Source of the DNA: Planctomycetota bacterium
GTDB taxonomy: Bacteria > Planctomycetota > Phycisphaerae > Phycisphaerales > Phycisphaeraceae
Assembly (NCBI GenBank): GCA_016350165.1
Contig: CP066225.1
Span: 4,588,001-4,652,000 of the forward strand
DNA: 64,000 bases
Direction: 5' to 3'
A model generated the notes under the pieces. That model saw nothing but the letters and a program-made list of their open reading frames with translations, searched no databases and had not been told where the DNA came from. Positions 1 through 64,000 of the stretch are shown one piece after another. Position 1 is the stretch's first letter; every line of letters begins with the position of its first letter. A program made the position numbers and the translations under genes.

Positions 1-206
1 TCGCTGTTTGTGGCTTTTACATGCTGCAGCCAGTTGAGGGAGTAACCCAGATCAACAGCAGCTTGAGGAGTAATGAGAAGATCGCTGCGTTGAGCAGTGA
101 CAGCCTTGGAAGTTGGTTCATTGGCTTTACTGGTCTTTGTTGATTGGCAAGCAACGAGACCAAGCATGCTGAAGACAATCAACGACCGGAACAACAATGA
201 TTTCAT
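1..206 (-). CDS. Lipoprotein, N-terminal fragment (runs off the window)
   Basis: An open frame on the minus strand starts with ATG at 206 and continues past the window edge, so only about 68 residues are visible. The first 20 residues form a signal peptide that ends in a lipobox (LVAC), so the protein is probably exported and lipid-anchored. The next segment is rich in Ser, Thr and Lys, as expected of a linker after a lipidated cysteine. It is followed by the string LGYSLNWLQ. That string recalls the start of BamB/PQQ-type beta-propeller proteins of planctomycetes, but too little is visible to name it. The gene lies downstream of the DUF6159 gene on the same strand with a 180-base gap. Confidence 0.7.
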   Translation of the reverse strand, partial: MKSLLFRSLIVFSMLGLVACQSTKTSKANEPTSKAVTAQRSDLLITPQAAVDLGYSLNWLQHVKATNS

Positions 207-385
207 GCGTCTACACTCCGTCGACTCGAATGGAGGGATTATTCATCGGACCAGACCGGCCCTTTATATGGCTCCAAGTATCAACTCTGGAGGCTTCTAG
301 GTCAAGCCGAATCCTGATTTTATGCGATTTTCTCCCGGTTCTGAGTTCTAAAGAGAGGTTGGTCAGACTTACCAACAATGCGTGA

Positions 386-1264
386 TTAGTCACGAGAACG
401 GAAGGCGTTGTTGAGTGAGCGCTGATCAACGAACTCTGGGAGGCTTTTTCCTGTCGCGTAATTATACAAAATTGCTTTAAATACGACGTCAGCGGCTGAA
501 CTCCAGATAGCGACGACGCAGGCCCATGCGACGATGATGCCGATGCCTGAGACGATGATGATGCCGTTGTCACCGGTGACGCCGAGGGCGATGAGAATTG
601 CACCGAGGATGATGGCGGGGAGCATGAGCAGGAGGCCGAACCAGCCCATTGAGAAATTGCCTATCAGAGCGGTGCCCCAGGTGTCTTTGAGTACGGCGAT
701 CGAGCGTTTTACGCCTTTAATAGGGCCTACACCCTCAATAACGAGTGTTGGAACGACAAAGAAGGTGAGTGCGGACCATGCCATGCCAATGATTGCAGAG
801 ATGAAGGAGGCAGCTTTTTCATTTGAGCTTTCGATGGTTTTGAGGATGACGCCGATGATGGCGGAGAGGAAAGCCCAGCCGAGGATTTGGGGGAGGCGTT
901 TGAGGGCGATGTTAATGCCGTGACCGACTTGGGGTGGTTCGCCGCTGATGACTTGCATGGCACAAGCGGTGAGGCCGACGTTGAAGAAGACGATCACGAA
1001 GTAATTGCAGAAGTAGAAGAGGAAGGTGGTTGTCCACATTGCGACGTGTGTGGCAGTGGATGCATTGCTGAAGTTATCCCCATCGGCCAGCTCGAGCCAG
1101 CTTTGTCCTGTGCCGGTGACGATGATTGGGATCGCGAAACTTGCAAGGACGAGGATCAGTGAGATGCCAGACAGGATGGGGAAGATGATGAGCTTTTTGT
1201 GATCCCAGATGACGCGATAACTGCACTTTGCGTATTCGTAACTACGGCTGAGTGTTTCGAACAT
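386..1264 (-). CDS. DUF6159-like integral membrane protein
   Basis: The protein has 292 residues. The N-terminus (FETLSRSYEYAK, then LIIFPILSGIS) matches the conserved opening of DUF6159 membrane proteins as I know them. I see about six hydrophobic segments, at roughly residues 27-50, 76-100, 118-135, 150-175, 200-228 and 232-260, with a short soluble tail. The family has no established function. The start at 1264 places the standard N-terminus first. It is the only membrane-wide gene in this stretch and neighbours a GH18 enzyme and a lipoprotein. No catalytic residues can be assigned. Confidence 0.75.
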   Translation of the reverse strand: MFETLSRSYEYAKCSYRVIWDHKKLIIFPILSGISLILVLASFAIPIIVTGTGQSWLELADGDNFSNASTATHVAMWTTTFLFYFCNYFVIVFFNVGLTACAMQVISGEPPQVGHGINIALKRLPQILGWAFLSAIIGVILKTIESSNEKAASFISAIIGMAWSALTFFVVPTLVIEGVGPIKGVKRSIAVLKDTWGTALIGNFSMGWFGLLLMLPAIILGAILIALGVTGDNGIIIVSGIGIIVAWACVVAIWSSAADVVFKAILYNYATGKSLPEFVDQRSLNNAFRSRD

Positions 1265-1389
1265 GTTTATCCTCTTGAATGTGGACTGATTTAGGTTTGA
1301 ATCTCCAGTAGACAGTTTATCTCAACAGGTTGTGGTAATGTTGGTAAATTTTGCATGAGAAATCGCAAAATTGGAAGGGTGAAACTGAG

Positions 1390-1428
1390 AAAAAAGTCCG
1401 ACCCAAAGCAGAAGCCGTGAGTCGGGAC
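1390..1428 (-). terminator. Rho-independent terminator after the GH18 gene
   Basis: On the minus strand a GTC(C)CGAC / GTCGGAC stem spans 1396-1428. It is followed by six T residues (A run at 1390-1395 on the plus strand). It lies about 30 bases after the GH18 stop codon. Confidence 0.7.
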
Positions 1429-1456
1429 AGTTTTGTTGGCAAATTTGGGTGGAAAG

Positions 1457-2767
1457 TTAGTCTTGCTTAGGGGCAGGGTATCCACGGATGAGTTGGTCGG
1501 CGGTGAAAGTGATGAGAGCATTTTTGTGCTTGGGATCACGAACATCGTTGCTGACATCCCAGAAGAACATGCCGCCGAGGTTGTGCTTGTTGATGTAATC
1601 AATTTTGGCTTGATATGAGTCACGGCTAGGGCAAGTGATCCATGTGCCGCCATCAACCTCTGGAGCCCAAACATAAGCGGCTTTTGCTTCCTTGTCGAGC
1701 ATTAATTTGAATTCATCAGGGCGCTTTTCAAGAAGTTCGCTAACGATGGAACGCCACTCCCAGTAACCCTTGTGTTCGGTGATGCCAAATGCGAGTGCCT
1801 CGGCAGGTTGTGAGATGCCGTTGTATTCGTGTGAAACGCCTTTCCAGCCTGCAGCATAAAGTGGTGCACCCATCATGACTTGTTCAGGTTTGAAGCCACG
1901 TTTGATGTAGCCTTGAACGCCGTTGTCGCCGTTGATGCCTTGGTTGATGCCACCTGATGCGGAGCTTGGGTATAGAGCGGAGAGGTGGCCTGTTTTGTCT
2001 TTGACCCAACGGCCATGCATGTCGTAGACCATGACGTTAACAAAGTCGAAGAGGTCTGCGAGTTTTTCGAGTTCGAGATGTTTTTGTCTGAAAACGCCTA
2101 CGGTTACTGCAGCTGTGAGAAGATATTTTTTACCATCTTGTTTTTCGTATTGTGACATCTCATCACGAATGGCTTGCATGAGTAGTGTGAAGTTTTGTTT
2201 GTCTTCTGGGCGTTGTTTGTCTTTGTATTTACTGCCACTGACGGGGAATTCCCAATCGATGTCGATGCCATCGAATTGATATTCGCGCATAAATTTGACC
2301 GCATTTTTAGCGAGAATTTCGCGTCCTTCGGCTGTTGTTGAGAGTGATGAGAAATGCATGGAGAGTTCCCATCCACCGATGGAGATGAGAGTTTTGAGGT
2401 GAGGATATTTTTTCTTCAGTTCGATGAGTTGGTTGAGGTGGCCCCTAACGCCTGGTGCGCCTACACCTTCGGGGTATTCGAATTCGAGGCCTTGTTTTTT
2501 TGAGTCAACCTCAACGCGGCCGTCGGCTTCGAGTCTAGCGAAGGCATAGAAAATATGAGTGAGGTTTTTGGCTGGGATATCCCATACGTGATAGTCGCCA
2601 TTGATACCACCCCATTCGGGGAAGTAGGCCATGACGTATTTGCTATTTGGTTGTGTGGGCTTGTCTATCGGATGATTAGACTGAGAGAAAAGTGGTGTGC
2701 ACAGGCACATGATGAGTGTGAAAGATAAGATAAATAATGCTGTTGTTCGCTTCTTAAACATATCCAT
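1457..2767 (-). CDS. Glycoside hydrolase family 18 (chitinase-like), secreted
   Basis: This is a GH18 enzyme of about 436 residues that should hydrolyse beta-1,4-linked N-acetylglucosamine polymers outside the cytoplasm. Residues 1-29 form a signal peptide (hydrophobic run FILSFTLIMCLC, then FSQS). The substrate-binding strand SIGGW is at about 129-133. The catalytic DxxDxDxE motif is complete (DGIDIDWE, about 166-173), with Glu173 as the acid. The later barrel motifs VMVYDMHG and MMGAPLYAAGW are also present. The frame is open to 2830, but the signal peptide fits a start at 2767 or 2761. The gene ends in a terminator. A GH20 hexosaminidase at 13.9 kb could finish the breakdown of its products. 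Peptidoglycan-active GH18 enzymes are an alternative. Confidence 0.9.
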   Translation of the reverse strand: MDMFKKRTTALFILSFTLIMCLCTPLFSQSNHPIDKPTQPNSKYVMAYFPEWGGINGDYHVWDIPAKNLTHIFYAFARLEADGRVEVDSKKQGLEFEYPEGVGAPGVRGHLNQLIELKKKYPHLKTLISIGGWELSMHFSSLSTTAEGREILAKNAVKFMREYQFDGIDIDWEFPVSGSKYKDKQRPEDKQNFTLLMQAIRDEMSQYEKQDGKKYLLTAAVTVGVFRQKHLELEKLADLFDFVNVMVYDMHGRWVKDKTGHLSALYPSSASGGINQGINGDNGVQGYIKRGFKPEQVMMGAPLYAAGWKGVSHEYNGISQPAEALAFGITEHKGYWEWRSIVSELLEKRPDEFKLMLDKEAKAAYVWAPEVDGGTWITCPSRDSYQAKIDYINKHNLGGMFFWDVSNDVRDPKHKNALITFTADQLIRGYPAPKQD

Positions 2768-3016
2768 GTCTCGCAAGCAGTTGCTAAAGAATGATGCAGT
2801 TACAGATATCCCACTGAAGCAAAAATACATCGCTGTGGTTTGTGAATAGTTTGATGCGTGTGGTTATGTGTTGTGAAGTATGAGCGCAGAATCACAAACC
2901 AATAGTCAACCAGCCCCCACCCAATTGTGCCCATCTCAGAAGCCCGGATGCTGTCATGCATATTTTGTTTTGGCGAACTACTGCGGCTGAAGACCCGTTG
3001 GAAGCGCGGCATTGTG

Positions 3017-3076
3017 CAGTAGCCACTGGCTGATCAGGCTGTCGCTGAAGCATCGCATTGTTCAGCGAGGGTACTG
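3017..3076 (-). ncRNA. Candidate structured RNA element (three-helix fold)
   Basis: Three nested complementary pairs are visible. CAGTA (3017-3021) pairs with TACTG (3072-3076) as a closing helix. AGCC/GGCT (3021-3031) makes a small hairpin inside it. TCGCTGAA (3042-3049) pairs perfectly with TTCAGCGA (3061-3068). The layout resembles a three-way junction. It lies about 250 bases upstream of the GH18 start on the minus strand, so a leader role is possible. The strand and the function are inferred. Confidence 0.35.
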
Positions 3077-3172
3077 GAGCATGACAACTTGTTTCAGTAT
3101 ATCAAATATTCAATGATTGAAAAGATGTGGTTTGAGATTTTATGAAAGAATGTTGGGTGGGAGATTTATGAG

Positions 3173-3198
3173 AAAAAGCCCGCCTATTGAGACGGGCT
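3173..3198 (-). terminator. Terminator after the transaldolase gene
   Basis: A six-base-pair AGCCCG/CGGGCT stem (3177-3198) is followed by a T run on the minus strand. It lies about 120 bases after the transaldolase stop codon. Confidence 0.6.
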
Positions 3199-3316
3199 CG
3201 TGAACAACACCATGTCTTTTTCAGAGAATGAGGCTTGATTGCCTAGTCTCAAGTCTCCAATGTAAAGTGACACCGATCAGCTCATCACGCCCTGGGTCAC
3301 GATGCGACGTAGACGA

Positions 3317-4372
3317 TTATGCCACTGCGAGTTTACGTCGTTTTTCAGCAATGTTTGTAAGCAGTGTTTTGAATGGCTCGGCAAATTTGGCTGTGCCTTC
3401 GTCCATGAGTGTGTCTTCAAGTTTCTTCATGTCTACCTTGGAGTCGATATCACGGAGGATTACTGAAGGTGGTAGTTGATTGACAAGACGTATGTATGTT
3501 TTGCCAAGCTTTTCTACAGCTGCGTTTGTTTCAGGTGGGTTGGTTTGGATATCACTGCCAGCGAGTGCAGAAATGTATTTATCTGCAGGGTCTTCTGGTT
3601 TTTTTGTACCGGTGCTGGCGAAGATGATTTCTTGTTCCAGTGGGAGTTTCTTTTCACGCCACCAAGCTTGATTTGAAGCCCAAAGACGTTTTGCGTTAAC
3701 GATGCCAACTTCACCTTGTGCTTCGCTTGAGAGTTCTGGGACGTGTTGTTCAGTGTAGACATCAACACGTGAGACGAAGATTGAGTAAACGGATTTGAAT
3801 TGGTCGAGTTGGCCGTGGCGTTGACGGCCTCGCCACACGTTTTCGCGAGCGATTTCGTATTGACGTTCAGTGAAGAGCAGGGTGACGTTGAGAGTGATGC
3901 CTGCTGCTGCGAGTTCCTCAAGTGCATCAAGGCCTGCCTCTGTGGCGGGAACTTTGATCATGCGGTTTTTTTGGCCGTTTGCCCATTTCTTGCCGAGTTC
4001 GATGTACTTGCGGACACGTTCGTCGTGTGAAGGGCCAACTTCCCGATCTTCGAGTAGTGGATCGAGTTCGAAGCTGACGTAGCCGTCGTTGCCGAGGGTG
4101 CGTTCCCAAATAGGGAGGAATTCCTTCTGGGCATGTGTGACGAGTGTGTCGGTCATATGCCAAGCAACGGCGGTGTCATCGTGGCCCTGTCTGAACAGGT
4201 CTTGCATGATGTCGTCGAATTTACCTGTGTTTATAAGCTTAGAAATGATGATCGGGTTGCTGGTCGCGCCTGTTGCTCCGCGCTTTTTATTCAGCACGAT
4301 TTCATCCGGATCAATCGAATCTAACCACAGCTTAGTTCCACACTCAACCAATGAACGAAGCGGTGAACTCAT
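3317..4372 (-). CDS. tal: Transaldolase
   Basis: The enzyme moves a dihydroxyacetone unit between sugar phosphates in the non-oxidative pentose phosphate pathway. The protein has 351 residues. The start region [14 protein letters not shown] and the motif GATSNPII (about 33-41) are typical. The Schiff-base lysine is Lys140 in RMIKVPAT. I chose the ATG at 4372 because GGGA lies seven bases upstream. The in-frame ATG at 4387 has no good ribosome binding site. It has the length of the longer bacterial transaldolases rather than of the short 220-residue type. No pentose phosphate partner gene is adjacent, and a terminator follows 120 bases downstream. Confidence 0.95.
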
Positions 4373-4619
4373 ATCAGTCCCTTTCAAGCAGATCGCTTTT
4401 GTTGCAGTATGGTGCTATTCATACGCGTTAATGGAAAGCGCATGTCTTTAGTGACAATACGCGAGATCATAGCGCTGTAATCGCACGGACGCGCGATTCA
4501 TGCAATAAGGATTACCCTTGATTGTGAGAATTTATCTGTTGCAGATTGTGCAATCGATAGAAGCGTAGTGTGGTTTTGAGGTGATGGAAAAGATGTGTCG
4601 TGATTATTGGACGGGTTAT

Positions 4620-5138
4620 TTATGGGCTAGCGTTGCTGTGGGAATTGGATGTTGCTTGTTGTGCGGTGAGTTGAACCCATTGGTTGAAGTCATCTTTTGG
4701 CATTGCACCTTCGGATCGTCCTACGACTTGGCCAGTGGGTGAGAGCATGACGTAAGTAGGGGTTGCCCAGATGTTGTATTGATTCGCGAGCTTGTTGGCT
4801 TGCTCTACGTCCATTTCGCTGATGTCGAGTCGGACGGGGATGACGGTGGTATTGACGATGTCGCCGATGGCTTTGTCACTGAATACCTGCGTTTTCATGG
4901 CTGTGCATGCGCTGCAATTGCGTGAGGTGAATTCAAGCATCACGGGCATGTTCTGGTTTTTAGCTTCGGTGAGTCCTTTGTCGTAATCCTTGGTCCAAGC
5001 GATTTGCTCATTGGCTTTGAGGTATTGTTGCCTCATGGTGACGGCAAAGGCGACACCTACGAAAGCAAGTAGCAGGAATAACACCGTCAGGCGGCTATTA
5101 CGCTTGTTCTGTTTGCTGGGGTTGTGTTCGTCAGTCAT
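4620..5138 (-). CDS. Membrane-anchored thioredoxin-fold protein
   Basis: The protein has 172 residues. A single membrane anchor (about 17-35) is followed by a thioredoxin-like domain. The redox motif is CSAC (75-78), after the strand MPVMLEFTSRN. The cis-proline loop is WATPTYVM. This pattern fits the thioredoxin_7/DUF255-like group, whose members keep extracytoplasmic cysteines reduced or feed electrons to DsbD-like partners. The start at 5138 is preferred because AGGTGG lies just upstream. The ATG at 5153 overlaps that site. No cytochrome biogenesis genes are adjacent, so the partner is unknown. Confidence 0.85.
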   Translation of the reverse strand: MTDEHNPSKQNKRNSRLTVLFLLLAFVGVAFAVTMRQQYLKANEQIAWTKDYDKGLTEAKNQNMPVMLEFTSRNCSACTAMKTQVFSDKAIGDIVNTTVIPVRLDISEMDVEQANKLANQYNIWATPTYVMLSPTGQVVGRSEGAMPKDDFNQWVQLTAQQATSNSHSNASP

Positions 5139-5258
5139 CAATCCACCTTTCATGACAATCGCGAAATTGGTGAGGGTTACAGGTTTATCTCTCTAAGTGC
5201 ATAACTTTGCATGGCTAGGATGGTATTCCATGATTTCGATTTGAAGTTGCTTTATGCA

Positions 5259-5283
5259 TAAAAAAACAGCGAAGAAACGCTGT
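5259..5283 (-). terminator. Terminator after the Ser/Thr kinase gene
   Basis: ACAGCG and CGCTGT (5266-5283) form a six-base-pair stem with a six-base loop. Six T residues follow on the minus strand. It lies 30 bases after the kinase stop codon. Confidence 0.8.
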
Positions 5284-5312
5284 GAACGGGGGAGGGGATT
5301 GATTTGAGTTGG

Positions 5313-6569
5313 CTATTGAGCGACGACAACGAGGGCGACGATAAGTACGAAAACAACGATCCAGCCGACGAGGGCCAGCCAAAAGAGTGGGTTTTCAGCG
5401 AGAGGTTTGGCTTCCTGTTGCTGCATTTCGACTAGTTTTTGTGTCTCATCGTCGTTTTGATCAAGTGCGGCCCATGATGAGAGGTCGAATTTGCTGCGAG
5501 CATGAACAGGGGCGTCGCCTTGAAGAACAGCTTCGATATCTTCGACGAGTTCTGAGGCGGAGCCGTAACGTTGGTCACGGTTCTTGGCCATGCAGATTTC
5601 GATGATTTCGCAGAGGCCTGTGGTGAGTTCTTTGTTGATATGGTCAGGTGGAATGAGTTCCTGTTTGAGGTGTTTGTGCATGACGGAGGAGGGGTTTGGT
5701 CCGTCAAAAGGCACATTACCTGTGACCATATGGTAGAGGGTGGCGCCGAGACCATAGAGGTCAGCACGGAAGTCGACATCGACTTCGCCGCGGATTTGTT
5801 CAGGTGAGATGTAGTAAGGGGTGCCGAAGGCTTTGCCAGATTCCGCTTCAGCTGCACCAGTGTCATCAATTTCGCGAGCAAGTCCCATGTCTGCAAGTTT
5901 TGCGACGCTGTCAGTCGTGATCATGATGTTTTTAGGTTTGACATCACGGTGAATGAAGCCCGCTTGGTGAGCGTGATGGAGTGCTTTTGCGATTTGGAGG
6001 CCGATGTTGAGGGCGTTTTTTTCTGAGTAGACGCCGTTGTCGTTCATTTCTTCGAATACGCTTTTGCCTTTGACGTATTCCATGACGAAGTAATGTGTTT
6101 CGCCAGCTCTGCCGACGTCGAGGGCACCAACAATGTTGGGATGATTGAGCTTGGCAGCAGCACGGCCTTCAGCGTAAAAGCGATTAATGAAGTCTTGATT
6201 GCGTGTGTATTTCTTAGGTAGAACTTTGACGGCAACCAGACGGTCTAGAGAAATCTGTTTGGCTTTGTAGACGGTGGCCATGGCGCCTGCACCGAGTTTG
6301 CCGAGGATCTGGTAGCCTGGGATTTGCCGGCTGACCTTCTGCTCCTCAATTTCGGGCATGATGCGATCGATTTGTTTCTTGGTTACGTGGCCTTCACGTA
6401 CTAATAGCTGAGCGAGGGAGCTTTGGTTGGGGTCACTATCTTGGAGGGATTCTTTTTGCTTGGTGAGGCAGTTTTGGACCTCATCGTCTGTAGCGAGGCC
6501 GCGCTCGATAACGAGCCTTCCCAGAAGTGTGTCCGCCCCTGTCTGTGATTTTGAAGACTGATCCGTCAT
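5313..6569 (-). CDS. Membrane-anchored serine/threonine protein kinase with GspE-type N-terminal domain
   Basis: The protein has 418 residues. Residues 12-75 look like the N-terminal MshEN/GspE domain, a fold known to bind c-di-GMP in some ATPases (LGRLVIERGLA, later LLVREGHVT). The kinase domain covers about 86-345. It has the glycine loop LGAGAMATVY, the ATP lysine Lys115 (VAVKV), HRDVKPKN (207-214), DMG (227-229) where most kinases have DFG, and the SPEQ substrate loop. A transmembrane helix ends the chain (about 395-416), so the kinase domain faces the cytoplasm. Unlike many PknB homologues it has no external PASTA domains. A terminator follows. The gene is divergent from the polyprenyl synthase gene. 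Its substrates are unknown. Confidence 0.93.
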   Translation of the reverse strand: MTDQSSKSQTGADTLLGRLVIERGLATDDEVQNCLTKQKESLQDSDPNQSSLAQLLVREGHVTKKQIDRIMPEIEEQKVSRQIPGYQILGKLGAGAMATVYKAKQISLDRLVAVKVLPKKYTRNQDFINRFYAEGRAAAKLNHPNIVGALDVGRAGETHYFVMEYVKGKSVFEEMNDNGVYSEKNALNIGLQIAKALHHAHQAGFIHRDVKPKNIMITTDSVAKLADMGLAREIDDTGAAEAESGKAFGTPYYISPEQIRGEVDVDFRADLYGLGATLYHMVTGNVPFDGPNPSSVMHKHLKQELIPPDHINKELTTGLCEIIEICMAKNRDQRYGSASELVEDIEAVLQGDAPVHARSKFDLSSWAALDQNDDETQKLVEMQQQEAKPLAENPLFWLALVGWIVVFVLIVALVVVAQ

Positions 6570-6957
6570 AGGTTCTCAAATTTAGCAGCTACGTATGTGA
6601 ATCCTTCAATGAGTTTCGTATTTTAGAAACTTTGTGGCACGTAATCTGCTCAATTATGAAGCTTCACCGTGAGGTGTTAAGCATCAATTCAACAATACAC
6701 TACGGGTACTAACAAATATTAGTTTACCCTGATTTCCCTTCACATACACCCCTTAATACGCACAATACAAGCTGAACGTTCTAAACTGCGGCTTTGTGCG
6801 TGTCAAATTCTGAAATTTATATCGGACTGTTATCTCTCTTAATTGACTTGCTTCTTAAGAAAATAATCCCGACTAGGCAAAGATCGGCAATCATGATTAC
6901 AATTGGGGTTCGACACAGGATTGGCCATATAGTTTTGGCATCGAAGAGGTATTTTTC
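6570..6957. other. Divergent promoter region
   Basis: About 390 bases between the kinase and polyprenyl synthase starts. The region is AT-rich. It contains a GCTTCACC/GGTGTTAAGC imperfect hairpin (6661-6682) and a small dyad ACTAA/TTAGT (6708-6723). No gene and no clear sigma-70 promoter could be fixed. Confidence 0.5.
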
Positions 6958-8007
6958 ATGCTCGTGTTGGCGCAACATGACGGAATGATAAGCGAACAGC
7001 TTGCGGACGATTTGGCGGACGTAGAAGCTCGTTTCGCGGCAGAACTGCAATCTGACTTAGATTGCGTTAACGATCTTGCTGCACATATTGAACGCTATCG
7101 TGGGAAAATGCTTCGGCCAACGTTGGTGCTGGTGTCGGCTCTAGCTTGCCCAGCTTCACAAGGAGAAGGGGAGTCAGAAACTGCAAATGCAACAACTGAG
7201 GCGCACCGGATCATCGCGACAGTGGCTGAGATGGTGCATATGGCAACGTTGGTGCATGATGATATTCTGGATGAGGCAGAAATCCGTCGTAAGGGTAAGA
7301 CGATTAATAATCTGACGACCAATGAAACGGCAGTGATGCTTGGAGATTATCTGATTTCGCATGCATATCACCTTTGCTCAACACTGCCTGATGTTCAGCT
7401 TGCCCGTATGATTGCGAATGCGACGAATACGGTTTGTGAAGGTGAGCTTTATCAGTTGCATAATCGCGGTAATTTTGAGCTTTCAGAAGAAGTATATTTT
7501 GAGATTATTCGCCGTAAAACAGCATCATTGTGTGGTATGTGCTGCAAATTGGCTGGGTATATCAGCAAGACAAAGGATGCTGTTGCTGATGCACTTTATG
7601 CATACGGCGAGAAGTTGGGAATCGCGTTCCAGATCGTTGACGATGTGCTGGATCTGACGGGTGATGAGCAAACGGTTGGCAAATCTTTGGGGCGTGATCT
7701 TGAGAAATCGAAACTGACACTGCCTCTGATTCACTATCGTGATACGGCAGGTGAAAGCGATCGGGCTGAGATGATTGATTTGTTGCAGCAGCAGGCTCAG
7801 GTGGATCTAAGTATTGATATGAGATCGATGCAGGTGTCTGAGATTGCGGTGCGGCTACGCGAGCATGGGTCGGTGGATTACGCTCGTGTTAAGGCAGCCG
7901 AGCTGATTGAGCAGGCAAAGCAGTTGGTTTGCGATAATCTCCCTGAGTCATCGGCGAGGGATTTGCTGCTGTCGATGGCCGATGCTGTACTGTCACGTGA
8001 CTTTTAA
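6958..8007 (+). CDS. Polyprenyl diphosphate synthase (trans, long chain)
   Basis: The protein has 349 residues and belongs to the all-alpha isoprenyl diphosphate synthase family. It condenses isopentenyl diphosphate onto an allylic primer to build a quinone side chain or similar polyprenyl chain. The first aspartate-rich motif is DDILD (101-105). The second is DDVLD (228-232), followed by the expected GKSLGRDL lysine region. The residues upstream of the first motif (HMATLVH) have no bulky pair, as in octaprenyl or solanesyl synthases. That favours a long product over farnesyl or geranylgeranyl, but the chain length cannot be read with certainty. The gene appears monocistronic. Confidence 0.92.
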   Translation: MLVLAQHDGMISEQLADDLADVEARFAAELQSDLDCVNDLAAHIERYRGKMLRPTLVLVSALACPASQGEGESETANATTEAHRIIATVAEMVHMATLVHDDILDEAEIRRKGKTINNLTTNETAVMLGDYLISHAYHLCSTLPDVQLARMIANATNTVCEGELYQLHNRGNFELSEEVYFEIIRRKTASLCGMCCKLAGYISKTKDAVADALYAYGEKLGIAFQIVDDVLDLTGDEQTVGKSLGRDLEKSKLTLPLIHYRDTAGESDRAEMIDLLQQQAQVDLSIDMRSMQVSEIAVRLREHGSVDYARVKAAELIEQAKQLVCDNLPESSARDLLLSMADAVLSRDF

Positions 8008-8039
8008 AACACCCAAATAGCGAAATAGTCCGAGAAAAG

Positions 8040-8055
8040 ATCCGAATTTTCGGAT
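8040..8055 (+). other. Short perfect hairpin after the polyprenyl synthase gene
   Basis: ATCCGAA and TTCGGAT are separated by two bases. The T run is weak, so this is only a possible terminator. Confidence 0.35.
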
Positions 8056-8141
8056 TTAGGTGTCTGGTGGATATATTTTTACGCGACTTACGTGATTTCG
8101 CTTACCCATTAATCATAATATTCATTAAACTCATATACTTG

Positions 8142-8201
8142 CGGCAATTTTGCAGTAAACGATTTGGCTTTTTGCTTACGCTTACTGCAGGCTAAATGCC
8201 G
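8142..8201 (+). promoter_or_regulatory. Long dyad upstream of the PAS-GAF-receiver gene
   Basis: TGCAGTAA (8151-8158) is perfectly complementary to TTACTGCA (8182-8189). An outer pair CGGCA (8142-8146) and TGCCG (8197-8201) extends the stem. It ends about 80 bases before the start codon, so it could be an operator or a leader hairpin. Confidence 0.4.
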
Positions 8202-8283
8202 ATAATGTTCAACGAGCGTACCGTTGCCATTGTGCAAAATTGGAAATTGCTTCGTTCCGGGATATTTGGGTTATGATGGGCCT

Positions 8284-10029
8284 ATGAGTATTGAGCGACC
8301 AAAAGTACTGGTTTTTAAGGGACGTGTGACAGGCGACAAGAATGTAGCTGATCTTTTGGCTGATCATTTTGACGTCGATATTGTTACCACGATGGATGAA
8401 GCGCTTGAAGCGATGCGTACGGAATCCTTCCATGCGATTTATGCTGATACGGGCGACTTTCTGCCTTTGGAACGAGCGCTGGTTGGTGAGAAAGCATCCT
8501 TAGTGCTCAATACGATCGGCGAAGGTGTGCTGATCGTTGATGCTGATGGGCGATGTTCGTGGTCGAATACAAAAATGCAGGCTTTCGCTCCGGAGGTTGC
8601 AGAACACTCTAAACGTATTTGCTCGCAAGCACTTCACATCTTCTCCTCACTGATCGCTCGATCATCTTCTAAGCAAGCACCTCGTTCCAAGAAATTTACC
8701 TTCCAGGTTCATGACCGTTATTACGAAATGATCACATCGCCTGTGGTTGATGATTCAGGCAAAGTGCGTCAGGTTGTGGCTGTGGTTTGGGACGCGACAT
8801 CTGGCCGCAGATTGCAATCGAAGATTGATGCGATTGACTCAGCTGGTCGCGAGCTTGCACGAATTGAATCGGATGTTGTCGCTAAAGCGACGCCGTCTGA
8901 TCGTTTGAAGATTTTGCAGGAAAAAATCATCAAGTATTCGAAGGATTTGATGCACTTTGATCATTTCTCAATTCGTTTGCTTGATAAAAGAACGAATAAG
9001 TTAGAAGTGGTAATTTCTGAAGGTTTACCGCACGAAGCGCTTGAGATTGACCTTTATGCGCAACCTGAAGGTAATGGTATTTCGGGATATGTCGGTGCGA
9101 CAGGCCGTTCATATATTTGCCACGATACTGAAAAAGATTCACGTTATGTGATTGGTTTAGCTCACTGTAAATCGTCGTTGACGGTGCCACTGACATTGTT
9201 TGATGATGTTGTTGGTGTTTACAACGTTGAATCCGAGCAAGTGGGTGCGTTTACAGAAGAAGATCGTCAGTTTGCTGAGATCTTTGGGCGTAATGTTGCA
9301 CTGGCTTTGAATATTCTGGATTTGCTTGTTGTTGAACGTTACACAACATCAGGGCAGATTACAGATAACGTTGCTCAGGAAATGGCGCAGCCGATCAATG
9401 ACATCGTTACCGAAGCTCAAACACTGATGGAAGAATACATCGGTGATGATTCGATGCGTGCTCGTTTGAATCGAATTTTGGACAACGTTACATCGTTGCG
9501 TGATTCTGTTCGTGCTGTTACTGCTGGTCCGAAGGCTGTGCTTGGTACGGAGAAGGTGGCTGAGAAGATTGACGATCCTCATCTGAAGGACAAGAAGATC
9601 CTGATTGCAGATGATGAACCAAATATACGCCAGACGATTACGGATGTGCTGAAGAAACATGGTTGCAATGTGACATCATGTAAGGACGGCTACGAGGCAT
9701 GTTCACAACTTGAACAGCATCGTGACTTTGATCTGGTGATATCTGACATCAAGATGCCTTACCGGAACGGTTATGAGATTTTTGCAGCAGCGCAGCGAAC
9801 GCAGGATGAGCTGCCTGTGCTACTGATGACCGGATTTGGCTATGATCCGCACCACTCAATCGTGCGTGCATCTCAGGAAGGCTTATCGTCGGTGCTGTTT
9901 AAGCCGTTTAAGGTTGATCAGTTGATTGAGGAGGTACGCAAGGCATTGGGAATTACCGAGCCTCAGCTGCCACCTGCAGATGACATGTCTGAGTCGGAAG
10001 AGCAAAAAGATCGTGCGGCTTCCGAGTAA
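8284..10029 (+). CDS. PAS-GAF-receiver signalling protein without a kinase catalytic domain
   Basis: The protein has about 581 residues. Residues 7-60 resemble a degenerate receiver with a possible acceptor at Asp55. A PAS-like segment covers about 68-185. A GAF domain covers about 205-370. The stretch at about 375-425 is helical and sits where a histidine-kinase dimerisation helix would be, but it reads EMAQPIND and has no phospho-acceptor histidine, and no ATP-binding domain follows. A canonical receiver closes the protein (about 437-560), with the acidic pair ADDEP, acceptor Asp488 (VISDIKMP), Thr in LLMTGFG and Lys in LFKPF. I chose the ATG at 8284 over an upstream TTG. A partner kinase must act in trans. 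The output is unknown. Confidence 0.85.
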   Translation: MSIERPKVLVFKGRVTGDKNVADLLADHFDVDIVTTMDEALEAMRTESFHAIYADTGDFLPLERALVGEKASLVLNTIGEGVLIVDADGRCSWSNTKMQAFAPEVAEHSKRICSQALHIFSSLIARSSSKQAPRSKKFTFQVHDRYYEMITSPVVDDSGKVRQVVAVVWDATSGRRLQSKIDAIDSAGRELARIESDVVAKATPSDRLKILQEKIIKYSKDLMHFDHFSIRLLDKRTNKLEVVISEGLPHEALEIDLYAQPEGNGISGYVGATGRSYICHDTEKDSRYVIGLAHCKSSLTVPLTLFDDVVGVYNVESEQVGAFTEEDRQFAEIFGRNVALALNILDLLVVERYTTSGQITDNVAQEMAQPINDIVTEAQTLMEEYIGDDSMRARLNRILDNVTSLRDSVRAVTAGPKAVLGTEKVAEKIDDPHLKDKKILIADDEPNIRQTITDVLKKHGCNVTSCKDGYEACSQLEQHRDFDLVISDIKMPYRNGYEIFAAAQRTQDELPVLLMTGFGYDPHHSIVRASQEGLSSVLFKPFKVDQLIEEVRKALGITEPQLPPADDMSESEEQKDRAASE

Positions 10030-10277
10030 AACTGTTATTTTATGAATAATGAACAGCGTTTCGTGAAGCAAAATCGCTGTTTAGCAGCTTAAAAAGCACA
10101 TATCCTGTTTGTGACTGGATGTGGCTTTGCGATCATACTGCGTGATCGCTGCATTTCACTCGCACGCCTATCATCTTTGTGCGTCATTATGCTAAAGGGG
10201 TATGGGGAGTAATGTAGGGGGAACAATACGTTCATGATCCATGGCAGATCAGTTCGTGCATCACCTGGAGGTGCCCC
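10030..10277 (+). other. Intergenic region with two strong hairpins
   Basis: AACAGCG/CGCTGTT (10052-10081) lies just after the receiver gene and may end its transcript, although the T run is short. GCGATCA/TGATCGC with a seven-base loop (10129-10149) is a second perfect hairpin. The ribosome binding site GGAGG of the next gene is at 10267-10271. Confidence 0.5.
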
Positions 10278-11648
10278 TTGGCCAGCAAAAACACAATGAA
10301 CTCATCACTCGAAAAGCTTATGCCGCCATTTGATAACCCTCGTTTGGCAGCAGCCGCTTCAATTGCGCGCATTGTTGAGCGTTTTCCAAACCTACCGCCA
10401 ACGCCTCTTGAAACGACTGGATTGTCTCATCTTGATGCATCTTTAGCTACAGCTATTCATCGAACCGTTTTACAACGTTATATTACACTTGAGCATATTA
10501 TTACGCTGTATTTAAAGGGAAAGCCATTTGCTGCTCTAGAAACACCTATTCGTGCTGTTCTACTAACTGGTGCAGCTCAATTGGTTTTTATGAATCGATT
10601 GCCAGCGTATGCGGTTGTTGATGAAGCGGTCAAAATAACTCGAAATTTTGTTCGCCCCAAAGCTGCTGGTTTAGTGAATGCGGTACTGCGTCGTGTTGCT
10701 GATCTGGTTGATGTACATGATCCTGATTTACCATGGAAACCAAGTCAAAGCACATTGCCGATTGAGGCGGGATCAATACTTCTGAAAGAGGATATATTTC
10801 CTGATCCTGTAGATTTGGTTGAGCACTTGGCGTTAACGACATCGCACCCAAGGCGACTGCCACGTCGTTGGATACGAGAGTATTCACCTGAAGATGCGAT
10901 TGCTTTGTGCCAGCATAACATTTTGACGCCGCCAATTTTGGTTGTGACCGAGCCGGAGTTTGTACCTGATCCAGAATCTAATAATTACGATATTCACTCA
11001 ACACCTAATTGTTTGGTGTGGCGATCAACGTACACCGATCTGACAGATTTTTTGGCCCAAAATGAACACCATCGTCGCGTTCAAGATCCCGCACATACAA
11101 AAGCTGTGCGTTCGACAGCGGATTTGAATATTGAATCTGCTTTGGATTTTTGTGCGGGTAGGGGCACAAAGACACGTCAACTTGCAACACTACATCCTCA
11201 AGCACGCATAATATCGACTGATGTGGATGATAATCGTCGCCATGATCTCGCTAAGATCCCACATGATTTTCCGAATGTTCGTGTGGTTGAGCCGGAAGCA
11301 TTGCCTCCAGATGAGGTTGATTTATTGTTGCTTGATGTACCTTGTTCGAATTCAGCAGTTCTAGCACGGCGGCCAGAAGCTCGATACAGATTAAACGATC
11401 AGTCACTCAAGGATTTGGTCTCACTGCAGCATGAGATCATTACGGAGCTTTTCGGGCATGTTCGTGATGGTGGGTATATTCTTTATACGACGTGCTCACT
11501 GGAAGCTGAGGAAAATCAGCAACAAACCCAGTATATTCTCGACACAACTGGTGGTGCATTGGTGCGTGAAACAGCAATATTTCCTGCTGGCACGACACCC
11601 ACGACCTATCATGATGGTTCTTATCATGCCCTCATCCAATTGCCGTGA
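10278..11648 (+). CDS. rsmB: 16S rRNA (cytosine-C5) methyltransferase, RsmB type
   Basis: The protein has 456 residues and should methylate C967 of 16S rRNA using SAM. The N-terminal domain (about 20-150) is NusB-like (AVVDEAVKITR then GLVNAVLRR). The C-terminal half is the Rossmann methyltransferase. Motif I is DFCAGRGTKT. Motif IV is LLDVPCSNSAVL with Cys356. Motif VI is YTTCSLEAEEN with Cys406, the expected nucleophile. The start codon is TTG at 10278, supported by GGAGG seven bases upstream. No ATG in the next residues is better placed. Def and fmt, frequent neighbours in other bacteria, are absent here. Confidence 0.88.
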   Translation: MASKNTMNSSLEKLMPPFDNPRLAAAASIARIVERFPNLPPTPLETTGLSHLDASLATAIHRTVLQRYITLEHIITLYLKGKPFAALETPIRAVLLTGAAQLVFMNRLPAYAVVDEAVKITRNFVRPKAAGLVNAVLRRVADLVDVHDPDLPWKPSQSTLPIEAGSILLKEDIFPDPVDLVEHLALTTSHPRRLPRRWIREYSPEDAIALCQHNILTPPILVVTEPEFVPDPESNNYDIHSTPNCLVWRSTYTDLTDFLAQNEHHRRVQDPAHTKAVRSTADLNIESALDFCAGRGTKTRQLATLHPQARIISTDVDDNRRHDLAKIPHDFPNVRVVEPEALPPDEVDLLLLDVPCSNSAVLARRPEARYRLNDQSLKDLVSLQHEIITELFGHVRDGGYILYTTCSLEAEENQQQTQYILDTTGGALVRETAIFPAGTTPTTYHDGSYHALIQLP

Positions 11649-11754
11649 TTTGTAATAACACGTTTATAGACACCTTTTTTGCTCAAACACTAGACCTATT
11701 ACTCATTTCCACACACAATACATCAGGTGATGATATTCAATAAAGGGGCCCAGT

Positions 11755-12162
11755 ATGCTCATCAAAGTAGAACTAACTCGAATACTCATTCAGGAAACGG
11801 ATGACACGCATATTGTTGAATTACGTGAAGCTGATGGCGATCGAGTTATGCCGATTACGATTGGCTACTATGAGGCAGCTGCGATTGAAAGACGTTTGCT
11901 GGGAAACTTACCACCGCGTCCATTAACACATGAGCTGTTAGCCAACTCGATTGAAGAATTGGGCGGAACGATCGAGAAAATTATCATCTCCGATCTACAA
12001 GAGCATACATTTTTTGCGAACATCATCGTGAAGCAGGGTGAGAAGGAAATAAACCTTGATGCAAGGCCTTCCGATGCCATCGCACTTGGGTCAGCAACCA
12101 ATGTACCATTGTTTGTAGAAGATCACGTATTAGATCAAGTGACCAAGCCTTTCCAATCTTAA
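11755..12162 (+). CDS. BFN-domain (DUF151) protein
   Basis: The protein has 135 residues and forms a single DUF151/bifunctional nuclease domain. The family pattern is clear: an opening beta strand (MLIKVELTRIL), LREADGDRVMPITIGYYEA, the RPLTHELL turn, and the closing DARPSDAIALG with VPLFVEDHVL. Family members have been described as nucleases in plants and are of uncertain role in bacteria, where some are fused to UVR domains. This one has no fusion. It follows rsmB by 106 bases on the same strand and could share its transcript. Confidence 0.9.
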   Translation: MLIKVELTRILIQETDDTHIVELREADGDRVMPITIGYYEAAAIERRLLGNLPPRPLTHELLANSIEELGGTIEKIIISDLQEHTFFANIIVKQGEKEINLDARPSDAIALGSATNVPLFVEDHVLDQVTKPFQS

Positions 12163-12236
12163 TGTAATAAATACCTGCCATATCATTAATCGTTTACCCC
12201 ATTAACGTCCGTTTTGTTATGCGCCTATGATTGTGC

Positions 12237-12980
12237 ATGAAGCAAAATATTTACGATAATAGTACTTTCTTTAAGAACTATATTGATTTGAGAAATGAGC
12301 AAGACAACCTCAATGATCTGATTGAGCAGCCTGTCATGCAAGCATTGCTTCCTTCATTGCAGTCTAAGCATATATTAGATTTGGGATGTGGTTATGCGAA
12401 TTTTGAGAATTTTGCACTGCCTCAAGATCCTACGCATATCACTGCTGTCGATATCTCTGCAAATATGATTGAAAAGGCAACGAAGAATATCCAAGATCCG
12501 CGTGTGACATTTGTTCATCAACCAATCGAAGATTTCATTTATACAGGTCCCAAATTTGATTTGGTTTATTCTTCTCTTGCGCTCCATTACATTCGAGATT
12601 TCGAAGCACTGGCTCAACGTGTTTATGAAGAACTGAAGCCAGGTGGGCAATTCATATTTTCTGTGGAGCATCCCATTCTGACTTGCTTGAAATCGGAGTG
12701 GATCGGAGATCCTGAGTCCGCCGATTCTCATTGGCCAGTTGATCATTATTTTGAGGAGGGGCTGAGGCAAATTCATTGGTTCGTTGATGATGTCCATAAA
12801 TATCACCGTACCATTGAGAATTACATATCTACACTTTTGGGTGCAGGTTTTGATATGAAACATTTCATTGAACCGAGGCCAAGCGAGGAAATTGTTGAAA
12901 GAATGCCTCGGCATGCCCAACATCGTCGCCGCCCAATTTACATCATTTTGGATGTTCAAAAGCCTCGGAAGTCAGTTTGA
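12237..12980 (+). CDS. Class I SAM-dependent methyltransferase
   Basis: The protein has 247 residues. SAM-binding motif I is ILDLGCGYAN (about 42-51). The acidic residue after strand 2 lies in ITAVDISANM. The motif IV region reads FDLVYSSLALHYI and the post-IV helix LKPGGQFIFSVEHPI. This is the general small-molecule methyltransferase pattern (Methyltransf_11/25). The opening YDNSTFFKNYIDLR with EQP fits a broad group annotated only as class I methyltransferases. The substrate cannot be read. ATG at 12237 is preferred to TTG at 12231. The ribosome binding site is weak. Confidence 0.85.
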   Translation: MKQNIYDNSTFFKNYIDLRNEQDNLNDLIEQPVMQALLPSLQSKHILDLGCGYANFENFALPQDPTHITAVDISANMIEKATKNIQDPRVTFVHQPIEDFIYTGPKFDLVYSSLALHYIRDFEALAQRVYEELKPGGQFIFSVEHPILTCLKSEWIGDPESADSHWPVDHYFEEGLRQIHWFVDDVHKYHRTIENYISTLLGAGFDMKHFIEPRPSEEIVERMPRHAQHRRRPIYIILDVQKPRKSV

Positions 12981-13327
12981 AGGCCCCGAAAGTAGAATTT
13001 TGAGACTGAAATCACCCCAAAATCGAGAAAAAAGTTCATTTTTGTAACTTTAACTGAAAATTATCCCTCCAATTGGTTGCTTATTCTCGGCATTATGCCG
13101 AGAATACTACGAGTCTGTTACGGCGTACGTGCGGTGAACAGGAGAGCACGCGTTTTCTGGTCCACGATCTGAATTCTTCTCTGTCTGCAAACTACACATC
13201 AGTTTCCGCTTTTCCAGATCTCGTTTAATTGATCCGAAAATTGTCTCGGATCACGTTTCTTAGGGCTGACCGAAAAGCCCACGTTTTATTTGATTGCTGC
13301 AAAAGCAGCAGATGGAGATGCTTTCCA
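12981..13327 (+). promoter_or_regulatory. Long structured leader of the RRM gene
   Basis: About 350 bases hold no protein gene but four hairpins in a row. They are a 12-base-pair dyad at 13082-13106, an eight-base-pair TGATCCGA/TCGGATCA stem at 13230-13253, GGGCT/AGCCC at 13263-13280, and TGCTGC/GCAGCA with an AAAA loop at 13295-13310. The ribosome binding site GGAG (13314-13317) follows directly. This layout suggests translational or stability control of the RNA-binding protein gene, as in cold-shock leaders. Confidence 0.5.
13082..13106. repeat. Perfect 12-bp inverted repeat
   Basis: TATTCTCGGCAT and its exact reverse complement are separated by a single T. There is no T run after it. It could be an operator at the RRM promoter or a hairpin in the long leader. 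Confidence 0.7.
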
Positions 13328-13783
13328 ATGAACATCTATGTCGGCAACATGAGCTATTCGACGACCGAAGACTCTCTCCGCGCTCTTTTCGATAACTTTG
13401 GCACCGTTGATGAAGTGAAAGTCATCATGGACCGCGCAACTGGCCGCTCAAAAGGCTTTGCGTTCGTGACCATGGCTGATGATGACGAAGCTAACACAGC
13501 CATTGCCGAGCTGAACGACACTGAATTTGAAGGCCGTAATCTTAAAGTTAACGAAGCACAACCACGCGAGTCACGCCCACGCGGCGGTGGCGGTGGCTAT
13601 GGCGGCGGCGGCGGTGGCCGTGGCGGCTACGGCGGCGGCGGCGGTGGTGGCGGTCGTCGCGGTGGCGGCGGTGGCTACGGCGGCGGCGGTGGTGGCGGTC
13701 GTCGCGGTGGCGGCGGCGGTTACGGCGGTGGCGGTGGCTACGGCGGTGGCGGCGGTGGCGGCTACTCAAACCGTAACTACTAA
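13328..13783 (+). CDS. RRM RNA-binding protein with glycine-rich tail
   Basis: The protein has 151 residues. Residues 1-80 are one RNA recognition motif with RNP2 IYVGNM and RNP1 RSKGFAFVTM. The tail from about 86 is nearly pure glycine with spaced Tyr and Arg-Arg, ending in SNRNY. This architecture is that of the cyanobacterial Rbp and plant glycine-rich RNA-binding proteins, where members are cold-induced. Such tails can drive self-association. The frame is open from 13229, but the RRM begins at the ATG at 13328, which has GGAG 11 bases upstream. A long hairpin-rich leader precedes the gene and a strong terminator follows. Confidence 0.95.
   Translation: MNIYVGNMSYSTTEDSLRALFDNFGTVDEVKVIMDRATGRSKGFAFVTMADDDEANTAIAELNDTEFEGRNLKVNEAQPRESRPRGGGGGYGGGGGGRGGYGGGGGGGGRRGGGGGYGGGGGGGRRGGGGGYGGGGGYGGGGGGGYSNRNY
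13580..13770 (+). repeat. GGN codon low-complexity tract with 45-base internal repeat
   Basis: The glycine tail is encoded by GGT/GGC codons. The segment around GGTCGTCGCGGTGG recurs at 13652 and 13697, giving a 45-base period. Slippage or unequal recombination could change its length. Confidence 0.85.
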
Positions 13784-13810
13784 ACCATACGTTAATCCAG
13801 TTAACCAACA

Positions 13811-13840
13811 GGCTTCTCATTTGAGAAGCCTTTTCTTTTA
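13811..13840 (+). terminator. Terminator of the RRM gene
   Basis: GGCTTCTCA pairs with TGAGAAGCC (13811-13830) and is followed by TTTTCTTTT. It lies 28 bases after the stop codon. Confidence 0.9.
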
Positions 13841-13940
13841 GCTACATTTTTCATCTCTAACTGAAAATATTTGTTGCGACGCAAATTGCTTGATAGTATC
13901 GCGATAATCAAGCATTCAATAGTAGGTTTATTAAGGCCGC

Positions 13941-15635
13941 ATGATTTGGGAGTCGATCATGTTCTGTTCCAATAAGATTATTTTTTTAATCGTTACCGTT
14001 TTAATTGCTCAAATTAACGTCAATGCGGAGTCGTCAAGTAATCCATTTGGAATTGTGCCTCAACCACAATTTTCCAAAGTCGAACCCAATAAATCAGCGT
14101 TTCATATTTCGTCTGAAACTCAAATTACATACAACCACATCAATGCAAAGCCAATTGCGGAATTACTACGTGAAAAGTTACAACCTGCTACTGGATTTGA
14201 TATTGAGTTCAAGCAAGTAAATGATTTAACAAACGCTACGATTCAAATTCAATACTTACAATCAGATCAAATCAAAGATGAGGCGTACACTCTTGAAGCA
14301 TCATCATCTGGTGTGACTATCCAAGCTCACTCAGTTGAAGGGCTTCAATATGGTGTGCAGACATTACTTCAACTTCTACCGTCAGAAATTTTCTCTAGTC
14401 AAAAGATAGCTGATCATGAATGGGCTATACCGGCTTGTGTCATTACGGATCATCCTAGATTTTTAGATACACGTGGTTTGCATATTGATATATCACGACA
14501 TTTTTTTGATAAAGAGCAGCTTAAGCAACTTATTAATGTGATCGCAATGCATAAACTTAATACTCTGCATCTGCACTTAACTGATGATCAAGGTTGGCGT
14601 ATTCCAATTTCTAAATATCCCAAGCTTATTACTGTTGGGTCACGTAGCGATCACACATTATTTACTAAATCAAAGCCAAAGTTTCCTGAAGGCCCTGAAA
14701 AGTATTTATCCAAGCGTGATATAAAAGAACTGATTCGATATGCGCGTAAATACAATATTCAGATTATTCCAGAAATTGATATGCCTGGCCATATGGCCGC
14801 TGCAATTGCTGCATATCCCAATTTGAAAGCCCTCAATGATGATCGCTCTATACCACGTGTGATTCGTATTGATCGTCAAGGTTTAGAATTTTGCAAAGCT
14901 GTACTAACTGAAATCAATGAGCTTTTTGAACATCCAAAATATATTCATATAGGTTTTGACGAGGTGAATCTGGGCAGGGGGGAAAATCTCATACATTCAG
15001 ATGAGGATATAGCCAGATTTGCTACACAGTTAACTGCATTTATCAAAAAAGATTTGAAAACGACGCCAATTGTTTGGTGTGATGCTTTTACGCACGGCCT
15101 CAATGATCCAGATACAACAGTTCAATGGTGGAGATCTAGTAAAATTGCTTGGTGGAAGAAGCATAAATATACAATAGATGAATCGTTATTGATGGCTGAT
15201 CAGCCGTTTATTCTATCCCCGGCACATGTCATATATTTTGATATGAAGAATACATCAGGAGATGCTGGAGCAAAGTGGGCCAAACCAATTAGTGTTGCTG
15301 AATGTTATAACTGGGACCCAGTGCTTGATCTAAATGGTTTCGATGAAACAAAACAAGATTTACTTCGAGGGCTTACTGCTTGTGTTTGGACAGAGCATAT
15401 CAAAGACAGTGAAACGTTATTTGAACGAATATTACCGCGTATTGCAGCATTCTCGGAGAATGCATGGTCTATGCATGATCGTAATTCATCCAAACACTTA
15501 TCTTGGGTTCAATACCGAGATGAAATACTGATTCCTTATCAACTAAAAAGATATGATGCGATGGGTTGGAATTATTGGTCCAAAAATCAGCCTTCAAAGC
15601 TTCTTGATTTACCTGATAAAATCAAAGAATGGTAG
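13941..15635 (+). CDS. Beta-N-acetylhexosaminidase, glycoside hydrolase family 20
   Basis: The protein has 564 residues. It should release terminal N-acetylhexosamines from chitin oligomers or glycans outside the cytoplasm. A signal peptide covers the first 30 or so residues. A GH20b-like N-terminal domain (about 35-165) precedes the catalytic barrel. The barrel starts with DTRGLHIDISRHFF and LHLHLTDDQGWR. The catalytic pair is Asp340-Glu341 in HIGFDEVNLG. The usual second Gly of HIGGDE is Phe. An ATG at 13959 is an equally good start with GGGAG upstream. This gene and the next are more AT-rich than their neighbours. The enzyme could act downstream of the GH18 enzyme at 1.5 kb. Confidence 0.93.
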   Translation: MIWESIMFCSNKIIFLIVTVLIAQINVNAESSSNPFGIVPQPQFSKVEPNKSAFHISSETQITYNHINAKPIAELLREKLQPATGFDIEFKQVNDLTNATIQIQYLQSDQIKDEAYTLEASSSGVTIQAHSVEGLQYGVQTLLQLLPSEIFSSQKIADHEWAIPACVITDHPRFLDTRGLHIDISRHFFDKEQLKQLINVIAMHKLNTLHLHLTDDQGWRIPISKYPKLITVGSRSDHTLFTKSKPKFPEGPEKYLSKRDIKELIRYARKYNIQIIPEIDMPGHMAAAIAAYPNLKALNDDRSIPRVIRIDRQGLEFCKAVLTEINELFEHPKYIHIGFDEVNLGRGENLIHSDEDIARFATQLTAFIKKDLKTTPIVWCDAFTHGLNDPDTTVQWWRSSKIAWWKKHKYTIDESLLMADQPFILSPAHVIYFDMKNTSGDAGAKWAKPISVAECYNWDPVLDLNGFDETKQDLLRGLTACVWTEHIKDSETLFERILPRIAAFSENAWSMHDRNSSKHLSWVQYRDEILIPYQLKRYDAMGWNYWSKNQPSKLLDLPDKIKEW

Positions 15636-15686
15636 TAAATACCATTAGTGCATAGTCAATTGTGTTTCATGCGCATAACATTGCAC

Positions 15687-16196
15687 ATGAGTATGCAACC
15701 ACCATATCCACGCCGTTTTTCACACATTGGTTTGTCAGTACCTGACCTTGATAAAGCGGTTGAATTTTACCAAAGTGTAATGGGTTGGTACGTCATTATG
15801 CCGCCTACAACAATCGTTTCAGATGATTCTGCAATTGGTGTGATGTGTGATGACGTATTTGGTGAAGGATGGGGTTCATTCAAAATCGCTCACATGTCTA
15901 CAGTTGATGGTATCGGCGTCGAATTTTTTCAATTCAATAAAAACTACAGTCCTGATGAAAACTTGGATTATAACCGTACAGGAACGTTTCACTTTTGTGT
16001 TCAAGACCCTGATCTGGAAGGGCTTGTCGATAAAATTGTGTCACATGGTGGTAAGCAACGAATGCCTATTAGGTATTATTATCCGGGTGAGAAGCCATAT
16101 CGCATGGTCTATGTAGAAGATCCATTTGGCATTGTTTTTGAGATCTATTCACATTCATATGAACTGACATACTCAGCTGGTGCCTATCAGGATTAA
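15687..16196 (+). CDS. VOC (glyoxalase/bleomycin resistance) family protein
   Basis: About 169 residues form one vicinal-oxygen-chelate domain. It opens with FSHIGLSVPDLDKAVEFYQ and closes with MVYVEDPFGIVFEIYSHS. Candidate metal ligands are the His in SHIGL, the His in FHFCV and the Glu in FEIYS, spaced as in lactoylglutathione lyase-like proteins. The substrate is unknown. The frame opens at 15648, but no ribosome binding site is clear. I chose the ATG at 15687 from the domain boundary. The gene sits 50 bases after the GH20 gene and could be co-transcribed. Confidence 0.82.
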   Translation: MSMQPPYPRRFSHIGLSVPDLDKAVEFYQSVMGWYVIMPPTTIVSDDSAIGVMCDDVFGEGWGSFKIAHMSTVDGIGVEFFQFNKNYSPDENLDYNRTGTFHFCVQDPDLEGLVDKIVSHGGKQRMPIRYYYPGEKPYRMVYVEDPFGIVFEIYSHSYELTYSAGAYQD

Positions 16197-16293
16197 TGTA
16201 AAACTGCAGCATTATTCGAGCTATAACTAGCATTCATCTTGGCTTGTTTTGCATTATCTTTTAGCATAGCAAAATAACAATAAAATCTAACAT

Positions 16294-16310
16294 AATACGT
16301 TATTCGTATT
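16294..16310. promoter_or_regulatory. Small dyad in the promoter region of the EamA gene
   Basis: AATACG and CGTATT flank a five-base spacer in an AT-rich stretch 105 bases before the transporter start. It may be an operator. Confidence 0.3.
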
Positions 16311-16414
16311 TATTAGAATCGTTGTTATCTAAATTCGCATTTAAAATTAAGATTGTTACAATTCCTCTCACATATTGAATGCCCGTTTAAATACATGTTG
16401 TGAGAAGTATTGCA

Positions 16415-17368
16415 ATGAGTTCAAAACCTAATAGTCATTTGTTACCCTTGATCGCATTTTGGGTGGTAGGTTTAATATGGGGTACAGCTTTCATTTTTAT
16501 GAAAGATGCAGCTGAGATCCTAACGCCAAATCAAGTCGCTTTTAGTCGAGTTTTCTTTGGCTTCATCCCAGTATTAATCGCAGCAATTCTGCAAAAAGCG
16601 ATCAAGCTAGAACATATCAAGCACATTCACCATTTCTTCATTGCTTCTCTCTTAGCAGCTTCTATCTACTATTATGCATTTGCAAATGCTGCGGAACTAT
16701 TACCTTCAGGTATCAATGGTGCACTTTCAGGTAGTATTCCTCTCTTTGCCTTCATTACAAGTATCATTTTCCTGCGTGATGAGAAGATCACCATGCGAAA
16801 TATCCTTGGCATCATCATTGGATTTGTAGGTGTAGCGATTATTGCTAATCCAACCTCGCAGGATACTTCAGCTCTTAATATGAACGGGATTTTCTATATC
16901 CTTTTATCTTCGTTGGCTTGCGGTGCTTCTTTTGTGTATGTCCGTAAATTCATCACGCCATTAAAAATTAAACCACTTGCACTTGTAACTTATCAGTTAG
17001 CTCTCGCGACAATTACATTCTTGATGATTACTGATTTTACAGGCTATAACGCGATTTGGTCATCGCCTCGTGCATATTTGGGTCTAATTATTGGATTGGG
17101 TTTGCTTGCAACGGGCTTCGCATACATGATCTACTACTACATCGTTGATAAGCTTGGTGCGATCACAGCCTCCGCCTCAACATATATTCCGCCCGTTGTC
17201 GCTTTACTCATTGGCTCATTATTGGCAGGGGAATCAATTTCCGCTCGCGATTACATCGCAACAGCAATCATTTTCTTAGGCGTATTTCTACTAAACCCGC
17301 CTAAGCAGAAAACTCAGAAGAGCAGTGATATGGTAGAAGAAAAACAATTGGAAGAAATCGCTGATTAA
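16415..17368 (+). CDS. EamA-family (DMT superfamily) transporter
   Basis: The protein has 317 residues with ten hydrophobic segments arranged as two EamA repeats. The first opens with FWVVGLIWGTAFIFMK and the second with GIFYILLSSLACGASFVYVRK. The family exports or exchanges small metabolites such as amino acids. The substrate cannot be read. The C-terminal tail is short and charged (KQKTQKSSDMVEEKQ). The ATG at 16415 has GAGAAG upstream and is preferred to GTG at 16400. A terminator follows the stop codon. Confidence 0.88.
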   Translation: MSSKPNSHLLPLIAFWVVGLIWGTAFIFMKDAAEILTPNQVAFSRVFFGFIPVLIAAILQKAIKLEHIKHIHHFFIASLLAASIYYYAFANAAELLPSGINGALSGSIPLFAFITSIIFLRDEKITMRNILGIIIGFVGVAIIANPTSQDTSALNMNGIFYILLSSLACGASFVYVRKFITPLKIKPLALVTYQLALATITFLMITDFTGYNAIWSSPRAYLGLIIGLGLLATGFAYMIYYYIVDKLGAITASASTYIPPVVALLIGSLLAGESISARDYIATAIIFLGVFLLNPPKQKTQKSSDMVEEKQLEEIAD

Positions 17369-17392
17369 AGGTCTATTGAGAATATAAAATTT

Positions 17393-17425
17393 ATAGCTTC
17401 GCGATATTCTCGTGAAGCTATTTTT
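17393..17425 (+). terminator. Terminator between convergent genes
   Basis: ATAGCTTC pairs with GAAGCTAT (17393-17421), followed by TTTTT. It serves the EamA gene. It abuts the stop codon of the convergent gene and may work in both directions. Confidence 0.8.
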
Positions 17426-18602
17426 ATTCCTCTAATTCAATAATCCAAACAACAACTTTCCCCTCATTACTCTCAGTAACATCATTCTTTTCGTCATTAT
17501 CTTGGCTTGACCACCAAACACTTTGGATGACGACTAGTCCGCCAGGGATTTGCATGTCATTAACAGAACGATATCGCCCACCATATAAATCAAACCATTT
17601 TTCAATGACTTCAATCTTCTTTTTTTTATTGTCATCTGCTGACCCATATCTTCGTCTGTGATAGCTATCAGAATCATCTTCAGCTTCATCCTTTATATTT
17701 TCTTTGACCGCATTGAGATCTTCGCTGATAGTTTTCATGCCAACAGTGATGCCAACTCTGGCCATATCATTTTCTTGTACATCAAAAATTTTAACTTTGA
17801 CATGCGCATAACCTTTAAGTTCTGAATCCTCAATTTCACCTTCTTCACCTTCACCTCCATTCATTGCAACAATCCATTTTCTGCCAATTTCGCTTACCCA
17901 ACTGCAACCACTACCTTCAATGGCCTGCCCAAGCATCATCGCAGTCGCTCCCTCACTCAAAGTATCCATTCTAAGTTTGAGTTCAGTGATATCATTGCGA
18001 TTGAGCGTATGGTTTTTAGTGCGCATCATTGCACGCACATCATCAGTATTCACGTCCACCAGATAACCATGTACAGTAACACCTAATCGTCGCTTAGTAT
18101 GCATCATCTGATATGTATTGAGCAACCTTTCAAATCGTTCAACACTCGCTAGATCCCCTTCAACAATCATCATTTTGCCATCAGCACCAATAAGACGAAC
18201 TAATACTCCACCTGATGTATCACTTAATAGCTGCATATCTTTATGAATACGCATTTGGTTTCGTATTCGATTTGTCGCATGCTTTCCTTCATCTGAAATG
18301 GAAATCATCTCGCCTTGTCGTATTTCATCCGCTTTATTATTATCACTCGTTGGAGCTATTCCCCATTGGTCATTAGCAAGCCCCCAGTCCATCAAAGGCG
18401 AAGCCCAACTCATATCATAAATACGAGTTACGGTCTGTTTTCCCCCCTCTTTACCCTCATTAGCTTGAATGACCGTGATTTCTTCAACCGCATTTACTTC
18501 GCCAAACGCTTCAGCAGCGCAATAAAACAAAGCAAACGCTATTAAACCCGTCATTAGCGCATCAACTAACCGACGACTCAAATACTTCTTAGTGCGATTC
18601 AT
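17424..18602 (-). CDS. Secreted protein of unknown function with secretin-like segment
   Basis: The protein has 392 residues and I do not recognise a named family. An N-terminal membrane segment or signal peptide (about 15-35, ending AEAFGE) suggests export. The core has RIYDMSW, then GADGKMMIVEGDLASVERFE followed by RRLGVTVHGYLVDVN. This order resembles the secretin N-subdomain followed by the first secretin strand, as seen in planctomycete proteins annotated near type II secretion components. There is no full secretin barrel and no outer membrane motif. Later parts are acidic (EGEEGEIEDSE) and end with WIIELEE. AGGTGA six bases upstream supports the start at 18602. Confidence 0.7.
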   Translation of the reverse strand: MNRTKKYLSRRLVDALMTGLIAFALFYCAAEAFGEVNAVEEITVIQANEGKEGGKQTVTRIYDMSWASPLMDWGLANDQWGIAPTSDNNKADEIRQGEMISISDEGKHATNRIRNQMRIHKDMQLLSDTSGGVLVRLIGADGKMMIVEGDLASVERFERLLNTYQMMHTKRRLGVTVHGYLVDVNTDDVRAMMRTKNHTLNRNDITELKLRMDTLSEGATAMMLGQAIEGSGCSWVSEIGRKWIVAMNGGEGEEGEIEDSELKGYAHVKVKIFDVQENDMARVGITVGMKTISEDLNAVKENIKDEAEDDSDSYHRRRYGSADDNKKKKIEVIEKWFDLYGGRYRSVNDMQIPGGLVVIQSVWWSSQDNDEKNDVTESNEGKVVVWIIELEE

Positions 18603-18841
18603 AATTCACCTATAGAACAACGGCAACTTACGATGTATACACGGAATCGCATCCTCCAACCTATTCATCTTTCGCTTTCTACCCAGCCAAGTTACATCCG
18701 AAACCATCCTCTTTACCACCAACTCTTTTTCATCCAAAATTCCACCTAACCCCCCCATCGTCATATTGAAGCGAGATCAAATGAATTTTCGATTTGCAGC
18801 GAGTTATCTGTCACTTGTTGAGACCTATAAGCTTGCGCGCA
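18603..18841. other. Intergenic region, nothing recognised
   Basis: About 240 bases contain no gene-like frame. The part next to 18602 should hold the promoter of the secreted protein gene. No convincing promoter hexamers were identified. Confidence 0.4.
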
Positions 18842-18871
18842 TAAAAAAACGGCCAATCAAATGACTGGCCG
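18842..18871 (-). terminator. Terminator of the ribosomal protein cluster
   Basis: CGGCCA and TGGCCG (18850-18871) form a stem on the minus strand followed by seven T residues. It lies 25 bases after the rplQ stop codon and ends the whole cluster. Confidence 0.9.
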
Positions 18872-18895
18872 CGATTATTAGCTTTTAAAGAAGGT

Positions 18896-19495
18896 TTATT
18901 CCTTCTCTTCTTTAGCCTCTGCTTCAGCTTCAACAACTGGTGCTTCTTCCTTTGCATCAGCTTTGCGGAGCTTAGCAGCGAATTCCATACGCTTGTTAGC
19001 TTTGTCACGACGACGTGAAAGCTGGCCACCAACCTGCGGGCCGGTGTCTTCATCACCAACGAGCATGATCACACACAAGTCAGCGCCGTCACCGATGCGG
19101 TGCTTGCCAAGCTTGACGATACGTGTGTAGCCACCATTACGATCAGCAAACTTAGGTGCGATCTCTTCGAACAGGTGCTTCACAACCTTAGGAGCAGCTT
19201 TACGTTCAACTTTGGAGATCTCACCATATTTGTTACGTGGAACGTTCTCATCATCCTCACTACGGATCATGATTCGGTTGCTACCCAAAGCAGCGATTAC
19301 GCGACGACGTGAAGCAAGGTCACCTTTCTTAGCAGCTGTGATCAGCTTTTCAACGAATGGCTTGAGTGACTTAGCCTTTGGAACTGTCGTGGTGATTTGG
19401 CCGTGTGTGAAAAGTGAAACAGCCATGTTACGCCACATTGCTTTACGGTGCGATGTATTACGGCCGAGTTTACGACCTGCGATTTTATGTCTCAT
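18896..19495 (-). CDS. rplQ: 50S ribosomal protein L17
   Basis: L17 lines the outside of the 50S exit tunnel region. The start MRHKIAGRKLGRNTSHRKAM is diagnostic. With 199 residues it is much longer than the usual 115-130. The extra part lies after about residue 125 and ends in an acidic Ala/Glu/Lys-rich tail (EAEAEAKEEKE). The ATG at 19495 has AAAGGAG eight bases upstream. It is the last gene of the cluster and follows rpoA after an unusually large 220-base gap that holds a hairpin. Confidence 0.96.
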   Translation of the reverse strand: MRHKIAGRKLGRNTSHRKAMWRNMAVSLFTHGQITTTVPKAKSLKPFVEKLITAAKKGDLASRRRVIAALGSNRIMIRSEDDENVPRNKYGEISKVERKAAPKVVKHLFEEIAPKFADRNGGYTRIVKLGKHRIGDGADLCVIMLVGDEDTGPQVGGQLSRRRDKANKRMEFAAKLRKADAKEEAPVVEAEAEAKEEKE

Positions 19496-19617
19496 CTCAA
19501 GTACTCCTTTCGGATTGTTGACGTGCTGAACGGGTTGAGACTCCCAAAGCTCAGCAGCCACTCCCGTGATACCTTCTAACCGAAATTAGAGGTGTAAAAT
19601 ACTGTCACGGGGCAGGA

Positions 19618-19633
19618 GGTCCAACGTTGGACC
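19618..19633. repeat. Perfect 16-bp palindrome in the rpoA-rplQ gap
   Basis: GGTCCAACGTTGGACC is self-complementary without a spacer. This suits a dimeric DNA-binding protein better than an RNA hairpin, and it lies about 125 bases before rplQ. Confidence 0.6.
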
Positions 19634-19663
19634 GAGGCGTGTGGGCCTCTATAAAACGATAAG

Positions 19664-19701
19664 TTTTATAAAACACTGTCTCGATTTTCATCGGGACAGT
19701 G
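19664..19701 (-). terminator. Probable terminator or attenuator after rpoA
   Basis: CACTGTC/GACAGTG extended by CGAT/ATCG forms a stem at 19674-19701. TTTTATAAAAC follows on the minus strand. It lies 15 bases after the rpoA stop codon and would reduce read-through into rplQ. Confidence 0.6.
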
Positions 19702-19715
19702 CGATTGTTTTGTCT

Positions 19716-20738
19716 TTAGAGACCTGTGATGCCGGTGTCGACAGCCTTTTTGATCTCAGGTGGCAAGCTCATGCCCAGCTCGAGGCCGAGGTCAGAAAGC
19801 TTACGCTTCACTTCGCGAAGTGAAGTCTTACCGAAGGAGCGAACCTTCATCAGGTCAGCCTCGGTGTAGGAAACGAGCTCAGCAACTGTCGCAGCCTTGG
19901 CTGATTCGAGGCAGTTGTTTGCACGAACTGAGAGGTCGAGTTCAGAGACAGGCATCTGCAGTTTGCGGATGAGTTCTTCGTCGACGCGAGCTGCTGCTGC
20001 AGCCTGCTCAGAAGCAGTTTCCTTGCCCAATTCGAAGTACATTACGAATGGGTTAAGGTGCTTACGCATGATCTTGGCAGCTTCAACGAGCGCCATTTCT
20101 GGAGTCACGGTGCCGTTAGTCCAGATTTCAAGCGTGAGTTTATCGAAGTTAGTCTTCTGGCCAACACGGGTGTCATCGGTACGGTAACGTACGCGGGTGA
20201 CAGGTGAGAAGTTCGCGTCAACTGGGATTACGCCGACTTCCTGATCCTTGTTAGCATCATACTGCTCAGAAGCAGGCATGTAGCCACGACCTTTTTCGAC
20301 AGTGAATTCCATGTCAAAGTCGATCTGCTTGGTCAATGTAGCAATGACTTTTTCAGGGTTTTCAATAGTGATTGAAGTATCAGCTTCAATCAGTTCTGCT
20401 GTGACTTCACCAGGACCTTCAGCCTGCAGACGCATGGTGCGAGTTTCGTCGCCTTCCATGTCTACAATGATGTCCTTGACGTTGAGGATGATATCGGTGA
20501 CATCTTCCATTACGCCGTCAAGTGATGAAAACTCGTGAGCAGCACCTTTGATTTTCACATTCGTGATGGCAGCGCCTTCAAGTGAAGATAAAAGAATGCG
20601 GCGAAGTGAGTTGCCAATTGTGGTACCAAAACCACGCTCGAATGGCTCAATTGAAAACTTACCGTAAGTATCGGAAGCGGTTGCGTCTTCGAGGTTTACG
20701 CGGTGCGGAAGCTCTAGGCCTCTCCATCGGATTCGCAT
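19716..20738 (-). CDS. rpoA: RNA polymerase alpha subunit
   Basis: The protein has 340 residues. The N-terminal domain (about 1-235) directs assembly of the polymerase and carries the dimerisation signature GTTIGNSLRRILLSSLEG. The C-terminal domain (about 262-325) binds promoter UP elements and activators. It shows ELDLSVRANNCLESA and the helix-hairpin VRSFGKTSLREV. The ATG at 20738 has GGAG upstream. The frame extends to 20759 without support. Unlike the standard alpha operon, rpsD (S4) does not lie between rpsK and rpoA. Confidence 0.98.
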   Translation of the reverse strand: MRIRWRGLELPHRVNLEDATASDTYGKFSIEPFERGFGTTIGNSLRRILLSSLEGAAITNVKIKGAAHEFSSLDGVMEDVTDIILNVKDIIVDMEGDETRTMRLQAEGPGEVTAELIEADTSITIENPEKVIATLTKQIDFDMEFTVEKGRGYMPASEQYDANKDQEVGVIPVDANFSPVTRVRYRTDDTRVGQKTNFDKLTLEIWTNGTVTPEMALVEAAKIMRKHLNPFVMYFELGKETASEQAAAAARVDEELIRKLQMPVSELDLSVRANNCLESAKAATVAELVSYTEADLMKVRSFGKTSLREVKRKLSDLGLELGMSLPPEIKKAVDTGITGL

Positions 20739-20841
20739 CGTAATGCTCCAATGCATCAACAGAGTTTTTAGAGGATTAACTGTGATTCACGCTGGTTTGG
20801 GTACTGTTGATACTAACCAAACTGCTTCTATTCACAGGTAA

Positions 20842-20879
20842 CAAAATAAAACAACCCCGACCTCGTTAGAGGGCAGGGT
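20842..20879 (-). terminator. Possible terminator between rpsK and rpoA
   Basis: On the minus strand ACCCTGCCCTC folds onto GAGGTCGGGGT with a TAAC loop (20854-20879). TGTTTTATTTTG follows. There is one mismatch and a wobble pair. It may be an attenuator rather than a full stop, since rpoA needs transcription. Confidence 0.5.
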
Positions 20880-20892
20880 GTTATTAGTCTAG

Positions 20893-21270
20893 TTAGACGC
20901 GGCGTTTCTTACGTGGGCGGCAGCCGTTGTGCGGAATGGCTGTGTGGTCTTCGATCGCAGTGATCTTGATACCAGCTGACTGCAATGCAGTTGTTGCTGA
21001 TTCACGACCTGGGCCAGCACCTTTGATGCGGACTTCAACTTCCTGAACACCCATCTTCGCAGCTTTTTGTGCAGCTTCTTCAGAAGCACGTGTTGCAGCA
21101 AATGGTGTTGATTTACGTGAGCCTTTGAAGCCTACGCCACCAGCAGAACCCCAACAAATTGTCTCACCGTTCATATCGGTGATTGTGATGATGGTGTTAT
21201 TGAAAGTAGATTTGATGTGGGCGATGCCACGTGAAACGTTACGACGTACTTTTTTCGTGCGTTTTGCCAT
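20893..21270 (-). CDS. rpsK: 30S ribosomal protein S11
   Basis: S11 builds the 30S platform. The mature protein from the ATG at 21270 has 125 residues. It opens with a Lys/Arg-rich [15 protein letters not shown], continues with [15 protein letters not shown] and ends [12 protein letters not shown], all typical. The frame is open to 21336 but the family N-terminus fixes the start. It follows rpsM after about 200 bases, a wide gap for this cluster. Confidence 0.98.
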
Positions 21271-21467
21271 TTGGCTAATACCTCGAAAATTACTTGCGTT
21301 GCCACTCTCCTGAGTACAGAAAGGCGGGCAACTCATCCTCGATTATGTAGAAACGCGACCCACAATGAGTCGCGTAACAATATTTTGTCTTGCAGTAGGG
21401 TAGATGTCAAATCTAAACGTACTGTAATCCGTGTATTCTCAGCAGGTTGCGGAGAAAATCAGCTAGA

Positions 21468-21851
21468 TTACTTAACGCCCTTGATTGACTTCTTACCTGC
21501 AACCGTCTTCTTACGACCCTTACGAGTACGGGCGTTAGTTTTGGTGCGTTGACCGCGAACAGGCAGACCTGCACGGTGACGCCAACCGCGATATGAGCGG
21601 ATGTCACGCAGACGCTGAATATTTTGGCCGATTTGGCGACGGAGTGCACCTTCTACGACGTAGTTGTTTTCGATGAGGTTAGCGATCTGAGCGAGTTGGT
21701 CTTCGTTCAGAGTGTGTGCGCGAACCTGGCCGTCGATGCCTGCTTCTTCAAGAATCAGCTTAGCATGGTGTGGACCTACGCCGTAGATGTATGTGAGTGA
21801 GATCCGGATTGGTTTGTTATCCGGAATGTCAACACCGAGAATACGTGGCAT
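21468..21851 (-). CDS. rpsM: 30S ribosomal protein S13
   Basis: S13 sits in the 30S head and touches P-site tRNA and the B1 bridges. The protein has 127 residues. MPRILGVDIPDNK, the helix-two-turn-helix IYGVGPHHAKLIL and the basic tail RGWRHRAGLPVRGQRTKTNA are all standard. It follows rpmJ closely, as in the usual infA-rpmJ-rpsM order. Confidence 0.98.
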   Translation of the reverse strand: MPRILGVDIPDNKPIRISLTYIYGVGPHHAKLILEEAGIDGQVRAHTLNEDQLAQIANLIENNYVVEGALRRQIGQNIQRLRDIRSYRGWRHRAGLPVRGQRTKTNARTRKGRKKTVAGKKSIKGVK

Positions 21852-21923
21852 GTTAGTTTCCTCTTATCAATTCAAAACGGAGGCGGATTATATCAAAATC
21901 CGTCCGTGAGTGTTCAATGTTGA

Positions 21924-22037
21924 TTACCCTTGGCGCTGCTTATGCTTTGGGTTAGTGCAGATAACGCGAACGACGCCTTTACGACGTACGATCTTGCAGT
22001 TTTCGCAGATACGCTTTACAGAAGCACGTACTTTCAT
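21924..22037 (-). CDS. rpmJ: 50S ribosomal protein L36
   Basis: This short gene encodes 37 residues. It begins [19 protein letters not shown] and ends NPKHKQRQG. Three cysteines and a histidine (Cys11, Cys14, Cys27, His32) form the zinc site of the C+ type. It lies between infA and rpsM, its normal place in the spc/alpha junction. Confidence 0.97.
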
Positions 22038-22078
22038 AGTTCACCTCAAGATTGCCTGCTGTAGGCTTATCTAATGTC

Positions 22079-22294
22079 TTAGTGTCGGTAGGTAATGCGG
22101 CCTTTTGACAAATCGTATGGGCTGATTTCAACGGTTACTTTATCTCCAGGAAGAATACGAATGTAGTGCATACGCATCTTGCCGGAGATATGAGCAATCA
22201 TCTCGTGGTCATTCTCAAGCTTTACGCGAAACATTGCGTTTGGTAGCGCTTCAAGAATTTCGCCTTCAAATTGGAGTTTGTCTTCCTTGGCCAA
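22079..22294 (-). CDS. infA: Translation initiation factor IF-1
   Basis: IF-1 occupies the A site of the 30S subunit during initiation. The protein has 71 residues, the family length, and one OB fold. It shows [20 protein letters not shown], then [20 protein letters not shown] and the ending [12 protein letters not shown]. It sits between map and rpmJ, the typical bacterial arrangement. Confidence 0.98.
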
Positions 22295-22381
22295 TGTTTA
22301 CCTCGTATTTCTCACAGTTAGCGAGTGAGTATTACTATTTTTGTCAGCTAATCTGACATTGTACTTAATTGTTTTATTGAA

Positions 22382-23161
22382 TCAGTTGCCGTCGGTTAAC
22401 GGAACTGCTCCATCCTTCGTGATCGCAACCGTATGCTCGTAGTGAGCTGATGGTTTGCCATCAAGTGTGACGACTGTCCAGCCGTCTCTGAGAGTTTTGA
22501 CTTCCTTGGTGCCGAGATTGCACATAGGCTCAACTGCCAGAACCAATCCTTCACGAAGATCAATGTCGTGGCGAACCAAATCGCGTGAGACATAGTTTGG
22601 TACCTTCGGATCTTCATGCATTTGGCGGCCAATGCCGTGACCAACGAAGTCCTGAACAACGCCATAACCCTTTTTCTCAGCATAGCGTTGCATCATGCGT
22701 GCGATCTGAGACCATTTTCTACCTGGTCGCATTTCGCTAATCGCCAGGTTCAGAATGTGCTCTGTATCCTCACACAATTGGCGAGTTTCTGGTGCAACAT
22801 TCCCAACCAAAATGGTGACGGCTGCATCGCCACACCAGCCATCAATTTGGACACCAACATCTAAAGATACGATGTCACCATCTTTGACGGGGGTTTCATC
22901 AGCAATGCCGTGAACCACAACGTCGTTGATACTGATGCAGGCATTTCGGGGAAAGCCTTCACCTGAGCGGTAAGTGGGGTAATTGAGAAAGAGGTTTCTG
23001 GCACCTGCGTCTTTGACGAGGCGTCCAACTTCTTCATCGAGCTCGAGTAATGAAACACCTGGTTTACAGAGTTCTTCAATTCGATGGTGGATATTTTTGA
23101 CAATCCGACCAGCTACTCGCATCTTCTCGATGTCTTTTTTTGTTTTCAGATTGATTGCCAT
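22382..23161 (-). CDS. map: Methionine aminopeptidase, type I
   Basis: The enzyme removes initiator methionine from nascent proteins after deformylation. The protein has 259 residues with the pita-bread fold. The five metal ligands are readable: Asp in VSLDVGV, Asp in GWCGDAAVT, His in FVGHGIG, Glu in AVEPM and Glu in HYEHTVA. The ATG at 23161 has AAAGGA upstream. The frame to 23221 adds a segment unlike the family. Adk, which commonly lies between secY and map, is absent. Confidence 0.97.
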   Translation of the reverse strand: MAINLKTKKDIEKMRVAGRIVKNIHHRIEELCKPGVSLLELDEEVGRLVKDAGARNLFLNYPTYRSGEGFPRNACISINDVVVHGIADETPVKDGDIVSLDVGVQIDGWCGDAAVTILVGNVAPETRQLCEDTEHILNLAISEMRPGRKWSQIARMMQRYAEKKGYGVVQDFVGHGIGRQMHEDPKVPNYVSRDLVRHDIDLREGLVLAVEPMCNLGTKEVKTLRDGWTVVTLDGKPSAHYEHTVAITKDGAVPLTDGN

Positions 23162-23372
23162 GGGCTGTCCTTTAAGGGAAGGCAGCTTGCTGGCGAATCT
23201 AAAATCGTACCACGGCTGCACATCCTTGACAAGTCAAGCTTGCTTATGAATGAACGAATGACTAGTTAGCCCGTGAGTTCTTGTGAGGCTTAATTACGTA
23301 TGCCTCGGGGATGAGTGCCGTGTTTACGTGTTGGGGCTGAGTTTTCGATGTATATCTATACGGTATCGAGAC

Positions 23373-24767
23373 TTAGTGTCTTGCACCGCGAATTTTTGGA
23401 CCTTTGCCGTCACCCTGTGCCAAGAAGCCCGGATAGTTACGCATGAGCAACTGAGCTTCAATTCGTTGGACGAAGTCTAGCATGACCGAAACTACGATCA
23501 GTAAACCTGTGCCGCCAAGGAACTGTGAGACACGGAAATCGACGGACATTAGACCTGCAACGATCGTTGGGATCACCGCAATAACAGCTAAGAAGCCTGC
23601 ACCAACATAGGTGATGCGTTCCATAACCGTTTCGAGATACTCCGCTGTACGCGGGCCCGGACGGCGACCTGGAATGAACGAACCATGATCACGTAGCTGG
23701 TTAGCCATTTCCTTCGGCTGGAACTGAACTGTTGTCCAGAAGTATGCGAAGAAGTAGATCATGCCAATGAAGACGAGCACGTATAAGTACCCAGTCAAGT
23801 TGGCGAAGTTGTTATTCAACAGAGTTACAATGTATGACCACCAAACTGGTGTCGTATCTGAGATCGTATTGTTCAGCAGACCGACAAGCATAGATGGGAA
23901 GATCATCAGTGACTGAGCAAAGATGATCGGCATGACGCCACCATGGTTTACACGCAACGGAAGGTATGACTTCTGACCACCGTAAACACGGCGACCACGT
24001 GTATGCTTAGCCTGTTGAATTGGAATGCGGCGTTGACCCTGTGTAATGATGATTGCACCTGCGACAACCGCGATAAATGCTGCTGCGAGGAAAACAACCG
24101 TCATTGGGCCATACTGTGCATCGCCTGAGGTCATTGAGAAACCTTGATAGATTGATCCAATGGCTGTTGGCATGCCGGCAATAATGCCTGCGGTAATAAT
24201 CAGTGAAATACCGTTACCAATACCATACTTATCAATCTGCTCACCAAGCCACATCAGGAACACAGTGCCGGCAGTCAAACTGACCACACCTGAGATCCAG
24301 AAGATAGGTGAACCAACGTATTCAGGATATACCAGTGGGCTTGCACCAGACTGTAAGAATTTCAGCCAGAATACCGCTTGAACTAGACACAACGCGACGG
24401 TTGCATACCGGGTGTATTCTTGAATTTTCTGACGGCCAGCTGGACCTTCTTTCTGAAGTTGCTTCAGTGGTTCCCAAACCGTTCCCAAAAGTTGGAAAAT
24501 AATAGCTGCCGAAATGTAAGGCATAATACCCAGACCAAAAATCGTTGATTGGCCAAGGCTACCGCCTGTAAAGATACTCACATAAGCAATCAAGTTGCCT
24601 GCTGCTGTATCTGCTGTTTTCTGTGACCATTCACGAAGTGCTTCCTGACTCACACCTGGCAACGTAATAAAGAAGCCGATGCGGTAGATAGCGAGCATAC
24701 CAAGTGTAAATAAAAGCTTGATACGGAGTTCGCGAATTCGCCAAATGTTGAAGAATGCCTGGAGCAT
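23373..24767 (-). CDS. secY: Preprotein translocase subunit SecY
   Basis: SecY forms the protein-conducting channel of the inner membrane. The protein has 464 residues with ten hydrophobic segments. It opens with NIWRIRELRIKLLFTLGMLA. The C-terminal signature GGTGLLIVVSVMLDFVQRIE is standard. The long periplasmic loop between the first two helices (about 33-70, with EALREWSQKTADTAAG) is somewhat extended. It is separated from rplO by 200 bases with two hairpins. Confidence 0.98.
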   Translation of the reverse strand: MLQAFFNIWRIRELRIKLLFTLGMLAIYRIGFFITLPGVSQEALREWSQKTADTAAGNLIAYVSIFTGGSLGQSTIFGLGIMPYISAAIIFQLLGTVWEPLKQLQKEGPAGRQKIQEYTRYATVALCLVQAVFWLKFLQSGASPLVYPEYVGSPIFWISGVVSLTAGTVFLMWLGEQIDKYGIGNGISLIITAGIIAGMPTAIGSIYQGFSMTSGDAQYGPMTVVFLAAAFIAVVAGAIIITQGQRRIPIQQAKHTRGRRVYGGQKSYLPLRVNHGGVMPIIFAQSLMIFPSMLVGLLNNTISDTTPVWWSYIVTLLNNNFANLTGYLYVLVFIGMIYFFAYFWTTVQFQPKEMANQLRDHGSFIPGRRPGPRTAEYLETVMERITYVGAGFLAVIAVIPTIVAGLMSVDFRVSQFLGGTGLLIVVSVMLDFVQRIEAQLLMRNYPGFLAQGDGKGPKIRGARH

Positions 24768-24831
24768 ATCGTAGTCAATCCTGAAGCGTCGTCTTTAATT
24801 AGTCCCGAAAGTCCCTTTTAGGGATGGTCTG

Positions 24832-24862
24832 AAAAAATGACAGGAGGGGGTGAGCCCTCCTG
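24832..24862 (-). terminator. Terminator between rplO and secY
   Basis: CAGGAGGG and CCCTCCTG (24841-24862) make a perfect eight-base-pair stem. TCATTTTTT follows on the minus strand. It lies about 105 bases after rplO and 65 before secY. Confidence 0.7.
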
Positions 24863-24928
24863 AGTATTTGTAGACCGGCTCATAGTTTATCGAATTATAG
24901 AGCTTTGTGTATTTTGCGGATATGAGTA

Positions 24929-24952
24929 AATTGCCGACCGAGGCCGGCAATT
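24929..24952 (-). other. Hairpin directly after rplO
   Basis: AATTGCCG and CGGCAATT form a perfect eight-base-pair stem 15 bases after the rplO stop codon. It has no clear T run on the minus strand, so it may protect the transcript 3' end or help termination. Confidence 0.5.
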
Positions 24953-24967
24953 CATTATTTTTTGCTC

Positions 24968-25417
24968 TTATTCGGCAACAGTCACACTGCCGCCTGCTTT
25001 TTCAATCTTCTCCGCAGCTGATTTGGAGAATTTAGCAGCAGTGATATTGAGCTTCTTAGCGATATCGCCTTGGCCGAGAATCTTAACTGGCAACTTGGTG
25101 TTGCGAATCAAGCCAACCTTGACGAGCATATCTGGATTGACTTCCGCACCGTCATCAAAACGCGCTTCGAGAGCTTTCGTGTTGACGATTGAAAAATGCT
25201 TGCGGAAGTTAGCGTTGCTGAAACCACGCTTAGCGAAGCGGCGGAACAGTGGCATCTGACCACCTTCATGAGCACCCGTATTGGTGTACCCTGAACGTGA
25301 ACCAGCACCCTTGTGGCCACGACCGGCTGTCTTGCCAGTACCTGACCCTGGACCGCGGCCGACTCGCTTGCGCTTTTTATGTGCGCCAACCTTTGCTGTG
25401 ACTTCGTGGATCATCAT
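24968..25417 (-). CDS. rplO: 50S ribosomal protein L15
   Basis: L15 is an assembly protein of the 50S core. The protein has 149 residues. The N-terminal extension [22 protein letters not shown] is the family hallmark. The C-terminal part has KILGQGDI and [16 protein letters not shown]. Rpm D (L30), usually between rpsE and rplO, is missing here. Two adjacent Met codons (25417, 25414) could each serve as the start. Confidence 0.98.
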
Positions 25418-25472
25418 GGTAGTTAATTACTCCTGCTCTCAGGGCGTCCCTGATAAGCTTTAAATTTCTAGA

Positions 25473-26195
25473 TTATTCGCTCTTTGGTTCTTCGGCTGGA
25501 GCTGCTGCAGCTGGTGCTTCCGCTTTCGGAGCTTCTCCTGCAGGCTTATCTCCACCACGACGAGGCTTACGGCCACCCTTTTTACCGCCCGGCTTCTTCT
25601 GCCCAACAGTATTTACAGGTGCTTTTGCCTTCTCAATTGCGGCTGATGCATCTGTTGCATCAGACATGTGCTTCTTGGAAGCTTCGAGGATCTCGTCTAC
25701 TGCTGTCTTTTCGAGCTTTACGCCGCGAAGTGCTTCGATATCTGTACGAAGACGCAGTGAGAGAAGTCCTTCGAGAACCGCACGTGAGAGGTTCTTGTGG
25801 TTGTTGGAACCATAGGATTTCGTGAGACAGTCAACGACACCAGCCATCTCAAGCACCGCACGAACTGTCGCACCAGCGATTACACCGGTACCAGGTGCAG
25901 CAGGGATAAGACGCACTGAAGATGCACCAAATTTGCCAGTCACTGGATGGGGCAGGGTACCTGCCTTCAAGATGACCTTTTTGATGTTCTTCTTAGCATC
26001 TTTCTGAGCTTTTTCGATTGCAGCTGGAACGCCAGGAGCTTTACCGTAGCCGATGCCTACTGAACCATTACGGTCACCGACAACGACGAGTGCTGCGAAG
26101 GAGAAACGACGACCGCCTTTGACGACGGTTGCTGTTCTGTAAATGCCCAGGGTGGTTGATTCCAGAGCTTGTGTTTCTGCTAATACTTCCGCCAT
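25473..26195 (-). CDS. rpsE: 30S ribosomal protein S5 with long C-terminal extension
   Basis: S5 lies at the mRNA entrance and affects decoding fidelity. The double-stranded-RNA-binding-like N-terminal half is clear (VVKGGRRFSFAALVVVGDRN). The C-terminal domain follows (TVRAVLEMAGV, SYGSNNHKNLSRA). With 240 residues it exceeds the usual 165-175. The extra 60 residues are low-complexity: a Lys/Gly/Arg segment (KKPGGKKGGRKPRRGG), then an Ala/Pro/Glu tail. Confidence 0.98.
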   Translation of the reverse strand: MAEVLAETQALESTTLGIYRTATVVKGGRRFSFAALVVVGDRNGSVGIGYGKAPGVPAAIEKAQKDAKKNIKKVILKAGTLPHPVTGKFGASSVRLIPAAPGTGVIAGATVRAVLEMAGVVDCLTKSYGSNNHKNLSRAVLEGLLSLRLRTDIEALRGVKLEKTAVDEILEASKKHMSDATDASAAIEKAKAPVNTVGQKKPGGKKGGRKPRRGGDKPAGEAPKAEAPAAAAPAEEPKSE

Positions 26196-26218
26196 GTTCT
26201 TTCCTATCAGCCTTTGTA

Positions 26219-26575
26219 TTAGAACTTCAGCCCAGCTTCACGAGCAGCGTCGGCCAAAGCCTTGACGCGTCCGTGATAACGGAAGCCGTTTCGGTCAAAT
26301 TGAACTTTTTCGATACCAGCTGCTTTCGCTTTCTCAGCGATGTTAGCACCAACTGCTTTAGCGGCCTCGACGTTGCCGCCATTAGCCATCTTTGCTGCAA
26401 TTGAACTGGTCGAAACGAGTGTCTTACCTGCAAGGTCATCAACGATCTGTGCATATGTATGCTTTGCAGAACGGAAGATGCTAAGGCGTGGCTTTTCGCT
26501 CGTACCAATAACGCGCTTACGAATGCCGATCTTTCGGCGTGTGCGACGCAGGGTTTTAAGTTTATTTCTTTCCAT
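26219..26575 (-). CDS. rplR: 50S ribosomal protein L18
   Basis: L18 binds 5S rRNA in the central protuberance. The protein has 118 residues with the standard ending [37 protein letters not shown] is also typical. It lies between rplF and rpsE, its normal place. Confidence 0.98.
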
Positions 26576-26635
26576 CTTGGATTCTCATCTTCAGGCGTCA
26601 GGTGCGCCTTACTGGTTGATGGTTGGTAATTAGGT

Positions 26636-27181
26636 TTAGCTACCGAACGCCTTACCTTGTTTACGGGTGACGACTTCGTTGAGGTAACGAACGCCCTTGC
26701 CGTTGTAAGGTTCAGGTTTACGGTGTGCACGACAAGCTGCTGCACATTCACCAACCTTTTGCTTATTAGCACCGGTGATGATGATGTGTTGCTGCTGTTT
26801 AACTTCAACAGTGACACCTGCTGGGATTGGAACGATACGTGTGTCAGCGTAGCCGAGCATCAAGTGCACTTCCATGCCCTTGACTTGTGCCGACCAACCG
26901 ACGCCAACGATCTGCAGTTCCTTTTTGTAACCCTTAGTAACGCCTTCAATCATGTTAGCGATCAGGGTACGTGTGGTGCCGTGCATTGACTTAGCAGCGC
27001 GGGAATCGTCAGCGCGTTCTACGATGACTTCCTTAGCTTCTGCGTCTACTTTGACAGTCACTTCAGGGCGGGCTGTGTAAGTCAGGGAGTCTTTACCCTT
27101 TGAGACAACAATCTCGCTGCCATTGACTTTCACTTCAGCACCGTCCGTGATTGGGACTGGTTTTTTGCCGATTCTTGACAT
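26636..27181 (-). CDS. rplF: 50S ribosomal protein L6
   Basis: L6 sits near the GTPase centre of the 50S subunit. The 181-residue protein begins MSRIGKKPVPI. The C-terminal signature PEPYNGKGVRYLNE is complete. The ATG at 27181 has AAAGGA upstream. The longer frame to 27205 is not supported. Confidence 0.98.
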   Translation of the reverse strand: MSRIGKKPVPITDGAEVKVNGSEIVVSKGKDSLTYTARPEVTVKVDAEAKEVIVERADDSRAAKSMHGTTRTLIANMIEGVTKGYKKELQIVGVGWSAQVKGMEVHLMLGYADTRIVPIPAGVTVEVKQQQHIIITGANKQKVGECAAACRAHRKPEPYNGKGVRYLNEVVTRKQGKAFGS

Positions 27182-27245
27182 TGGTGATTCCTTTAAAGTC
27201 TGCATCTCATGCAGAGATTACGACTGAGTAATCAGGTGTTTTAGA

Positions 27246-27644
27246 TTACTCAACAGTACAGATAAGTTCGCCGCCTACATTCTCGTTGCGAGCTTTACGG
27301 TCTGACATCACACCCTTAGGGGTAGAGACGATGCAGATACCGAGGCCTGCGAGAGGACGAGGAAGATCGCTCACTTTACGATAGACACGACGGCCAGGCT
27401 TTGATTCACGAACAATCGTGTGAATCAGTTGTTCGCCATTAGGGCCGTAACGGAGGTCTACTCGAAGGACACCTTGGCGGCCATCGTCGATGACATTGTA
27501 GTCATTGACGTAACCTTCGTCCTTCAAAACGCCTGCGATACCAGTACATACTTTGCTGTTACGGATATCAACGCTCTTCTTGTTAGAACGAGCCGCGTTG
27601 CGGACTCGTGTGAGCATATCAGCGATAGGGTCGCTCAGAGACAT
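27246..27644 (-). CDS. rpsH: 30S ribosomal protein S8
   Basis: S8 binds the central domain of 16S rRNA and in enterics represses the spc operon. The protein has 132 residues. DPIADMLTRVRNA opens it, and GLGICIVSTPKGVMSDRKAR with GGELICTVE closes it. It follows rpsN by 70 bases. Confidence 0.98.
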   Translation of the reverse strand: MSLSDPIADMLTRVRNAARSNKKSVDIRNSKVCTGIAGVLKDEGYVNDYNVIDDGRQGVLRVDLRYGPNGEQLIHTIVRESKPGRRVYRKVSDLPRPLAGLGICIVSTPKGVMSDRKARNENVGGELICTVE

Positions 27645-27714
27645 CTACGTTCTCCAGAAATTCGCTGGTCAGTGGTTCGTTTATGTCCGAACCGGGGACT
27701 GACGATGGTTTCGA

Positions 27715-27984
27715 TTACCAGGAAGCCTTACGCATGCCGGGGATCTTGCCTTCAAGTGCAAGCTTACGAAGCATGTTACGTGAGATTTTAAACTTACGGT
27801 AATAGCCTTTTGTACGGCCTGTCAGAGCACACATATTGACCTGACGGGTTGGTGAGGCATCGCGTGGCAAGCGTTGCAGACCGATGTAGTCGCCTTCTTC
27901 TTTCATCTTTTTACGGATGTCAGCGTACTTATCGATCGTTCTCTGCACTCGGGCATTTCGCGTATAAGTTGATTTCGAGGACAT
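27715..27984 (-). CDS. rpsN: 30S ribosomal protein S14, zinc-free type
   Basis: S14 sits in the 30S head. With 89 residues and only one cysteine ([11 protein letters not shown]), it belongs to the C-minus form that lacks the two CxxC zinc pairs. The ending [10 protein letters not shown] is standard. It lies between rplE and rpsH. Confidence 0.97.
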
Positions 27985-28026
27985 TTATCTCTCCAATCTT
28001 CGGTTTACCCGAAGGATGTTGATTTC

Positions 28027-28599
28027 TTATTTACGCTTCTCTTCTTTCTTTGCGAAAGGCATGCCCAGTTGAGCTAGCATTTCGCGAGAAACTGCATCGG
28101 TAGATCCTTTGAATACCATGGTGATATTCATACCGTGAGTGAAGCTGGCGTTAGCCATATCAACTTCGGGGAAGATCGCTTGTTCTTGAATACCGAAGTT
28201 GTAGTTACCACGGCCGTCAAAGCTTTTGTCGCTCAGGCCACGGAAGTCTTTGATCTGTGGGATGGAGAGGTTGATGAGGCGATCGAGGAATTCCCACATG
28301 CGGTTGCCACGAAGTGTGACCATTGCACCTACTTCATAACCTGCACGCAGTTTAAAGTTAGAAACAGATTTCTTCGCCTTCTTCATAACTGGTGCCTGAC
28401 CAGTGACTGAAGACAAAGTCTTAATAACCTGTTCGCGAGCAGCTGGCTTGATCTTTGTGCCTTCTAGCTGCTTACCAAGACCGACGCTCAGGACGATCTT
28501 ATCAAGACGAGGAAGAGCCATGACATTACTGATGTCAAACTTCTCAGCAATCTTGCCTTTGATCTCGTCATTGTATTGCTTTTTAAGCCTAGGTGTCAT
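28027..28599 (-). CDS. rplE: 50S ribosomal protein L5
   Basis: L5 binds 5S rRNA and contacts P-site tRNA and S13. The protein has 190 residues. RLDKIVLSVGLGK, MVTLRGNRMWEFLDRL and the loop RGNYNFGIQEQAIFPE identify it. The tail KKEEKRK is short and basic. It sits between rplX and rpsN. Confidence 0.98.
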   Translation of the reverse strand: MTPRLKKQYNDEIKGKIAEKFDISNVMALPRLDKIVLSVGLGKQLEGTKIKPAAREQVIKTLSSVTGQAPVMKKAKKSVSNFKLRAGYEVGAMVTLRGNRMWEFLDRLINLSIPQIKDFRGLSDKSFDGRGNYNFGIQEQAIFPEVDMANASFTHGMNITMVFKGSTDAVSREMLAQLGMPFAKKEEKRK

Positions 28600-28654
28600 T
28601 GTCTGAATCCTTGCTTGGTAGGGGTCAAGTACCGCTACCTGGATGCGTAATTAA

Positions 28655-28990
28655 TTACTTAGCTTTCTTGAGTTCAGGTCCAAGCTGCTCACCGGTTGTA
28701 GCGGCTACACGGATCTTGGAACCGTCATCTTTCTTGACGAAGCGAACGCGTGTCGCTTTCTTATTGCCATCTACGGGCTGGACGTTGGAAATGTGTATTG
28801 GCATTTCCTTTTCGATGACGCCGCCTTGTGGATTGATCTGTGATGGTTTCAGGTGTTTCTTGCGAACATTCACACCTTCTACCACAACGCGATCCTCTTC
28901 AGGAATGACGCGGAGGATCTTGGAGATCTTACCTTTGTCGCCACCTGAGATGACTTTGACTTCGTCGCCTTTTCTTACGTGTCGTGCCAT
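28655..28990 (-). CDS. rplX: 50S ribosomal protein L24
   Basis: L24 starts 50S assembly. The protein has 111 residues. The KOW motif is clear near the start (VRKGDEVKVISGGDKGK), followed by VVVEGVNVRKKHLKPSQ. It lies between rplN and rplE in the normal order. Confidence 0.98.
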   Translation of the reverse strand: MARHVRKGDEVKVISGGDKGKISKILRVIPEEDRVVVEGVNVRKKHLKPSQINPQGGVIEKEMPIHISNVQPVDGNKKATRVRFVKKDDGSKIRVAATTGEQLGPELKKAK

Positions 28991-29037
28991 GACGTTACCT
29001 TTTAAACCTATCTTGGCTGCTTACTTCTATCCGTTGT

Positions 29038-29424
29038 TTACACAACTTCTGATGCAAGCGAAACGATCTTCATGTAATTCTGTTCACGGAGTTCACGGGC
29101 GACTGCACCAAAGATACGTGTGCCACGTGGGTTCCCGTCGTCGCCGATCAGGACAATCGCATTGCGATCGAACTTAACGTATGAACCGTCTTTACGACGA
29201 ACTGGGTACTTCGTACGGACGACTACGCCTCTTACGATGGTGCCTGTCTTCATGTCGCTGCCTGGCAGTGACTTCTTAACAGAGCAAACCACTTTGTCGC
29301 CGACGGTAGCGGCTGGGCGAGTGCTTTTTCCGCGAGCAGACTTCGCACCTAGTACACGGATCACATATGCGATCTTTGCACCGGTGTTATCTGCTACGTC
29401 TACTCTAGATTCTTGCTGAATCAT
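29038..29424 (-). CDS. rplN: 50S ribosomal protein L14
   Basis: L14 forms part of the intersubunit face. The protein has 128 residues, slightly longer than the usual 122. [17 protein letters not shown] opens it, and [14 protein letters not shown] with [11 protein letters not shown] closes it. A compact hairpin lies just upstream of its ribosome binding site. Confidence 0.98.
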
Positions 29425-29442
29425 TGCTGTTATCCTTCACGC

Positions 29443-29458
29443 GGGATCGAACCCGCCA
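29443..29458 (-). other. Compact hairpin in the rpsQ-rplN gap resembling a tRNA T-arm
   Basis: On the minus strand GCGGG and CCCGC enclose the loop TTCGAT. It ends about 20 bases before the rplN start, next to the AAGGAT ribosome binding site. The rest of a tRNA is absent. Confidence 0.6.
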
Positions 29459-29483
29459 AACACAACTTGTGTCAGCTAACAAA

Positions 29484-29765
29484 TTAGTTTTCGTTACGAG
29501 CTGCCTCAACAACACGTACCAGACGCCAGGTCTTAGTCTTGCTGATTGGGCGGCATGATGCGATCTCTACGCGGTCGCCTTTTTTAGACGCGTTCTCAGG
29601 ATCGTGTACATGGAACTTAGCTGTACGAGCAAGGAACTTGCCATACTTTTTATGCTGAGATTGGTACTCGATCGCGATGGTACGCGTTTTATCGCGTGCG
29701 TCACTGACGACAACACCGATTTTCGTACCTGTCAGACGCCTTTTCGTTTCAGTTGCATCGGTCAT
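29484..29765 (-). CDS. rpsQ: 30S ribosomal protein S17
   Basis: S17 is an early 30S assembly protein with an OB fold. The protein has 93 residues. GTKIGVVVSDARDKT and DRVEIASCRPISKTKTWRLV are typical. Its start codon overlaps the rpmC stop by one base (TAATG), which suggests translational coupling. Confidence 0.98.
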   Translation of the reverse strand: MTDATETKRRLTGTKIGVVVSDARDKTRTIAIEYQSQHKKYGKFLARTAKFHVHDPENASKKGDRVEIASCRPISKTKTWRLVRVVEAARNEN

Positions 29766-29971
29766 TATTTGCTCTCCTGCAGCTGACGTTGGCGCTGCTC
29801 GGTCAGAATACGGGCGATATCGCGTTTGATGTTGCCGAGTTGACGTGGGTTTTCAATCTTCTCAGTAACTGACTGACACTTTAGATCAAACAGCTGCTTA
29901 CGAAGACGTGCAACCTCTTCGGTCATCTCTGCATCGCTCATCTTATGAACTTCGCTCTTCTTCATGGTCAT
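29765..29971 (-). CDS. rpmC: 50S ribosomal protein L29
   Basis: L29 sits at the tunnel exit and helps dock trigger factor and SRP. The 68-residue helical protein has KMSDAEMTEEVARLRKQLFD and NIKRDIARILTEQRQRQ. An ATG at 29965 is an alternative start. It lies between rplP and rpsQ. Confidence 0.96.
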   Translation of the reverse strand: MTMKKSEVHKMSDAEMTEEVARLRKQLFDLKCQSVTEKIENPRQLGNIKRDIARILTEQRQRQLQESK

Positions 29972-30004
29972 TATCCAATACCGCCTTAGCGGCTAATTAC
30001 TGTT

Positions 30005-30421
30005 TTACACGTGACGACGTTCGACAAAGCGACAACGGAACGGCATCTTGTGAGCCACGCGAGTGAATGCGGAACGTGCCAAATCGCGTGGTACGCCGGT
30101 GATCTCGTAAATCACCTGACCTGGCTTGATGCATGCTACCCAGTACTCAGGTTCAGCCTTACCTTTACCCATACGGGTTTCAAGTGGCTTCTTACTGATG
30201 GGCTTGTCAGGGAAGACGCGAACGAAGAGTTTACCTTCGCGGCTTACATACTGACGGGCTGCGATACGTCCAGCTTCAATCTGACGGGCTGTCAGCCAGC
30301 CACCTTCGGTGACTTGTAAGCCGTAGTCGCCGTAAGCAACGTAGTTACCACGTGTAGCGTTACCCTTCATGGTGCCACGCTGCTGCTTGCGGAACTTAAC
30401 TCGTTTGGGCATAAGAGGCAT
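30005..30421 (-). CDS. rplP: 50S ribosomal protein L16
   Basis: L16 lies close to the peptidyl transferase centre and A-site tRNA. The protein has 138 residues from the ATG at 30421. [16 protein letters not shown] and the signature [14 protein letters not shown] are standard. A longer frame to 30436 is unlikely because the family starts at this methionine. Confidence 0.98.
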
Positions 30422-30480
30422 GGTATTGCTTCCCAAACACGACTCTTAGGTCGTGAAAAACGTTTCTATATCGAATCAAT

Positions 30481-31185
30481 TTAGCGACGGCCACGAGCAC
30501 GAGGACGTGCACCAGCAGCTTTCGACTGAATTTCACCTTCTTTGATCTCTTCGTAGAGGCCCTTGTAAACCCATACTTTGACACCAAGGATGCCGTATGT
30601 GGTTAGTGCTTCTGCAAAGCCATAATCAACATTGGCTTGAAGTGTTGCCAGTGGAACCGCACCCAGACGGATGTCTTCGCGACGGCTCATCTCGTGACCA
30701 CCAAGGCGGCCTGACAACTGAATCTTCACACCCTTTGCACCTGCTGTGATGCATGCGTCTGCCTTCATCTTCATGATGCGGCGGAAGCTTGCACGCTTCT
30801 TCAGCTGCTCTGCCAGTGACTCTGCCACCAACTGAGCTTCAAGATCTGGGTTACCGATCTCGATGCAGTTCACCACAACGTGGCGACCTGTAAGCTTCTG
30901 CAGTTCTTTTGTCAGGGCGTCAATCTCTGATCCTTTAGGACCAATCACAAGACCCGGACGTGCTGTGCGGACAATTACTTTCAATTCTTCACGAGTTCGT
31001 TCAATGTGAATGTCGCTTACCGCTGCAAACGGTGGACGACGATTCAAACGCTTGTCACAGAACTCACGAATCTTCTGGTCTTCTACGAGCAGTTCGCCGT
31101 AGAGTGCTTTTGGTGCATACCAGCGACTCTTGTGAGCTTCAGTGATGCCGACGCGGAACCCGAATGGATGTACTTTCTGTCCCAT
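30481..31185 (-). CDS. rpsC: 30S ribosomal protein S3
   Basis: S3 forms part of the mRNA entrance and has helicase activity with S4 and S5. The protein has 234 residues. MGQKVHPFGFRVGIT begins it. The KH domain shows VIGPKGSEID, and the C-terminal domain shows GRLGGHEMSRREDIRLG. The tail ends in RPRARGRR. It overlaps no neighbour and lies between rplV and rplP. Confidence 0.98.
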   Translation of the reverse strand: MGQKVHPFGFRVGITEAHKSRWYAPKALYGELLVEDQKIREFCDKRLNRRPPFAAVSDIHIERTREELKVIVRTARPGLVIGPKGSEIDALTKELQKLTGRHVVVNCIEIGNPDLEAQLVAESLAEQLKKRASFRRIMKMKADACITAGAKGVKIQLSGRLGGHEMSRREDIRLGAVPLATLQANVDYGFAEALTTYGILGVKVWVYKGLYEEIKEGEIQSKAAGARPRARGRR

Positions 31186-31194
31186 GTTATTTCC

Positions 31195-31524
31195 TTATGC
31201 CTCGTCTACCGCTACGGTGATGTGGCTTGTACGCTTCATGATTGGATGAGCACGACCACGGTCTTTTGGTTGGAAACGCTTCATCACTGGACCTTCGTCT
31301 ACTCTTGCATCTGTGACGCGAAGATTGCGAACATTGGCCTCAGCTTGATCAGCGTTAGCGATTGCGGCGTTGAGTGCACTCTTAACAAAGACGGCTGCAC
31401 GTTTCTTGGAGGTCACCAGCATGGCGAGTGCTTCATCAACACTCTTACCACGGATCATGTCGGTGACCAGACGAGCTTTGCTCGAACTGATGCGTGCACC
31501 GCGATGTACGTTTATATATGCCAT
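31195..31524 (-). CDS. rplV: 50S ribosomal protein L22
   Basis: L22 lines the exit tunnel. Its beta hairpin is where macrolide resistance mutations occur in other bacteria. The 109-residue protein has RISSSKARLVTDMIRGK, and the hairpin reads KRFQPKDRGRAHPIMKRTSH. It follows rpsS closely. Confidence 0.98.
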   Translation of the reverse strand: MAYINVHRGARISSSKARLVTDMIRGKSVDEALAMLVTSKKRAAVFVKSALNAAIANADQAEANVRNLRVTDARVDEGPVMKRFQPKDRGRAHPIMKRTSHITVAVDEA

Positions 31525-31560
31525 CGTTACTTTCCTGCTAGTTCAGGCTACTAACTTCTA

Positions 31561-31848
31561 TTAAAGGCCACGAGCACGTTGTGCCTTGGTACCAACCGTG
31601 TGTTGCTTGAAGGCACGGGTTGGAGCAAACTCGCCGAGGCGGTGTCCAACCATATCTTCTGTTACAAATACACGGATGAAGACTTTTCCGTTGTGCACCT
31701 CAAAGGTGTGACCAACGAATTCAGGGATGATGGTGCAGGCACGTGACCATGTCTTTATAGGAGCGTGACTGCCCGATTCATTCAACTTTTCGACCTTACG
31801 ATAAACTTTTTCGTTAATGTAAGGTCCTTTTTTCAGTGAACGTGCCAT
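31561..31848 (-). CDS. rpsS: 30S ribosomal protein S19
   Basis: S19 forms a complex with S13 in the 30S head. The 95-residue protein begins [33 protein letters not shown] is the family signature. Only three bases separate it from the rplB stop codon. Confidence 0.98.
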
Positions 31849-31851
31849 CTA

Positions 31852-32709
31852 TTATTTCAACCTCAGTTGGCCATAGCGTTTCGATACGCGACGACGGACG
31901 ATTCTCTTGTTAGAGGCTTTGCCACGCTTACGTGTGCCGCCACCTTTTGACAGAACACCAGTTTTCGATGCTGGTGGACGATTGCCTTTACTGCGGCCAT
32001 CACCACCACCCATTGGGTGATCATGGTGGTTCTTCGCAGCACCACGAACATGTGGACGTCTGCCCATGTTACGTGCTCGGCCTGCTTTACCCAGTACAAC
32101 ACGGTTGTGGTCGGAGTTGCCGACTGCACCGATTGTTGCACGGCACTCAAGTGACACTTGGCGAATTTCACCGGATGGGAATACGAGCGTAGCCCATTTC
32201 CCCTCTTTATTGGTCAAGCGAGCATATGTACCGGCTGAGCGACAGAACTGTGCACCCTTGCCAGCAAGCATTTCAATACAGTGAACGTTAAGACCAGCTG
32301 GAATGTTCTTCAGTGGCATTGAATTGCCAACTTCAGGTTCAGCCTTGCCTTTCGTTGCAATAACTGTGTCACCATCAGTCAAACCCGCTGGGGCGATGAT
32401 GTAACGCTTCTCACCGTCTACGTATTCAAGCAATGCAATGTTTGAAGAACGGTTTGGATCGTATTCGATTCCAATGACCTTTGCTTCAACATCCAACTTG
32501 TTACGGAGGAAGTCGATGACACGGTAACGCTGCTTATTGCCGCCGCCACGAGACTGTACAGTGATCTTACCATGATGGTTACGACCGCCTGTTTTCTTCT
32601 TGGCGCGGAGCAGTGACTTTTCGGGCTTATTCTTGGTCACTTCTGAGTAGAGGTTGACCGACGCGTTGCGGCGCCCGTTAGTCGTTGGTTTGTAGATGCG
32701 AATCGCCAT
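31852..32709 (-). CDS. rplB: 50S ribosomal protein L2
   Basis: L2 is a core 50S protein needed for subunit joining and peptidyl transfer. The 285-residue protein has the OB-fold part (KVIGIEYDPNRSSNIALLEY) and the signature HPMGGGDGRSKG, which contains the conserved histidine near the catalytic centre. The tail KRYGQLRLK is shorter than the usual Lys-rich ending. Confidence 0.98.
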   Translation of the reverse strand: MAIRIYKPTTNGRRNASVNLYSEVTKNKPEKSLLRAKKKTGGRNHHGKITVQSRGGGNKQRYRVIDFLRNKLDVEAKVIGIEYDPNRSSNIALLEYVDGEKRYIIAPAGLTDGDTVIATKGKAEPEVGNSMPLKNIPAGLNVHCIEMLAGKGAQFCRSAGTYARLTNKEGKWATLVFPSGEIRQVSLECRATIGAVGNSDHNRVVLGKAGRARNMGRRPHVRGAAKNHHDHPMGGGDGRSKGNRPPASKTGVLSKGGGTRKRGKASNKRIVRRRVSKRYGQLRLK

Positions 32710-32761
32710 GGTGGCGTTTCCTTTACTATTTTGGGCTAATCAAGGATTAGCGTTCTACAAA

Positions 32762-33046
32762 TCAGAACAGTTCAATCGTCTGCTCAGGCTTCAGCTGAAC
32801 AGTCGCTTTTTTCCATGAAGACGTTTTCGCAGGGCCGAAGCGAGTACGGAAGTACTTGCCTTTACGGATCTGAGTAGACACCTTTTCAACGGAAACGCCG
32901 TAGATTGATTGGACTGCAGATTTGATCTCGTCCTTGCTCACACCCATTGCTACTTCAAATGAGTAACGGTTGCGTGCTTCGGCTTCCCATGCTGTCTTCT
33001 CAGTGATCAGCGGCCGCTTGATGACTTGGGTTGCGTCGAGTTTCAT
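32762..33046 (-). CDS. rplW: 50S ribosomal protein L23
   Basis: L23 is the main docking site for trigger factor and SRP at the tunnel exit. The 94-residue protein shows VIKRPLITEKT and EIKSAVQSIYGVSVEKV. It starts directly next to the rplD stop codon with no gap. Confidence 0.97.
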   Translation of the reverse strand: MKLDATQVIKRPLITEKTAWEAEARNRYSFEVAMGVSKDEIKSAVQSIYGVSVEKVSTQIRKGKYFRTRFGPAKTSSWKKATVQLKPEQTIELF

Positions 33047-33700
33047 TTACGCAGCCTCCTCATTTGCTTTGGCCTGACCTGAAATCTTTGAAACATAAGC
33101 TTCAAATGCTTCCTTGTCGGCGAGCAGATAGCGGTGGTTAAGCAGATCGAACACATTCAATTGTTCAACCTGGATTGTATTTACGTTTTCGAGGTTTTTT
33201 GCAGATTTCGCTTCGTTTGAGCGAGTGTCTGCGAGAGCGACCAGGCAGGTTCGGTCGATCTTAAGAGCAGCCAGAAGTGAGTTGAACTGCTTTGTCGAAG
33301 GCTTGTCGAAGTTGAATCCTTCAACGAGCTTAATTTCATTGTCTACTGCTTTTGCAAGAATTGCATTGCGGTTTGCTAGGCGACGCATCTTCGTCGGCAT
33401 CTTTTGACGCCAAGACTTAGGACGCTTCGCAAAGCCGTGTCCACCGTGACGCATGATGTTCGTGCCTGCTGAGCCACGACGTGCGTTGCCGGTACCCTTT
33501 TGCTTATAAAGCTTACGGGTTGAGTAAGACGTATCCGCGCGGTTCTTCGTGCGTGCGACGCCGAGACGGCGATTCGCGTGGTAACGCACATAGGCCTGCT
33601 TGAGCAGAATTTCGCGAACTTCTCCGCCGAGCAGCTCTTCGTTGACGTCAACGCTGCCGACTTGTTCGCCAGATATATTATGTACTGGGATCTGAATCAT
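33047..33700 (-). CDS. rplD: 50S ribosomal protein L4
   Basis: L4 extends a loop into the exit tunnel, and in enterics it also represses the S10 operon. The protein has 217 residues from the ATG at 33700. The tunnel loop (KQKGTGNARRGSAGTNIMRHG) is intact. I prefer ATG to an upstream GTG at 33709 because GGTGA lies at the right distance. A 190-base gap with a long hairpin separates it from rplC. Confidence 0.97.
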   Translation of the reverse strand: MIQIPVHNISGEQVGSVDVNEELLGGEVREILLKQAYVRYHANRRLGVARTKNRADTSYSTRKLYKQKGTGNARRGSAGTNIMRHGGHGFAKRPKSWRQKMPTKMRRLANRNAILAKAVDNEIKLVEGFNFDKPSTKQFNSLLAALKIDRTCLVALADTRSNEAKSAKNLENVNTIQVEQLNVFDLLNHRYLLADKEAFEAYVSKISGQAKANEEAA

Positions 33701-33844
33701 ATTCTTCACCTACGGTCCCTAATTAAGAGGGATGCGTTTCGTTCGCCGCCCAAAGAGTTAGTGCCTATCAATCATTGCACATCTTCTTTGCGACTCGGTT
33801 CTACAGTTAGACCAAGTTGTGGCGGCGTTGCAGTTTCGGGGTTC

Positions 33845-33880
33845 TGATTCACCTGCCCAAACACAGGGCAGGGTGAGTCA
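33845..33880 (-). promoter_or_regulatory. Long hairpin in the rplC-rplD gap
   Basis: TGACTCACCCTGCCC and GGGCAGGTGAATCA on the minus strand pair with one wobble and one bulge around a short loop. It lies right after the rplC stop codon. No T run follows, so it could be an attenuator, a processing site or an RNA-binding site for a ribosomal protein. Confidence 0.5.
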
Positions 33881-33888
33881 CCGACACA

Positions 33889-34560
33889 CTACGCCTTGGC
33901 GATTCTCGCCTTACGCTTCCAGAGCCGTGTGGCCTCCCTAATGTAAACCAAACCTTTGTTAGCACCAGGGATTGGACCCTTAACCAACAGAAGGTTCTTT
34001 TCTTTATCGACACCGATGACCTGTACGCTGCGTGAAGTGACACGTTCGCCACCCATGCGGCCAGCCATGCGGATACCTTTTTTCGGACGACCACCACCAA
34101 GGTCAGATGCACGACCTGATACAGAACCTGGTGAGCGGTGCTTTCTTTCGACGCCGTGAGAAGCTTCCTGACCCTTAAAGCCATACTTCTTCATTACACC
34201 AGCATGGCCTTTGCCTTTGCTTGTGCCAACTACGTCGACGAATTTGATTGCTTCAAAATCTTCAACAGAGACTTTCTGGCCGAGTTCGACACCGTCTACT
34301 GATTCAACCTTGAATTCCTTGTGGAAGCGTTTTGGTGCAACGCCTGCCTTAGCGTCATGTCCAATGACTGGCATGGTGCTGTTGCGACCCTTGACGTCTT
34401 CGTATGCGATCTGAACCGCATTGTAGCCGTCAACTTCCTCTGTCTTAATCTGACTCACAAAACAAGGACCCGCCTCGATGATTGTGACGGGAACGTTTTT
34501 CCCCTCATCATCGTACAGACGAGTCATCCCAATTTTGCGGCCAAGAATAGCGTTAGCCAT
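33889..34560 (-). CDS. rplC: 50S ribosomal protein L3
   Basis: L3 is an early assembly protein that reaches the peptidyl transferase centre. The 223-residue protein begins ILGRKIGMTRLYDDEG. The signature FVDVVGTSKGKGHAGVMKK and the loop RKHRSPGSVSG are standard. It is the second gene of the cluster, 90 bases after rpsJ. Confidence 0.98.
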   Translation of the reverse strand: MANAILGRKIGMTRLYDDEGKNVPVTIIEAGPCFVSQIKTEEVDGYNAVQIAYEDVKGRNSTMPVIGHDAKAGVAPKRFHKEFKVESVDGVELGQKVSVEDFEAIKFVDVVGTSKGKGHAGVMKKYGFKGQEASHGVERKHRSPGSVSGRASDLGGGRPKKGIRMAGRMGGERVTSRSVQVIGVDKEKNLLLVKGPIPGANKGLVYIREATRLWKRKARIAKA

Positions 34561-34650
34561 TTTTTTTAACCTCCCAGGGAGCCTTACTACTGGCGGTCAT
34601 GCGAGCAGCGGACCTGGCCCTGTTTGATTGAGTTTACTTTGTTAACAAAC

Positions 34651-34959
34651 CTAAGCTTTAATCTTAACGAACACACCAGCAGGAACGACAAGACGGTTGA
34701 GAGCTTCAACTGTACGAGCATTTGGTTCCTTGATGTCAATGATTCGCTTATGTGTGCGAATCTCGAACTGTTCACGGGACTTCTTGTCAATGTGTGGTGA
34801 CCGAAGAACTGTGTATCGTTCGATGCGAGTTGGCAGTGGTACTGGACCAGCAACCTTCGCTTGTGTTCGTTTGGCGTGATCAACGATTTCTCGCGCTGAC
34901 GCGTCGAGAGCCTGGTGATCGTAAGCTTCCATTCTGATGCGAATTTTACCCGCAGTCAT
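34651..34959 (-). CDS. rpsJ: 30S ribosomal protein S10
   Basis: S10 forms part of the 30S head and, in other bacteria, the NusB-NusE antitermination complex. The 102-residue protein has [20 protein letters not shown] and the family signature [19 protein letters not shown]. It is the first gene of the cluster. No fusA, tuf, rpsL or rpsG is adjacent upstream. Confidence 0.98.
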
Positions 34960-35299
34960 TAGCTTCTAGCCTTCAACTGATGTTGTAAAAACACTGTTAC
35001 CTGGCGATCGACGTGAACGCCAACGGTGAGCAAGGTAGTTTACAGAAACGTAAACCCATGTCAAATCGGACCTATGCGGCGATTGGACGATTGGGGATTG
35101 TTGTTGAATGCACGACCCGAGTCAAGGCCAATCAGAACCGATATACCAACAATACATGCCCAATTATTGCCATGTCCGCACGCTTCTATATATAGTTGCA
35201 GTTTCACACTTTTACTCTGTGCTGACCCCGTCATAATCAACAGGCTGCTGCAATTACAAAAGTCAGTTAAATTAGGCAGAGTAGCGAAAATGTGGATAA
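34960..35299 (-). promoter_or_regulatory. Promoter and leader region of the S10 cluster
   Basis: About 340 bases hold no gene. A folded element at 34998-35037 pairs TACCT with AGGTA around an inner GGCG/CGCC stem. It lies 40-80 bases upstream of rpsJ. A TATATA box on the minus strand near 35190-35200 is a candidate -10 region. Its -35 partner is not clear. The long leader could carry autoregulation. Confidence 0.45.
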
Positions 35300-35956
35300 T
35301 TATGGGACGCGTAAATCCAAATTGCGAGGGTTGTCCCTTAATCTCTCTTTCTCGTAAAAACGCAAAATCATCTCAAAGTAGTCATTCGTCTCGGTTTGCC
35401 CATCATTCTCTTGAAGCCAATCAATCGATTGTTCGATTTCCTCGCTTAGCATGATTTGCCTCGAAAGCTCCCCATCGTCTGAGTATGACTTTATATATCC
35501 TAGGATCAAATCCTCAGCATCGGAATTCCGATCAATCAGCAGTGTCCTGTTTTCGCCATCAAACCCCGTCACATAAAACTGATTAGCACCGATTTGGATC
35601 GAAAAGTTCCCTATGGTGCCCCCTGATTCATCCGAAACGCTCCAGTCAGATCTGTCATAGAAGATTTTGAATGTCTGATCATGTCGATCCTTAAAAATTA
35701 CTTCGACTGAGCCACCATCACCAAACATTGTTTGCGAAATCACAACTAGTGGCGGCTCAGGTCTCAGCTTCAGCTTGTTCGCATCACTCGTCGTTTCGTC
35801 ATATTCATGAGTCCCTTTTGTTATGTACAGATACTCCGCCTCGGTTATCTTTTCAGCCTTCGGGTGAATCGACTCATTAAATTTCACAAGCCAGATATAC
35901 ACTCCGCCAGCAATCAAAAATGCCATCAAGATAATCAACCATATTTTGCCTCTCAT
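35300..35956 (-). CDS. Membrane-anchored protein of unknown function
   Basis: The protein has 218 residues and I do not recognise a family. One membrane segment (about 5-25, WLIILMAFLIAGGVYIWLV) anchors it. The rest is a soluble, mostly beta-rich, acidic domain that probably faces outward. It includes PPLVVISQTMFGDGGSVEV and FYVTGFDGENRTLLID. No cysteines or catalytic motifs stand out. It lies upstream of rpsJ on the same strand but separated by a long promoter region, so it is likely a separate unit. It is divergent from gadB. Confidence 0.65.
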   Translation of the reverse strand: MRGKIWLIILMAFLIAGGVYIWLVKFNESIHPKAEKITEAEYLYITKGTHEYDETTSDANKLKLRPEPPLVVISQTMFGDGGSVEVIFKDRHDQTFKIFYDRSDWSVSDESGGTIGNFSIQIGANQFYVTGFDGENRTLLIDRNSDAEDLILGYIKSYSDDGELSRQIMLSEEIEQSIDWLQENDGQTETNDYFEMILRFYEKERLRDNPRNLDLRVP

Positions 35957-36187
35957 TGCATCATCTTACTCAGGGTTTCCATTCATAGGGAGACCTATTT
36001 ACCGTTGCAAGGGAGATAGCCTCTCCACCTCGACCAATAATTCTGCGAAAGTATTGATATCTCAGACGTTGCTACCACTGCAGGCGATGAATATATGACA
36101 AGCATTCTTATGTTTGCACAATTTCATCCATGACTCATTCATCATTATCGGAGGGAGTTCAAGCACTACTACAACGCGCGAGGACTT

Positions 36188-37600
36188 ATGCTCTCTAATA
36201 AGAAAAAGTTGCAGGACATGACTCACGCCGAGCGTTACCATGCGCTTACCTACGGCTCTAGATACACCGACGAACCCATCCCCAAATACGAACTTCCTGA
36301 AAAGGGCATGCCCTCTAAGATCGCCTATCGCGTGATTAGAGATGAACTCAATCTAGATGGCAATCCATCTTTAAATCTCGCATCATTTGTAACAACATGG
36401 ATGGATGATTATGCCAATCGACTCCTGTCAGAATCGTTAGGTAAAAATTATATTGACCAGGACGAGTATCCCCAGACGACCAAGATTCAAAACTATTGTG
36501 TTAACATGATCGCACGTCTTTTTCATGCACCCGAAATCGAAGACAGTGTAGGCACCGGAACTATCGGCTCCAGCGAAGCAATCCATCTAGCCGGCCTTGC
36601 CATGAAATGGAATTGGCGCGATAAGCTTATAAAAAAAGGTAAAAATCCTGGAAAGCCAAACATTATAATGGGGCAGAATGTTCAAGTTGTCTGGGAGAAA
36701 TTTGCGCGTTACTTTGAAGTTGAACCCCGCTACGTAAAGCTCACTAAAGATCGTTATGTTATAGGCGTTGAAGAAGCCATGGCTCTTATTGATGAAAATA
36801 CCATTGGTGTGATTGGTATTTTGGGAAGCACTTATACAGGCGAATATGAGCCAATTGAAGAACTCAATAATGCGCTGGAAAAACTTAACAAAGATAAAGG
36901 CTGGGATGTGCCATTACATGTCGATGCCGCTTCAGGTGGTTTTGTTGCGCCATTCACTGATCCATTACTACGATGGGACTTCCGTTTAAGCTGTGTGCAA
37001 AGTATAAATGTGTCAGGCCACAAGTACGGTCTTGTATACCCCGGCATCGGTTGGGTAGTGTGGCGATCAAAGAAAGAACTGCCAGAAGACCTTATATTTC
37101 ACGTCAATTATTTAGGCGGTGATCAGCCTACATTTAACTTAAATTTTTCAAAGAGTGCATCTTCTGTCTTGGGTCAGTACTATAACTTTCTATACCTTGG
37201 CAATGATGGTTACCGTGACATCATGGTTAGTCTTCAGCACATTGCTGAGTACTTAACTGAAGAGATTGAAAAGATCGGCCAGTTCAAAATTTTAAGCAAA
37301 CTTGGGCACCTGCCGGTTGTTGCTTTTGCACTAAAAAGTAAAGCAATCAAAAAAGGTTATTCAGTTTACGACCTTTCAGAAAAATTACGCGAACGCGGCT
37401 GGATCGTTCCGGCCTACACAATGGCGCCCGATGCACAAGACATCTCCGTCTTGCGTGTCGTCGTCAAAGAATGCATGAGTATGGACATGGCGCAACTCCT
37501 CATCGAGGACCTCACACGCGCAGTCAATTGGTTTGAATCACGACAAGATCGAAAATCCCATGTGAAGAAACATCGCAAAGGCACCCATGGTGTATGCTGA
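36188..37600 (+). CDS. gadB: Glutamate decarboxylase
   Basis: The PLP enzyme converts glutamate to 4-aminobutyrate and consumes a proton, which supports acid resistance. The protein has 470 residues, close to E. coli GadB. PLP-phosphate contacts lie in VGTGTIGSSEAIHLAGLA. The catalytic lysine is Lys279 in SGHKYGLVYPGIGW. Substrate-site PLHVDAASGGFVAPF is intact. GAGGAC precedes the ATG. There is no adjacent GadC antiporter, so the role may be GABA metabolism rather than a full acid-resistance system. Confidence 0.95.
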   Translation: MLSNKKKLQDMTHAERYHALTYGSRYTDEPIPKYELPEKGMPSKIAYRVIRDELNLDGNPSLNLASFVTTWMDDYANRLLSESLGKNYIDQDEYPQTTKIQNYCVNMIARLFHAPEIEDSVGTGTIGSSEAIHLAGLAMKWNWRDKLIKKGKNPGKPNIIMGQNVQVVWEKFARYFEVEPRYVKLTKDRYVIGVEEAMALIDENTIGVIGILGSTYTGEYEPIEELNNALEKLNKDKGWDVPLHVDAASGGFVAPFTDPLLRWDFRLSCVQSINVSGHKYGLVYPGIGWVVWRSKKELPEDLIFHVNYLGGDQPTFNLNFSKSASSVLGQYYNFLYLGNDGYRDIMVSLQHIAEYLTEEIEKIGQFKILSKLGHLPVVAFALKSKAIKKGYSVYDLSEKLRERGWIVPAYTMAPDAQDISVLRVVVKECMSMDMAQLLIEDLTRAVNWFESRQDRKSHVKKHRKGTHGVC

Positions 37601-37670
37601 ATCGAAACGCTCCGACAGCAGAAAAACACTAGATTATTGGGTTTGCTCTCGGTATCATGGCTCTTGCTGA

Positions 37671-37700
37671 TTGACAAGAATTTGTTCTTTTAAAACTAGG
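37671..37700 (+). promoter_or_regulatory. Candidate promoter with dyad ahead of the ABC importer
   Basis: TTGACA at 37671 is a consensus -35 box. AAGAA/TTCTT (37676-37689) makes a dyad that overlaps it, as an operator could. The -10 region (near AAACTA) is weak. Confidence 0.35.
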
Positions 37701-37750
37701 TATCCCGCACTGGACATTGAGTCAGGCTTAAAGAAAAAGGAAGCACGTTG

Positions 37751-38788
37751 ATGAAAACTATGAGCACGTTGTTGAGCCTTTTGGTCACTTTCTTATTGCT
37801 GGCAGGCTGTGGTGGCAATTCGGCTGATGATCAAAACGTTAATGCCATTCAGATGAAAACTGAAAACGGCATGACCATTCCCGACAAAGCTACCGTCAAA
37901 TCAGGTGAAAAAATCAAAATCGCCGTCATTCCCAAAGGCACGACTCACGAGTACTGGAACTCAGTTAAAGCTGGCGCTGAAAAGGCAGCCAAAGAACTTG
38001 ATATCGAAATCGTCTGGAAGGGCCCTCTAAAAGAGAACGATCGTGCAGGACAGATCGTCATCCTTCAGCAATTCGTAACCAGTGAAGATATCGACGGCAT
38101 CGTCATCGCCCCACTCGATGCAGACGCGCTCGTTAAACCTATCCGTCATGCAACCAATTCCGGTAAACCTGTCGTTCTCATCGACTCAGGTCTTAACGCT
38201 AAAGTCGGCGAAGATTTTGTTTCGCTCGTTGCTACTGACAACTTCAAAGGCGGCGAACTCGGCGGCAAGGAACTGCTGAAACTATTGGATAACAAGGGTA
38301 AAGTTGTTCTCCTTCGTTATCTCGTTGGTAGTGCAAGTACAGGTCAGCGTGAAGCAGGTTTCCTCAAAGAAATGAAAGCTGATCCAAACATTCAAATGCT
38401 CGTTGACAACCGTTACGGCGGCGCAACTTCCAGCGAAGCAAAAGTTAACGCACTGAATCTCATCGACAAGATCAAAGACGCTGACGGCCTCTTCGCATCT
38501 AACGAAGCAGCGACCCTCGGTCTTCTTCTCGCACTCGAACAAGTTCACATCGCTGGCAAGAAAAAGTTTGTTGGCTTTGATTCATCTGAACCACTTGTTC
38601 GTGCCCTTAAAGAAGACAAAATCAATGCACTCGTCGTTCAGAACCCTAAAAAGATGGGCTACGAAGGCGTACAAACACTCGTCAAGTTCCTCAAGGGTGA
38701 AGGCGTCAAAGATCGTATCGACACAGGTGTCGCCGTTGTAACCAAAGAGAACCTTGATAAACCAGAAATCAAAGAGCTCATTGAGTAG
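37751..38788 (+). CDS. Sugar ABC transporter substrate-binding lipoprotein (RbsB-like)
   Basis: The protein has 345 residues. A signal peptide with lipobox (LLAGC) anchors it outside the membrane. The periplasmic-binding type 4 domain follows: IAVIPKGTTHEYWNSVKAGAEKAA, then QQFVTSEDIDGIVIAPLD. VVLIDSGL and FASNEAATLGLLLALE are also family-typical. The cluster handles ribose, autoinducer or other pentoses and hexoses, and the ligand cannot be read. AAGGAAG lies eight bases before the ATG. It is the first gene of a three-gene importer operon. Confidence 0.93.
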   Translation: MKTMSTLLSLLVTFLLLAGCGGNSADDQNVNAIQMKTENGMTIPDKATVKSGEKIKIAVIPKGTTHEYWNSVKAGAEKAAKELDIEIVWKGPLKENDRAGQIVILQQFVTSEDIDGIVIAPLDADALVKPIRHATNSGKPVVLIDSGLNAKVGEDFVSLVATDNFKGGELGGKELLKLLDNKGKVVLLRYLVGSASTGQREAGFLKEMKADPNIQMLVDNRYGGATSSEAKVNALNLIDKIKDADGLFASNEAATLGLLLALEQVHIAGKKKFVGFDSSEPLVRALKEDKINALVVQNPKKMGYEGVQTLVKFLKGEGVKDRIDTGVAVVTKENLDKPEIKELIE

Positions 38789-38811
38789 TTTTCCGTGAAT
38801 GTGAGGTTGAT

Positions 38812-40341
38812 TTGAGTTCGCAAGAAACACTACGTATGCGAGTGAATGGGGCCTGTAAATCCTTTGGCCCGACCGTCGCACTGGATCAGGTTGATCTTGA
38901 TCTGCGTGAAGGCGAAGTGCATGCCGTCATCGGTGAAAACGGTGCAGGTAAAAGCACGCTCATGAAAGCACTCTCGGGTGCGCATGAACTTGATGCAGGA
39001 CAAATGTGGCTGGATGGTAGCGAATACCATCCAGCTAATCCTCAAGCAGGTCGTGCTGCTGGGGTCAGCATGATCTATCAGGAACTTTCACTCGCACAAC
39101 ACTTATCCGTAAAAGAGAACATATTATTGGGTGTCGAGCCGACATGGCACGGCCTCATGAAGTGGAAAGAAGTACGACAGCGCGCAGCAGAAACGCTCGC
39201 AGGTGTCGGACGACCAGACATCCCACTGGATGCGCCTGTCAATGAACTTTCAAACGCTGAGCAGCAGCTTGTAGAGATAGCACGATCGCTCGCAACCGGT
39301 TGCCGTGTATTGGTTCTCGATGAACCGACAAGTAGTTTGACACAATCTGATACTGAAAAACTCTTTGCACTGATTAGACGGCTCAAGGGGCAGGGCGTTT
39401 CGATCCTATATATCTCGCACTTTTTAGAGGAAGTGCAGGCAGTATGTGATCGATTCACTGTTTTGCGTGACGGCGCATCAGTCGGCGGCGGTATTGTTGC
39501 TGAAACATCAACTGATCAAATCGTTGCGATGATGGTCGGTCGTGATGTTGAAGAGATGTATCCCAAGAGTGAACACGTTGCTGAGGAGGTCATGTTATCT
39601 GTCAGCGATCTGCATGGTGAAGAAGACATGCCGCATGACGCGAGTTTTGAATTGCATCGCGGTGAAGTTGTTGGCATCGCAGGTGTCATCGGCGCGGGCC
39701 GCACAGAAATGCTTCGCTCGATCTTCAGCTTAGATGAAGTTGAAAGTGGTGAAGTCAAAGTCGGTGCATATGTCGGACCAGCAAGCCCGTCGATGCGTTG
39801 GTTGCAAGGTATGGGCATGGTCAGTGAAGACCGTAAACGTGAAGGGCTGGCTGTCGGTTTATCGATCGCAGACAACGTTGTGATGAGTCGCATGGATAAT
39901 CTGGGGCCGATGGGCCTTGTGACACGCGGCGGCTTACAGAGTGCTTGTACGCCTTGGATCGAAAAGATCCCGATCAAGTGTTCAAGTGCATTTGCAAAAG
40001 TGGATTCACTTTCAGGCGGCAATCAGCAGAAAGTCGCGCTTGCACGTTTATTGCATTCAGATGTCGATGTGTTGTTACTTGATGAACCGACACGTGGTAT
40101 CGATGTTGGGTCAAAGGCCGCGATCTACAAGATGATTGATGAACTGGCGAGAGGTGAATACGGCGACAGCAGCAAAAAGCGTGCGGTCGTGATTGTAAGT
40201 AGTTATTTGCCTGAATTATTGGGTATTTGTGACCGAATTGGAGTGATGTGCCGGGGCAAGCTCGGGACTGTAAGACCTGCCAATGAAACAGATGAACAAC
40301 AGATCATGCGCGAAGCAACTGGTACAGGAGATGAAGTATGA
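38812..40341 (+). CDS. Sugar ABC transporter ATP-binding protein (RbsA-like, two ATPase domains)
   Basis: The 509-residue protein has two fused nucleotide-binding domains. The first has Walker A GENGAGKST, a weak signature LSNAEQQ, and Walker B VLVLDEPTSS. The second replaces the Walker A consensus with VIGAGRTE, but has signature LSGGNQQ and Walker B VLLLDEPTRG. This asymmetry is normal for RbsA/MglA/AraG. The start is TTG at 38812 with GAGG nine bases upstream. Its stop overlaps the permease start (ATGA). Confidence 0.94.
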   Translation: MSSQETLRMRVNGACKSFGPTVALDQVDLDLREGEVHAVIGENGAGKSTLMKALSGAHELDAGQMWLDGSEYHPANPQAGRAAGVSMIYQELSLAQHLSVKENILLGVEPTWHGLMKWKEVRQRAAETLAGVGRPDIPLDAPVNELSNAEQQLVEIARSLATGCRVLVLDEPTSSLTQSDTEKLFALIRRLKGQGVSILYISHFLEEVQAVCDRFTVLRDGASVGGGIVAETSTDQIVAMMVGRDVEEMYPKSEHVAEEVMLSVSDLHGEEDMPHDASFELHRGEVVGIAGVIGAGRTEMLRSIFSLDEVESGEVKVGAYVGPASPSMRWLQGMGMVSEDRKREGLAVGLSIADNVVMSRMDNLGPMGLVTRGGLQSACTPWIEKIPIKCSSAFAKVDSLSGGNQQKVALARLLHSDVDVLLLDEPTRGIDVGSKAAIYKMIDELARGEYGDSSKKRAVVIVSSYLPELLGICDRIGVMCRGKLGTVRPANETDEQQIMREATGTGDEV

Positions 40342-41510
40342 GTGGTGGCGAAGTAAAAATGCTTGAGGGGGCAGAAAACGAAGAATCGGTTCGTGAAAAA
40401 TTGATGTATATGCTCACGCACTGGTTCGGTCCGATCCTCGGTTTGCTCGCGATTTGGTTATTCTTCGCGGTGACAGCCGGCTGGGAATTTATCGGTGTTT
40501 CAAACCAGCAATTGATTTTGCTGCAAACCGTGGTTGTCGCAACGGCAGCGGTCGGTGCGACGATGATCATTGTCTCTGGCGGGATCGACTTGTCGATTGG
40601 TGCGTCGATTGCATTGACGACGATGACGGTTGCGTGGTTGCTTGATAAAGGTGCGCCGCCGATCGTTGCGTTTATTGGCGGGATACTGACCGGGATGTTG
40701 GTTGGCCTGACGATTGGATCGTTGGTTGCAGGTTATATTGGCCGCGTTGTGTCGGTGTCTGCCGCTTTGATCATTCTGGTTGTTGTGAAAGATACAACAC
40801 TGGGCTGGGCTGGTGCTGCGATTATTGCGGCGGTGGCGTTTACTGTACTTCTGTTTGTTGGTGAGAAGTATGTGAAGCGTGTGCCGATTTCATCGTTTAT
40901 TGTGACGCTGGGTTTGTGGGGGGCGTTGCGCGGTGTTTCGAAGTGGGTGGGCGGCAATGAGCCGATCTTCCCGGATGAACGCGGCTGGGTGGGCGATCTG
41001 ATGACGGGGACCCCGATTGGGAACTCGGGCTGGTCGCTGCCTGCAGCGGGCGTGTGGATCATGATTGCGTCGGCAGTGGTGATGGTGTTTATCCTGTCGT
41101 ACACAAGATTTGGCAGGCATGTATTTGCGATTGGTTCGAATGAAAAGACCGCGATTTTATGCGGTATTAATATCAGACGGTCGCAGGTCTGTTTGTATAC
41201 GTTGGCGATCGCGTTTGGTGGATTGGCTGGGATTTTGCAGTTTTCATTCCTGTCGATCGGTGACCCGACGACGGCGGATGGTTATGAGTTGCAAGTGATT
41301 GCGGCGGTTGTGATTGGTGGGGCGAGTTTGCTGGGCGGCGAAGGATCGGTGTTGGGCACGATTGTAGGTGCGTTGATCATGACGGTGGTTGCGAATGGGT
41401 GTACGAAGTTGGGGCTTGAAAACTACGTACAGCAGATCGTGACGGGTGCGATTATTGTGGCGGCGGTTGCGCTTGAGCAATGGCGACACGGCGCGAAGAT
41501 TGCACGTTAG
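40338..41510 (+). CDS. Sugar ABC transporter permease (RbsC-like)
   Basis: The 390-residue integral membrane protein has about ten hydrophobic segments. The family signature near residue 75 reads MIIVSGGIDLSIGASIAL. The cytoplasmic coupling helix lies in RFGRHVFAIGSNEKTAILCGI. GGASLLGGEGSVLGTIVGALIM closes it. It overlaps the ATPase gene by four bases. The N-terminus is about 40 residues longer than in most RbsC proteins. The operon ends in a strong terminator. Confidence 0.93.
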   Translation: MSGGEVKMLEGAENEESVREKLMYMLTHWFGPILGLLAIWLFFAVTAGWEFIGVSNQQLILLQTVVVATAAVGATMIIVSGGIDLSIGASIALTTMTVAWLLDKGAPPIVAFIGGILTGMLVGLTIGSLVAGYIGRVVSVSAALIILVVVKDTTLGWAGAAIIAAVAFTVLLFVGEKYVKRVPISSFIVTLGLWGALRGVSKWVGGNEPIFPDERGWVGDLMTGTPIGNSGWSLPAAGVWIMIASAVVMVFILSYTRFGRHVFAIGSNEKTAILCGINIRRSQVCLYTLAIAFGGLAGILQFSFLSIGDPTTADGYELQVIAAVVIGGASLLGGEGSVLGTIVGALIMTVVANGCTKLGLENYVQQIVTGAIIVAAVALEQWRHGAKIAR

Positions 41511-41540
41511 CGATTGTGATTATTTGAATTGAAGAAGCGA

Positions 41541-41577
41541 TGCGATGGTCAGCAAGGGGTTGGCCATCGCACTTTTT
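41541..41577 (+). terminator. Terminator of the sugar ABC importer operon
   Basis: TGCGATGGTCA pairs with TGGCCATCGCA (41541-41571) with one wobble. CTTTTT follows. It lies 30 bases after the permease stop codon. Confidence 0.88.
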
Positions 41578-41590
41578 GTTTGGGTTTTCG

Positions 41591-41904
41591 GTTTTGTGCG
41601 CACGTTCTGAATGAAAGTTGGTTTTTGAGATGGTCTTAAAATGGTGATTCTAAAACGTATCTATGCGCGTATTAGTCGAATTGGTGAGCGATATTGTTAA
41701 GTTATAAGATAAATAAAGGCGTTATGAATGTGGGGACGCGCTTTTGTGCGCACGAATGTGAAAGTTGATTGATTTTCGGTGACTTTCCCGTAGTCGGAAA
41801 TGAGCTGAAATGGATCGAAATGAGCTGAAAATGAAGCGTTTTGGGTGGGTTTTGGCTGGAAATTGCAAGGGTTTTAATGGGGGAAATTCGGTTTTGTGCG
41901 CGCG
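41591..41904. repeat. Three copies of TTTTGTGCGC(A/G)CG spaced exactly 150 bases
   Basis: The motif occurs at 41591, 41741 and 41891. Each copy is followed within 15 bases by a loosely similar AAAGTTG or GTTGG stretch. The spacing is identical, so this may be a degenerated 150-base tandem repeat. Confidence 0.65.
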
Positions 41905-42021
41905 TTTGGGTTGGTGGTTGGTTTTGGCATGGGGTTTGCTGTGAGGGGAAATCAAATGTGAGCAAAGGATGGATGTGAGGGGTGAGCGCGCCGATCGTGG
42001 ATCGGCGGCTACTTTGAGTTG

Positions 42022-42129
42022 TTTCACTAAAGCGTATCGTTGGATGTATGTTCGGTGCGAAGTTTCGCTAACTTGTGTCGTTGGTTGTGTGTTCGGAGTG
42101 ATGTTCCACTAACTTGTGTTGTTGGTTGG
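42022..42129. repeat. Tandem repeat, 41-base period, about 2.6 copies
   Basis: TTTCACTAA, TTTCGCTAA and TTCCACTAA end at 42030, 42071 and 42112. Each is followed by a copy of GTGT/TATCGTTGG and TGTGTTCGG-like text. The copies are about 75 percent alike. Confidence 0.75.
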
Positions 42130-42152
42130 AAAATGGTGTTTTGGGGTGGGAG

Positions 42153-43049
42153 TTATTTGGTGGCGGTGATGTGGTAAGTGGAGATGACGTCAGAAGGTTT
42201 AGCGCCTTTGGGGAGGAGAGCTTGGAGTTGGTCGTAGCGTTCGTGTTTGAGTTCGTGGAGCGAATCGACGTAGATGGAGTGTTTGGCCATGGTGATATTT
42301 TTAAGGCCAGCGGCGAGCATGTTGTTCATGTAGGTTTTGATGGGGATTGCGCCGGTTGTGGAACCTACGAGATCTTCGGCGATGTGGAGGGTATCTGTTG
42401 GGAGGTCATCGATGAGTGCGATGTCGGCGATGGCGATGTGGCCTTTGGGTTTGAGGACGCGTGCAATTTCGGACCATGCTTGTGATTGGCTGGGTGAGAG
42501 GCTGATAGCGCCGTTGGAGATGATGACATCTATTGATTGATTAGGTATGGGCAGATGTTCGAATTCGGCAAGGCGGAATTCGACGTTGTTGAGGTTTTGA
42601 AGTTCGAAGTATTTTGCTTTGTTGTTGCGTGCTTTTGTGATCATCTCTGGTGTCATGTCGATGCCGATGACTTTGCCTTGGGGGGCGACTTGAGGGCCAG
42701 CGAGGAAAGAGTCGATACCTCCGCCGCAACCGAGGTCGAGGACGTTTTGGTTGGGTTGAAGGTTTGCGAATGAGAGGGGGTTGCCACAGGAGAGCCCCAT
42801 GTTTGAGCCGGATGGGAGTGTTGCGAGTTGATCGGGTGAGTAGCTGAGGAGTTGTGCGATGTGGTCAGCGGTTTCTTGTGAGATGTGGTGGTAGGATTGG
42901 TTTGTATCTGGGTCGAAGGTTTGTTTGAAGTAGAGGTCGCCTTGCCTTGGGGTGAGGTCGGGGCGAGAGAATAGTGCGGCGATGCGGTAGCCTTTGCGGA
43001 TGTATTCTTTGAGTTCAGCTTTTGTCGAGTGGTGTGGTTTGTAGATCAT
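42153..43049 (-). CDS. ArsM-like methyltransferase lacking the arsenic-binding cysteines
   Basis: The 298-residue protein is a paralogue of the next gene upstream. It keeps NMGLSCGNP (83-91), the SAM motif VLDLGCGGGIDSFLAGP and DMTPEMITKAR. However, the two catalytic cysteines of arsenite methyltransferases are replaced: the site in VIISNGAISLSP is Gly180, and the site in EDLVGSTTGAIP is Ser230. The N- and C-terminal cysteine pairs of the neighbour are also gone. It is therefore unlikely to bind As(III) the same way and may methylate something else. It is the last gene of the ars cluster, after a hairpin with a T run. Confidence 0.85.
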   Translation of the reverse strand: MIYKPHHSTKAELKEYIRKGYRIAALFSRPDLTPRQGDLYFKQTFDPDTNQSYHHISQETADHIAQLLSYSPDQLATLPSGSNMGLSCGNPLSFANLQPNQNVLDLGCGGGIDSFLAGPQVAPQGKVIGIDMTPEMITKARNNKAKYFELQNLNNVEFRLAEFEHLPIPNQSIDVIISNGAISLSPSQSQAWSEIARVLKPKGHIAIADIALIDDLPTDTLHIAEDLVGSTTGAIPIKTYMNNMLAAGLKNITMAKHSIYVDSLHELKHERYDQLQALLPKGAKPSDVISTYHITATK

Positions 43050-43100
43050 GATGTGTAATTGTAGGCGTGTTAATGGGGTGTGGTGGTGTTATATGGATGT

Positions 43101-43135
43101 AAAAAAACACCGGCTAATAGATGATTAGTCGGTGT
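43101..43135 (-). terminator. Terminator between arsM and its paralogue
   Basis: ACACCGACTAATC pairs with ATTAGCCGGTGT on the minus strand (43107-43135), followed by TTTTTT. Transcription of the downstream paralogue may need read-through or its own promoter. Confidence 0.75.
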
Positions 43136-43200
43136 TTGGGAAAGCGTATTTAAGTGGGGTTTCTCGTAGGAGTGAGTTGTTGAGTAATTGAACCTAAGTT

Positions 43201-44106
43201 TTAGCTGCTACAACAGCATGATTTGGCTTTGGTTGCGATGATATCGGCAGAGGTGATGTAGTCGGCTGGGGTTTCACCTTCTGGGAGTGCGTCGTTGACT
43301 TTGTCGTAGACTGGGGCTTTGAGTTTGGCCATGGTATCGATGTAGGCTGGCTTGGGATTAATTGTGATGTTGGTGAGACAGGCTTGCTGCATCATGTTGC
43401 GGTAGTCGTCCATGAGAACGGCGCCTGCAATGCAGCCGACCATTGCTTCGGCGAGGTTACGGATCTCGTCGGGGATTGGTTTATAGAGGATGATGTCGGA
43501 GGCAGCGACGATGCCACCGGGCTTGAGGACGCGAGCGATTTCCTGCCAAACTTGTGGTTTATCAGGTGATAGATTGATGACACAGTTTGAGATCACGACG
43601 TCGACAGAGTTGTCAGCGACGGGGAGGTGCTCGATTTCGCCGAGTCTGAATTCGACGTTACTGAGGCCTGTGTTTTTGGTGTAGGACTCAATGTTTTTAC
43701 GAGCTTTTGTGATCATTTCGGGTGTCATGTCGACGCCGATGACTTTACCTGTTTCGCCGACTTTGGGGCCAGCGAGGAAACAGTCGAAGCCGCCACCTGA
43801 GCCGAGGTCGACAACGACTTGGCCGTGCTTGAGGTTTGCAATGGCGGTTGGGTTGCCACATGAGAGGCCCATGTTTGCGCCTTCGGGGAGCGCTTGGAGT
43901 TCGTCGGTTGTGTAGCCGATTTCTTCGGCGAGTTGGTTTGCGGATTTAGTGGATGAACCGCAGCAGCCGTTGAAGGATGTGTCTTCTTCTGTGCTACAGC
44001 ATGAGACTGTTGATATTGATTCGAGTGATCCTGTTTCGGCGACTTTTTTGTAGCCGTCGCGGACGACGTTACGAATGGCTTCTTGTGATTGAGTTTTGTC
44101 AGTCAT
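43201..44106 (-). CDS. arsM: Arsenite methyltransferase
   Basis: The enzyme transfers methyl groups from SAM to As(III), giving methylated and finally volatile arsenicals. The protein has 301 residues. The SAM site is VVVDLGSGGGFDCFLAGP. The conserved catalytic cysteines are present: Cys83 (GLSCGNP), Cys175 (VISNCVINLSP) and Cys225 (MVGCIAGAV). Cysteine pairs at 36-37 and 48-49 and a CCC cluster near the end add further As-binding thiols. It follows arsC by about 100 bases with a dyad in between. Confidence 0.93.
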   Translation of the reverse strand: MTDKTQSQEAIRNVVRDGYKKVAETGSLESISTVSCCSTEEDTSFNGCCGSSTKSANQLAEEIGYTTDELQALPEGANMGLSCGNPTAIANLKHGQVVVDLGSGGGFDCFLAGPKVGETGKVIGVDMTPEMITKARKNIESYTKNTGLSNVEFRLGEIEHLPVADNSVDVVISNCVINLSPDKPQVWQEIARVLKPGGIVAASDIILYKPIPDEIRNLAEAMVGCIAGAVLMDDYRNMMQQACLTNITINPKPAYIDTMAKLKAPVYDKVNDALPEGETPADYITSADIIATKAKSCCCSS

Positions 44107-44124
44107 GATGAGACTCCTCGAGAA

Positions 44125-44144
44125 CTATTCAGTTGCATGAATAG
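44125..44144. promoter_or_regulatory. Dyad upstream of arsM, possible operator
   Basis: CTATTCA and TGAATAG flank a six-base spacer, 19 bases before the arsM start. The perfect seven-base arms suit an ArsR-type dimer or a short leader hairpin. Confidence 0.4.
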
Positions 44145-44207
44145 ATGTTGTTATCCGTTTGCTTACTGATCAATGTGTGTGATTGCGTATTGAGGATAAA
44201 ATGGTTG

Positions 44208-44663
44208 TTATGTTGTTTGATTTTTTAATGATTCAGGTAGTGTTTTGACAAATTCTTCGATTTGGTCGCGTACTCGACGGTAGTGATCGAGTGCTTTGTC
44301 GGGATCGGTTTCGTTGGCTGCGAGGGCAGGTGGGTCTTCGAATCCGACGTGGACGACAGCTGTTTTAGCTGGGAAAAATGGGCATGTTTCGTGCGCGTTT
44401 GAGCAGACAGTGATGACGAAGTCAAAGTCTTTTGTGGGGAGGTCTTCGACGGTGTTTGAGGTTTGTGAGGTGATGTCGATGGATTTTTCGGCCATGACTT
44501 TGATTGCGTTGGGGTTGAGTCCTTGTGCGACGATACCGGCTGAGTATGCATCGATGATGTCGGATTTGAGATGACGTGTGAGTCCTTCAGCCATCTGCGA
44601 GCGACAGGAATTGCCGGTGCAGAGGAAGAGTACTTTTAGTTTTGATTCTGTTTCTTGTAGCAT
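44208..44663 (-). CDS. arsC: Arsenate reductase, thioredoxin-coupled type
   Basis: The enzyme reduces As(V) to As(III). It has the low-molecular-weight phosphatase fold. The 151-residue protein from the ATG at 44663 has the P-loop CTGNSCR (15-21) with the nucleophile Cys15. The relay cysteine pair lies in VITVCSNAHETCPFF, as in the Staphylococcus and Bacillus enzymes. The start overlaps the arsR 3' end by 28 bases, with GGAAG upstream, so the two are translationally linked. An extended frame to 44702 is unlikely. Confidence 0.94.
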   Translation of the reverse strand: MLQETESKLKVLFLCTGNSCRSQMAEGLTRHLKSDIIDAYSAGIVAQGLNPNAIKVMAEKSIDITSQTSNTVEDLPTKDFDFVITVCSNAHETCPFFPAKTAVVHVGFEDPPALAANETDPDKALDHYRRVRDQIEEFVKTLPESLKNQTT

Positions 44664-45007
44664 GCGCTTAGGTCTTCCAGGTCCATGTCCATCACGCAAC
44701 AACGTTTTTGGAGGTCGCTTTTGATGGTGGGTTTATCTTGAAGGTTGGACAGGGTCCAATCGAGAATTTGTTTGATGTGTGGCTGTGGTTGTGTATGGAT
44801 ACGATAGTATTGCCACTTGCCTTGCTTGCGTTTTTCGATGAGGCCAGCGTCGAAGAGGAGGTTCATGTGCTTTGAGATTGTCGAGGGAGCTAATTTGAGG
44901 ATTTCGATGATCTGGCAGAGGCAGAGTTCTCCTTCGGTGAGGGACATGAGTGCCCGCACACGTGTTTCGTCGCTGAGCGACTTGGTTATTTTGATGAAAT
45001 CATTCAT
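44636..45007 (-). CDS. arsR: ArsR-family metalloregulator
   Basis: This 123-residue winged-helix repressor should release DNA when it binds As(III). The metal site motif ELCLCQI (Cys29, Cys31) lies at the start of the DNA-binding helix region. The recognition helix reads APSTISKHMNLLFDAGLIEKR. An extra KRCC near the C-terminus may contribute a third thiol. It is the first gene of the ars operon. A perfect dyad 42 bases upstream is a likely operator. Confidence 0.93.
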   Translation of the reverse strand: MNDFIKITKSLSDETRVRALMSLTEGELCLCQIIEILKLAPSTISKHMNLLFDAGLIEKRKQGKWQYYRIHTQPQPHIKQILDWTLSNLQDKPTIKSDLQKRCCVMDMDLEDLSACYKKQNQN

Positions 45008-45048
45008 GGTTGTGTTCTCTCAATAATACCTCCACACTTCGTGGATTG

Positions 45049-45076
45049 ACGAATTGTAGGATTAATATCAATTCGT
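45049..45076. promoter_or_regulatory. Candidate ArsR operator
   Basis: ACGAATTG and CAATTCGT are perfect eight-base arms with a 12-base spacer. Flanking TTG and CAA extend the symmetry. It lies in the arsR/TetR divergent promoter, 42-69 bases upstream of arsR. Confidence 0.5.
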
Positions 45077-45220
45077 TTCAAGGAGAAGTGAAAGAAAAAA
45101 ATTGGGGTGAAAGAAAGTCGCAAATAGAGGTAAGATTGTGTTTTAATTCTTGCGATGGATGAATGTGAGCGATATATTGTGTAAGTATACACTGACACTA
45201 GGAAAGGTTAGAAAAAGCGA

Positions 45221-45817
45221 ATGGGAAGGCCAAGTTTAAAAGAAGAGAAGCGGAAAGAGTTCATGCCGATTGTTGCGAGAACGTTTGTGGAGCTGGGGTA
45301 CAGGCGAAGTACGACGGCGGAGATCGCGAGACGGTGTGGTGTTCAAGAGAATGTTTTGTACAGGGTTTGGCCGAATAAGAAGGCGATGTTTCTGGCGGCG
45401 ATTGATTTTAACTATGAGGTGACGTCGGCGACGTGGCAAGCATTGTTGGAGAAGGCGGATGATAAGACGAGTCCGGCTGAGGTGATTTTGGCGCATGAGG
45501 CTGGGCATCATGGTGACTGGGGTTTGCACAGGTTGGCGTTTGCTGGTTTGAATGAGGTTGATGATGCAGAGATATTGGAATCGCTGCAGAATCTGTATGG
45601 GCGGTTCGTGAAGTTTATTATTGATGTGGTGAAAGAACATCGTGAGAGGATGGGGATGAAAGAAGGGGAGGGGTTGGATGTTGAGACGGTGGCTTGGTCA
45701 TTTGTTGGTTTGGCAACGGCGGCGGATATTGGACGTGATCTGAAGCTGCTTGGTTCGAAGAAGCGTTCGAAGTTGATGGGTGGTGTGGGTGATGTTGTGC
45801 TAAATGGTAAGGTTTGA
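45221..45817 (+). CDS. TetR-family transcriptional regulator
   Basis: The 198-residue protein has the TetR helix-turn-helix at residues 14-60 (ARTFVELGYRRSTTAEIARRCGV, then LYRVWPNKKAMFLAAI). The C-terminal ligand domain is variable and contains HEAGHHGDWGLHRLAFAGLNE. The effector is unknown. It is divergent from arsR, and the large DUF2339 gene follows by 78 bases on the same strand, so that gene may be its target. Confidence 0.88.
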   Translation: MGRPSLKEEKRKEFMPIVARTFVELGYRRSTTAEIARRCGVQENVLYRVWPNKKAMFLAAIDFNYEVTSATWQALLEKADDKTSPAEVILAHEAGHHGDWGLHRLAFAGLNEVDDAEILESLQNLYGRFVKFIIDVVKEHRERMGMKEGEGLDVETVAWSFVGLATAADIGRDLKLLGSKKRSKLMGGVGDVVLNGKV

Positions 45818-45895
45818 GTTTTACGTGAGTATGTGACATCGAGAAATTCTGGGCAACCTAATTGAGCTTTTGGGCTAAAAGAAGGGTAAGGCAAT

Positions 45896-48800
45896 ATGGG
45901 TGTTGTGTTCTTCGTATTGATGATCATTTTGGCGATTGTGATCGCGGCGATTTACACGTTTTCTCAGGTTATTTCGCTGGGTATACGTTGTAAAAAATTA
46001 GAAGAAGAAGCGAGTCGGTTGCGTATGAAGTTAGATACGCAAGATCGTTCGATGCGTCAGATGGTGGGGTGGATGCGTGCGCATGATCAGAAGCATACAG
46101 AAGAGAAGGTGTTGCAGCGGCCGGCTGTTGTTGAAGCGGAGCGGGTGGTTGAAGACGTTGATGTTGTGGAGGAAGTGGCTGAAGAGGTTATGGCTACAGA
46201 TGGGGGTGTTGAGTCTGTCGTTGAAGAGGTTGTTGAAGAAAAGAAAGATACAAGGTCGATTGGGGATATGCTGCACAGGGCTGCTGAGAAGAAGCGAGGG
46301 GAGGAAGAAGGCGAAAAGGTTGAAGCGGCTGAGGAGCAGGTGAGTGGTGAGGTCGAAGAGGGTAAGGAAGAAGAGGTCGTTGAGCAGATTGAGGCGGAGA
46401 GTGAAGTTGAATATGCGCAGGTACTTGCGAAGGAGGCGGAGGAAGAGACATATGCGATTAAGCCTGCGGAAGAAGTAGAAGAAGTGGAAGCGGTTGATGA
46501 GGAAGTGGTGAGTGAGGTTGAAGAGAAGGATGAGGTTGAAGAAGAAGATGCTAGGGAAGAGATTGAGCGGATTGCAGCGTTTGGGCGGTCGGAACCGGCT
46601 GCAGAGCAGAAGCAAGAGCGGAGTGATGAGTGCCGGAAGCCGAGTTGGCAAGAAGGCGCGGAGCAACGGGGTCGGAGGAGTTCATCTAAAAATTGGGCGA
46701 TGTCGCAGCCGGTTGATATGGATGCGGTGAAAGAGAAGGCTAAACGCGGGTTAGAGGATCTGAAAGTTAATTTTGAAGAGCGTTTTGGTGCGCACTTGTA
46801 TTATTGGATTGGCGCGATTGCGGTGATGTTGGCTGCGGGGCTTGGGGCTAAATATGCGATTGATCAAGGGTATTTTTATAAGGAGTTGCGTGTTGCGTGT
46901 GGAGCGGCGCTTGGTTTGGGATTGACGGTGGTTGGGTATTTCATGGCGAACAAGAGCAGACGCATGGCGAATGCGTGTTGTGGTTCAGGTGTGTCGGTGC
47001 TTTATACGACGCTGTATATCACGCAACATAGTTATGGGTTTATTGACCAGTGGACGTGCTTTGCGGGGATGGCGGTGGTGACGGTGTTGGCGGTGTTGTT
47101 GTCGTTGAGGTTGGGGATTGCGACAGCGATGTTGGGATTGCTGGGCGGGTTTGCGACGCCGATGCTTGTGAGTGGTGGTGATCAGTCGCAGGAGATTTTG
47201 TTTGGATACCTGCTGCTACTGGAGATTGGGTTGGTGATTGTGGCAAGGCGACGAGGGTGGTTTGGGATTTCATTCCTGACGTTTGCGTGCTCGATGATAT
47301 GGGCTGTGTTTGGAATCTTTGTGAAGGATTTGGCGGATGGCGGGAAGGTGATGGGTGGGTTCCTGATCCTGTCGTATGTGGTGTATCTGGTGAATGCACT
47401 TGGGTTGCATCAGAAGGCAACGGGCGGGAAGCTGGTGAGGTTGTCGATTGGTGCGGGGATTGCGAGTCTGGTGCTGATGGGTGTGTTGGCGAGTGTGGTT
47501 GAATTTACGATGGTGGTCATGGGGATGATGTTGCTGCTTGGCGCGGGAATGATGGTGGTGGCAAGGTTGGATGATCGGCAGCGAATGCTAGGGTTGGCGG
47601 GGATGATGTTGAATTTGATGATGGTTGGTGCGTGGATGATGAGCGATCAGCCACATTTGGATGAGTTGATGCACTGGCAGTATCTACTGATTGTAAGTGG
47701 TGTTGGTGTAATTTTCTGGTTGGGTGGTTATGTCTGCAGTTTGGGACGAAAGCGAACGATTTACTGGTCGATACTGAGTAGTGTGATGCTAGTTTTGCTG
47801 ACGTTATTGTTTGATGTGTTCGGCAGGCAGGCGATTGATATTCATAGATGGATCATTGTGGTAGGGATGAGTGTGGTTGGGTGCGCTGGCGTCTATTGGA
47901 TGGTTAGACGGTATGGTAAATATCGGAGGTTTGATCTGGCTGCGGGTATTCAGGCGACTGGTATTGCGGCTGCGCTGATGATTAGTTCGTGGATGGATGC
48001 GGCTTTGCCTTGGTATGCAGTGTGGTGTGGAGGTGTGATGCTGGCGGCGGTGCTTGCGAGTGAGAAGTTTGGCAGAAGTGTGCTGCGGTATACGATTCGG
48101 GCGCTGAATGGTGCGGTATTGCTGGGCGTACTTGTGGGGGTTGCTGTTGCGAATCAGGAATTGGTTGCAGGGACGGTTGTGTTTAATGCGCTGCTTGGTT
48201 TCTGGGGCGGACTGGTGTTGCTGTACGGCTTGTCTGCTTGGCGACTGATGAAGATTGGCGAGGGCAGGATGAGCGGCGAGAAGCAGCTTGTAGGCTTAGT
48301 GCTGTTGCCTTTGGGGCTTGTGATGCTGGTGCATCATGGGTTTACGGGGATGGCATGGCGGGGCTTAACTGAGGCTGACTTGGGCGAATATGCTGTGATT
48401 AGTGTGGTGATTGGGCTGGCGGGGATGCTGGTGACGGTTGGCTGGCAGAAGTGGGCGAGAGTGTATCAGTTTGTGGGACAGGGCGGGATTGTTTATGCGT
48501 TTATGAGTGGCGTACTGGCGGTACTGTGCAGTTTGGTTTTGCTCAATCCGCTGCTTAGTGAACGTGGTGTCATGGGTAGTGGTGTACTTAGTTGGGTGAA
48601 GTACATTTGTATTTTTGGCGGCCCACTGCTGGTGATGGCGGGTAATGGTTATCTGATTGAACATAAACGCCTCAAAGAATTGCGACGCGCGTTTATCTGT
48701 ATGATTTTTGCGCTGCTTGGCGGGCTTGCGATTGTGCTGGTGCGTCAAGGGTTTGTTAATGGTGATATTCGTTTGAGTAGTTTGCGGCCTGGCTTGATTG

Positions 48801-50746
48801 AGTATGCGACGCATGCGATTGTTCTGATGTGTCTTGGTTGGGTTGTTGTGCGTGGTGAAGGATTTTTTGGAAGCGTGCGCGAGTATGTGAAACGTGGTGG
48901 TGTGGTATTTGTAGGTTTGGGTTTGGGATGCAGTGTTGTGTTCTGTTATTTGGCGGAGAATCCGTTGTGGACGATGATGAATGTCGGACCTTGGGTGCTG
49001 CTGAATTGGCTTGTTTATGTTTATGTTGTGCCGATGCTGATCGTTTGGGGGATCGCAAGAGAGTTGGGACGGTTTGATGAGGCGTGGCTGATTTGGGTGA
49101 AGAAGGTACTAACGGTTGTAGGCATTGTGATGCTTGGTTGCTGCAGTGTTTTGTTTGTCAGGCAAGGCTTTGCCGGCGGGGATATGCGGCTTTGGATTAC
49201 GAAACAAGACCTGTTTGAATTTGCGACTGATGGAATCGTTCTGATACTGCTTGGTATTGGTTTGCTGCAAATTACGCAGCGGTTCAGTAGTTTGCATGAG
49301 ATCGTGAAACGAAGCGGATTTGTTTATAGCGCGTTGGGTTTGGGCGTAATCTTCCTGTTCTGTGTGGTGGGAACGAATCCGATTTGGAATGCTGTGATGA
49401 TACGCGGCGTACCTGTGCTGAATATGTTGTTGTACGTTTATGTGCTGCCTGTGGCATTGACGGGTGTTGCGGTTTGGATGCTGAGCAGGTTTGAAGATGG
49501 ATGGATTCAAAAAGGCAGAGATGTACTTGCGAAAGCGGCGATGTTGCTGTTTGGGATTAGTGTGCTGCTGCTGGTGAGACAAGGTTTTGCTGGTGGTGAT
49601 ATGCGTCTATCTAATGTGAGGTTAGACCTGCATGAGTATGCGACGGATGGGATTATGATGATGGTGGTGGGATTGGTGATGCTTCATGTGTGGAAGTGGT
49701 TTGGTGGGTTTAGTGAGCTGATTAAACGTGGTGGTGTGGTGTTTGGTGTGCTGGGGCTTTTGATGGTGTTTGTATTCTGCGTGATTGGAAAGAATCCAGT
49801 TTGGCATACAACGGGTGTGTATGGAGTGACGGTATTTAATTCGTTGCTATATGTGTTTATTTTGCCAGTGATACTGACGGGGGTTCAGGTTTGGAGCTTG
49901 TCGAAATTTGATGATTGGTGGATTGTGATTGTCAGGAGGGTGCTGACGTATGCGGGGATGGTGTTATTTGGTGTGAGCGGATTGTTGTTGGTGAGACAAG
50001 GGTTTGCTGGGGAGAGGATGCATGTGGGGCGTGAGCCTGTGTCGTGGCTTGAATATGCGACGGACGGCATTGTGTTGATGATTGTGGGGATGCTGATGGT
50101 GCAGTTGCGTGAACTGTTTAAGGATATGAAGGAGATTGCGCGATTGGGTGGTGTTGTGTTTGGTTTGGTGGGATTTGGGATTGTGGCGTTGCTGTGCGGT
50201 GTGGTGAAGAATCCGCTGTGGGTGGATGTGAATGTTGGGAGCCTGCCGATGGTGAATTGGTTGGTTTATGTATATCTGCTGCCGGTGTTGATGTTGGGGG
50301 GATTGGTTTGGTTGATGAAAGATTTTAAAGATAAATGGATGGGTGTGCTGAATACAGTAATAGGAGTAATTAGTCTTGTGATAATGTTTGGCTGGCTGAC
50401 GATGGAGATCAGGCAGGCGTTTGTGGGGAACGTGATTGATATGGGAGTGGTTCATGTTGACCAAATGGAGAATTATGCACACTCGACGATGTGGGTTATG
50501 TATGCAGTGACGTTATTAGTAGGCGGTATTGTGCTGAAGACGGCGATGTTGCGATATGCGTCTTTGGTGATGATGCTGTTGAGTATTGGGAAGGTGTTTA
50601 TTTTTGATTTAGGGCATTTAGAAGGGTTTTTACGAGCAGGAAGCTTGCTGATGCTCGGGTTGACGTTGATGGCTTTGGGGCTTGTTTATCAGAAGATTGT
50701 GTTTGCAAGGCCTGCGGAAGAGAAAAAAGAAGAAGAATTTGTTTGA
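45896..50746 (+). CDS. Giant DUF2339 membrane protein with amplified C-terminal repeats
   Basis: The protein has 1616 residues and many hydrophobic segments. A membrane anchor (2-25) is followed by a coiled, very acidic Glu/Val linker (about 30-260). The DUF2339 core starts at about 298: HLYYWIGAIAVMLAAGLGAKYAIDQG and later LGLLGGFATPMLVSGG. The C-terminal half consists of repeats of about 139 residues, each carrying (V)RQGFAGGDMRL and EYATDGIVLM. The arginine of the RQGF motif lies at residues 950, 1089, 1228, 1367 and 1506, exactly 139 apart, and a weaker HHGF copy is at 813. Typical DUF2339 proteins of 600-1000 residues have one such module. The function of the family is unknown. Confidence 0.9.
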   Translation: MGVVFFVLMIILAIVIAAIYTFSQVISLGIRCKKLEEEASRLRMKLDTQDRSMRQMVGWMRAHDQKHTEEKVLQRPAVVEAERVVEDVDVVEEVAEEVMATDGGVESVVEEVVEEKKDTRSIGDMLHRAAEKKRGEEEGEKVEAAEEQVSGEVEEGKEEEVVEQIEAESEVEYAQVLAKEAEEETYAIKPAEEVEEVEAVDEEVVSEVEEKDEVEEEDAREEIERIAAFGRSEPAAEQKQERSDECRKPSWQEGAEQRGRRSSSKNWAMSQPVDMDAVKEKAKRGLEDLKVNFEERFGAHLYYWIGAIAVMLAAGLGAKYAIDQGYFYKELRVACGAALGLGLTVVGYFMANKSRRMANACCGSGVSVLYTTLYITQHSYGFIDQWTCFAGMAVVTVLAVLLSLRLGIATAMLGLLGGFATPMLVSGGDQSQEILFGYLLLLEIGLVIVARRRGWFGISFLTFACSMIWAVFGIFVKDLADGGKVMGGFLILSYVVYLVNALGLHQKATGGKLVRLSIGAGIASLVLMGVLASVVEFTMVVMGMMLLLGAGMMVVARLDDRQRMLGLAGMMLNLMMVGAWMMSDQPHLDELMHWQYLLIVSGVGVIFWLGGYVCSLGRKRTIYWSILSSVMLVLLTLLFDVFGRQAIDIHRWIIVVGMSVVGCAGVYWMVRRYGKYRRFDLAAGIQATGIAAALMISSWMDAALPWYAVWCGGVMLAAVLASEKFGRSVLRYTIRALNGAVLLGVLVGVAVANQELVAGTVVFNALLGFWGGLVLLYGLSAWRLMKIGEGRMSGEKQLVGLVLLPLGLVMLVHHGFTGMAWRGLTEADLGEYAVISVVIGLAGMLVTVGWQKWARVYQFVGQGGIVYAFMSGVLAVLCSLVLLNPLLSERGVMGSGVLSWVKYICIFGGPLLVMAGNGYLIEHKRLKELRRAFICMIFALLGGLAIVLVRQGFVNGDIRLSSLRPGLIEYATHAIVLMCLGWVVVRGEGFFGSVREYVKRGGVVFVGLGLGCSVVFCYLAENPLWTMMNVGPWVLLNWLVYVYVVPMLIVWGIARELGRFDEAWLIWVKKVLTVVGIVMLGCCSVLFVRQGFAGGDMRLWITKQDLFEFATDGIVLILLGIGLLQITQRFSSLHEIVKRSGFVYSALGLGVIFLFCVVGTNPIWNAVMIRGVPVLNMLLYVYVLPVALTGVAVWMLSRFEDGWIQKGRDVLAKAAMLLFGISVLLLVRQGFAGGDMRLSNVRLDLHEYATDGIMMMVVGLVMLHVWKWFGGFSELIKRGGVVFGVLGLLMVFVFCVIGKNPVWHTTGVYGVTVFNSLLYVFILPVILTGVQVWSLSKFDDWWIVIVRRVLTYAGMVLFGVSGLLLVRQGFAGERMHVGREPVSWLEYATDGIVLMIVGMLMVQLRELFKDMKEIARLGGVVFGLVGFGIVALLCGVVKNPLWVDVNVGSLPMVNWLVYVYLLPVLMLGGLVWLMKDFKDKWMGVLNTVIGVISLVIMFGWLTMEIRQAFVGNVIDMGVVHVDQMENYAHSTMWVMYAVTLLVGGIVLKTAMLRYASLVMMLLSIGKVFIFDLGHLEGFLRAGSLLMLGLTLMALGLVYQKIVFARPAEEKKEEEFV
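48332..50746 (+). repeat. Six coding tandem repeats, period 417 bases
   Basis: RQGF codons begin at 48743, 49160, 49577, 49994 and 50411. Each interval is exactly 417 bases. A first, more diverged copy (HHGF) starts at 48332. The repeats encode about four membrane segments each. Confidence 0.88.
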
Positions 50747-50872
50747 TGTGATGGAAGAAGATGAGTGGGTGTGGTGTTAGGTGAATGTACTAAAGCTTGC
50801 ACGCAAGCGTGTGATGTCGCTAGGATTAGATAAGCCTGAGGAGATACAGGCAGTGGTGAAAAGCAAGAGAGC

Positions 50873-51832
50873 GTGACTAATGTTGCGCTTGAGGTGCATA
50901 AACAAACGGGAAGAAACGCATTGAAATCGCATCATTTAACACATTTAAAAGAGCTGGAATCCGAGAGTATCCAGATTATCCGAGAGGTCGCGGCTGAGTT
51001 TGATAAGCCTGTGATGTTGTACTCGATTGGTAAAGACTCGGCGGTGATGGCTCACTTGGCAAGGAAGGCTTTTTATCCAGGGAAGCCTCCGTTTCCACTG
51101 ATGCACGTTGATACGACGTGGAAGTTCAGGGAGATGATTGAGTTCAGGGATCGGTATATTAAAGATGAACTGGGTTGGGATTTGTTGGTGTATACGAATC
51201 CTGAAGGTTTGGCAGCGGGTATCAATCCGTTCGATCATGGTAGCGCGAAGCATACTGATGTGATGAAGACGCAGGCTTTGAAGCAGGCGTTGGATATGTA
51301 TGGTTTTGATGCTGCGTTTGGTGGTGCGAGACGTGATGAAGAGAAGAGTCGCGCGAAGGAGAGGGTGTACTCGTTCAGAGATAAGAATCATCGTTGGGAC
51401 CCGAAGAATCAGCGGCCTGAGTTGTGGAGCTTGTATAACAGCGAACACAATAAGGGTGAGTCGATTCGTGTGTTTCCGCTGAGTAACTGGACAGAGTTGG
51501 ATGTGTGGCAGTATATCCATCTGGAAGATATACCGATTGTGCCGTTGTATAGAGCGGCGAAGCGTCCGGTGGTAGAGCGTGATGGTGTGCTGATCATGGT
51601 GGATGATGAGCGTATGCGTTTGGAAGATGGGGAAGTGCCGATGGAGAAGATGGTACGATTCAGAACGCTTGGTTGCTATCCGTTGACTGGCGCTGTTGAG
51701 AGTGAAGCGACGACGCTGCCGGAGATTATTCAGGAGATGCTGGTGGCGAAGAATTCGGAACGTGAAGGTCGTGTGATCGACTACGATTCTGATGGGTCAA
51801 TGGAAGACAAGAAACGCGAGGGCTACTTCTAA
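50873..51832 (+). CDS. cysD: Sulfate adenylyltransferase subunit 2 (CysD)
   Basis: CysD, with the GTPase CysN, makes adenosine 5'-phosphosulfate from sulfate and ATP. The 319-residue protein belongs to the PP-loop ATPases. [16 protein letters not shown] gives the SxGKDS loop. [21 protein letters not shown] and [18 protein letters not shown] are CysD signatures. The start is GTG at 50873 after AAGAGAG. It is followed by cysNC after 71 bases. Confidence 0.96.
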
Positions 51833-51903
51833 ATCAGATATCTAATCGATAGTTTAGTTGTAGTTTTATATTTTAAACGATTCACGAGAAAAAGAATAAA
51901 AAC

Positions 51904-53838
51904 ATGAGTCACCAATCAGAACTCATTGAAACAGATATTGACGCGTATTTGGCGCAGCATGAACAGAAAGAACTGTTACGCTTGCTGACGTGTGGTAGTG
52001 TTGATGATGGTAAATCTACTTTGATCGGCAGGTTGCTGTTCGACTCGAAGATGATTTATGAAGATCAATTGCAAGCGGTGCAGAATGCGTCGATTAAACA
52101 TGGTACGACTGGGACTGATTTTGATCCTGCGCTGCTTACCGATGGTTTGAAAGCTGAGCGTGAGCAGGGGATTACAATTGATGTTGCGTATCGATATTTT
52201 TCGACAGCCAAGCGTAAGTTTATTATTGCGGATACGCCGGGGCATGAACAGTACACAAGAAATATGGCAACGGGTGCATCGACATGTGACCTTGCGATCA
52301 TTTTGATTGATGCTCGTCATGGTGTGGTTACGCAGACGAAAAGACATAGTTTTATTGCGTCGTTGCTTGGGATTAAGCACGTGGTCGTGGCTGTGAACAA
52401 GATGGATTTGGTTGAGTACAGTGAAGATGTATTCGATGAAATATGCCGCGATTATAGGGATTTTGCTGCGAAATTGGATTTGCCTGACGTTCAGTTTGTG
52501 CCGATGAGTGCGCTGCTGGGCGATAATGTTGTGAATCTGAGTGAAAATATGCCTTGGTATCAGGGTGCATCGATGATGTACATTCTTGAGCATGTGCATA
52601 TTGCTTCTGACCGCAACTTGATTGATATGCGTTTCCCAGTTCAGTATGTGAATAGGCCGAATTTGGATTTCCGTGGATTCAGCGGAACACTTTCATCAGG
52701 GATCATTCGTCCGGGTGATAAGGTGATGGCTTTGCCTTCAAGGAAGAAAAGCAAGGTTAAACAGATTGTGACGTTTGAAGGTGATCTTGAAGAAGCGTTC
52801 GCACCGCAGGCGGTAACGGTGACGCTTGAGGATGAGATCGATGTGAGTCGTGGAGATATGCTGGTGCATACGAAGAATGTGCCGCATTTGGATACGACTT
52901 GTGAGGCGATGGTTGTTTGGATGACTGAGCAGCCGCTTGCACCTGGTAGACAGTATCTGGTGAAGCATACAACGAAAAAGACGACGGGTATTGTGAGCGA
53001 GGTTCGTTATCGAATCAATGTGAACACGATACATCGCGAAGATACTGATCAGCTTGAGCTGAATGAGATTGGTCGTTGTGTGTTTGAGTTTTCGCAGCCA
53101 ATTGCATTTGATCCATATAAATCAAATAGAGAGACAGGTTCGTTCATTATCATTGACAGGTTGACTAATACTACAGTTGGCGCAGCGATGATTATTGACC
53201 GCAATCCTGAGGAAATTAGAGGTAAGCATGCAGCGAAGAGGAATCTTGATGTTGGCATGCATGAGAGCCTTGTGAGTACAGAGGAGCGTTCTGTACAGTT
53301 AGGGCAGAAGCCAGCGACGATTTGGTTAACAGGTTTGACTGGATCTGGGAAGACCGCGATTGCATATGCGCTTGAACGAAGATTGTTTGATGAAGGTAAG
53401 AGTTCGTTTGTATTGGATGCACGTAATGCACGACTTGGTTTGAATGTTGACTTGGATTACTCTGCTGAGGACCGGTCTGAAAACCTGAGACGTGCGGCTG
53501 AGGTTGCGAAGCTGTTTAACGAAGCTGGTTCGATTTTGATTTGTGCGTTCTTGTCGCCTTCGGAAGAAGACCGCAATTCTGTTCGCGAGATTGTTGGGGA
53601 TAGCTTCTATGAAGTTTATTTGTCAGCACCAACTGATGTTTGTGAGCAGAGACGTGAGCAGATTGAAGAGGCTACGGATCATCCTGAAGCAGGTAAGGCG
53701 CAGCAGCCGTTCTTTAACTTGAATTCAGAATATGAAGTGCCAAAGGATGCTGAAATCGAATTAGCAAGTCATGATCTAACGATCAGTGAATGCGTTGATC
53801 AGATTATCGATCGATTACAGGAAGATGGCATTCTGTAA
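51904..53838 (+). CDS. cysNC: CysN-CysC fusion: sulfate adenylyltransferase subunit 1 / APS kinase
   Basis: The 644-residue protein joins a translation-factor-type GTPase (about 20-440) to an APS kinase domain (about 468-640). The GTPase motifs are GSVDDGKS (31-38), [11 protein letters not shown] and NKMDL. The kinase has Walker A GSGKT (480-484). The usual DGDNVRHGL nucleotide/APS loop is changed to DARNARLGL (from Asp505), so the second Asp is Arg. [11 protein letters not shown] and FLSPSEEDR are otherwise recognisable. The product should be APS, and PAPS if the kinase is active. No cysH or cysI is adjacent. A bidirectional terminator follows. Confidence 0.93.
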
Positions 53839-53862
53839 TTCATGTTAGCCTATAAAAATAGT

Positions 53863-53894
53863 AAAAAAGCAGATCATTACGATCTGCTTTTTTT
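53863..53894. terminator. Bidirectional terminator between cysNC and glpF
   Basis: AAAGCAGATC pairs with GATCTGCTTT around a five-base loop. T runs lie on both strands. It serves two convergent genes. Confidence 0.92.
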
Positions 53895-53914
53895 ATTACA
53901 TGTATAGGTTATTG

Positions 53915-54688
53915 TTAGCCGACGGCAATGTTGGGTTGTTTGAGAAGGATGAAAACGATGGCTGCGAGCACGGCGCCGGTGATGGGGCCGAAAACGGGTA
54001 TCCATGAGTATGACCAGTCGCTGCCACCTTTGTTTTTTATGGGTACGAGTGCGTGGACGATGCGTGGGCCGAGGTCACGTGCGGGGTTGATTGCGTAACC
54101 GGTGGTGCCGCCGAGTGAGAGGCCGATCGCGAAAACGAGGAGTGCGACAGGAAGCGCTGAGAGTGAACCGATTTCGTTGCCTTCGATTGGGGCGGCGAGA
54201 TAGAAGACGCCAAAGACGAGTGTAAATGTGCCAATGACTTCGGAGATGAAGTTATTGGGGAAGCTTCGGATAGCCGGTGCGGTACAGAAAGTTGCAAGGT
54301 GTAAACCTTGGTCTTCAGTGCGATTGTAGTGTTGGTTGTACATTACCCATACAAGGAAAGCGCCGAAGGCAGCGCCGCACATTTGGCCAGCGACGTAAAC
54401 AGGTACACTTACCCATGAGAATAAACCAGCGGAAGCGAGCCCGATTGTGACGGCGGGGTTGATGTGAGCGCCACTATATCCGCCGACTGCGAAGACGCCG
54501 ACGAAGACGCCCATGGCCCAGCCGAAAGTAATGACGATCCAGCCTGAGCTGTTACCTTTGGTGTCTTTGAGGACGACGTTGGCGACAACGCCATCACCGA
54601 GGAGGATGAGTAGGGCGGTGCCGATGAATTCGGCTGTAAATTCCGTGATATATTCAGCAATATATTCAGTGATAAATTCTGTTGGCAT
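53915..54688 (-). CDS. glpF: Glycerol facilitator / aquaporin (MIP family)
   Basis: The 257-residue channel should pass glycerol across the inner membrane. Six membrane segments and both selectivity loops are present: NPAVTIGLA in the first half and NPARDLGPR in the second. The Asp after NPAR and the length of the second loop fit glycerol channels rather than pure water channels. GAGGTGA lies six bases before the ATG at 54688. The N-terminus carries an odd repeated pattern of about four residues (EFIT, EYIA, EYIT). It is the last gene of glpK-glpD-glpF. Confidence 0.92.
   Translation of the reverse strand: MPTEFITEYIAEYITEFTAEFIGTALLILLGDGVVANVVLKDTKGNSSGWIVITFGWAMGVFVGVFAVGGYSGAHINPAVTIGLASAGLFSWVSVPVYVAGQMCGAAFGAFLVWVMYNQHYNRTEDQGLHLATFCTAPAIRSFPNNFISEVIGTFTLVFGVFYLAAPIEGNEIGSLSALPVALLVFAIGLSLGGTTGYAINPARDLGPRIVHALVPIKNKGGSDWSYSWIPVFGPITGAVLAAIVFILLKQPNIAVG
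54620..54679 (-). repeat. Degenerate 12-base repeat in the glpF start region
   Basis: Five consecutive units of the type GAATWTATYRCN encode the acidic-aromatic N-terminus. They look like local slippage duplications. Confidence 0.6.
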
Positions 54689-54731
54689 CATTCACCTCAT
54701 AGAAATTAGAACTGGATCGAGTCTCTTCGAG

Positions 54732-56300
54732 TCAGTTCTTTGGTAAGTAATTTGTAGCGAGTTTGATGTAGTTGTTAATTTGTTGTTCAGCCCATGCTTC
54801 GTCTTTGTTGAGTGTTTGCCGCATGTAGTTTGCAACGTGTGGAGCCATGTCGATACTTGCGCGTGCGTCTAGGAGAAGAGCACGTGTACGTCTGGAGAGG
54901 AAGTCTTCGATGGTGCGTGTCATTTCTTCCTGAACTGCCCAGACTAGTTGACTGTGGCTAATGGGTAGTCGTTCGTCGATGTAGTTTGCTGATTCGGGAT
55001 CTTCGTTTTCGATAGATTTGATGTAGGACGCATCGCTGCCGTACATTGCAAGTGATGAACGTTCGATGAGTTCCTGACTGTAGCCGTGGATTGGGAGATT
55101 GTGTGTATTGCAATCTTTGTGTTCTAGATCGGCGATCATGATGGTTTGATCGATGGTATCTTGCGCCATCTTTCGATAGGTTGTCCATTTACCGCCGGTG
55201 ACGGTGACAAGGCCTGAGCGTGAGATGTTGATGGTGTGGTCACGCGAGATTGCTGCGGTGTTTTTGTCATCGCCAGCATGAGTTACGAGAGGACGTATAC
55301 CTGCAAAAACGCTGAGAATGTCTGTTTCTTTAGGGTCTTTTGTGAGGTACTGCGAAGATGTTTTTATGAGGAAGTCGATTTCTTCCTCAAGTGCGATTGG
55401 TTCAATGGGGATGTCATCGAGTGGTGTGTCAGTGGTGCCGACGAGGACTTTGTCGTGCCAAGGGATGAGGAAAATAACGCGTCCATCACTTGTTTTTGGA
55501 ACCATGATTGCGGTGTCGCCGGGTAAGAATTCTTTGTCGAGAACGATATGAATACCTTGGCTGGCTTTGATCATGGGCGAGGCTGATGAGTCATCATTGA
55601 GTCGGAGTTGATCTGCGAATGGGCCGGTTGCGTTAATGACAGCTTTTGCTTTAAGCTCGTATGTTTTGCCTGTTTCTTTGTCTTCAGCTGTTATGCCTTT
55701 GACAAGTTCGCCCTCTTTAATGAGCGATTTCGCTTCCATGTAATTAATGATGACTGCACCGTGTTCGATAGCTGTTTGTGCAAGGTTGATTGCTAGGCGA
55801 GAGTCGTCGAATTGACCGTCGTAGTAAATGGTGCCGCCACGTAAACCGTCTTGTTCGAGAGTAGGGATGCGCTCGAGTGTGTGATCTTTTGAGAGATGTT
55901 TTGATTTACCGATTCCGAGTTTACCTGCCATGAGATCGTATATTTTCATACCGATGCCATAGAAGGGTGCTTCCCACCAATCGTAATTTGGAACAACAAA
56001 GGGAAGTGGATGAACGAGATGTGGTGCGTTTTGGCAGAGAAGACCGCGCTCTTTTAGTGCTTCAAGAACGAGTGTCAGATTACCTTGCTGTAAGTATCGG
56101 ACGCCACCATGAACGAGTTTTGTACTACGGCTGGAAGTTCCGTATGCGAAGTCTTGTCTTTCAATGAGTAGAGGTTTGTAACCTCGCGCAGCAGCATCGA
56201 CGGCACACCCTAAGCCAGTTGCTCCGCCGCCAACAATGATAATGTCCCAAGTGTGATCCCCTTGAGCAGCAAACTGCTCGAGCATTGTGTCGCGATTCAT
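54732..56300 (-). CDS. glpD: Glycerol-3-phosphate dehydrogenase, FAD-dependent
   Basis: The enzyme oxidises glycerol 3-phosphate to dihydroxyacetone phosphate at the inner membrane and feeds electrons to the quinone pool. The 522-residue protein opens with the FAD-binding dinucleotide motif IIIVGGGATGLGCAVDAA. It continues with YGTSSRSTKLVHGGVRYLQ, VVNATGP-like and VTGGKWTTYRKMA. A C-terminal helical domain with RRTRALLLDARAS follows. GGAG lies upstream of the ATG at 56300. It is the middle gene of the glp operon. Confidence 0.96.
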   Translation of the reverse strand: MNRDTMLEQFAAQGDHTWDIIIVGGGATGLGCAVDAAARGYKPLLIERQDFAYGTSSRSTKLVHGGVRYLQQGNLTLVLEALKERGLLCQNAPHLVHPLPFVVPNYDWWEAPFYGIGMKIYDLMAGKLGIGKSKHLSKDHTLERIPTLEQDGLRGGTIYYDGQFDDSRLAINLAQTAIEHGAVIINYMEAKSLIKEGELVKGITAEDKETGKTYELKAKAVINATGPFADQLRLNDDSSASPMIKASQGIHIVLDKEFLPGDTAIMVPKTSDGRVIFLIPWHDKVLVGTTDTPLDDIPIEPIALEEEIDFLIKTSSQYLTKDPKETDILSVFAGIRPLVTHAGDDKNTAAISRDHTINISRSGLVTVTGGKWTTYRKMAQDTIDQTIMIADLEHKDCNTHNLPIHGYSQELIERSSLAMYGSDASYIKSIENEDPESANYIDERLPISHSQLVWAVQEEMTRTIEDFLSRRTRALLLDARASIDMAPHVANYMRQTLNKDEAWAEQQINNYIKLATNYLPKN

Positions 56301-56365
56301 ACAGATCTCCGTGTAATGACCAACCATCGCACATTACATGGACCCACCCCGAAAGAATCTATGAC

Positions 56366-57859
56366 TTAAACCTCGTTTGCCCAACCTTTGGACCTGTTTA
56401 GTGCACTGGTCCAAGATTGGCGTAGTTTGTCTGAGTCAGCGGGTGTGATTTTTGGTTCAAATCTTTGATCAACAGACCATTGTTTTTGAATTTCAGCGAC
56501 ATCAGACCAGAAGCCAGTTGCAAGGCCTGCGAGGTAAGCAGCACCGAGAGCCGTGGTTTCTTGAACGGTCGGTCTGACGACAGGTATGCCGAGGATATCG
56601 GTTTGAGTTTGCATGAGCAGGTTATTGACAGTTGCGCCGCCATCGACACGCATTTCGGTGATGTTGATGTCTGAGTCTGATTTCATAGCCATCATGAGGT
56701 CGTCGACCTGGAATGCGATGCTATCGAGTGCGGCACGACAGATGTGAGCGGCAGAGGTGCCACGTGTGATGCCGATGATGAGACCACGTGCATATGGGTC
56801 CCAATGTGGTGCTCCAAGGCCAGCAAAGGCTGGGACAAGATATACGCCACCACAGTCGGGGACGGAGGCTGCTTTGGCTTCAATCTCTGAGGAACTGCTG
56901 ATGATGCCTAGTTCATCACGAAGCCATTGGACGACGGCGCCGCCGATAAAGACGCTGCCTTCGAGTGCGTATGTTGTTTTGCCGTTGATTTTCCATGCAA
57001 CAGTTGTGAGTAGTTCGTTGCTAGATTTGATTGCCCGATCACCTGTGTTGATGAGCATGAAACAGCCTGTGCCATAGGTCGATTTGATCATGCCGGGCTC
57101 GATACACATTTGGCCAAAGAGAGCGGCTTGCTGATCACCAGCTATACCAGCGATGGGGATTGGTGTGCCGAGATTGTTGCCGGAGGTGTTGCCGTAGACT
57201 TCAGACGATTCTCTGATTTCGGGTAGCATTGAGTCGGGGATGCCAAGGATGTCGAGAAGTTCTTTGTCCCATTCACCTGTGTGGATGTTGTAGAGCAGGG
57301 TGCGCGATGCGTTTGTTGGGTCGGTGATGTGTAGATCGTAGCCTGTGAGGTTGTAGATGAGCCACGAGTCGACTGTGCCAAAGGCAAGCTCTCCAGCTTC
57401 AGCCATTTTCCGTGCGCCTTTGACGTTATCGAGTATCCACTTGATTTTTGTGCCTGAAAAATAGGGGTCGAGACGCAAACCTGTTTTATCGATAAATGCT
57501 TGCTCGTGCCCTTCGTCGATTAGCTTTTGGCAAATGTCAGCGGTGCGGCGATCTTGCCAAACGATTGCGTGGCAGATCGGTCGGCAGGTTTTTCTGTTCC
57601 ATACAACGGTCGTTTCACGCTGATTGGTGATTCCGATGCCAGCGATGTCCTGAGTGGTGAGTTGGGCTCTGGCGATGGCTTCTGAGGCTACACTGACCTG
57701 TGAGGACCAGATTTCGTCAGCGTCGTGCTCGACCCAGCCAGCTTTGGGGTAGTGTTGAGTGAATTCTTTCTGGGCGACGGAGTGTATTTGGCCGTTGTGG
57801 TCGAAGAGGATTGCACGTGAACTGGTAGTTCCCTGGTCAAGAGCGAGTATGTAGTTCAT
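56366..57859 (-). CDS. glpK: Glycerol kinase
   Basis: The enzyme phosphorylates glycerol with ATP, which traps it in the cell. The 497-residue protein shows the FGGY family motifs: [16 protein letters not shown] at the start, [21 protein letters not shown] with the catalytic Asp, and [18 protein letters not shown]. The ATG at 57859 begins the family domain. The frame to 57979 has no homologous sequence. It is the first gene of glpK-glpD-glpF, divergent from the IclR gene. Confidence 0.96.
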
Positions 57860-57929
57860 AGAAATTCTCTCTATATTTTGGGCAAGGACCGATTTGAGAG
57901 ATCCTGCGATCAAGCGTGAATACTTAAAA

Positions 57930-57944
57930 GACAATCGGGTTGTC
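57930..57944. promoter_or_regulatory. Candidate operator in the glpK/iclR divergent promoter
   Basis: GACAA and TTGTC flank TCGGG. A second, looser TTGT/AACAA dyad follows at about 57963-57979. They sit 70-120 bases upstream of glpK, where an IclR regulator would be expected to bind. Confidence 0.4.
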
Positions 57945-58063
57945 GTTGCGTGCGAGATCAATTTGTCAGTTGATAACAATCTTCAAGCTCTGTGCGCATC
58001 AAAGTCAAGCTTTAGAGGACAAGAATCTGCTTTTTTGGCGTTGATCTGTGTTGAAATCTAGGT

Positions 58064-58879
58064 ATGAATACGGATCTGGGGCGGCTTGCCTTGCGTGTCG
58101 CATCGCAGTACTGTAAATTCAGTACGATGGAATCTGGAGTAGCTGTCAAATTATTCAAGATCATAGAGTCGCTAGGAGCGGCTGGTGAGCCCATTGGGCT
58201 AGCACCGCTGGCTGCACGTGTGGCTTTGACTAAGTCGACTGTTCACCGAATTTTGAGCGATTTAGTGGCTTTAGGGTACGTTGAGCGGGTTCGTCCGGGT
58301 GTTTATACGCTGACAAATAAGCTGCAGCGTGTTATCACTGGTAAGGACGATCAGAGGCTAATGAACTGTGCGGAGCCCCTGTTGTGGGAACTGCATGCCG
58401 AAACCGATGAAACGGTCAATCTTGGGGTTCTGAGCGAGGATCGCGTGATCTATTTGAAGGTCATTGAGTCAGCTCAGCCGTTGCGTCGTGTTGCGGAAGT
58501 TAATTCGACAGATCCGTTCTATAACACGGCACTTGGCCGAGCGATTGTGTCACAACTATCACCGGACGAGCGTGAGCCAATTATTCAGCGAGCGAATCTG
58601 GTGCCTCGTACAGACAAGACCGTTAATGATAAGAATCGTTTGCGTGAGATTCTTGATGCAGCTAGGCATGATGGTTTTGCCTTTGAGCAAGACGAGAGTG
58701 ATTTGGGTGTGACATGTCTTGGTGTACCTGTGTTTGAGAATAGTCGCGTTGTTGCAGCGATCAGTGTGAGTGTTCCAACGGTACGCATGGACGAAAAACG
58801 TTTTGCGGTTATCGTCGATCAGCTTAAATCGGCCGCTACAAGGCTGTCGGATATGCTGAGTTTGAAAACAAGCAGCTAA
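58064..58879 (+). CDS. IclR-family transcriptional regulator
   Basis: The 271-residue protein has a winged helix-turn-helix (about 28-88: VKLFKIIESLGAAGEPIGLAPLA, TKSTVHRILSDLVALGYVERV) and an IclR effector domain (about 105-265). The effector part has the signature LGVTCLGVPVFENSRVVAAISVSVP. An ATG at 58127 is an alternative start. Its position divergent from glpK suggests that it controls glycerol use. That role is inferred, since no ligand can be read. A terminator follows. Confidence 0.9.
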   Translation: MNTDLGRLALRVASQYCKFSTMESGVAVKLFKIIESLGAAGEPIGLAPLAARVALTKSTVHRILSDLVALGYVERVRPGVYTLTNKLQRVITGKDDQRLMNCAEPLLWELHAETDETVNLGVLSEDRVIYLKVIESAQPLRRVAEVNSTDPFYNTALGRAIVSQLSPDEREPIIQRANLVPRTDKTVNDKNRLREILDAARHDGFAFEQDESDLGVTCLGVPVFENSRVVAAISVSVPTVRMDEKRFAVIVDQLKSAATRLSDMLSLKTSS

Positions 58880-59214
58880 TTCTCATTGGTGTTTGTAATA
58901 TGTAAGCGGTTGGTGTTTTCCTTAAAATAGCCACGCGATTACCTGCATGGCTTTCTTTTTACTTACATTTAAGTAATTAACACATTTAATCATTGCCGAG
59001 TGATTTGGCATAATAACTAATAGTTTAGTTGTTGATATCTTGCATGTGTTGTTACTAGTGTATAGAGCGTTGTTGCGACAAATAGTGAAGAGAGATATCT
59101 TGTACTGGCAATTGTTAGCATTTGTTGGGCGTTGTCGTATAAAACGAGTTATTGTATGCTGCAATACTTGGTTGTTATTTGACAGCAAATCGATGAATAT
59201 TTTTCACGGAAGAG
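58880..59214 (+). other. AT-rich gap before the repeat protein gene
   Basis: About 335 bases without a gene. It holds the iclR terminator (58929-58960) and the promoter region of the next gene. I see no other feature. Confidence 0.5.
58929..58960 (+). terminator. Terminator of the IclR-family gene
   Basis: AGCCA pairs with TGGCT (58929-58952), with further pairs after one mismatch. TTCTTTTT follows, 50 bases after the stop codon. Confidence 0.65.
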
Positions 59215-60228
59215 ATGAGTAAGATGAATCAGCCAGCATGGGTGATCGGGCGAGTTCCAAACGGTTATTGGAGTACTAGATCCAACCGGGCTAAGTATAT
59301 GAAATGGCTGGGAAAGAAGCTTAGAATTCGCAAGAATTCCCAGTGGTATAAGCTCTCTCGTAAGCATTTCCAAGATAATTATGGTGGCGGGTTGTTGGCT
59401 ACAATTTATAAAGATTCACCTTTGGCAGCGTTACGCGATTACATGCCGCGTGAGAAGTGGATTCCATGGCTATTCAGTCGAACGCCGCAAGCATTTTGGC
59501 GTGATCCAAAGAACCGTCGTGCTTATATGAATTGGTTGGGTAAGCAGTTGGGGTTTACAAAACAAGATGATTGGTATGCGTTGACACAGCAACATTTCCG
59601 TGACAATGGCGGTAACGGTTTGCTTGCAAATTACTATCGAAATTCACCTGTGGATGCGGTGCGTGAGTTTAAGCCGAATCGTAAGTGGAATGAGTGGCAA
59701 TTTCATGCGACGCCGCAACGGTTTTGGAAAAACAAAAAAAATCGTACACGTTACATGGATTGGCTGAGTAAGGCATTGAAGATTCGCAAACCTGAGGATT
59801 GGTACCGTGTTACTCGTAAGGATTTTTATGATAACTACGGTGCTGTGTTCCTGAAGAGTTTTGCTGATAGTTCTCCGCAGGAAGCGTTGCGTGAGTACAT
59901 GCCGAAGTTTAAGTGGAAGCCTTGGCTGTTTACACGTGTGCCAAATGGGTATTGGAAAACGCCGAAGAATCGAATTGCTTATGTTAAATGGCTTGGTGCA
60001 ATGCTGGGTTATAAGAAGCCTGCGGACTGGTATCAGTTGACACGTGAAGATGTGAAAGCATCAGGCGGCGGCGCGTTATTGAGTATGTATTACAACAACT
60101 CAATTCTCGGCATGCTTAAGGCAGCGTATCCGAAGCATAAGTGGGATAAAGCTCGCTTTAATGCTTCGTCATCATCGAAATCCAAGAAGGTTTGGAATAA
60201 GCTGGTGCGAGGTCATCGTAAAGGCTAG
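59215..60228 (+). CDS. Protein of four tandem 76-residue aromatic/basic repeats, function unknown
   Basis: The 337-residue protein is made almost wholly of one repeated unit. Repeats start at Trp9, Trp85, Trp161 and Trp237, an exact 76-residue period. Each unit has the order W(x)F-x-x-(T/V)P-(x)-x-(F/Y)W, then NR-x-x-Y-M-x-WLG-x-x-L, DWY-x-(L/V)(T/S)R, a Gly-rich turn, and a closing (R/K)-x-x-x-x-P-x-x-KW. A short Ser/Lys/Arg-rich tail follows (SSKSKKVWNKLVRG). There is no signal peptide or membrane segment. The high content of Trp, Tyr, Lys and Arg suggests binding to nucleic acid or another anion. I do not recognise the family. Confidence 0.85.
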   Translation: MSKMNQPAWVIGRVPNGYWSTRSNRAKYMKWLGKKLRIRKNSQWYKLSRKHFQDNYGGGLLATIYKDSPLAALRDYMPREKWIPWLFSRTPQAFWRDPKNRRAYMNWLGKQLGFTKQDDWYALTQQHFRDNGGNGLLANYYRNSPVDAVREFKPNRKWNEWQFHATPQRFWKNKKNRTRYMDWLSKALKIRKPEDWYRVTRKDFYDNYGAVFLKSFADSSPQEALREYMPKFKWKPWLFTRVPNGYWKTPKNRIAYVKWLGAMLGYKKPADWYQLTREDVKASGGGALLSMYYNNSILGMLKAAYPKHKWDKARFNASSSSKSKKVWNKLVRGHRKG

Positions 60229-60521
60229 AGTAGGTCATAGAGTTAGGTCTTTGTGCGGTATTCTTGCAATTGGGTAGTATGCTTAGGCGATCGAAAAAAT
60301 GTTTTTTGATCGTTGTAGTTCCCATTGCTCGAGATTAGATACATATATAAAATTCGCGATTCTCCCAGTTATGTTGAGCAGTAAGGTAAGGGTGCTGCTG
60401 TGCTGCAATGGTACTCTGGTGCAATCCCAGAATGGAAGGTGTATCGTGAACGCGATGTTCCGAATCGAACCTAGTTGACGTTATTAACAATTTAGACGCT
60501 AGTCACAATGGAGGTGATTCA
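60229..60521 (+). promoter_or_regulatory. Leader region of speD with several hairpins
   Basis: About 290 bases hold no gene. The elements seen are an A/T-rich hairpin CGATC..GATCG (60288-60312), AGCAG/CTGCT (60377-60399) and TCTGG/CCAGA with a TGCAATC loop (60415-60431). They are followed by the ribosome binding site GGAGGTGA at 60510-60517. The hairpins and strong start signal suggest regulated translation of speD. I could not match them to a known riboswitch. Confidence 0.45.
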
Positions 60522-60935
60522 TTGACACATCCGCCCGTAGGTTCCCACTGCATTCTTGAGTTGCGCGGTTGCGCCTCGGATCGATTGAATGATGAAGCTT
60601 TCATTCGTGAAGCCCTCACGCAAGCGTCTAAAGAGGGTATGTCCACACTTTTGAAGTTAGAGAGCCAGAAATTTGACCCGCAAGGGGTTACTGCATTCGC
60701 AATTTTGGCAGAATCTCATATTTCCATTCATACGTGGCCTGAACTGCAATATGCAGCAGTTGATGTGTTTACATGTGGCGAGACAGCTAAACCACGATTG
60801 GCTTGTGAGTACATGGCAAAAGCGTTTTCTGCAGCGAGCTACACTTTAAAAGAAGTTCCGCGTGGTATGTGTGTTTCGCCTTATAAACCATCTGAAGTGG
60901 TGTCGTCAGGTGAAGCTGGAGTATGTAGCAACTAA
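60522..60935 (+). CDS. speD: S-adenosylmethionine decarboxylase proenzyme
   Basis: The enzyme makes decarboxylated SAM, the aminopropyl donor for spermidine. The 137-residue protein is the short prokaryotic type. It cleaves itself before Ser65 in AESHISIH to form the pyruvoyl group. The proton donors His70 and Cys85 (VFTCG) are present. The start is TTG at 60522, fixed by a perfect GGAGGTGA five bases upstream. It is followed by speE after 56 bases. Confidence 0.95.
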   Translation: MTHPPVGSHCILELRGCASDRLNDEAFIREALTQASKEGMSTLLKLESQKFDPQGVTAFAILAESHISIHTWPELQYAAVDVFTCGETAKPRLACEYMAKAFSAASYTLKEVPRGMCVSPYKPSEVVSSGEAGVCSN

Positions 60936-60991
60936 TATTTCCTGCCTTAAGCTACGATACAACCAAGAAAATAAGTGAAAAGGATAAAGAT

Positions 60992-61939
60992 ATGCCCGGC
61001 TCGGAAGTCAGTGCAGATTTGTGGATTACCGAATACATCACCGAATTTGATCAGCGTCAGTTTGGGATTAGTGAGATTCTTTATGCTGCTAAAACCGAGT
61101 TTCAGAACGTGCATATTGTGCGGTCTGGGCCAGATCGGTTGGCATTGGTTCTCGACGGTAAGTGGCAGTCGGATACACTCGATGAGTTTATGTATCACGA
61201 GCCGTTGGTTCATGTTCCTTGTTTGAATCATGGGGCGCCAAAAAAGGTGTTAGTTTTAGGTGGTGGGGAAGGGGCTACGGTGCGTGAAGTGCTGAAATGG
61301 AATTCTGTCGAAAAAGTCGTCATGGTTGATATTGACCGTGAGGTGGTGGATGCCTGTATAAAGTACATGGCAGAGATGCATCAAGGCTGCTTTGATGATC
61401 CGAAAATGGAGTTGGTGATAGGCGATGCTTTGGGTTACTTGGATAAGTTTGAATCTGAGTGGGATATTATCATTTCAGACTTATCTGATCCTATCGAAGA
61501 AGGGCCTTCGTTTAAGCTCTTTACGAAGGAATATTTTGAGAAATGTAAGCGTGCGTTGAAGCCTGACGGTTACTTTGTGGTGCAGGCTGGGCCGGTATCG
61601 CCGGATGAAATTGGTGCGCATGCGCGTCTAAATAACACTGTAGCTGCTGTATTTGAGAATGCTGTTTCATATACAACACAAACATACTCTTACAGTACTC
61701 CTTGGAGTTTTGTTTTGGGGTCAGCGAAATCAATTCAGATGCAACCCGCTCCAGAGGAAGTCGATAAGCTGTTAGCAGCGACGACAAATGGGCAATTTAG
61801 GATGTTTGATGGGATTAGTTGTTTGGGGTTGATGTGTATTGGGAAGCATATTCGAGACGCGATCGAGGCGGAGGATACGGTATATACCTTGGCTGAGCCG
61901 CCGAAATTTTTCGGTTCTGGAGTAGTGTCACAATCCTGA
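60992..61939 (+). CDS. speE: Spermidine synthase
   Basis: The enzyme transfers the aminopropyl group from decarboxylated SAM to putrescine. The 315-residue protein begins with SADLWITEYITEF. The substrate sites are VLVLGGGEGATVREVLKW, VVMVDIDREVV and the gatekeeping IIISDLSDPIEEGPS loop. DEFMYHEPLVHVP is also family-typical. AAAAGGA lies upstream of the ATG. It forms a speD-speE operon that ends in a strong terminator. The C-terminal insert (about 210-280) could fit related aminopropyltransferases such as thermospermine synthase, but the gene pair supports spermidine. Confidence 0.94.
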   Translation: MPGSEVSADLWITEYITEFDQRQFGISEILYAAKTEFQNVHIVRSGPDRLALVLDGKWQSDTLDEFMYHEPLVHVPCLNHGAPKKVLVLGGGEGATVREVLKWNSVEKVVMVDIDREVVDACIKYMAEMHQGCFDDPKMELVIGDALGYLDKFESEWDIIISDLSDPIEEGPSFKLFTKEYFEKCKRALKPDGYFVVQAGPVSPDEIGAHARLNNTVAAVFENAVSYTTQTYSYSTPWSFVLGSAKSIQMQPAPEEVDKLLAATTNGQFRMFDGISCLGLMCIGKHIRDAIEAEDTVYTLAEPPKFFGSGVVSQS

Positions 61940-61949
61940 CTATCTAAGC

Positions 61950-61985
61950 AACCGGCTCTTTGTTTCAAAAAGAGCCGGTTTTTTT
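61950..61985 (+). terminator. Terminator of speD-speE
   Basis: AACCGGCTCTT pairs with AAGAGCCGGTT (61950-61980), with a T run of seven or more residues. It lies 11 bases after the speE stop codon. Confidence 0.95.
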
Positions 61986-62390
61986 CTAAATCCTGTCAAA
62001 ATAAACCTTTTCCACCTTCTCAGTAATGCGATTTAACTCTTGACCAAACTGTGATTTGGGGTTCTAATAGGGGCTGCTTTGTCTGTGTTATTCAGGCTGT
62101 GCATTTGCGCTGAGTAGGCATCATCTATCCCTTATCAATGCTATGTGTGGCTTACGCCATCCTGACAAAATCTTCCTGCCGGATGATCTTCAAGATGTTG
62201 CGAAGACAATTGGTTACGTCAAAGCAAAATCCACTGCTTTGGTGTTTTCAATGACCTGATTGAAAATTTATCAGGTAACAGGCAAGCAAACCGGAACATA
62301 AAGCGACCCGATGCGTCAGATGAATATAGTCCGGACTGTGACGTAGCGGTTATTGAAAACATTCTGTACGTTCAGCTACAGGAGATTGGC
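61986..62390 (+). promoter_or_regulatory. Long leader region of pilM
   Basis: About 405 bases without a gene. ACCTGAT and ATCAGGT (62254-62276) form a perfect seven-base-pair hairpin with a nine-base loop. CCGGA (62291-62295) pairs with TCCGG (62330-62334) around an AGCGACCCGATGCGTC segment. The ribosome binding site AGGAGA is at 62379-62384. It may be a folded leader. Confidence 0.45.
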
Positions 62391-64000
62391 ATGCCGAGTA
62401 AGAACGACTGCTGGGGTATTGAAGTAGGATCCCATGCAATAAAGGCGGTCCGTTTAGTGAAAGCCGGCGGTAATGTTCATTTAGAAGATTACGCCATACT
62501 ACCTTTCAAACAGGTACTCACTACACCCGACCTTAACGTCGAAGAAGAGATTCAAGTTCAGCTTGATTCCTTCCTCTCAAAGCACGACGTTTCAAAGAGC
62601 TCTGTCATCGTTTCGGTGCCCGGCAATAAGGCGTTCGCTCGTTTCGCCAGTCTGCCGCCAGTCGAAAAGAAGAAGGTTCCTGAAATCGTTCGCTTTGAAG
62701 CCGTCCAGCAAATTCCATTCCCGATCGAAGAGGTCGAATGGGATTACCAGATCTTCCAACAGGAAGAATCGCCAGACATTAAAGTCGGCATCTTTGCGAT
62801 AACCAAAGAACGCATTGCTCACTTCTTGAGTAACTTTAATGCAGTAAATATGAAAGTTGACGCAGTCACCCTTTCTCCTTTGGCTGTGTTTAATGCATTC
62901 CACCATGAAGATCCTGAAGCAGACAACGGTGCGATTTACATCGACATCGGTACAGAATCAACCGACGTAATCATCGTCGAAGGTGGTTCTGTTTGGACGC
63001 GTACACTTCAGATTGGTGGCAACAACTTCACGAACGCTTTGGTTGAAAGCTTCAAGCTTTCATTCCCTAAAGCTGAGAAGTTAAAGAAGGAAGCACGCAC
63101 TTCCAAATATGCTCGCCAAATTTTCCAAGCGATGCGTCCAGTATTTGCTGATCTTGTTCAGGAAGTGCAACGTTCACTTGGTTACTACAAATCAATCAAT
63201 CGTGATTCAGAGCTGAACAAGATTGTTGGGCTCGGTTCGACATTCAAACTGCCAGGCTTGCAGAAGTTCCTCAAGCAGCAGTTGCAAATGGATGTGTCAC
63301 GTCCTGATGGTTACAAGCAAATCGACATTAATGGTCGTCTTGAATCAGATGTTGCTGAAAATGCAGTGAATCTTGCAACAGCTTATGGCCTCGCATTGCA
63401 AGGTCTCGAGCTTGATGCAGTTAATGCCAATATTCTTCCAGATATGATTCTGCGTGAACGTATGTGGAAGGTTAAGCAACCTTGGTTCGCAGCAGCAGCA
63501 GCAGCATTGGTTGCAACGACAGCAGCAGCAGCGGCAGTTTACATGGGCGATAATTCTGCAACAGAAAAATCATTCAAGAGCCCTGCAGCTAGAACTATTT
63601 CGCAAGTCGTTTCCTTGGCTAAACAAGAAAGCAATAAATACAGCGATGTTTCGACAGAAGACCCACGTGTCAAGATCGAAAACTTGTATCGTATGCTTGA
63701 TTATCGTGATCTTTGGCCAGCAATTCTTGCTGATATCAGTGAAGCAACCAACTCACTTGTTGATGGTGCTGATCGTGATACGCAAATGGCTGCATTCGAA
63801 GCTGACTATAAGAAGATCGAAGATCTTGCAGAAGATAACAAACTTGCTCGAGCACAACGCAAGCGTATCTATATCGACTCTATCAAAACCGAGTACATCC
63901 CAACTATTGAAGAAGAGGATGAAGAAGGTTCTGGTGGCATGAACTTCGATATGATGGGCGGCGGCATGATGGGTGGCATGGGAGAAATGGGGATGATGGG
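62391..64000 (+). CDS. pilM: Type IV pilus assembly protein PilM, 3' end outside the window
   Basis: At least 536 residues are visible and the frame runs off the window. Residues 1-350 form the actin-like PilM ATPase: CWGIEVGSHAIKAVRL, SVPGNKAFARFASLPP, IYIDIGTESTDVIIV and IVGLGSTFKLPGLQKFLKQQL. A membrane helix follows at about 364-385 (an Ala-rich run), then a periplasmic-looking domain with LWPAILADISEAT that recalls PilN/GspL, so PilM and a PilN-like part appear fused. The visible end is Met/Gly-rich (MMGGGMMGG). PilM links the pilus motor to the membrane complex. AGGAGA lies seven bases before the ATG. Confidence 0.92.
   Translation, partial: MPSKNDCWGIEVGSHAIKAVRLVKAGGNVHLEDYAILPFKQVLTTPDLNVEEEIQVQLDSFLSKHDVSKSSVIVSVPGNKAFARFASLPPVEKKKVPEIVRFEAVQQIPFPIEEVEWDYQIFQQEESPDIKVGIFAITKERIAHFLSNFNAVNMKVDAVTLSPLAVFNAFHHEDPEADNGAIYIDIGTESTDVIIVEGGSVWTRTLQIGGNNFTNALVESFKLSFPKAEKLKKEARTSKYARQIFQAMRPVFADLVQEVQRSLGYYKSINRDSELNKIVGLGSTFKLPGLQKFLKQQLQMDVSRPDGYKQIDINGRLESDVAENAVNLATAYGLALQGLELDAVNANILPDMILRERMWKVKQPWFAAAAAALVATTAAAAAVYMGDNSATEKSFKSPAARTISQVVSLAKQESNKYSDVSTEDPRVKIENLYRMLDYRDLWPAILADISEATNSLVDGADRDTQMAAFEADYKKIEDLAEDNKLARAQRKRIYIDSIKTEYIPTIEEEDEEGSGGMNFDMMGGGMMGGMGEMGMM

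Follow-up and report, generated by a model that had tools for sequence, protein, structure and literature searches.

A DUF2339 membrane protein of Poriferisphaera heterotrophicis contains a tandemly repeated 139-residue unit whose copy number differs among relatives

Within the window, that is, the whole stretch of 64,000 nucleotides analyzed here from the marine planctomycete Poriferisphaera heterotrophicis ZRK32 (genome of 5,234,020 bases), we found a gene for a DUF2339 protein in which one 139-residue unit is repeated four times end to end, between a diverged copy and a terminal module. Each unit is predicted to consist of four transmembrane helices, and the number of units varies among related proteins, even within genera. 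We give about an even chance to the reading that this is an inner-membrane protein of the Arc3A type, in which a solenoid that handles lysophospholipids was lengthened by tandem duplication of the unit. To our knowledge, it is uncommon for a many-helix membrane protein to grow through successive duplications of one small block. In other bacteria, the wider family gives protection against membrane-damaging lipids, and such protection may be tuned here by how many blocks the protein has.

The gene (45896..50746, + strand) encodes 1616 amino acids and scores 343 bits as a whole protein against PF10101 (E 5e-102), above the Pfam cut-off of 33.6 bits. No second DUF2339 was found in a scan of the genome, and neither PADLOC nor NCBIfam returned a family. 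Profile positions 2–606 were aligned at residues 299–851 and positions 449–658 at the C-terminal end, with positions 342–604, 389–581 and 438–580 matched again in between; from core through terminal module, the protein follows the order of the profile. It begins with a membrane anchor (residues about 1–22; 45896..45961, +), which is the top hydropathy peak (3.23) and in which no lipobox or lipidation motif was seen by eye. Then comes an acidic low-complexity linker (residues 46–285; 46031..46750, +) with 75 D+E and 34 K+R among 240 residues, predicted to be cytoplasmic. The preliminary description of this DNA had included such a linker, which does exist, although at the N terminus and not between the repeats. 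The N-terminal membrane core (residues about 299–689; 46790..47962, +) lies in the best stretch of the Pfam match, and is followed by a degenerate unit 0 (residues about 690–798; 47963..48289, +), which was placed by homology and has approximate limits. In relatives, the unit profile matches the segment that precedes the first unit (hhalign P 1.2e-13), while in the window protein itself unit 0 reaches only about 4 bits. Repeats throughout the N-terminal core were also considered and rejected, as profile comparison in relatives returned unit 0 alone (next E 0.23).

The remaining part of the protein carries six recognised units, all on the + strand: a diverged first unit with an HHGF motif (residues 799–939; 48290..48712), units r1 (residues 940–1078; 48713..49129), r2 (1079–1217; 49130..49546), r3 (1218–1356; 49547..49963) and r4 (1357–1495; 49964..50380), and the terminal module with RQAF (1496–1616; 50381..50743), which is 59% identical to that of Poriferisphaera corsica. 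In total, 42 hydropathy peaks were counted. The preliminary description had claimed an exact 139-residue amplification with RQGF in five copies and a sixth diverged one. RQGF does start at residues 950, 1089, 1228 and 1367 and HHGF at 813 (window base 48332), but residue 1506 opens an RQAF. Moreover, that last copy represents the standard terminal module of the family, also found in the unit-bearing relatives. The HHGF copy is real but diverged, with 31 bits against the profile of the four units and 44 bits against the family-wide unit profile. The terminal module is 7–12% identical to the other units in fixed register and scores 68 bits against the family-wide profile over profile positions 1–94.

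The word "exact" holds for the spacing and not for the sequence. Residues 940–1495 form four 139-residue units whose end-to-end alignment has no gaps, with identities of 36–50% in protein and 52–60% in DNA; each of r1–r4 scores 203–217 bits against the profile built from them. At an offset of 139 residues, 177 of 417 positions in the repeat region are identical. Full shuffles (n=2000) gave 35.6 ± 5.5 identities with a maximum of 57, and shuffles within blocks of ten, which keep the hydropathy pattern (n=2000), gave 45.9 ± 6.1 with a maximum of 67. The best other offset between 60 and 260 (138–140 excepted) reached 13% identity. Among r1–r4, first codon positions are 46–57%, second positions 64–78% and third positions 40–53% identical; these are therefore old copies under constraint at the level of the protein. 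A recent tandem duplication at the DNA level was rejected on account of the DNA identity given above and of Tandem Repeats Finder, which reported no array.

The constant length had been attributed to selection, and this attribution stands in part. The spacing of 139 is common to the window protein and P. corsica (residues 362 to 501), but it is local: 88 unit spacings in the unit-bearing set span 129 to 150 residues with a mode of 132 (35 of 88). Units of this set seldom change much in length, and 139 is the value in Poriferisphaera. Exact spacing was found in one other protein with at least four intervals, that of genome G018, where 131 occurs four times (L037:2643-6851).

We determined copy number with a profile that was seeded with the four units of the window and extended over four rounds. 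Searches with the window protein matched 28 of 61 genomes, those with PF10101 matched 122 of 298 genomes of the class, a family scan matched 21 of 51 genomes, and a collection of named genomes supplied 58 DUF2339 loci. Duplicates, ORFs at contig edges and proteins with fewer than 820 residues or fewer than two recognised units were left out, and 58 intact proteins were obtained. Across phyla, two units are the usual number (41 of the 58 proteins), followed by three units in nine proteins, four in four, five in three and six in one, the window protein. In the family scan its open frame was also the longest (1618; next 1406). Median hydropathy peaks were 25, 29, 35, 37 and 42 for two, three, four, five and six units, medians that rest on 45, 10, 2, 3 and 1 ORFs, respectively.

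Copy number differs within three of the four genera that could be counted in at least two species. These are Poriferisphaera (six units in P. heterotrophicis and four in the broken gene of P. corsica), genus g19 (5, 4, 4 and 3 units in G019, G336, G333 and G334) and genus g8 (4 and 2 units in G340 and G008); in genus g21 both species have 3 units (G021 and G229). A quick tree was made from core plus terminal module of 38 of the 58 proteins, namely all with at least three units, all from genomes with a G handle and 14 others. This tree, in which 15 of 35 forks are open, requires copy number to have changed at least 14 times. The amplification proposed earlier thus holds, with units that align well and a copy number that differs among DUF2339 relatives. 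The accompanying statement that DUF2339 proteins carry one such module comes close for ordinary unit-bearing members, which have one internal unit plus the terminal module, with a degenerate unit also preceding this pair. For instance, the two-unit protein of Planctomycetales bacterium ZRK34 (L118, 882 aa) shares core, unit 0, internal unit and terminal module with the window protein, but has one internal unit versus five.

The DUF2339 gene of P. corsica (genome G001, 4,291,168 bases) reads as three ORFs and, being broken, stands outside the set of 58. The breaks are an in-frame TAA at L036:7264-7266 and a frame change at about 8933-9021 beside a run of G; they may reflect a pseudogene or an assembly error. 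The pieces hold four units, the third of which is split by the second break. In metagenome bins (L151 and L157), DUF2339 genes are likewise split over two or three neighbouring ORFs, the pieces together carrying three units. The unit profile detected no internal units in 52 of 121 DUF2339 ORFs, fragments included, and since it is blind to internal units in distant DUF2339 proteins, expansions there may be missed. Three such distant proteins (L092 of G109, L090 of G235 and L089 of G267) have 1146–1213 aa and 33–36 hydropathy peaks and no strong units, that of G109 having 1146 aa and 36 peaks; they are possibly separate expansions.

A tree of 75 units over 109 columns, in which 37 of 72 inner branches are open and the bootstrap is not settled, joins the terminal modules in one clade (100/100). 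The diverged first unit of the window protein pairs with the first unit of P. corsica (100/99; 51% identical). Units r1–r4 fall together with one unit of P. corsica in a clade (99/95) apart from those of other genera, with r2 and r3 closest (50% identical; 100/94). Two units of the G049 protein group by protein (99/96), and so do three units of G019 (98/96). In G018, no such grouping is seen among the four internal units, in spite of the regular spacing of its five copies. The first internal unit of P. corsica scores best against r4 and r1, and both halves of its second and last internal unit score best against r4, so r2 and r3 are likely an extra pair relative to P. corsica. Because the units of Poriferisphaera, G049 and G019 group by lineage, duplication was repeated and separate, although gene conversion within a protein could produce the same grouping. 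The repeated duplication claimed in the preliminary description is therefore supported by the tree, as well as by the range of two to six units among relatives.

Predicted topology places the repeated motifs on one side of the membrane. In the model of the window protein, K and R account for 32 of 175 loop residues on one side and 15 of 266 on the other, and in the L118 model for 28 of 140 and 8 of 212. The RQGF and NP-W loops are predicted to lie on the side poor in K and R, the periplasmic one; for L118, a count of 19 helices starting at the linker leads to the same side, provided that the linker is cytoplasmic. The most conserved unit positions (E in 82/86, N in 80/86, P in 85/86, Y in 71/86, N in 73/86, P in 80/86 and R in 69/80) all fall within about eight residues of loops on this side. 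The R-E-NP-N-Y cluster is present in all four repeated units of the window.

AlphaFold2 modeled L118 residues 120–882 with pLDDT 86.8 and pTM 0.78 and window residues 640–1616 with pLDDT 75.3 and pTM 0.57, the latter with pLDDT below 50 at residues 790–923, the diverged unit. In Foldseek, neither model had a match in the PDB with E below 0.001. With VIA, the top match of L118 was the designed repeat 7rdr (Z 15.8, rmsd 17.7 over 408 residues), and about two units of the window protein (residues 1245–1509) matched the designed 6e9z (Z 13.1, rmsd 4.7, 224 of 225 residues). Designed helical or circular tandem repeats (5cwm, 6e9z and 7rdr) are made of stacked helical hairpins, and their likeness to the window protein is one of arrangement only. 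VIA also listed chains of the ESX translocon (Z 10.3–10.8, window residues about 919–1275), retromer, importin and others, and we take these further matches as common helical arrangements; the absence of a fold from such lists does not count against it. These comparisons weakly suggest that the units may stack as hairpins into an alpha-solenoid within the membrane, although a Z near 13 may reflect a common arrangement only. A search of solved structures by sequence gave nine weak matches, the best to 'HBC599 membrane protein binder' (E 0.0018). Eight of the nine fell in profile positions 1–159, and the one at 446–546 is the cytochrome b-245 light chain (E 0.65).

Homologues of Arc3A are defined by PF10101 and vary in helix number (PMC8926400), and the window protein, falling under this Pfam family, belongs to the Arc3A family as defined there. 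Arc3A of Pseudomonas aeruginosa, with 35 predicted helices, protects the cell from the phospholipase Tle3 and prevents the build-up of lysophospholipids (PMC8926400); protection against lipase effectors has been confirmed (PMC12663445). In PMC8926400, Arc3A made no contribution to the regeneration of PE from LPE and left the stability of LPE unchanged when there was no attack, which tells against a lipid-handling role. Its mechanism is called unknown there; the helices may sequester lysophospholipids or act on the phospholipase, and the authors postulate that helix number and density are tied to the mechanism. Both proteins share the Pfam family and a very large number of helices (35 versus 42 peaks), a likeness drawn at the level of the family. 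Unlike Arc3A, the window protein has a TetR neighbour and shows no lipidation motif by eye. Arc3B (PF13163), a partner that only some members of the family have and that co-precipitates with Arc3A in Pseudomonas (PMC8926400), had no match in the window genome, in a search that also matched none of 14 control genomes. Another member of the family, a Gracilibacterium DUF2339 protein of 990 aa (PMC6851277), is similarly helix-rich, with 32 helices predicted, as compared by description only; no repeat is described in the available text of that paper. Likewise, the available text of PMC8926400 describes no ladder of copy numbers for a four-helix unit in Arc3A, and a limited search of the DUF2339, Arc3A and PF10101 literature, as far as its accessible text goes, returned no such ladder with change inside genera. 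The family and its varying helix number are thus known, and the ladder of units differing within genera was not found in print.

In full, the reading as an Arc3A-type solenoid runs as follows. The C-terminal half has grown through tandem duplication of the 139-residue unit, and the units are predicted to stack, hairpin upon hairpin, as a solenoid that forms a wall within the membrane. Every unit would put one polar cluster (R, E, NP, N and Y) at the periplasmic face, and this cluster, together with an adjacent groove, would hold the head groups and tails of lysophospholipids. The wall would then gather damaged lipids for turnover, by enzymes of the LplT-Aas type where these are present, and extra units would add sites or lengthen the wall. 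We infer a lipid role, as the best-supported guess at the mechanism, and a benefit of extra units, and only tentatively propose the full version, an intramembrane alpha-solenoid with one lysophospholipid docking site per unit, in which unit number tunes the capacity for membrane repair. The natural series from two to six units, differing inside genera, offers a direct test of whether protection scales with units.

The same series may also have arisen neutrally, if a stack that tolerates units gains and loses them by unequal recombination and copy number drifts with function unchanged. The frequent differences between close relatives are in line with such drift, as is the predominance of two units across phyla. 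But the units have stayed open and all four in the window have retained the R-E-NP-N-Y cluster through a long divergence, with second codon positions conserved well beyond third ones, and we regard neutral growth as a possible but rather doubtful account. The size-adjustable scaffold of the preliminary description, here a scaffold or fence serving other membrane proteins, would suit the solenoid-like stacking, the long acidic linker and the co-precipitation of Arc3A with Arc3B in Pseudomonas (PMC8926400). It appears unlikely, as the residues with the highest conservation make up a polar cluster that recurs at the membrane face and fits a small ligand, and as four heterologous Arc3A proteins worked in P. 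aeruginosa in spite of a divergence that the authors expected to preclude specific contacts with partners (PMC8926400). Published experiments on the family indicate a defence against lysophospholipids instead (PMC8926400). That highly diverged homologues still protect also speaks against the units recruiting or blocking phospholipase toxins directly instead of binding their products, an alternative named in the discussion of PMC8926400 that we consider very improbable here.

The gene neighbourhood touches on regulation and on lipid turnover. A TetR-family regulator (45221..45817, +; PF00440, 39.5 bits) lies 78 bp upstream of the DUF2339 gene, and relatives of it adjoin DUF2339 in P. corsica, G019 and G030, upstream in G336 and downstream in G340. 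The six genomes with this adjacency, window included, all have at least four units, a count uncorrected for kinship. A TetR relative is absent from the flanks of G018, G049 and G333, which also have at least four units, and in the flanks examined none stands beside a DUF2339 with fewer than four.

In some relatives, DUF2339 is adjoined by a gene whose product combines MFS, acyltransferase and AMP-binding domains (Pfam); we read this fusion as putatively of the LplT-Aas type, and it lends some support to the lipid reading. Its MFS-acyltransferase half was found at E below 1e-80 in 24 of 298 genomes of the class, in 20 of the 24 in frames longer than 1100 aa. DUF2339 is also present in 15 of the 24, and among the matches listed the two share contig and strand in nine of the 15, with matches separated by 35 bp to 2.9 kb; the wider gaps consist mostly of the fusion's own second half. 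They are apart in five others, and in G286 the place of DUF2339 is not among the matches listed. The nine linked genomes belong to three families only (two in f6, five in f20 and two in f24) and hence do not count as nine independent events; of them, the f6 pair alone is unit-bearing. A further 58 genomes match the LplT-Aas half weakly (E 1e-20 to 1e-45), with no adjacency in the comparable ones. Among 76 unique loci of the flank set, a gene of this type stands beside DUF2339 in four, three downstream and one upstream. It does not stand beside the DUF2339 of the window, whose neighbours are the TetR gene and sulfate-assimilation genes; the nearest thing to it in this genome is an unlinked MFS-acyltransferase fusion of 641 aa. 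Elsewhere in the window, two methyltransferases, a protein of the low-molecular-weight phosphatase type and an ORF that looks ArsR-like by eye lie at 42153-45007 (−) and are probably concerned with arsenic handling. Genes for a major intrinsic protein, an FAD-dependent oxidase of the glycerophosphate type and an FGGY kinase (Pfam) lie in a row at 53915-57979 (−), and probably form a glycerol-use cluster.
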